Part shown: positions 1 to 23,444 of the stretch, piece by piece | Position numbering within the stretch: the first letter of the stretch is position 1 | Layout: each line of letters opens with the position of its first letter | From: a virus | Reading direction: 5' to 3' (one strand) | DNA length: 23,444 nt | IMG/VR virus record: IMGVR_UViG_3300035196_000402 | Span: 1 to 23,444 of that record | Notes under the pieces: generated by a model | Seen by the model: the letters and a program-made list of their open reading frames with translations, nothing else | The model's database searches: none | Told to the model about the DNA's origin: nothing | Program-made: the position numbers and the translations under genes

Positions 1-528
1 ATGCGCGAATTAAATTTTAATAATAGAAAAATGAGACCAAATAAAACAAAACCAATCACACCAAAGCGAATGAATAACGCCGAGGTTTTAAGGCGTATAA
101 AACTATATTTTGAGATTGGGGAATTAGTCCCGAATGTAGTAATTAAAAAATATGGTGCATCAACTTGTTGGCAGTTCCTAGACATCGACGCTCTACATTC
201 TTTGCTAGTGGTTCGCGAGGGGATTGGAAAACGTATTACTATCAACACTACAGGGGCGCAACAAAAAGGGATAAGACATAACCGATCCGCTATAGTTATT
301 AAAAAAACTAGTATTTACCTGTCGGCTCACATGATGGGGAAAGCGTTCGATTTTAAAGTGTCAGGAATGAGCTCCGAGGACGTTAGGAACTGGATTGTAA
401 AAAATGCTAATTTGTTTAGATGTAAAATTAGGCTCGAACATAAACTAAACGGAAAGCCTATTTCCTGGGTTCACTTAGATACTTTTTATTTAGAGACTAA
501 TCCAAAAGTTTATTTATTTGATGTGTAA
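1..528 (+). CDS. M15-family peptidase, probable phage endolysin
   Basis: This 175-residue protein probably cleaves peptide cross-links of host peptidoglycan at lysis. It shows the zinc-binding pattern of M15 D,D-carboxypeptidase/endopeptidases: HxxGxAxD at H110 to D117 (AHMMGKAFDF) and a second metal-binding histidine in WVHLD (H158), with E146 a possible catalytic acid just upstream. Residues around 37-52 (YFEIGELVPNVVIKKYG) resemble the start of the Peptidase_M15_3 type domain common in Bacteroidota phages. The first 23 residues are basic and poorly conserved-looking, so Met11 or Met24 could be the true start; the window begins exactly at the first ATG, so an upstream start cannot be excluded. 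There is no signal peptide, so it would need a holin or similar to reach the periplasm. It sits three bases before the nuclease gene and upstream of the terminase genes. The fold is fairly secure; the lysis role is inferred from context. Confidence 0.82.
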   Translation: MRELNFNNRKMRPNKTKPITPKRMNNAEVLRRIKLYFEIGELVPNVVIKKYGASTCWQFLDIDALHSLLVVREGIGKRITINTTGAQQKGIRHNRSAIVIKKTSIYLSAHMMGKAFDFKVSGMSSEDVRNWIVKNANLFRCKIRLEHKLNGKPISWVHLDTFYLETNPKVYLFDV

Positions 529-531
529 ATC

Positions 532-888
532 ATGACAGAATACAAAAAATATAAAGGCAGCGAAGCGAATTTTCAAAAAGCAATCGCTAGCTATTTAGAT
601 TTTATTGGGGTGTTATGGTTTCACCCGCCTAATGAGATCAAAGCAAAGCCGCAATACATGGCTAAACGTAAACAACAGGGCGTAAAAAGTGGCGTTCCAG
701 ATGTTTGTATACTTGAGCCAAATAAGGAGTTTAGCGGTTTATTTATAGAGCTTAAATGTGGATACAACAAACCGAGCGAGAATCAAAAAAAATGGATTAG
801 TCTATTAGAAAAAAAAGGATTTAAGGCGGTCTGGTCTAATTCACTAGATGAGACCCGCGCAATTATTGACAAATATTTAATGCTATAA
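532..888 (+). CDS. VRR-NUC domain nuclease
   Basis: A 118-residue stand-alone VRR-NUC protein of the PD-(D/E)xK nuclease superfamily. The expected catalytic elements are visible in order: E11 in the first helix (SEANFQ), the GVPDV motif with D57, the IELK motif with E73 and K75, and Q85 in the following helix. The length is typical of phage single-domain members, which are metal-dependent endonucleases, some acting on branched DNA. It lies between the endolysin and packaging genes, so roles in resolving replicated DNA before packaging, or in processing host DNA, are both possible; nothing in the sequence decides. The family call is strong, the biological role open. Confidence 0.88.
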   Translation: MTEYKKYKGSEANFQKAIASYLDFIGVLWFHPPNEIKAKPQYMAKRKQQGVKSGVPDVCILEPNKEFSGLFIELKCGYNKPSENQKKWISLLEKKGFKAVWSNSLDETRAIIDKYLML

Positions 889-901
889 ATCAATAGTTTC
901 A

Positions 902-909
902 TATATTTG
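902..909 (+). promoter_or_regulatory. Candidate Bacteroidota -7 promoter box (TATATTTG)
   Basis: TATATTTG matches the Bacteroidota -7 consensus TAnnTTTG. A weak -33-like TTTA lies at 876-879, 22 bases upstream. It sits in the gap after the nuclease gene and would start transcription near position 915, driving the membrane protein, lipoprotein and following genes. Predicted from the motif only. Confidence 0.4.
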
Positions 910-914
910 AACTT

Positions 915-1094
915 ATGGAGCAAATAAAAAACAGTTGTAACAATCGTGGATGTAAAATTCGTATTATATTGCCTTTTGATAGGGGCGTTAAGTCTATTTA
1001 TGCAAGAGACATACAAAAGCGGAATGATATTTCGCCGCTATTACCTTTGGCTGGTTTACCTTTGGATAAAAAACAGAGCAAAAAAGCGGCGTAA
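915..1094 (+). CDS. Possible small ORF overlapping the membrane protein gene
   Basis: An ATG at 915 opens a 59-residue reading frame (begins MEQIKNSCNN, ends KKQSKKAA) in a different frame from the membrane protein that starts at 946. It lies directly behind the promoter box at 902-909, so a transcript from that box would begin almost at this ATG. The product is basic, has no hydrophobic segment and matches nothing I recognise. It shares about 149 bases with the membrane protein gene. It could be a real overlapping gene, a leader ORF that couples translation, or chance. If it is real, the membrane protein could instead start at ATG 1000 or 1024. Confidence 0.25.
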   Translation: MEQIKNSCNNRGCKIRIILPFDRGVKSIYARDIQKRNDISPLLPLAGLPLDKKQSKKAA

Positions 1095-1260
1095 GTATCG
1101 AAATTTATTAAAACCTCTAGGGCTTTGTATTTACTGTCAGTCATTTTGGGCTAATATTGTTTTGTATCCATTATTTTTTAATCTAGACAAATATTTTATC
1201 CTATCTATTGGCGGGGTTTACATTGCAATTGAATTAATATTTTTAATTAAAAGACTATGA
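946..1260 (+). CDS. Small phage membrane protein with CxxC motif
   Basis: A 104-residue hydrophobic protein of unknown function. Likely membrane segments are at about 4-20, 66-79 and 83-101. Between the first two lies a strongly basic stretch (41-52, rich in Lys and Arg), which should face the cytoplasm, and a CxxC pair, C61 and C64, in GLCIYCQSFW. I recall similar small proteins with a conserved Cys pair before a Trp-containing helix in Bacteroidota prophages, but the function is not known to me. The start is a GTG at 946, needed to include the first membrane helix; ATG codons at 1000 and 1024 are alternatives that would lose it. Its stop overlaps the lipoprotein start (ATGA at 1257-1260), which suggests coupled translation. 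Context is compatible with a role in lysis or in altering the host envelope. Confidence 0.6.
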   Translation: MDVKFVLYCLLIGALSLFMQETYKSGMIFRRYYLWLVYLWIKNRAKKRRKYRNLLKPLGLCIYCQSFWANIVLYPLFFNLDKYFILSIGGVYIAIELIFLIKRL

Positions 1261-1631
1261 AAAATTTAATATTATTATTTGTATTATCTGTATTGTTTGC
1301 ATCTTGTGAAAAAGAAGAAATAGAACCGGATGAAAGTTCTGAAAAAACCTACAACGTAACTCTTTATGCATATTCAGAACAAGGATTCAGCATAATTAAT
1401 TATATGAATGCAGATATTGAGCAGTTTATAACAAGCATTTATACAACAGAACACACCGTTAAAACAATTCAAAACGAATATAGTTATAGGTATTCAGTTA
1501 GCTTAAGTTCTCAGGGTGCAGATTCGCTTTTTTTAATGGCAACATGTAATGGGAAAACTACATCAATGGGATTTAGATCCACTGGATTAGGGCAAAATCA
1601 AATTTCAATTGATTTAAAAGAAATGAAATAA
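1257..1631 (+). CDS. Phage-encoded lipoprotein, possibly surface exposed
   Basis: A 124-residue predicted lipoprotein. The N-terminus has a Lys, a hydrophobic stretch and a lipobox ending FASC with C17 as the lipidated residue. The residues after the cysteine (EKEEIEPDE) are strongly acidic. In Bacteroidota such acidic stretches directly after the cysteine act as lipoprotein export signals that send proteins to the outer face of the outer membrane. The rest is polar, beta-rich looking and without recognisable domains. Coupled to the membrane protein by an ATGA overlap. Candidate roles are superinfection exclusion by masking a receptor, or an outer-membrane spanin partner; the missing second spanin component argues mildly for the first. 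Lipoprotein status is confident, function unknown. Confidence 0.78.
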   Translation: MKNLILLFVLSVLFASCEKEEIEPDESSEKTYNVTLYAYSEQGFSIINYMNADIEQFITSIYTTEHTVKTIQNEYSYRYSVSLSSQGADSLFLMATCNGKTTSMGFRSTGLGQNQISIDLKEMK

Positions 1632-1680
1632 TTTTTAGGTAAAACAAAATTAAATAATAAAATTGTAGATTAGCTATACA

Positions 1681-1818
1681 ATGGACAAAGAAAAAGAAGT
1701 AATAGAAAAGAATTGCGATTGTAAGAGGCCATTTCCTAGTAGAGATACAATAAAAAAAGGGGTTGTCAAATGTGGTAAATGTCACAAGGGTATTAATACA
1801 GATAGCTCACATTCCTGA
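1681..1818 (+). CDS. Tiny Cys-motif (zinc-ribbon-like) protein 1
   Basis: A 45-residue ORF starting at ATG 1681 and ending at TGA 1816-1818. It contains CxC (C12, C14) followed 17 residues later by CxxC (C31, C34 in KCGKCHKG), four cysteines in a spacing that could bind one zinc as a small ribbon or knuckle. Otherwise it is basic. A similar Cys arrangement occurs in the next ORF, which supports both being real rather than chance. The function is not recognised; zinc-ribbon microproteins of phages are often nucleic-acid or protein binding. A one-mismatch version of the promoter box (TAAAATTG, 1658-1665) lies upstream, which I regard as weak. Confidence 0.55.
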   Translation: MDKEKEVIEKNCDCKRPFPSRDTIKKGVVKCGKCHKGINTDSSHS

Positions 1819-1837
1819 TGTAAGGAGCATTTAACAA

Positions 1838-1969
1838 ATGAAACCATACGAAATGCCAGGGTATAAATCAGTACAGCAAAGGCTTTTTTTTTGTTACTGC
1901 AAATCGCCAGTTATAAAAAATAAAATATGTACAAAGTGTAAAAAGAAATTAAAGACAATTGAATTATGA
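1838..1969 (+). CDS. Tiny Cys-motif (zinc-ribbon-like) protein 2
   Basis: A 43-residue ORF from ATG 1838 to TGA 1967-1969. It has CYC (C19, C21) and, after ten residues, CTKC (C32, C35), followed by a basic tail (KKKLKT). This repeats the CxC...CxxC layout of the preceding tiny ORF with a shorter spacer, suggesting a duplicated or functionally paired set of minimal zinc-binding proteins. Its stop overlaps the next gene's start (ATGA at 1966-1969), good evidence that it is translated. No function can be assigned. Confidence 0.52.
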   Translation: MKPYEMPGYKSVQQRLFFCYCKSPVIKNKICTKCKKKLKTIEL

Positions 1970-2265
1970 AAAAAGGAACAGGGAAAAAGATATTAAGCGG
2001 CGTTATATCGTTCGCTAGTGGATTAGCAGGAAAAAGCAACCCAGTAACAGGAACAGTTTTTCAGGTTGCTAATTTGGTTAAATCTAAAGTAATTGACCAC
2101 TTAGCCAAAAATAAAGCCTCTGAGATCGGAGGCGAAGGAAAAAGAGATTATTCCGAACTAGCAGGGATAGCACTATTTACTATAATTTCTGTAACTGGAC
2201 TCGCGTTAATTGGTACTGGTAAAATAACATTTGAACAGCTTATGCAATTGCTATATTTATTGTAA
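1966..2265 (+). CDS. One-helix membrane protein, candidate holin
   Basis: A 99-residue protein with a basic N-terminus (MKKGTGKK), an amphipathic, Ala/Gly/Val-rich segment at about 9-37, a charged linker (40-63) and one clear membrane helix at about 64-83 (LAGIALFTIISVTGLALIGT), then a short hydrophobic C-terminus. Size, membrane helix and placement between the endolysin and terminase genes fit a holin or holin-associated protein, but no family motif confirms this. Start overlaps the stop of the upstream tiny Cys-motif gene. It could alternatively be a structural or assembly membrane protein. Confidence 0.55.
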   Translation: MKKGTGKKILSGVISFASGLAGKSNPVTGTVFQVANLVKSKVIDHLAKNKASEIGGEGKRDYSELAGIALFTIISVTGLALIGTGKITFEQLMQLLYLL

Positions 2266-2279
2266 GTAAAGAGAAAATT

Positions 2280-2672
2280 ATGTCAGTAAAAGGAAATAAG
2301 AACGCTGAAAAATGGACAGTTAAAGAGGCACGCAAATTAGCTAATAAGGCTTTTGATGCGGTCGATAATGATACTTTCTTTATTTCTTCAATAGCTGAGA
2401 AGTGTGAAACCTATAGAGATTTATTTGCTTATTTGATGGATAAATTTAACGACGATGAAGCCGTTTTTCGCACTTTAAAAAGGATGTACAACAAATGTGA
2501 GTCTATACTATGGGAAAAAGCATCACAGGGAGATATAGATAAGACGATCGCAATATTTGCCCTAAAGTCCTTACATGGATTAATGGAAACAAGCAAGCAA
2601 GAAATTGACCATACAACAGACGGCAAATCCATTAAGCCGATTAACTGGGTGTCTGATGCTCCAAATAAATGA
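2280..2672 (+). CDS. terS: Probable terminase small subunit
   Basis: A 130-residue, largely helical, charged protein directly before the large terminase, overlapping it by 17 bases. The opening (MSVKGNKNAEKWTVKEA) and the helical middle containing a segment around 35-55 resembling a helix-turn-helix style region (ISSIAEKCETYRDLFAYL) fit the small terminase subunits of Bacteroidota phages, which recognise packaging sites and regulate the large subunit. The C-terminal tail (after about residue 112) is polar and probably flexible, as is common where the small subunit contacts the ATPase. The assignment rests on size, composition and position more than on a diagnostic motif. Confidence 0.68.
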   Translation: MSVKGNKNAEKWTVKEARKLANKAFDAVDNDTFFISSIAEKCETYRDLFAYLMDKFNDDEAVFRTLKRMYNKCESILWEKASQGDIDKTIAIFALKSLHGLMETSKQEIDHTTDGKSIKPINWVSDAPNK

Positions 2673-3879
2673 ACACTATAAGCCTCTTTACACATCGAAA
2701 AAGAGGTATTTTCTAGTAACTGGCGGGCGTGGTTCTCTCAAGTCTACGAGCGTACACGATTTTCTAAGCCGCTTAACTTTCGAGGTTGGCCACGGTGTTT
2801 TGTTTCTACGTTACACAATGACAAGCGCGGAAAAATCAATTATACCAGAGTTTAAAGAAGCCATACAGCGAAACAACTCGTACAAACTATTTCAATTCAG
2901 GGGCGATAGGGTAACCAATTTAAAAACAGGCTCGTTTATTATGTTTGCAGGGGTTAAAACAAGCTCAGGAAATCAAACCGCAACGCTTAAAAGTATTCCA
3001 GGGCTAACCACAATGGTAGTAGATGAAGGGGAGGAGTTCACAAACGAAAAGGATTTTGATACCATAGACGATAGTATTAGAAGTAACGACGCGGTTAATA
3101 GAGTTATTTGGATTATGAACCCGACAACGCCAGAACACTTCATTTATAAAAGATGGATAGAACCCGCTAACAAACAAATACAGATTGAGGGCTTTGGGGT
3201 AACGATTTCCAACCTTGACAATGTAGAGCACATACACACTACATACCACCTAGCAGAGCAAGCGGGATACTTGCCGCAAAGTTGGATAGACAAGGCCAAC
3301 AAATCAAAAGAAACCAACTCAAAACACTATTACCATAATTATATTGGCGGTTGGTTAGAAAAAGCTGAGGGCGCAATTCTGCCTAATTGGACCACGGGAA
3401 AATTCGACGAATCATTACCGTGCTGTTACGGCCTCGACTTTGGATTTAATCCAGATCCTTGCGGCTTAATAAAGGTTGCAATAGACAAAAAGAATAAGAA
3501 AATATATGCGGAGGAGTTAGCATATTTGCAAAACTTAGGTACTGACGACATCGAAAAGCTATTACGAGATAGAACAGGACCAAACGAAATGATAATAGCA
3601 GATAGCGCGGGTAAAATAACTATACATGATTTAAGGCAAAGAGGGATAAACGTTCAGGCTTGCATCAAAGGCCCTGGAAGTATAATAGCAGGACTAAAAA
3701 AGATAATGAATTACGAGCTTATAATCTGTGGAAGTTCGCCCAATTTAAAGACCGAATTAAATAATTATATTTTTAACGACAAAAAAGCAGGTATTCCAAT
3801 AGATAAATTTAACCACTTAATCGACCCGTTACGCTATGCATTTGACAGACTCGAAAGGGGAGCGGGTGGAATGCTTTAA
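2656..3879 (+). CDS. terL: Terminase large subunit (ATPase and nuclease)
   Basis: A 407-residue DNA-packaging motor. With the ATG at 2656 as start, the N-terminal ATPase has a Walker A motif at about 23-31 (GGRGSLKST), a Walker B ending in D123-E124 (TTMVVDE) and a coupling motif near 151-158 (WIMNPTTP). The C-terminal RNase H-like nuclease shows the expected three acidic sites: D261 in GLDFGFNPDP, D316 in IADSAG and D390 in LIDPLRYA. This matches the Terminase_3-type large subunits. A longer reading (from 2605) is open but would extend into the small-subunit gene by 68 bases and lacks conserved-looking sequence; 2656 places the Walker A at the usual distance from the N-terminus. It cuts concatemeric DNA and pumps it through the portal. 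Confidence 0.95.
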   Translation: MLQINEHYKPLYTSKKRYFLVTGGRGSLKSTSVHDFLSRLTFEVGHGVLFLRYTMTSAEKSIIPEFKEAIQRNNSYKLFQFRGDRVTNLKTGSFIMFAGVKTSSGNQTATLKSIPGLTTMVVDEGEEFTNEKDFDTIDDSIRSNDAVNRVIWIMNPTTPEHFIYKRWIEPANKQIQIEGFGVTISNLDNVEHIHTTYHLAEQAGYLPQSWIDKANKSKETNSKHYYHNYIGGWLEKAEGAILPNWTTGKFDESLPCCYGLDFGFNPDPCGLIKVAIDKKNKKIYAEELAYLQNLGTDDIEKLLRDRTGPNEMIIADSAGKITIHDLRQRGINVQACIKGPGSIIAGLKKIMNYELIICGSSPNLKTELNNYIFNDKKAGIPIDKFNHLIDPLRYAFDRLERGAGGML

Positions 3880-3898
3880 GCAGGTTAAAAATTATTTG

Positions 3899-3906
3899 TA
3901 AATTTG
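3899..3906 (+). promoter_or_regulatory. Candidate -7 promoter box before portal (TAAATTTG)
   Basis: TAAATTTG fits TAnnTTTG, and a -33-like TTTA lies at 3875-3878 with a 20-base spacer, close to the Bacteroidota optimum. It lies in the 41-base gap between the terminase and portal genes and would serve the head operon (portal, protease, capsid). Confidence 0.5.
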
Positions 3907-3920
3907 ACAAAAGTATTTTT

Positions 3921-5237
3921 ATGGGAAACTGGTTTCAAGAAAAAGCGTTCAATTTTTTAACGGGATATAAACACTCGGACGTTTTTAGCCTCACAGGCTC
4001 ACAACATAGAAATCTAGCAGATGGCGAACTCATAATGTTAGGATCTGGAAGCTCAAAAGGCCAACAGACCGACAACAAACTTATCACAGAAGGGTTTGAA
4101 CGCAATTCACAGGCGTACGCAATTATCAGAAAGATAGGTGAAACGGGTTCAGATATACCTTGGATACCTAAAGAAATCAAAAAGGATGGAACTTTAGAAG
4201 ATATAAAAGAGGGGCGTTTTTACGATTTCGTCAACCAACCAAACGAGGAGCAAACACAAAAGGATTTTAAGGAACAGTCATTTACTTACATGCTTACTAC
4301 TGGTGATCTATTTTGGCAGCCTGTGGAGTCTATAGGGTTTGGGATTAGCGAACTAAAAACGTGGCCTAGTCAATTGATTGAAGTGTTAAGCACTCAGGCA
4401 AACCCGCTAACCGTTTCAGGGTATATGTTCGAATTAGGACGTTTAAAAGAATCGTTTACTGCTGACGAATTAATCCATTTAAAGTATGTTAACCCAACCA
4501 CCAGAGGCGTAGAATCGCTTCGGGGCTTATCTCCATTGGCGGCGGCTTGGCTTGCTTTGTCTGGTGACAATCAAAGGGCAGAGGCTCAGGATGCAATGCT
4601 TAAAAATAGAGGCGTTGCGGGAATCTTTACAAGTGAAGACGATTACCCTCTAAATCCAGATGAGCAAAAAGAACAGCAAGCAATATTTGACGGCCAAATC
4701 GGAGGTGCAAGCAAATTTAATAAAGTAATAGCGGGAAGAGGGAAAGGGAAATTTATACAAATGGGCATGTCTTCAACGGATTTAGAGATACTAAAAACGG
4801 CTATACAGAATTTAAGGATGCTTTGCAATGTGTACGGTGCACCTTCTGAGCTTTTCAACGATCCTGCAAACAAGACACACGCCAACCAGAAAGCCGCGTT
4901 AAAATCATTTTACGAAAATTCAGTTTTACCATTAGATAGGCGTGTATTATCAAAATTCAATTCAACCGTAGTAAAACATTGGTCCGAGAGAGACGGCAAA
5001 AATTATACAGTCGTACAGGATCTAGAACATATTGGAGCATTACAAGAGGACCAAGATAAAAAAGCGGCGCGCTCTGAGAAGGTGATTAATAGTATTATAA
5101 AAGTAGTTGCACAGGTTAATATGGGACTTTCTAAAGAATCGGCAGCGAGTATTATAGCACACGCGCATAATATGCCAATAGATGAAGCGGCGAAATTCGT
5201 ATCTTTGTTAAACACAAACCAAAATAACAATGAATAA
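3921..5237 (+). CDS. Portal protein (HK97-type)
   Basis: A 438-residue portal protein forming the dodecameric ring at the capsid vertex through which DNA passes. It shows the HK97-family layout: an N-terminal region leading into NSQAYAIIRKIGETGSDIPW at about 62-81, a mid-domain with GDLFW and a beta-rich wing, then the conserved stem helix and clip area with RGVESLRGLSPL near 192 and the AIQNLRMLCNVYGAPSELF block near 295, followed by NQKAALKSFYENSVLPLDRR. It directly follows the terminase and precedes the protease, with which it overlaps by 8 bases. Length is normal for the family. Confidence 0.92.
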   Translation: MGNWFQEKAFNFLTGYKHSDVFSLTGSQHRNLADGELIMLGSGSSKGQQTDNKLITEGFERNSQAYAIIRKIGETGSDIPWIPKEIKKDGTLEDIKEGRFYDFVNQPNEEQTQKDFKEQSFTYMLTTGDLFWQPVESIGFGISELKTWPSQLIEVLSTQANPLTVSGYMFELGRLKESFTADELIHLKYVNPTTRGVESLRGLSPLAAAWLALSGDNQRAEAQDAMLKNRGVAGIFTSEDDYPLNPDEQKEQQAIFDGQIGGASKFNKVIAGRGKGKFIQMGMSSTDLEILKTAIQNLRMLCNVYGAPSELFNDPANKTHANQKAALKSFYENSVLPLDRRVLSKFNSTVVKHWSERDGKNYTVVQDLEHIGALQEDQDKKAARSEKVINSIIKVVAQVNMGLSKESAASIIAHAHNMPIDEAAKFVSLLNTNQNNNE

Positions 5238-5907
5238 AAGCGTTAAAAGTTGCGGCCTTGAGATAAAAGGAATTGAAGAAAGCAAGGGAATTGTAGAATT
5301 TTACTTTTCATCTTTCGGCAATAAAGACAGCGACGGCGATATAATGGAAAAAGGTTCTTTTAAAAAGTCAATAAGCGAAAATCTATCCAGAATAAAACAC
5401 TTTAAAAACCACAATCCACACCTCGCAGTAGGTAGAATTTTAGAATTACATGAAGATTCAAAAGGGGCTTATGCGATCTCTCAAATGTCTAAATCTACGC
5501 TAGGACGGGATACATTAATCGAGTACCAAGAGGGAATGATTACAGAACATTCACACGGATTCCAAACGGTTAGGGAAAACTACAGCAAAGAAAAGGGCGC
5601 GAATGTTATTTCAGAAGTGAAACTATGGGAGGTTTCGAGCTTAACAGCTTGGGGTGCGAATAGTGACACGCCAACTACAGCAATCAAAAGCCTTGAGGAC
5701 GTCGAGACCTTATTTAAAAACCTCGAAAACATACTAACTAAATCTACTATCTCGGATGAGAGAGGGGCAGAGTTACAAAAATCTTACGACCAGTTAGGTA
5801 TTTTAATTAAATCACTTCGCGCGCCGTCCTCGGACACTCTCGAAGCCGAACGGTTAAAGCGTGAGAACGAACAACACATATTTTTAAATACAATCTTAAA
5901 TTCATAA
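5230..5907 (+). CDS. Prohead protease (peptidase S78)
   Basis: A 225-residue serine protease of the HK97 prohead family (S78) that trims the scaffold segment of the major capsid protein during maturation. Visible hallmarks are the GxxxxFxSFGNKDSDGDIMEKGSF block (about 20-44), the catalytic histidine H61 in FKNHNPHLAVG, and the EVSSLTAWGANSDT motif (134-147) in which S136 or S137 is the nucleophile. The C-terminal third after about residue 155 is charged and helical, probably the part that is removed or contacts the capsid precursor. The start at 5230 overlaps the portal stop; the gene ends two bases before the capsid gene. Confidence 0.93.
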   Translation: MNKSVKSCGLEIKGIEESKGIVEFYFSSFGNKDSDGDIMEKGSFKKSISENLSRIKHFKNHNPHLAVGRILELHEDSKGAYAISQMSKSTLGRDTLIEYQEGMITEHSHGFQTVRENYSKEKGANVISEVKLWEVSSLTAWGANSDTPTTAIKSLEDVETLFKNLENILTKSTISDERGAELQKSYDQLGILIKSLRAPSSDTLEAERLKRENEQHIFLNTILNS

Positions 5908-5909
5908 TA

Positions 5910-7202
5910 ATGGAACAAATTTGGTTAAAAGAGGGTAAATTCAAAGAGCTAGATAAAAACACGGCTGAGAATCTACCTATTGAAGAGAAAGCGGCCTACA
6001 TGGTAGCTAGTAACAGTGCAAAAATGGCATCTTTAGAAACTCGAATGAGCGAAAAAGTAGGTACAGAAGCTATTGAAGCGTTAAAAGAACAATTTGGAGA
6101 GCTTAAGGAAAAGCACGTAGAGCAGTTACAGAGCGCAATGGAAGAGCAGGGTAAAACTTTAGCAGACTTAAGAAAGTCAAACGCTATAAGTGCAGCACCT
6201 AAAGGATTCGATGGAGAGTTAAATAATGTTTGGAACAAGTCGAAAGATTCAATTTCTAATTTCTTGAATGAGAAAAGTAACGGCTTTTCGATGAACTTGA
6301 AAACGGAAGTAACAAGAGCATCAGTAGCTAATAATACAATGGCAACAGATGTTCCAGGATTAGGACATATTCCAAGAAGATCGACGGCAGTTTCTGATTT
6401 GTTTAATCAAGCTACAATGGGCGCAAATTCGAACGGCGTTATTAGATACTGGCAAGAAGCGAGTCAAACAGACAACGCGGCACCAGTAGCTGAAAGTGCA
6501 GTTATACCAGAAAGTGCGATTACATGGGAAGAGATATTACTTCCTTTGAGAAAAATCGGCGACTCAATGAGAGTATCTAGAGAGGCACTTGAAGACGTTT
6601 CTTTTATATCTGCTGAGATTAGAAATTTTTCTCTTAAAAATGTAGAGCTACAACTTGATGAGCAAGCTTTATTAGGAGACGGGACAGGTCAAAACTTTAG
6701 CGGTGTTGATTTGGTAGCTCCAAATTGGGCGGCGGGTGCTTTTGGTGGATTGTTTGGTACAGCGGCATCTATTTATGACGTAATATCAACAGGTTTAGTT
6801 CAAATTGCAAACGCAGGGCAAAACAGCGTATTTGTTCCAAATGCGATTGTGATGAATCCTACAGATGCTGAGTTAATGAGATTAACTAAAGATGCTGATA
6901 ATAACTATATCATGCCATCTTGGTTAAGTGTTGATGGTATGGCCGTTAGAGGCGTTCGGATTATAGAATCTCAATTAGTGCCACAAAATCAAGCATACAT
7001 CGGAGACTTTACATTCGGTACAATGTGGGGAGCAGGAACGACTACTTTAGACGTGGCCACTCAACACGGTACAGATTGGATTGAAGATGTACAACGTTTG
7101 AAGGTTACAGTTAGAAAGCAATTAGTAATTAGAACGGCTCACGCTGGTGCATTCTTACATATTGCATCTATCACAGCAGCACAAACCGCGCTTAACGCGT
7201 AA
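5910..7202 (+). CDS. Major capsid protein (HK97 fold)
   Basis: A 430-residue capsid precursor. Residues about 25-95 are a charged, heptad-rich helical segment (LETRMSEKVGTEAIEALKEQ...), typical of the delta-domain scaffold in HK97-type capsids. The remainder, beginning near 100-130, has the usual HK97 major capsid features: a region with VPGLGHIPRRST, an RYWQEA beta-strand, the stretch SAITWEEILLPLRKIGDSMRVSREALEDV, then EQALLGDGTGQNFSGV and a C-terminal AYIGDFTFGTMW. The prohead protease encoded directly upstream presumably removes the N-terminal scaffold; the exact cut site is not evident. An intrinsic terminator follows the gene immediately, as expected for a product made in excess. Confidence 0.94.
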   Translation: MEQIWLKEGKFKELDKNTAENLPIEEKAAYMVASNSAKMASLETRMSEKVGTEAIEALKEQFGELKEKHVEQLQSAMEEQGKTLADLRKSNAISAAPKGFDGELNNVWNKSKDSISNFLNEKSNGFSMNLKTEVTRASVANNTMATDVPGLGHIPRRSTAVSDLFNQATMGANSNGVIRYWQEASQTDNAAPVAESAVIPESAITWEEILLPLRKIGDSMRVSREALEDVSFISAEIRNFSLKNVELQLDEQALLGDGTGQNFSGVDLVAPNWAAGAFGGLFGTAASIYDVISTGLVQIANAGQNSVFVPNAIVMNPTDAELMRLTKDADNNYIMPSWLSVDGMAVRGVRIIESQLVPQNQAYIGDFTFGTMWGAGTTTLDVATQHGTDWIEDVQRLKVTVRKQLVIRTAHAGAFLHIASITAAQTALNA

Positions 7203-7213
7203 TTAATACCATT

Positions 7214-7244
7214 AGTGAGGGGCTTAAAAATCCCTCACTTTTTT
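7214..7244 (+). terminator. Intrinsic terminator after capsid gene
   Basis: AGTGAGGG (7214-7221) pairs perfectly with CCCTCACT (7232-7239) around a 10-base loop, and a run of six T (7239-7244) follows. It begins 12 bases after the capsid stop codon. No promoter box is visible between it and the next gene, so it probably attenuates rather than fully blocks readthrough. Confidence 0.85.
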
Positions 7245-7260
7245 AAATTACTTTACTACT

Positions 7261-7449
7261 ATGAAAATCGAAATAATAAAAGACCATGAAGCGGGATTAA
7301 TTAAAGGTCAATTAAAAGACATTCCCGATCATCTAGCAAAAAGAATTATTGCCGATGGAATCGCAAAAGAAGTAAAAGAGAAGTCCGAGAAAGCACCGAA
7401 AAAAGACAAGGCAGAAAAGACACCTGTTAAAAACAAGTCGAAGAAGTAA
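7261..7449 (+). CDS. Small Lys-rich protein following capsid
   Basis: A 62-residue protein. The first half (DIPDHLAKRIIADGIAKEV, about 20-38) resembles the short motif found in many phage proteins encoded between the capsid and head-tail connector genes, where an LAxRLIxxGxA helix follows a small beta hairpin. The second half is a disordered, strongly basic run of Lys alternating with Glu, Pro and Asp. The function is not established; binding to DNA or to acidic capsid surfaces is conceivable for the tail. First gene after the terminator. Confidence 0.6.
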   Translation: MKIEIIKDHEAGLIKGQLKDIPDHLAKRIIADGIAKEVKEKSEKAPKKDKAEKTPVKNKSKK

Positions 7450-7459
7450 ATCAAAATAA

Positions 7460-7966
7460 ATGGGAACTTTCGTAAATACAAGCGATTTTACAAACGGTGA
7501 TATTTTAATCTCTCAAAGTTCGGCAACAGAGCAAGAACTTGAGCCGTATATCGATCTTTTAGAGGTTAATGTATTGCAGGAGTTGTTTGGTTCAGAACTT
7601 TACGGTTTATTTATGGCCGATTTAGTAGGGGGAGTTCCACAGGATGCACGTTTTATAGCTGTATTTGATGCATTTTACGACGACTCGGATAACATCGCTA
7701 GTAGGTCCGAAGGGATTAAAAAGATGCTAATGCGTTTTATTTACTTCGATTTTGCACGTAACCAACCGTATCAAAATACACCAGTAGGAACAGTAAAAAA
7801 CCAATCCGAGAACAGCACGAACGCGAGTAGCCCTTCTTTTGGATTGACTATCAAATACAATTATGGCGTTAATTCATACCAGGCAATAGGTCGTAAAATG
7901 ATATTGGATTCTACAACATACCCAGAGTACAACGGAATAGCAAAAAGAAAAGCAATTTTTATCTAA
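7460..7966 (+). CDS. Head-tail adaptor (connector) protein candidate
   Basis: A 168-residue protein in the position of the first head-tail connector (gp6-like adaptor). The opening (TSDFTNGDILISQ) and the helical region with EPYIDLLEVNVLQELFGSELYGLF, followed by LMRFIYFDFARNQPYQNTPVG, resemble adaptor proteins of Bacteroidota phages that dock on the portal (I associate this pattern with the DUF6712 type). The C-terminus ends YPEYNGIAKRKAIFI. It ends exactly where the next gene begins, with no spacing. Confidence 0.7.
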   Translation: MGTFVNTSDFTNGDILISQSSATEQELEPYIDLLEVNVLQELFGSELYGLFMADLVGGVPQDARFIAVFDAFYDDSDNIASRSEGIKKMLMRFIYFDFARNQPYQNTPVGTVKNQSENSTNASSPSFGLTIKYNYGVNSYQAIGRKMILDSTTYPEYNGIAKRKAIFI

Positions 7967-10372
7967 ATGGCTCAAATAAGAACTAAAGATACAGTCGACG
8001 CGGTTAAAGAATTAGTTTCTCAACTAACGCCTATCTTTATAATTAAGGAGGCTACAGACAACGGAAACGGCACTTTTACACTCTCAACAAATCGCACCTA
8101 TTGGCTCACCATAAACAAGCGAATTACAATAGATTCAATCGAGTACAGGATTACGGCCTTTGATATAAACGTATCTATTACAATTAAGCCAATCACAACG
8201 GGCGATCCAATCCCTTCGATAACGTTTTTTACCATTCCTGCACCTCTGTTTTTTCACGGTGTTACGCTTATGGCTATCGACGAACAAGGCAAGCCAAAAG
8301 ACCCCAACGAAAGAACGCCGTTTGTATGGCTTTATGAGATATTAGACGAAACGGTAATACGGGACGAATTTGATCCGTGGGGGCGTAATTCTAAGCCTCA
8401 GTTATTTTTCATGGATGAGTCTAGCCTTGCAAATTGGACATCTGCACAGCATAAAACAAATGTGCTTGAACCTATGAGGCAAATGGTTGAATTGTTTTTT
8501 GAAAAGATAAACGATTTCCAAGGTGACAAATACAAAGAGATTTTAAATAGTTCGCAAATTGCGCGGGCAAATTGGGGTAAGTTTATAACAGATTTAGGCA
8601 GTGTAAAAAAGTTTTTCAATGAAGACCTTTCAGGTCATCAAATCGGCTTTGATTTCACAATGAGTAAAACCGAGTGCGATACTCGATCTAAAAATGTAGT
8701 ATCATGTGGTTTAACTGCTCAAGTTACAACGGTATCGGAAACTGCGGTCGGTCAAAATGATGGAATTGCAATAGCTACGCCCTTAGGAGGGTTTGGTCCT
8801 TTTACTTATTCATGGAGTGGACCGAGTGCTTATTCGTCAAGTTTACAATGCATCGTTGATCTAGAACCTGGAATTTACACGGTGGTAATAACCGATATGG
8901 GCGTAGAAAGTTGCTCAGACCAAGAAAGCGGAACAGTTGCGGCGGCGGGCAGTGCTTGTGCTTTGGTTATAGATAGTATTACATTTACAGAACCGTCTTA
9001 TTATGGAGCAAGTGACGGAACAGCAACAGTAAACTACTCAGGAAATACTGGAAGCGTTCTAATAGAATGGGACAACGTTCAAACTTCCCAAACTGCCACA
9101 GGATTAACGGCGGGGCGTAGTTGCGTTGTTGTTGTTGATACTGGATCAATAGGATGTTTTAAAATGGGTTTTGTAAATATAACTAATGGGGCTGCATTAT
9201 CATTTAGCTCAAACGCAGCCTCTAGTACAATATTTGGCGTTACTTACACGGGAATTAATACCCTTACATGGACAGACGGAACAGATAATTATACAGGTAC
9301 ATCAGTTACTTTTGCAAACTGGAATGATTCAACCGTAAAGAATGTCAGATTAGATGTAGATGATCCCGAAAATATTATTGGATTTATAGGCAATGCGTTT
9401 AATAATAAGGGCATTATTAGCATGAATTGGGGCGGTATGGCCAATATTTCAGGCGTAATAAATTGTAATAATAATCCAAATTTCACTACTCTTGTAGATG
9501 CACCAGCAACCAATACCATTACAGAGCTTCAATTTTTTGATGCTTATTTATCATCGTTTAATTGGGACAACTATCAGCAATGCGAGTATCTAAGGCTCGA
9601 TAATAATACAAACTTATCTAGTATTACGCTAACTGGTATAACTGCATCCTTAAAGTATTTTAATTATGGTTTAGGTAGTGTGAATATAGACCTTAGTAGT
9701 TTTTCAAACTGTACATCGGATTGTGATATAACTTACACAGGTACAGGAACATTTACACCTCCAGTAATGGGAACTGGATCTATTGACGATGTTGTAATAA
9801 TGAATATTTCTAATAGCACGTTAGATTTAAGCAGCTGGACAAAAGCAAGTTCCAATGCTAACTGGAAGGTGGAAGGTTGCGCAAACCTAACAACCCTTAA
9901 TTTGCCTACGACAACGATAGGACAAATCAATCCAAGAATTAGAGATAACCCTAGTTTAATAACGTGTGATCCTAGCGGATTTTTCGATGTTGAGGGAGAG
10001 TATCAATTCAATCTTAACACATCATTAACTTTATGTCCATTCCCAACCGTAACTATTTCTAGCAAAATTAATTTAACGATGGGTAATAATCTTTTAGGTT
10101 ATAGTGACATAACTGTAATGAGTGGTCTGTTCGGATTCAATAACGTTATCATTCAATTATTAAATAACTCTATGTCAACTATCGTGGTTAATCATTACTT
10201 GATCGATATATTATCTATGGTTTCAGGAGAAAGCCCAGGAGGTGACTATACAGGTAGAGCAGTAAGCATAAACGGCACAAATGCAGCCCCAGATGGTTCT
10301 AGTGGAGGTTATGACGGCGATCAAGCCGTAATTGATTTGGTAGCTCTAGGATTTACAATAACAACTAGTTAA
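7967..10372 (+). CDS. Neck protein fused to SprB-like and LRR-like modules
   Basis: An 801-residue chimeric virion protein. Residues 1 to about 242 look like a neck or head-closure domain of Bacteroidota phages (TNRTYWLTINKRITIDSIEYRI, then a helical WLYEILDETV...LEPMRQMVELFF section), in the gene position expected for that role. Residues about 243-323 form a SprB-type repeat (GGFGPFTYSWSG, then LEPGIYTVVITDMG and a closing Cys), and about 329-404 a second, more divergent copy. Residues about 405-760 are Asn/Thr/Ser-rich with irregular leucine-rich-repeat-like units (CEYLRLDNNTNLSSITLTGI). The C-terminus ends in a cap, INGTNAAPDGSSGGYDGDQA then a short helix and GFTI. SprB repeats are known from flavobacterial gliding adhesins. 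I infer that the extra modules project from the neck and bind the host surface; family calls for the repeats are by pattern only. Confidence 0.75.
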   Translation: MAQIRTKDTVDAVKELVSQLTPIFIIKEATDNGNGTFTLSTNRTYWLTINKRITIDSIEYRITAFDINVSITIKPITTGDPIPSITFFTIPAPLFFHGVTLMAIDEQGKPKDPNERTPFVWLYEILDETVIRDEFDPWGRNSKPQLFFMDESSLANWTSAQHKTNVLEPMRQMVELFFEKINDFQGDKYKEILNSSQIARANWGKFITDLGSVKKFFNEDLSGHQIGFDFTMSKTECDTRSKNVVSCGLTAQVTTVSETAVGQNDGIAIATPLGGFGPFTYSWSGPSAYSSSLQCIVDLEPGIYTVVITDMGVESCSDQESGTVAAAGSACALVIDSITFTEPSYYGASDGTATVNYSGNTGSVLIEWDNVQTSQTATGLTAGRSCVVVVDTGSIGCFKMGFVNITNGAALSFSSNAASSTIFGVTYTGINTLTWTDGTDNYTGTSVTFANWNDSTVKNVRLDVDDPENIIGFIGNAFNNKGIISMNWGGMANISGVINCNNNPNFTTLVDAPATNTITELQFFDAYLSSFNWDNYQQCEYLRLDNNTNLSSITLTGITASLKYFNYGLGSVNIDLSSFSNCTSDCDITYTGTGTFTPPVMGTGSIDDVVIMNISNSTLDLSSWTKASSNANWKVEGCANLTTLNLPTTTIGQINPRIRDNPSLITCDPSGFFDVEGEYQFNLNTSLTLCPFPTVTISSKINLTMGNNLLGYSDITVMSGLFGFNNVIIQLLNNSMSTIVVNHYLIDILSMVSGESPGGDYTGRAVSINGTNAAPDGSSGGYDGDQAVIDLVALGFTITTS
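8693..8935 (+). repeat. SprB-type repeat module 1
   Basis: Encodes about residues 243-323 of the neck fusion protein. The pattern of a SprB repeat is seen: GxxGPFTYSWSG, a variable loop, a Leu-Glu-Pro-Gly turn, YTVVITD and a terminal Cys. This is the better-conserved of the two copies. Confidence 0.65.
8951..9178 (+). repeat. Divergent SprB-like repeat module 2
   Basis: Encodes about residues 329-404 of the neck fusion protein. It keeps the order SDGTATVNYSGNTGSVLIEW, then TGLTAGRSCVVVVDTGSIGC, which parallels module 1, but the GG/YSW core is altered. A second, decayed or specialised Ig-like copy. Confidence 0.5.
9179..10369 (+). repeat. LRR-like, Asn/Thr/Ser-rich repeat region
   Basis: Encodes about residues 405-801 of the neck fusion protein. 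Irregular units of roughly 20-25 residues with Leu/Ile/Phe at beta-strand positions and Asn or Cys turns (for example LRLDNNTNLSSITLTGI and LTTLNLPTT) suggest a solenoid, ending in a cap with NGTNAAPDG. Spacing is too irregular to define unit borders by eye. Confidence 0.45.
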
Positions 10373-10375
10373 TAA

Positions 10376-10561
10376 ATGGAAGAGAATTTCACAAAGCCGA
10401 TAAGATTAATTTATAGCATTGATTATAATTGCTATACATTATTTACGTCTGGTAAGACTTATTTTGATGAATCAAAATACAGCGTTAAATATTTCGATAC
10501 TATTGAAGAGGTTAGAGATTTTTTAACTAGCGAGGGAATAGACATAGTAGAATTTAATTAG
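10376..10561 (+). CDS. Small protein of unknown function
   Basis: A 61-residue acidic protein with no membrane segment or Cys cluster. The second half (YFDTIEEVRDFLTSEGIDIVEF) looks like a beta-strand, helix, strand unit, as in small phage accessory proteins with an amphipathic FxTxEEAxxFL helix, but I do not recognise a family. It starts four bases after the neck fusion gene and precedes the promoter of the tail tube gene. A role as chaperone or partner of the neck protein is possible only by neighbourhood. Confidence 0.5.
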   Translation: MEENFTKPIRLIYSIDYNCYTLFTSGKTYFDESKYSVKYFDTIEEVRDFLTSEGIDIVEFN

Positions 10562-10580
10562 TAATAAATTTTAAAAACAT

Positions 10581-10588
10581 TAACTTTG
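10581..10588 (+). promoter_or_regulatory. Candidate -7 promoter box before tail tube (TAACTTTG)
   Basis: TAACTTTG matches TAnnTTTG in the 68-base gap before the probable tail tube gene. The -33 element is weak (TTAG at 10558-10561, 19-base spacer). It would give a leader of about 35 bases. Together with the terminator after the gene, it would make this a separately expressed unit. Confidence 0.5.
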
Positions 10589-10629
10589 AACTAGCTAAAT
10601 ATAAATATTAACAACTAAATTTTAAAATT

Positions 10630-11583
10630 ATGATACCAGTATGTAATTGTGCCGATGGGAGCACTATCCAAAACTTTGGAGGCTTTGAAAAATGTAGTAA
10701 AGGAATCGGTATTCCTTTGAGTATAACGTTTAACACAGAAGAAACCGTTGGTGGTTTAGTTAACGGAATGATTCTAGCGAGTGAAACTCCTAATCAAGCT
10801 TTTTTTGATAGTAAGTATGGAAACCAAGTTGTCGAAGATAGATGGTTAAGATTAGATGGTATAAAGCAATATGATGCGCCGCCAGTTGATCCAAATACTC
10901 AAGAATTTGACGATGGCTCAAGTTATGTTTTAAATAAAAACAGTAAAGAGGTTTCCTTTATAATCGTAACACCAGAAGCTAATAAGATGTTAGCAAAAGT
11001 AGAGGCGTCTGTAGAATGTCGTGGAATGTTGGCATCTTTTGGTGATTCTTTTGATAATTGGGTAGGTGAAAGCGACGGTACTAACTTTAAAGGGCGTAAA
11101 ATCCAAGATGGTTCTTTTTCCGCTAGTGTTATCGATAGAACAGACGGGAGCGTATCTCAATTGGTTATCAAATTCAAATGGGATCGTTCGGCTCTTGAGA
11201 CTTCTGTAGATTATATTGCTTCATCATCAATGGATGGTTATTCTATTAAAAATGATACCATTGATTTAATCGATGCAAGGATAGTTTATGGTGCATCTTT
11301 AACTACTGGAATCGCTTTCAATGTACATTCAGATATAGGTGGAGTTTCTAGCAGGTTGCCTTTGGGCGGGCTTACAGAGGTAAATCTAGAAGCTTACAAT
11401 ATTACTGATTCACAACTTGAACCAGGAACGACAAGCGAGGCAACTGTAGGCGATTATATATTCACATATACAACGCCTATTGCAGTTGGAAAGGATATTA
11501 CAATTAGACCTGTAACTAATCCAATCCAAAAAACTTACGACTGTAAGGCTTTAGTTGCTACATTATTTGCAACGTCTGCTTAA
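10630..11583 (+). CDS. Probable major tail tube protein
   Basis: A 317-residue beta-rich protein in the slot between the neck genes and the tape measure gene. It has its own promoter box upstream and a strong terminator downstream, matching a product needed in many copies. The N-terminus is unusual (CNCADGSTIQ then FEKCSKGIGIPL), with three Cys in the first 22 residues. The middle contains TPEANKMLAKVEASVECRG and a segment KGRKIQDGSFSASVIDRTDGSVSQLVIKFKW that reads as tube-like beta hairpins; the C-terminus (about 240-310) could be an Ig-like decoration. I did not find a diagnostic motif, so the call rests on position, size and expression signals. Confidence 0.65.
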   Translation: MIPVCNCADGSTIQNFGGFEKCSKGIGIPLSITFNTEETVGGLVNGMILASETPNQAFFDSKYGNQVVEDRWLRLDGIKQYDAPPVDPNTQEFDDGSSYVLNKNSKEVSFIIVTPEANKMLAKVEASVECRGMLASFGDSFDNWVGESDGTNFKGRKIQDGSFSASVIDRTDGSVSQLVIKFKWDRSALETSVDYIASSSMDGYSIKNDTIDLIDARIVYGASLTTGIAFNVHSDIGGVSSRLPLGGLTEVNLEAYNITDSQLEPGTTSEATVGDYIFTYTTPIAVGKDITIRPVTNPIQKTYDCKALVATLFATSA

Positions 11584-11621
11584 AACAAAATGAACGCGTA
11601 ACATTGGAACCGCGCAGCTTT

Positions 11622-11652
11622 AAACCCTTATCCATTTGGATAGGGGTTTTTT
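11622..11652 (+). terminator. Strong intrinsic terminator after tail tube gene
   Basis: AAACCCTTATCC (11622-11633) pairs with GGATAGGGGTTT (11638-11649) over 12 positions with one G-T wobble and a four-base loop, followed by a run of six T (11647-11652). It lies about 40 bases after the tail tube stop. It is the strongest hairpin I see in the window. Confidence 0.9.
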
Positions 11653-11655
11653 GTT

Positions 11656-11663
11656 TATATTTG
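11656..11663 (+). promoter_or_regulatory. Candidate -7 box just after terminator (TATATTTG)
   Basis: TATATTTG matches TAnnTTTG four bases after the terminator T-run. A TTTG at 11635-11638, in the terminator loop and arm, is 17 bases upstream, slightly short for a -33 element. Its predicted start near 11670 would give a leader of about 12 bases for the gene at 11682 and would restart transcription of the tail genes. Confidence 0.5.
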
Positions 11664-11681
11664 GTAAAACATTATAAAGAC

Positions 11682-11984
11682 ATGGAAATAGTTATACAAA
11701 ATATTAGATTTGTTTATCCAGGCTGTAAAATGCTAACAAAAGAAAAACTTTACGCTTCTTATGGGGACAAAGAAATAAATGGAAGCAAAGGCAAACCAAC
11801 GCACCACAATTTAAACAAGCACAACGCGGATAGAGTTTTCGAAGCATTGGAGCAAGCGATAAAAGACAAAATCGAGATCGACAAGCGAGATAAGGAAGCG
11901 GCAAAACCCAAAACGATTGAGGTTGTAAAGGTGGAAAAGACCGAGCCAAAAAAGAAAAAGAAATCCACAAAAAACAATAAATAA
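11682..11984 (+). CDS. Small Lys-rich protein in tail module
   Basis: A 100-residue protein of unknown function. The first half (MEIVIQNIRFVYPGCKMLTKEKLYASYG) may form a small fold; the second half is helical (NADRVFEALEQAIKDKIEIDKRDKEAA) and ends in a strongly basic tail (KKKKKSTKNNK). I start it at ATG 11682; an in-frame start at 11604 is possible on paper but would place the terminator stem and promoter box inside the coding region. Stop and next start overlap (TAATG at 11982-11986). It lies in the tail assembly region, but nothing identifies its job. Confidence 0.62.
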   Translation: MEIVIQNIRFVYPGCKMLTKEKLYASYGDKEINGSKGKPTHHNLNKHNADRVFEALEQAIKDKIEIDKRDKEAAKPKTIEVVKVEKTEPKKKKKSTKNNK

Positions 11985-12466
11985 TGGGTGATTTTTTCGG
12001 AGCTTTTAGAGAGTTGCGGGATAGGGTGTCATCAATTAATCAAAATGTATTAATCAATACCATTTTAAGCCGTCCAGAGTACCAAAAATTCATTATAGAA
12101 CTCAATACGGAGGTACAACTATTCGAGCTCAATGTGGACTCGGACGGCATTAAATTGGCTGCGAATCGTTCAGGGTATTCTATTAATACGCTAAGGATTT
12201 CAGCGGAGGAGGGACGGCCAAAGAGAGGGCGGGATCGCGTCGATTTACACGATACAGGCGATTACTATAGAAGTCACGCCGTTGAAATCGGATCATTAAA
12301 AGACAATTATTTCACAATGTTATCGGACGCTCAAAAAGATGACACCGATTTGATAGATGAGTGGGGGCCTGTGTTGGGGCTTACTGTGGATAGCATGAAT
12401 AAGCTTTCCGAGTTTATACTATTGGCATTTTTGCCGCTATTATTAGAAGAGATTCAAGATGTATAA
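11984..12466 (+). CDS. Tail completion or minor tail protein candidate
   Basis: A 160-residue protein. Its centre has VDLHDTGDYYRSHAVEIG (about 87-104), similar to the LxDTGxLxxS pattern of HK97 gp10-like tail completion proteins, preceded by helical N-terminal sequence and a charged patch (GRPKRGRDR). The C-terminus is a hydrophobic helix (LSEFILLAFLPLLLEEI, about 141-157). This would suit a protein capping the tail or joining it to the head, but the order here, after the tail tube, is not the usual one, so a minor tail role is equally possible. Overlaps the next gene by 8 bases. Confidence 0.5.
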   Translation: MGDFFGAFRELRDRVSSINQNVLINTILSRPEYQKFIIELNTEVQLFELNVDSDGIKLAANRSGYSINTLRISAEEGRPKRGRDRVDLHDTGDYYRSHAVEIGSLKDNYFTMLSDAQKDDTDLIDEWGPVLGLTVDSMNKLSEFILLAFLPLLLEEIQDV

Positions 12467-12929
12467 AGGGATCGACGACATGCCTCAAGCGGTTTGGCGG
12501 GAACTGGAAAAGACAGAAGATATTAGGTTAATATACAAAGAGCCGCGAAGGGTTACAAGGCGCAAACGTGTAGCCGTAAAGCAGCGATACGAAGATATAA
12601 AAGACGAGTATTTCAACGAAATTTCAATGAATGCAGACCTAGAAAATTATTTGATGAAGTTGGTTAAACGTGAAATACTGCGTACTAAATTGTCTCTAAA
12701 TAATGATAATTATTTGCAAACTTTGTACATGAAAATAGACATGGAATTAACCGCTCTTAATCCAAAAGGTGAAAGCTCAGATAAAAAATACTATGAAAAT
12801 AAAGCTATTTTGACTAAATACATGGGCGGGAATTATATTGATGAAAATAAAGTCAGTGTGCGCGAGTATGATAGTTACATGAAAATGTTGATAAAGGATT
12901 CAGAGAGGGCAGCGGCAAAAACCCAGTAA
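12459..12929 (+). CDS. Tail assembly chaperone candidate
   Basis: A 156-residue, helical and basic protein placed directly before the tape measure gene, where tail assembly chaperones usually are. The opening (MYKGIDDMPQAVWRELEKTEDI) resembles proteins at this position in other Bacteroidota phages as I recall them. A basic cluster (EPRRVTRRKRVAVKQR, about 28-43) and long helices follow. It overlaps the preceding gene by 8 bases in a +1 frame, but I see no clear slippery site, so a frameshifted G/GT style product is not supported. Assignment is positional. Confidence 0.45.
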   Translation: MYKGIDDMPQAVWRELEKTEDIRLIYKEPRRVTRRKRVAVKQRYEDIKDEYFNEISMNADLENYLMKLVKREILRTKLSLNNDNYLQTLYMKIDMELTALNPKGESSDKKYYENKAILTKYMGGNYIDENKVSVREYDSYMKMLIKDSERAAAKTQ

Positions 12930-12941
12930 AATAAAATTCAC

Positions 12942-12949
12942 TAAATTTG
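12942..12949 (+). promoter_or_regulatory. Candidate -7 box before tape measure gene (TAAATTTG)
   Basis: TAAATTTG matches TAnnTTTG in the 43-base gap before the GTG start of the tape measure gene. No good -33 element is visible 19-21 bases upstream, so this box is weaker support than those at 3899 and 20606. Confidence 0.38.
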
Positions 12950-12972
12950 TATAAATCGAATCCTTTTAATTA

Positions 12973-15900
12973 GTGGCAACAAAAAGAATACAGCACGACG
13001 ATCTATTTGAGCCAAAGATCGCGAAAGGAATCATTAAGGAGCTCAATGACCTTATAGACAAAGGCGAAGAAACCGAAAAGACACTTAAAGGCATTTTAAA
13101 AGTATTGCAAGACATCGACGGGATTAAAACAGCCGAAGAGTTCAAAGCATTTACGGCACAATCTGAGAAGCTAACCAAGGCACAAAAAGAACTAGTAAAG
13201 ACTGAACAGGAACTGGCAAAGGTTCAAGAGCGTATCATTAAGGATATTGAAAAGCAAGCCGAAGCAAATAAGAAACTTTCTAAAACCGAGGCCGACAAAA
13301 TAAAGTTAATCAACAGGCTAAACGAGGCCAATTCTACTAGAGTAGAAGGTAATGAAGTTTTAAAAGTTCAACTACAGGAACAAAACAAAGTTAATAAAAA
13401 CAGGGCAAAAGAGGCCTTAAACTTAATAGGTGCATATGAAAAAGAATCAGCAACGCTCAATAAATTAAGGAAAAAGTATAAAAACTTAGCTGTCCAGAAC
13501 AAGGAAAACACTGAGGAGGGCAAAGATTTATTAAAAAATATTACCAAGTTAGACAAAAAATTAAAGGACGTTGATGACACTGTAGGTCAAAACCAAAGGT
13601 CGGTAGGCAAGTACGAAAAGGCGCTTTCTGGATTGAATAACACAATAGGCAAGTTAGGGGTTATTGCCTTAATTGCTAAAGGATTTCAAATCCTTAGCGA
13701 TCTATTCGGATCGAGTAGAGAAGGCGCTCTCGAGTTACAGATTGCCCTGTCAAAATTCACAGAATCGGCAAAAGTTTTTGTTAATAATTTTATAAAATCG
13801 TTAACAGGTATTAAAGATGTAATATTTGGCGTTATAGAGGCAGCCGTTGGAGCGTTAGCGCCATTATTAACAACGCTCATAAAAACCCAACTATTAGCAC
13901 TTAAAGCGGCAAGGTTTGCAAAGTCATTAATAGGAACAACGGAAAAACTAGACAGCGCAATAAGTGGACTTGAGGCAGGATTGAGATTAATAGATTCAGC
14001 CAGTTTTAGTGATGGCCTGGACAGAATTTCAGAAGGAGCGGAGAAAGTTTCTAAGGCTTACGAGGGAACTGTTGAAACAACATCCAAAGCCATAGAAGCA
14101 CAAGAAAAATACTTAAGACTTCAATTAAGAACCAGAATCGAGATTGAACAGCTAGAAAAATCACTGGCGGGATTAGCTGAAAAGAGACAAATACTCCAAG
14201 ATATAAGCGATGATGACACGATAGGGTTCGTTACCAGAGCTAAAGCGGTTAAAAAAGCACAACAGGCGGCGGAAAATTTCGCAGATTTAGAAATAAAACT
14301 AGCGCTAATAAAAGAAAAGTTAACAATTCAGGCCGTTAAGCAGGATTTAATAAGGTCAAATACATTGAGTGAAATTGAAATTGCAGCAATTCAAACAGGC
14401 GAACAGCTCAAAATGATTCTTTTAGATTACGACATCGCGAAAAAAATATCCGACTCCAACGACGAGGCATTTACAGCGGCATTTGTAGAGCGAAGAGATA
14501 AGCAAGTGGAGGCCGAATCTTTCAGAAGAGACCAAGAAGAAAAGAACAGAAAAACAGCGCGGGATGCTTTCGAGCAAGAAAATGATATTTTAACCGAGTT
14601 TACAGAGTTAAAGATCGCGGCAAATGACAAGATAATAAGCAGCGATAAATCCACACTTTCGGAAAGGCAAAAAGCATTTGCAGCAAATCAAAAGTTAGAA
14701 AAGGATTTATTTGACAACAGTATAAATCTAATAATAGAACAGGGTAAAGCCTCTATTGATCTACTTAAAGAAACAATAGATTTAAGGACAGATTTAACGA
14801 AAAAAGAAAAAGAAGAAGAAAAAGCACTACTAGACAAACGAAAAGCACTAATAACAAACGCGGCTATTGAAAAAATACTTAACGAACAAGACATTGTTAA
14901 GCAAGGTATACTTATACGAAACATAGACCTCGGAGAGATTGAGGAGAAAGTACTAAAAGACACTTTAAAACTAAAAAAAGAATTAGCAGAGGCGAGCAAA
15001 GAAGCAGCCGAAGCAACAGAAGAAGCAGCCAAAAGAACAACTGAATTAAATCAAGACATACTTACTCAGGAACGGTTTTTAAAAGGCCAGTTAGAAGATT
15101 TAGACGCGGAGCAGTTAGACAATGAAAAACAACAACTCGAAGAGAGAATTAAACTATTAAAAAAGGATTCAATCGAACGATTAGAACTAGAAAAAGAGTT
15201 GAATGATTTACTAATTGATGAAGCGAAAAATAAAGATGAAATAGAAAAAGAAGCAAGGAAAAATAAATTACAAGAAAATAAAGATCTTATAGATTCAATA
15301 GGAGCCGCGTTTATAGAAGGATTAGACAAGCGAAACGATGCAGAAAACAATAGGCTTGATGCACAAGTTCAAAAGCAAGAGAGTTCCTTGTCTATACAGG
15401 AGCAACGAGCAAGGGACGGTCTCTCTAATACATTAGCATTTGAACAGGAACAACTTGATAAAGCGAGGCTGGCAAAACAGCAGGAACTAGAAAGGCAAGC
15501 CAAAGAGCAGGAAATAATCGCACTCGTACAGGCTTATTATAATCAATTCCAAGAACTATCGAAAGAAGATCCAGACACGGCAGCGGTTAAAGCGTTTACT
15601 AATACGTTACTCGCTAAATCAATCGCAAAAGGTTTGACGGGTTTCATAGATGGAACGGAACTAGTCGAAAGGGATATGAACGGTAGCAAGTTCAGCAGCG
15701 GCCAAGACGGTTACATCGCTAAATTTGACGGTAAAGAAAGGATTTTGAACCCGTCTCAAAATATGGCACTACCCAAAGGAATGAGCAACGACGAACTCGT
15801 GCAGGCTGCAAAAGACTATTCAAACGGTAATACATGGGGCTTTATGCCAACAGTAACAGGATCAACAGACTCGAAAGCCGCAACAAAGGCAATCATTGAA

Positions 15901-16056
15901 AGCAATAAGCAGGTAATTAGAGCCATTGAAAGCAACGCCGCTAGTATGAATGTAGATTCTGAGGGTATGATGCATATGGTAGAAAGTAGGGTATCGAGAG
16001 GTAAAAAAGAATTGATTCATTTTATCAATAAGAAGTATAAAATGTTGCCTAAATAA
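12973..16056 (+). CDS. Tail tape measure protein
   Basis: A 1027-residue protein that sets tail length and is ejected ahead of the DNA. It is mostly coiled coil, rich in Lys, Glu and Ala. Residues about 155-217 carry the pattern seen in Bacteroidota tape measures: a LNKLRKKYKNLA helix, later LDKKLKDVDDTVGQNQRSVGKYEKAL. Hydrophobic stretches at about 227-245 and 283-310 could insert into the host membrane. Near the C-terminus (about 895-930) is a FIDGTELVERD...FDGKERILNPSQN segment, also common in these proteins. The start is GTG at 12973. By the usual ratio of about 0.15 nm per residue the tail would be near 150 nm. Its C-terminus overlaps the next start (TAATG, 16054-16058). Confidence 0.92.
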   Translation: MATKRIQHDDLFEPKIAKGIIKELNDLIDKGEETEKTLKGILKVLQDIDGIKTAEEFKAFTAQSEKLTKAQKELVKTEQELAKVQERIIKDIEKQAEANKKLSKTEADKIKLINRLNEANSTRVEGNEVLKVQLQEQNKVNKNRAKEALNLIGAYEKESATLNKLRKKYKNLAVQNKENTEEGKDLLKNITKLDKKLKDVDDTVGQNQRSVGKYEKALSGLNNTIGKLGVIALIAKGFQILSDLFGSSREGALELQIALSKFTESAKVFVNNFIKSLTGIKDVIFGVIEAAVGALAPLLTTLIKTQLLALKAARFAKSLIGTTEKLDSAISGLEAGLRLIDSASFSDGLDRISEGAEKVSKAYEGTVETTSKAIEAQEKYLRLQLRTRIEIEQLEKSLAGLAEKRQILQDISDDDTIGFVTRAKAVKKAQQAAENFADLEIKLALIKEKLTIQAVKQDLIRSNTLSEIEIAAIQTGEQLKMILLDYDIAKKISDSNDEAFTAAFVERRDKQVEAESFRRDQEEKNRKTARDAFEQENDILTEFTELKIAANDKIISSDKSTLSERQKAFAANQKLEKDLFDNSINLIIEQGKASIDLLKETIDLRTDLTKKEKEEEKALLDKRKALITNAAIEKILNEQDIVKQGILIRNIDLGEIEEKVLKDTLKLKKELAEASKEAAEATEEAAKRTTELNQDILTQERFLKGQLEDLDAEQLDNEKQQLEERIKLLKKDSIERLELEKELNDLLIDEAKNKDEIEKEARKNKLQENKDLIDSIGAAFIEGLDKRNDAENNRLDAQVQKQESSLSIQEQRARDGLSNTLAFEQEQLDKARLAKQQELERQAKEQEIIALVQAYYNQFQELSKEDPDTAAVKAFTNTLLAKSIAKGLTGFIDGTELVERDMNGSKFSSGQDGYIAKFDGKERILNPSQNMALPKGMSNDELVQAAKDYSNGNTWGFMPTVTGSTDSKAATKAIIESNKQVIRAIESNAASMNVDSEGMMHMVESRVSRGKKELIHFINKKYKMLPK

Positions 16057-17852
16057 TGAAATTAGTTTATATCATAAATGATGGTCAAGTAGAAAAGCCT
16101 ATAAACTCGGAGGCTGTGGATATTGAATTGAATTTTGATAACTCAGATCCTGACAGTGCAGGAACTATTTCGCTTTTAAACTTTGATTTTACAATAGATG
16201 CGGCCAAAATAATAAACGAGCATTTTGAGGGTGGTATGTCTGGAGGGCCTGGGGTGTTCGAGGGTTTGCCGTTTAGATTAAATTTAGAGGAGGGTTCTGA
16301 GGTTCTGGAACTAATAAGGGGTTATATTGATCTTACAAATTCAGAGGTAGTTTTCAAATGCGATAGAATAGAGGCGTTTGTAAAGGAGGCGGGTTCTAAA
16401 ACATGGCTGGAAGACGGGGCTGAAGATTCGTTTAATTATCAATATTTAGAGGTTGAAAAAAGGACTATAACATCTTCAGATTATATTTTCCTACCCTATG
16501 TCATTTCATCTGTACCAAATAACAAAGAGATAGCCATATTATTGTTAATGGGATTCTCAGTAACATTAGCTCTACGCGATGCAATACAAAATGTAATACA
16601 AACAGCCGTTGAGTTTGCTGGGGTTGCGTCTGGGATACGTGCTGTAATTAAGTTTATATTGATAGTAGCTTATTTGATCGTGTTGATAATAACGATTGTA
16701 AATTTAATTCGGGACATAGTTAACCAAATTATACAGCCTGTAAAGTACCACGCTTGTATGAGATTGCAAACACTATTAGAAAAAGGAGCAGAACAGTTGG
16801 GACAGAAGTTTGAGTCATCTGTTTTCCTTGATCCTGTTTGGCGCGATATGGTTGTTTTGCCTGCGAAATATTCAGTCCCACTATCGGAAAAAGATGAAAA
16901 TATATTCGGTTTTACAAAACCAGATGCAACTATACAAAAAGGGTATTATAATGGCACTTTCGGTCAGTTAATGCGTTCTTTTGAAACGTTAATAAATGGA
17001 AAAAAGTTTGTGGGTGATGGTGTTATTAGAATCGAGCGTCGGGATTATAACCCCTTAACAGTCAATTTTAAGATTCCAGACGTTGAAATTAAGGGGTTTG
17101 GAATTAATGCCAACGAGTTAAAATCTAATATTCTGCTAAAATTCACAACCGATTTACAAGATACAAACACTATCGATAATTATACTGGCAATGTATGCCA
17201 AGTAATCACAAGTCCCGTATCTGTAGATAATCCAGACATGGTTTTGATGAGTGGATTGAATAGCATAAACAGTGAATTTTCGAGGGGTTTAATCAAAGAC
17301 GATTTCACAGGCCCAGAAAGGTTTGTACTCGGAATATTAAAGCCTATAGATAAGTTAATTGGTGGATTATCAAAAGCCGCTTCAAAAGTTGGTATAAATA
17401 TAACAAAAACAGACCTTTCAGCGATTATAGGTAAGCGGCTCGGTATGTTGAAACTAGGAAATGATTTTACATCTACGCCAAAATTAATAACATTAGATAT
17501 TTCACCAAATGCAGAAGGGACAAAATTAAAAGAGGTTAACCAGGAGCGCGTAAATATGGGCGATATTTATGACAGATACTACAAAATAGACAGTTTCACA
17601 CCGACCAAGGATAATGAAAACGCTAACCAGTATAAAAAATATGAGGCGCCGCCGTTTAATATGTGTTTTGATGACTTTAAGAGCATTATAAAAAGTAATG
17701 TTATCTTTGATCAAGTAGGTAGGATTGGGCAAATGACTGGATTAGTTTTAAATGTTGAAAGCGAGCAGGCAAGAGATGTTAAATTTAGAATAAATGAAGC
17801 ATATACTACAAATCTTAAGGATAATAAAATAGTTTCGGATGGGATCGGATAA
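16056..17852 (+). CDS. Tail tip hub/baseplate protein with membrane helices
   Basis: A 598-residue protein immediately after the tape measure gene, the usual place of the distal tail or hub protein. The N-terminus (about 1-110) is beta-rich (VDIELNFDNSDPDSAGTISLLNFDF, LIRGYIDL). It is followed by two hydrophobic helices, at about 158-173 (IAILLLMGFSVTLALR) and 196-218 (AVIKFILIVAYLIVLIITIVNLI), unusual in a tail-tip protein. The rest is soluble and mixed. The helices may be shielded in the virion and inserted into the host membrane during DNA entry; this is inference. It overlaps the next gene by 14 bases. Role by position and length; no enzymatic motif seen. Confidence 0.65.
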   Translation: MKLVYIINDGQVEKPINSEAVDIELNFDNSDPDSAGTISLLNFDFTIDAAKIINEHFEGGMSGGPGVFEGLPFRLNLEEGSEVLELIRGYIDLTNSEVVFKCDRIEAFVKEAGSKTWLEDGAEDSFNYQYLEVEKRTITSSDYIFLPYVISSVPNNKEIAILLLMGFSVTLALRDAIQNVIQTAVEFAGVASGIRAVIKFILIVAYLIVLIITIVNLIRDIVNQIIQPVKYHACMRLQTLLEKGAEQLGQKFESSVFLDPVWRDMVVLPAKYSVPLSEKDENIFGFTKPDATIQKGYYNGTFGQLMRSFETLINGKKFVGDGVIRIERRDYNPLTVNFKIPDVEIKGFGINANELKSNILLKFTTDLQDTNTIDNYTGNVCQVITSPVSVDNPDMVLMSGLNSINSEFSRGLIKDDFTGPERFVLGILKPIDKLIGGLSKAASKVGINITKTDLSAIIGKRLGMLKLGNDFTSTPKLITLDISPNAEGTKLKEVNQERVNMGDIYDRYYKIDSFTPTKDNENANQYKKYEAPPFNMCFDDFKSIIKSNVIFDQVGRIGQMTGLVLNVESEQARDVKFRINEAYTTNLKDNKIVSDGIG

Positions 17853-18057
17853 AGAATTAAATAAACTAGCGGAGGCATTAGAAGGGCTTATTCCTGCGGT
17901 TGAAAAACTTATAAGCGTAGATTTAGACGGGGAGTTGTTGGGTTCGTTGTCTAAAAAAGACAGAGATGAAGTGGAAAAATTCAAACAATCATCTGAGGTA
18001 CTGAGAGAAGCTGAGGATATGGCCGCTAAGTTTAACGCTAGTAAGTGGAATCTATGA
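17839..18057 (+). CDS. Small helical protein between baseplate genes
   Basis: A 72-residue, acidic, helical protein (ELNKLAEALEGLIPAVEKL; KKDRDEVEKFKQSSEVLREAEDMAAKF) without Cys or membrane segments. It overlaps genes on both sides (14 bases upstream, ATGA at 18054-18057 downstream), so it is translationally tied to the baseplate genes. A small baseplate assembly factor or coiled-coil plug is possible; no family recognised. Confidence 0.6.
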   Translation: MGSDKELNKLAEALEGLIPAVEKLISVDLDGELLGSLSKKDRDEVEKFKQSSEVLREAEDMAAKFNASKWNL

Positions 18058-20600
18058 GTATTAAAATTGAAAGCATAGAATCTTACGATTTGTTAAGTGA
18101 TTCTAGTGATAGATCTACTTTTCCTGCTATGAATGTTGCATCTGTTCAAACGTTTGTTACAGAGTTTAGGTTAGAAAGTTATATGATGCCTGAAACAATA
18201 GACACGGCAAGCAGCGAAATATTTATTTTCGTTGATCCCTTATCTATATTTACTGGAAAAGTACGAGATGATAGAGCTATTTATACAAACGAATCCGATG
18301 GATTTAATGAGAATGATTGGCACGTTGGGGACACTTTTGTAATTGATGGAATGACAATCCCTGCAAACAATGCCACTGGTATAATATTAGAAATAAGCGA
18401 AGACAGGCAAACGATAATTACGAACTATAATTTTACTGTTCCTGAGATATTACCAATAGGCGGGTATCTGGCAAACACCACCCCAGTAACATCGATGGAA
18501 TATATGTTTAATTTGATAGATAATGAAGCCTCACCTACTTTTGTCTCTCCAATAGATGGAGAAACACAACGTGCATTAACTGCAAACCTTGATTATTCCG
18601 ACCTTATAACTCCTAATGTTATGGTTATGCAAGGTAAAAAATCTTGGCAATTTGGTTCTATAACTGTGTATGGAAACGGTTCAGGACAAGGTAACCCAAA
18701 TTTGATAAGCGGGGTCATTCAGGCGTTTAAGGTGGTACATGAAGTTATAGTATCACCTCTGATGCTTGTTGGTGAGTGGAGCGATATAGTTGCAAGGATT
18801 GCACCTGACAGGTTGGAAGGTGTAAATTCATTAAAATATATTAATAGTGTAGGTCTATCTGTAAACGCAAACAACCCTAACGACATGACAGTCGTAGAGG
18901 TTTTGGACGTAGATGGATCAACGGGATGGTTTAATGAAAATTTAAACGGTGGGCCTAAGAAATACAGCGTTGAAAATTTGCTCTATAAGCGTTTAGATAA
19001 TACGCTTAACGAATCTTTACAGCTTACAACTGTTTTAACAAAAGTACAATTCGATGTAGTCAACACAGAAAGCTCGCCTTTTTCTGATAATAATACTAAG
19101 TTTATAGTTGGGTTTAATTATGCACCTGCGGACGAATCGCAATATAGAAACAACGCTTTAGCCGCCGCCCAAACTCAGGAGTATAACTTTATTTTCGATA
19201 ATGTGTTAACCACGCTAGGACAAACAAGCGGGATACCTAGACAGAATGGAACAGATGAATCCGTTATAAAAAGCCTAACTGTTACATATGTAAATACAAC
19301 CCGCGTAAGTGTTGAATTGTCTATAGAAATGGATGCACAGGTTGTTTCTAGAATTTCGGCCAACCCTACACAAAGATTCATGATTTATGTAGAGACATGT
19401 AATCACAGCTTAACCCGCGCAAATTCGGACAAAGAACAGACTTTAATTGATACAAATATCTTTTATATTGACAATTCAGATCCTAATATGTTTGTAATGA
19501 ATCAACAATTTCTAGAGCATCCATATAGTGACTTAGAAACTGAAGGCGTATATTTCCCAGATGCTAGGATAGTTGATGATCTATTAGGGTTCAATAATAT
19601 ATCTTTTGATAAAAATACAAGAGAAACCGACGACATAATATTTACGGGAATAACTGGTCAAATTATAGCAAAAAAAAGTACTGGTGCAGCTTTTGTTTTA
19701 GATTCCTGCTCTTTTGGTTTGTCTAATTTAAAAATAGTAACGGATGTTCTTTATGGAGGTGTACCAATTCCAAACATAAACACCGATAGAGGTTTTAAAA
19801 CGCCAGTGGATGAAAATAGGGCAAATATTAAATTTTTCAGGCGTTACGCTGCTGATTCTGGCGCTTTTAAAGAATACCGATTCCAATTTCCTTTTATAAT
19901 ACGATGGGAACAGTTCGTATCATTGCCTTCTGCAAACGATGACATGTTCGATCCAAGCGAACCTAACGACGGTCTAAACCAGGATTGGATAAGAATAGAC
20001 ACTTTTACAGATTGGAATATCTATTTTAAAACTTCGCTATCAGTTACAAAAAATGGCAATCCTTTAACCTATGAACAGGAAAGCAGGATATGGACTTATG
20101 ATTATGATTTAGGCCCAGAATGGAGCGGAAATGTACTCAGAACTTATGACGAAAATAATAATTTATTAAGTTCTGGCGGTCAACCTATTGTAATAAGGTA
20201 CGCGGATGGACGTATAGAAGCGGAGTTTAATTTTGTAGGGGCAACAACTCCAAGTATTAGCGACCTTGTAATTGTTTTAAAGATAGATGTATTTGAAGAA
20301 GGGACGTTTAAGGGTACTTACTGGCTATCTAGTGCGTACGATGCACACGCCTCAACATGGTGGAAAAGTATTGATTCTAGCAACCGCGTTGTAATTACTA
20401 ATCCATCGGCTAATAAATTCATAGGCGAAGCAAAGTTAATAGGTTCAATACTGCCAAAGAAGCCCAAATTCAAGATAACCCCTAGGATATATGATGTAAG
20501 AGCAGCCGAACCACCTGGACCGCCTGACGTTCCTAAATTAATGGAGGACGGGACTCCTAAGATAATGGATGGTTCAAATGATTTTAAATTAATGGAATAA
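18054..20600 (+). CDS. Large baseplate/tail structural protein
   Basis: An 848-residue beta-rich protein, probably part of the baseplate or a central tail-tip structure, between the hub and tail fibre genes. It is acidic and rich in Asn, Asp, Thr and Ser, with no membrane helix or catalytic motif. The C-terminus ends with a Pro-rich hinge (EPPGPPDVPK) followed by a short repeat, KLMEDGT, KIMDGS, KLME (about 833-848), which resembles LMEDG tails of other Bacteroidota phage structural proteins. I chose ATG 18054, which forms an ATGA overlap with the preceding stop; a GTG at 18045 would add three residues. The next gene has its own promoter box. Confidence 0.6.
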   Translation: MSIKIESIESYDLLSDSSDRSTFPAMNVASVQTFVTEFRLESYMMPETIDTASSEIFIFVDPLSIFTGKVRDDRAIYTNESDGFNENDWHVGDTFVIDGMTIPANNATGIILEISEDRQTIITNYNFTVPEILPIGGYLANTTPVTSMEYMFNLIDNEASPTFVSPIDGETQRALTANLDYSDLITPNVMVMQGKKSWQFGSITVYGNGSGQGNPNLISGVIQAFKVVHEVIVSPLMLVGEWSDIVARIAPDRLEGVNSLKYINSVGLSVNANNPNDMTVVEVLDVDGSTGWFNENLNGGPKKYSVENLLYKRLDNTLNESLQLTTVLTKVQFDVVNTESSPFSDNNTKFIVGFNYAPADESQYRNNALAAAQTQEYNFIFDNVLTTLGQTSGIPRQNGTDESVIKSLTVTYVNTTRVSVELSIEMDAQVVSRISANPTQRFMIYVETCNHSLTRANSDKEQTLIDTNIFYIDNSDPNMFVMNQQFLEHPYSDLETEGVYFPDARIVDDLLGFNNISFDKNTRETDDIIFTGITGQIIAKKSTGAAFVLDSCSFGLSNLKIVTDVLYGGVPIPNINTDRGFKTPVDENRANIKFFRRYAADSGAFKEYRFQFPFIIRWEQFVSLPSANDDMFDPSEPNDGLNQDWIRIDTFTDWNIYFKTSLSVTKNGNPLTYEQESRIWTYDYDLGPEWSGNVLRTYDENNNLLSSGGQPIVIRYADGRIEAEFNFVGATTPSISDLVIVLKIDVFEEGTFKGTYWLSSAYDAHASTWWKSIDSSNRVVITNPSANKFIGEAKLIGSILPKKPKFKITPRIYDVRAAEPPGPPDVPKLMEDGTPKIMDGSNDFKLME

Positions 20601-20605
20601 TAAAT

Positions 20606-20613
20606 TAACTTTG
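20606..20613 (+). promoter_or_regulatory. Candidate -7 promoter box before tail fibre (TAACTTTG)
   Basis: TAACTTTG matches TAnnTTTG with TTTA at 20583-20586, a 19-base spacer, close to the Bacteroidota arrangement. The predicted start falls at or just beside the fibre ATG at 20618, so the transcript would be nearly leaderless. Confidence 0.5.
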
Positions 20614-20617
20614 TACA

Positions 20618-21712
20618 ATGGCAACAACAGGAAGAATAAGCGACTACGACGACGAATTACTAGCAGCCCCAGAAGACGATGACTTATTGGATATATCTGT
20701 ATTAGTATCAACAGGGCCAAATGTTTGGTTGTCAACTAAAATGCGATATGCTGAAATTAAGGCCACATCTACGGCTATAGGTAACGACATTATACCAGTA
20801 GGAAACGCAGCAGGTGACGGGATAGAAGCAAGCACAGGTAAGGCGGGTGGTTTAGGTAGTGGTGATTTTTACTTGGCAAATGAGAACTTCTTTACGGGAG
20901 GAGGTTACGGGTTATGGCAAGGCGAGTTTGGAGACACGCAATTAAATGCAGATACTGGGAATATTGTTGTAGTAAGCATAAATAACAATCCTAAAATAAC
21001 AGTTAGAGACGGTTTAGGAGCAGGGGTTACAATGGCGTTAGGGCCTGACATTGTGAGTATAGGAGCGGGTACTATATCGGCAGGCTCAGGGGCAAGATTA
21101 CACGTTGCAGGATTAAGTATAACTGATTCAACTGACGCGTTTACAGTGTCTAATCTTACGGGAGCGGCAAACTATATTTTCAAGATAAGGGATGACGGCA
21201 TGTTTTTCACACAAAACGGAACAGGGATAAATGAATTCTCCACTGACGGCACATTATCAGGAAATTCAGATGACGCATTACCGACAGAAAAGGCGGTTAA
21301 AAGTTATGTCGATGCTAATTCTACTGGCGGTTGGTTAGGCTCTGAGACTCGAATTAAAATAGCCCCATGGGATATAGTCTCTTACAATGACAAAGACGGC
21401 GTATCTATACAAGACGACGGGGGGGTAGTAAACGACGCGGCTGCTAAGATCACTACAATGGTAACAGGTGTATTTATCCCTACAGGTTACAGGGCTGTTA
21501 ATTTCAGACTAAATGCAAGTGCTAATATAGCCGTTGAGTTGTTTGAGAGCCAGATAGATGATTCTACGGCGGTGTCTAAAGGTTCAGGAAATGCTAACTC
21601 TCAAATAAGTATAACAAATGTAGACTCTACAACTACAAACTATTTAAATATAATTATAGTAGAGGCAGGAAACGATATTTATGGAGGTTACATCACAATA
21701 CAAAAAATATAA
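20618..21712 (+). CDS. Tail fibre protein
   Basis: A 364-residue fibre. The N-terminus (about 1-65) begins ATTGRISDYDDELLAAPEDDDLLDIS, ending in a short segment common to fibre N-termini that attach to the baseplate (WLSTKMRYAEIKA). The middle is Gly/Asn/Ala-rich, low complexity and beta-helical in character (GNAAGDGIEASTGKAGGLG). A typical fibre motif, DALPTEKAVKSYVDAN, is at about 222-237; it precedes a C-terminal domain of about 125 residues that looks like a small beta-sandwich (ends YGGYITIQKI) and would be the receptor-binding head. The neighbouring YkgJ-like gene starts at the next base. Confidence 0.82.
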   Translation: MATTGRISDYDDELLAAPEDDDLLDISVLVSTGPNVWLSTKMRYAEIKATSTAIGNDIIPVGNAAGDGIEASTGKAGGLGSGDFYLANENFFTGGGYGLWQGEFGDTQLNADTGNIVVVSINNNPKITVRDGLGAGVTMALGPDIVSIGAGTISAGSGARLHVAGLSITDSTDAFTVSNLTGAANYIFKIRDDGMFFTQNGTGINEFSTDGTLSGNSDDALPTEKAVKSYVDANSTGGWLGSETRIKIAPWDIVSYNDKDGVSIQDDGGVVNDAAAKITTMVTGVFIPTGYRAVNFRLNASANIAVELFESQIDDSTAVSKGSGNANSQISITNVDSTTTNYLNIIIVEAGNDIYGGYITIQKI

Positions 21713-22060
21713 ATGCAAGAAACATATCCACATCTTAAGAGTCAATGCTGTAGACTTAAAACTCAAGTATCGGAAAATACATTGCAAAAGATATTAGCAA
21801 ACGCAGAGTTAAACAATTCAGACGTATATCCCGCTCAGGATACAGGGAACTTCATGCAATTTGATATGACTAACGAGGCAGAGGGTTATCCGTGTGTTCA
21901 TTTAGGCGAAGAGGGTTGCACCATACATTCTACGAGACCGTCTCAATGTGCATCGTTTCCTTTAACTGAAAAAAGCATAAAATCATGTTCGGGTTGTAGC
22001 TATACATTTGATACGAACGAAAATAGGTCTGGATCATGCAACGGGTGTAATGTAATATAA
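21713..22060 (+). CDS. YkgJ-like cysteine-cluster protein
   Basis: A 115-residue protein with nine cysteines. The core (about 60-83) shows YPCVHLGEEGCTIHSTRPSQCASFP, a close fit to the CxxCxxCC/YkgJ (PF03692) signature C-hL-x-CxIhxxRPxxC-xFP, thought to bind iron or zinc. The N-terminal CxxCxxCC part is reduced to a CC pair (C12, C13). An extra pair of CxxC motifs (C92/C95 and C109/C112) closes the protein. Family members include flagellin lysine methylase FliB, but most are uncharacterised, and no methyl-donor site is visible here. It starts directly after the fibre stop with no gap, so it is co-expressed with the fibre. A role in modifying or folding tail proteins is speculation. Confidence 0.75.
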   Translation: MQETYPHLKSQCCRLKTQVSENTLQKILANAELNNSDVYPAQDTGNFMQFDMTNEAEGYPCVHLGEEGCTIHSTRPSQCASFPLTEKSIKSCSGCSYTFDTNENRSGSCNGCNVI

Positions 22061-22064
22061 TATA

Positions 22065-22991
22065 ATGGCAGGAGAAAGAGGGGATGTATTTACAGCAACG
22101 GCGTTAAGCATAAACAACGCTTCTGGATTAATTCCAGATGCGGGAACGTTTGAGGCTTCAGATAAAAACGATTGTTGTTTTATTTTAACGGCACTAGCTG
22201 ACACGAGCACTAATGAACCTTTAAAAAATGATTTTTGGAGATTCCATAAAGGGTATGAAATAAGCACTACAGATGTAGATATGTTTTTGATTAAACCTCT
22301 GGACTCTTCTTTTACTCCTATAGCTTTAACAGATGATACTTATGGCGCATTTTATGCATTTGGATATTTTGTAGATGGGAATGGGCGTTCGTATATTAGT
22401 TATAAATTAGATTTTAAAAAGCTTTTAACGCTATTAGGCCCTGGAACATATCAAATAAAAACGATTGAATCAATGATCGTAGGACCAGATCTCAATACCT
22501 TTGATTTTGCTTTTTGCGTAGCTCAATATACATCCAAAAGATCCGATAAGACAGTTCGTTTACAGTTTTTAAATTCTGGCACTATAACAGACAGATTTAA
22601 CGAGGGTGAAACCGTATCTTTCCCTAGTGCATTTGATAATCAAATAAGAGTAAACGGTTTTTTTGGAAAAGACAACTCCGAATTTGTAATTGAACGAACG
22701 AAATACAACAATAAAAAGTTAATCGATATATCAAATAAGCGCGTTCCTAAATACTCGCTAAGCGTTAGACAAGTTCCTCAAGATGTACACGACTTTATAT
22801 CAATTAACGTTCTACAGGCCGAACAAATAGAGATAAGCGACTATAATAGAAACAATTCAAAAAGACATATTAACACGGCTGTAAGTAATCCAGGAGCTTA
22901 CAACCCCGAAGACAACGAAATTAACCTTTTAAAAAGTGTTACTGTGGATTTAGAGTCAAGATACGATACTGGTAATAAAGAATTTTGTTAA
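22065..22991 (+). CDS. Structural protein candidate of tail-fibre cluster
   Basis: A 308-residue soluble protein without recognised domains. It has Cys-Cys at about 37-38 in DKNDCCF, aromatic beta-like stretches (FWRFHKGYEIS, YGAFYAFGYFVDGNGRSYISYKL) and a C-terminus ending YDTGNKEFC. It lies in the late tail cluster, so I take it to be a tail or receptor-binding component; an accessory role cannot be ruled out. It begins four bases after the cysteine-cluster gene, which suggests one transcription unit from the promoter at 20606. Confidence 0.5.
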   Translation: MAGERGDVFTATALSINNASGLIPDAGTFEASDKNDCCFILTALADTSTNEPLKNDFWRFHKGYEISTTDVDMFLIKPLDSSFTPIALTDDTYGAFYAFGYFVDGNGRSYISYKLDFKKLLTLLGPGTYQIKTIESMIVGPDLNTFDFAFCVAQYTSKRSDKTVRLQFLNSGTITDRFNEGETVSFPSAFDNQIRVNGFFGKDNSEFVIERTKYNNKKLIDISNKRVPKYSLSVRQVPQDVHDFISINVLQAEQIEISDYNRNNSKRHINTAVSNPGAYNPEDNEINLLKSVTVDLESRYDTGNKEFC

Positions 22992-23010
22992 ACATTAAAA
23001 ATTAAATATT

Positions 23011-23109
23011 ATGCCAAAAGGTAAAAAAGGTGGTAAAGGTGGTAAAGGTGGTAAAGGTGGTAAAGGTGGTACGACTAATGGCCGCCCAAACGAAAGGCCA
23101 AAAGGCTAA
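23011..23109 (+). CDS. Lys/Gly-repeat microprotein (KGG repeats)
   Basis: A 32-residue ORF from ATG 23011 to TAA 23107-23109. Opening MPKGK, then five tandem K-G-G units (residues 6-20), then TTNGRPNERPKG. It is extremely basic and likely unstructured. The stop overlaps the start of the following membrane protein gene (TAATG), which is good evidence that it is translated. I recognise no family; nucleic-acid binding, phospholipid binding or a translational leader are all possible. Confidence 0.55.
   Translation: MPKGKKGGKGGKGGKGGKGGTTNGRPNERPKG
23026..23070 (+). repeat. Five 9-base tandem repeats (AAAGGTGGT)
   Basis: The 9-base unit AAAGGTGGT is repeated exactly five times without a mismatch, encoding KGG units in frame. 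Identity at the synonymous positions indicates recent expansion by slippage; copy number may vary between related phages. Confidence 0.9.
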
Positions 23110-23444
23110 TGAAAAAGTCTGTTTATTTTCTTCTTATTTACCATTCCATAATGAGGGGTTTAACTCATTATTATGATAATGATAATCTTTATTATATAAT
23201 GGATGCTGTGCTTATTGGAGGCGTTGGAGCTTATATGTATTACCATTCTGATAAAACTATAGTAGCTAATATCTCGTTAATCCTTATACTATTATTATCT
23301 ATTAACCAGATTATAAATGTCTTTTATATGCTTTACAAGACTGTTTCTTATAATAATTATCTACCATATTTCATGGTATGTGTTATATTGTTAGATATTT
23401 ATGTTTTTTTAGATAAAAAAATAAAAAAATTATTAGAATTGTAA
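23109..23444 (+). CDS. Small multi-pass membrane protein
   Basis: A 111-residue hydrophobic protein with predicted membrane helices at about 29-45, 51-76 and 84-101, and a short hydrophobic N-terminus (5-15) too short to span. The C-terminus is basic (KKIKKLL), probably cytoplasmic. No family is recognised. It overlaps the Lys/Gly microprotein by one base and its stop is the last codon of the window, so what follows is unseen. Functions typical for such late membrane proteins include holin, antiholin and superinfection exclusion. Confidence 0.6.
   Translation: MKKSVYFLLIYHSIMRGLTHYYDNDNLYYIMDAVLIGGVGAYMYYHSDKTIVANISLILILLLSINQIINVFYMLYKTVSYNNYLPYFMVCVILLDIYVFLDKKIKKLLEL

Follow-up and report, generated by a model that had tools for sequence, protein, structure and literature searches.

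The 801-residue protein encoded between the adaptor-like gene and the tail tube gene of the window, i.e. of the complete 23.4-kb virus record analysed here, is probably the tail terminator of a siphophage with a Flavobacterium-type host, carrying a C-terminal adhesin arm whose tips are exchangeable and which may serve for reversible binding to surfaces; we put the probability of this reading, which draws in part on predicted structures, at about 0.68. Among the related loci, the N-terminal anchor is conserved, the modules behind it vary, and a small downstream gene co-segregates with the tip.

The window has the gene order of a siphophage (Table 1), with further tail genes lying between the tail tube and tape-measure genes. 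Several tail genes match phage families common to Flavobacterium phages, and the product of gene 16056-17852 shares 25-26% identity along its whole length with proteins from phages that infect F. psychrophilum and other Flavobacterium. A host of the Flavobacterium type therefore seems likely. The gene for the 801-residue protein sits inside the phage structural cluster, unlike the gene for the very large SprB gliding adhesin that is secreted by the type IX secretion system (T9SS) and moved by the gliding machinery, and no T9SS sorting domain was present among its Pfam or NCBIfam matches. An extension controlled by a frameshift as in SPP1 is unnecessary here, as the open reading frame is continuous. 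A cysteine-rich protein of 115 residues that, by eye, has the look of a YkgJ-type metal-binding protein is encoded at 21713-22060 within the tail-fibre gene cluster.

Table 1. Genes of the window and parts of the 801-residue protein
Feature	Residues	Position	Basis or remark
Terminase		2605-3879	
HK97-type portal		3921-5237	
Probable protease		5230-5907	
Major capsid protein		5910-7202	
Probable head-tail adaptor, 168 aa		7460..7966 (+)	after capsid gene, directly upstream of the 801-aa gene; conserved order
Predicted tail terminator-adhesin fusion, 801 aa	1-801	7967..10372 (+)	contiguous open reading frame
Tail-terminator-like anchor domain	1-238	7967..8680 (+)	conserved in 18 loci; Foldseek and structure comparison
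Beta-barrel insertion following the N-terminal helix of the terminator fold	~20-93	8024..8245 (+)	pLDDT ~70-90
SprB/Ig-like module 1	246-329	8702..8953 (+)	Pfam and predicted fold
SprB/Ig-like module 2	330-408	8954..9190 (+)	Pfam and predicted fold
Beta-rich segment ahead of solenoid	~409-470	9191..9376 (+)	strands in predicted model
LRR-like solenoid (tip)	~470-735	9374..10171 (+)	predicted fold; Pfam LRR below cut-off
C-terminal cap	736-801	10172..10369 (+)	conserved across all LRR-tip relatives
Small ORF, 61 aa, putative tip-type-specific partner, second cassette gene		10376..10561 (+)	homology to small ORF of the other LRR-tip lineage
Probable tail tube protein		10630..11583 (+)	85% identity to L006; precedes tape-measure gene; first conserved gene past cassette
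Tail protein		11984-12466	phrog_6195, E 2.5e-14; conserved downstream of tube
Tape-measure gene		12973-16056	

The N-terminal domain as a predicted tail terminator

Two lines of evidence concern the identity of the N-terminal domain: the fold predicted for it and its position in the gene order. In Foldseek searches, the best matches were the terminators of phage lambda (gpU, the top match) and of cyanophage A-1(L), with weak E values of 0.027 and ~0.03, respectively. In the structure comparison, about 32 of the 50 listed matches were terminator or neck chains of phages or cap chains of tailocins at Z scores of 6.5-8.3, where a Z of 7-8 by itself can reflect a common arrangement; they include lambda gpU, T5 p142 and the terminators of Bxb1 and R4C. 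Nearly all of the remaining matches among these 50 align to the barrel at residues ~20-93 alone, which resembles the EF-Tu domain-2-type barrels and the tail-tube protein of T1 (Z 6-7). The terminator alignments span residues ~5 to ~235 with just 112-149 residues paired, as is expected if a barrel has been inserted after the first helix, and an insertion domain adjacent to the N-terminal helix has been described for the R4C terminator (PMC10276861). The model of the domain is of modest confidence (mean pLDDT 63.9, and ~45-70 in residues 94-240), and that of the full-length protein has a mean pLDDT of 65. Two short structural neighbours of the N-domain, with 228 and 246 residues, were found in BFVD and may be terminators devoid of a tip.

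Searches with the sequence of the domain gave no terminator match in Pfam, PHROG or NCBIfam. Terminators share a fold with little sequence similarity. A single relative matched phrog_19838 (head and packaging, E 0.0014), which gives weak support and no assignment. The order of adaptor-like gene, N-domain gene, small ORF and tail tube gene is the same in all relatives read; wherever the region is on the contig and was read, the N-domain lies between the adaptor-like gene and the tail tube, and the 801-residue protein is encoded by the only sizeable conserved gene in this interval. The match list filled by one functional family, together with the right position in the gene order, provides strong joint evidence that residues 1-238 adopt a terminator fold, as predicted by the model. 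The placement of the domain at the neck, as proposed from its position in the earlier note on this DNA, is thus borne out, and a neck anchor that displays adhesin-type modules is supported, the anchor now being a predicted tail terminator.

In the region 7460-10630, no gene for a separate stopper (head-closure) protein could be recognised between adaptor and terminator. Some phages do without a stopper, and the inserted barrel of the terminator could replace the missing protein here. For the adaptor-like protein, three relatives show a weak similarity to DUF6712 below the cut-off (E 0.012-0.053). The version of this protein encoded in the window is devoid of a stretch of six residues with two cysteines (the VVGWCCG region) that its counterparts in L001, L002, L006 and L007 contain (L numbers designate the related loci).

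Ig-like stalk, solenoid tip and cap

The presence of two Ig-like modules of the SprB type at about residues 243-404, claimed previously from the letters of the DNA, was confirmed both by profile and by predicted fold. The SprB family of Pfam (PF13573) matches the protein in two stretches with E=1e-6 and 28.7 bits, at a gathering score of 28; the match rests on both copies since each of them alone scores below the cut-off (24.2 and 20.0 bits). The model contains Ig-like domains in both modules (pLDDT ~70-88). They adopt an Ig/PKD-like beta-sandwich fold similar to GhpA and to the PKD domains of ColG (Z 8.6-9.4); the matches to GhpA, the grappling-hook protein of Aureispira, range from Z 7.3 to 9.4 at 22-27% identity, and the match to Hoc has a Z of 8.4. 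The SprB profile is matched by 10 of 12 family members (best E 8.9e-8), with scores of 31.9 for L021-L023 and 28.7 for L025. None of the control genomes exceeded the SprB cut-off, and all SprB matches in the records searched fall within this one gene.

Between zero and two SprB modules are present in the relatives, and they are absent from L006 and L007, the closest relatives with a different tip, in which the anchor is retained. Since their number varies in this way and they have been lost in L006 and L007, the modules are most likely spacers. A role as a dedicated receptor-binding element was rejected on account of the same loss.

The tip of the protein was previously described as an LRR-like region of about 400 residues with a cap. 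The solenoid fold and the conserved cap hold up, but the Pfam LRR profiles (LRR_4, LRR_5, LRR_EndoS) all score below the cut-off against the 801-residue protein. In the structure comparison, residues ~470-735 match SDS22 (Z 14.0 over 246 residues), the FSH receptor (13.8), a TLR4 hybrid (11.7) and BRI1 (10.9), at a modest pLDDT of ~60 for this region of the model. We therefore regard the LRR assignment as a call at the level of the predicted fold, made with moderate confidence. The cap is retained even in L021-L023, whose N-domains are only ~50% identical. The beta-rich segment ahead of the solenoid shows a weak similarity to CBM49 below the cut-off. Similarities of the protein to DUF, REase-ARP, PCNA and Kelch families were weak and were discarded as chance matches.

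Tip variation and the small downstream gene

Scans with widening alignments identified 18 related IMG/VR loci that share the N-domain. A comparison of the relatives had been set beforehand as a test of the idea that extra modules are mounted on a shared N-terminal domain, and in these 18 loci they do indeed vary on it. An N-domain followed by two SprB modules, LRR and cap is found in the window, in L001 and L002 and in the more distant L021-L023. L006 and L007 combine the N-domain with a lectin-like tip. A single SprB module precedes a Laminin_G_3 tip in L020 and a relative of this tip in L024, and L041 has two SprB modules in front of the same tip class. One SprB module with a second lectin-like class is present in L016-L018, L025 and L037, and two further tips are found in L026 and L034. 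One tip passes the threshold for Laminin_G_3 (E 7.6e-9); in profile comparisons, this tip yields matches to an S-layer-domain protein and, at a weak level, to ConA. The second lectin-like class has a banana-type lectin as its best match (E 0.008), which is too weak to name it by fold. A profile comparison between the two lectin-like types gave no similarity, and they were kept as separate classes; apart from the LamG tip, most tips are without a Pfam match, and "lectin-like" is used partly by analogy.

The annotated phage collection yielded no homologue of the N-domain, the tail tube, the LRR tip or two of the small-ORF types, and the genome contigs searched likewise yielded none of the N-domain. 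In the viral contigs, the class B small ORF was found only in members of this family or near-copies of them. UniProt contains entries from uncultured phages that are named 'SprB repeat'.

The tips do not follow the anchor: among eleven representatives, tip similarity and N-domain identity are uncorrelated (r=0.07, permutation p 0.27), and sister pairs with unrelated tips have N-domains that are 84% (window and L006), 88% (L024 and L025) or 67% (L034 and L041) identical. The small ORF, in contrast, tracks the tip. Related small ORFs occur in 7 of 9 tip-related pairs versus 1 of 46 others, with a permutation p of ~1e-4 that is a guide only, as the pairs are non-independent and the sample is small. 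The sole exception is the pair L006/L025, whose tips are similar at a weaker level (tip z 4.0) and fall into one class. The 61-residue ORF of the window is homologous to its counterpart in the other LRR-tip lineage (z 6.4-6.9), and unrelated ORFs stand behind the other tips. An ORF of 58-92 residues lies directly behind the adhesin gene in the window and in L006, L016, L020, L021, L024, L025, L034, L037 and L041, and its family follows the type of the tip.

At the DNA level, the identity between the window and L006 drops at ~8680 and resumes at ~10,600, just ahead of the tail tube gene. Between L024 and L025, it drops after the SprB module and resumes at 100% right after the small ORF. L024 carries a tip and a small ORF at ~8900-9770 that are unrelated to those of L025, flanked by tail-tube DNA that is 100% identical, and the two loci apparently reflect a recent exchange of the cassette. 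As the small ORF follows the tip and the DNA identity returns past it, the unit that is exchanged on the fixed neck anchor is, as judged from these comparisons, the tip plus the small ORF, with or without SprB. Genes located behind tail-fibre tips offer an analogy, according to which the small ORF probably encodes a tip-specific chaperone or partner. It is tempting to speculate that the terminator is a universal socket in a two-gene system, in which each tip (LRR, LamG or other lectin-like) has its dedicated small partner of 58-92 residues, a tip-specific chaperone or co-adhesin, and recombines with it as a unit between the terminator domain and the tail-tube gene; for this more specific proposal we see an even chance. 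The swapping of tips points to selection for altered binding specificity.

Proposed function and known systems

Terminators form a hexameric ring atop the tail tube. Judged from fold and position, the terminator core of the 801-residue protein would form such a ring, placed between head connector and tail tube, and each subunit would point one arm outward at the neck, giving six arms, each with a stalk of two SprB-type Ig-like domains followed by the LRR solenoid as the tip. The tip would then probably make reversible contact with glycans or proteins of the host surface, or with surrounding material, which would keep the virion close to the cell up to the moment when the tail tip engages its receptor. 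Lectin-like domains replace the tip, and sometimes the stalk as well, in related phages, along with the small ORF. We infer the hexamer, the display of the arms, the binding and the chaperone role; binding is the likeliest function since the tips are of LRR or lectin type and are exchanged as units.

An arm of Ig and LRR domains might instead be structural or protective, stiffening the head-tail joint or shielding the neck, with tips that vary neutrally. Just six copies are expected, and infection can often proceed without the Ig-like domains of tail tubes (PMC9022992), both of which would suit such a role. Neutral stiffening, however, does not predict that tips of wholly different folds are swapped intact with a matched small gene, and one of these tip classes is a lectin-type Laminin_G_3 domain; we consider this explanation improbable. 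The same low probability applies to the idea of a collar or tail fibre protein that is distinct from the terminator and attaches to the neck or tail through its N-domain. Neck passage proteins and the collar spikes of XM1 are indeed encoded by separate genes, the terminator match is absent at the sequence level, and the PHROG 'tail protein' encoded at 11984-12466, the main competitor for the tail-completion function (as completion protein or chaperone), could itself be a competing completion protein. Yet the interval from adaptor to tube contains no other conserved gene of appreciable size, terminators fill the list of fold matches, and the N-domain has been retained in every relative found.

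The earlier note had also linked the SprB modules to the gliding machinery. This link is unsupported, and it is very unlikely that the modules bind this machinery or mimic the mobile adhesin. They do match the SprB repeat family, and for gliding flavobacteria it has been suggested that the gliding machinery includes the receptors of phages (PMC7345892); apart from the name of the family and this general connection between gliding and phage sensitivity, we found no support. SprB repeats are a common Ig/PKD-like module, widespread in T9SS-secreted proteins of the Bacteroidota in general (PMC7073777), and here they are dispensable, their number being variable and the anchor persisting where they are gone.

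If the interpretation as a terminator with swappable adhesins is true, it adds a core neck protein to the Ig-bearing phage proteins, and neck-mounted adsorption extends from the Gram-positive hosts of dairy phages to phages of the Bacteroidota. A role of the neck adhesin in host attachment can be tested with the naturally occurring sister pairs, in which different tips sit on almost the same anchor, and the tip-matched small ORF leads to a direct, testable prediction on arm assembly.

A terminator-adhesin fusion or a phage virion protein with SprB repeats was not described in the literature searched. The earlier view of an unusual host-interaction device away from the tail tip stands with respect to the neck anchor with adhesin modules, but has to be toned down as to how unusual the device is, given the precedents of the lactococcal neck passage structures (NPS), the XM1 spikes and the Ig domains of the R4C adaptor and of Douge. 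Five classes of Ig-bearing phage proteins have been distinguished (fibres, baseplates, tail tubes, capsid proteins and Hoc), and terminators are absent from them (PMC9022992). With these virion-surface decorations, i.e. T4 Hoc, lambda gpV, the capsid and tube of Douge and the R4C adaptor, which has an Ig domain (PMC10276861), the modules studied here would share the location on the virion surface and a binding of cell-surface glycans, suspected or demonstrated; the Ig domains of Douge bind mycobacterial glycans. The difference is that the modules in the window belong to the SprB family, rather than to Big_2, I-set or FN3, and are carried on a predicted terminator. In SprB and GhpA of the Bacteroidota, the Ig-like repeats share family or fold with these modules, but the two proteins are cell-surface adhesins of thousands of residues, whereas one or two repeats are found here in a predicted virion protein. 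The siphophage terminators (lambda gpU, T5 p142, R4C, Bxb1 and Douge) resemble the N-domain in fold and position, including the R4C insertion near the N-terminal helix, but they have ~120-180 residues without adhesin arms, as compared to ~240 residues plus up to 560 residues of Ig and LRR or lectin-like modules. The gp40 collar spike of XM1 (PMC10457771) is likewise a host-sensing neck appendage and touches the stopper and the terminator, but it is a separate trimeric spike of a myophage.

The closest parallel is provided by the neck passage proteins of lactococcal 936 phages, in which the N-terminus is constant, the carbohydrate-binding ends are exchanged and binding to host cells has been shown (PMC6669499). 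The NPS proteins of the 936 and P335 phages (PMC6669499, PMC10747895) share with the 801-residue protein the constant N-terminal neck anchor (~180 residues in NPS), the exchanged binding tips, the location at the neck and, as far as it can be inferred here, the accessory role in adsorption. They differ in being separate collar proteins with a BppU-like N-domain and a trimeric coiled-coil stalk, present in 18 copies on the adaptor. In the window, the stalk is of beta/Ig type with no long helix from residue 241 to the tip, the anchor is terminator-like, the tips of the family include LRR, and a small gene is exchanged along with the tip. The arm looks as if it works like a neck passage structure, with the difference that the predicted terminator itself serves as the anchor.
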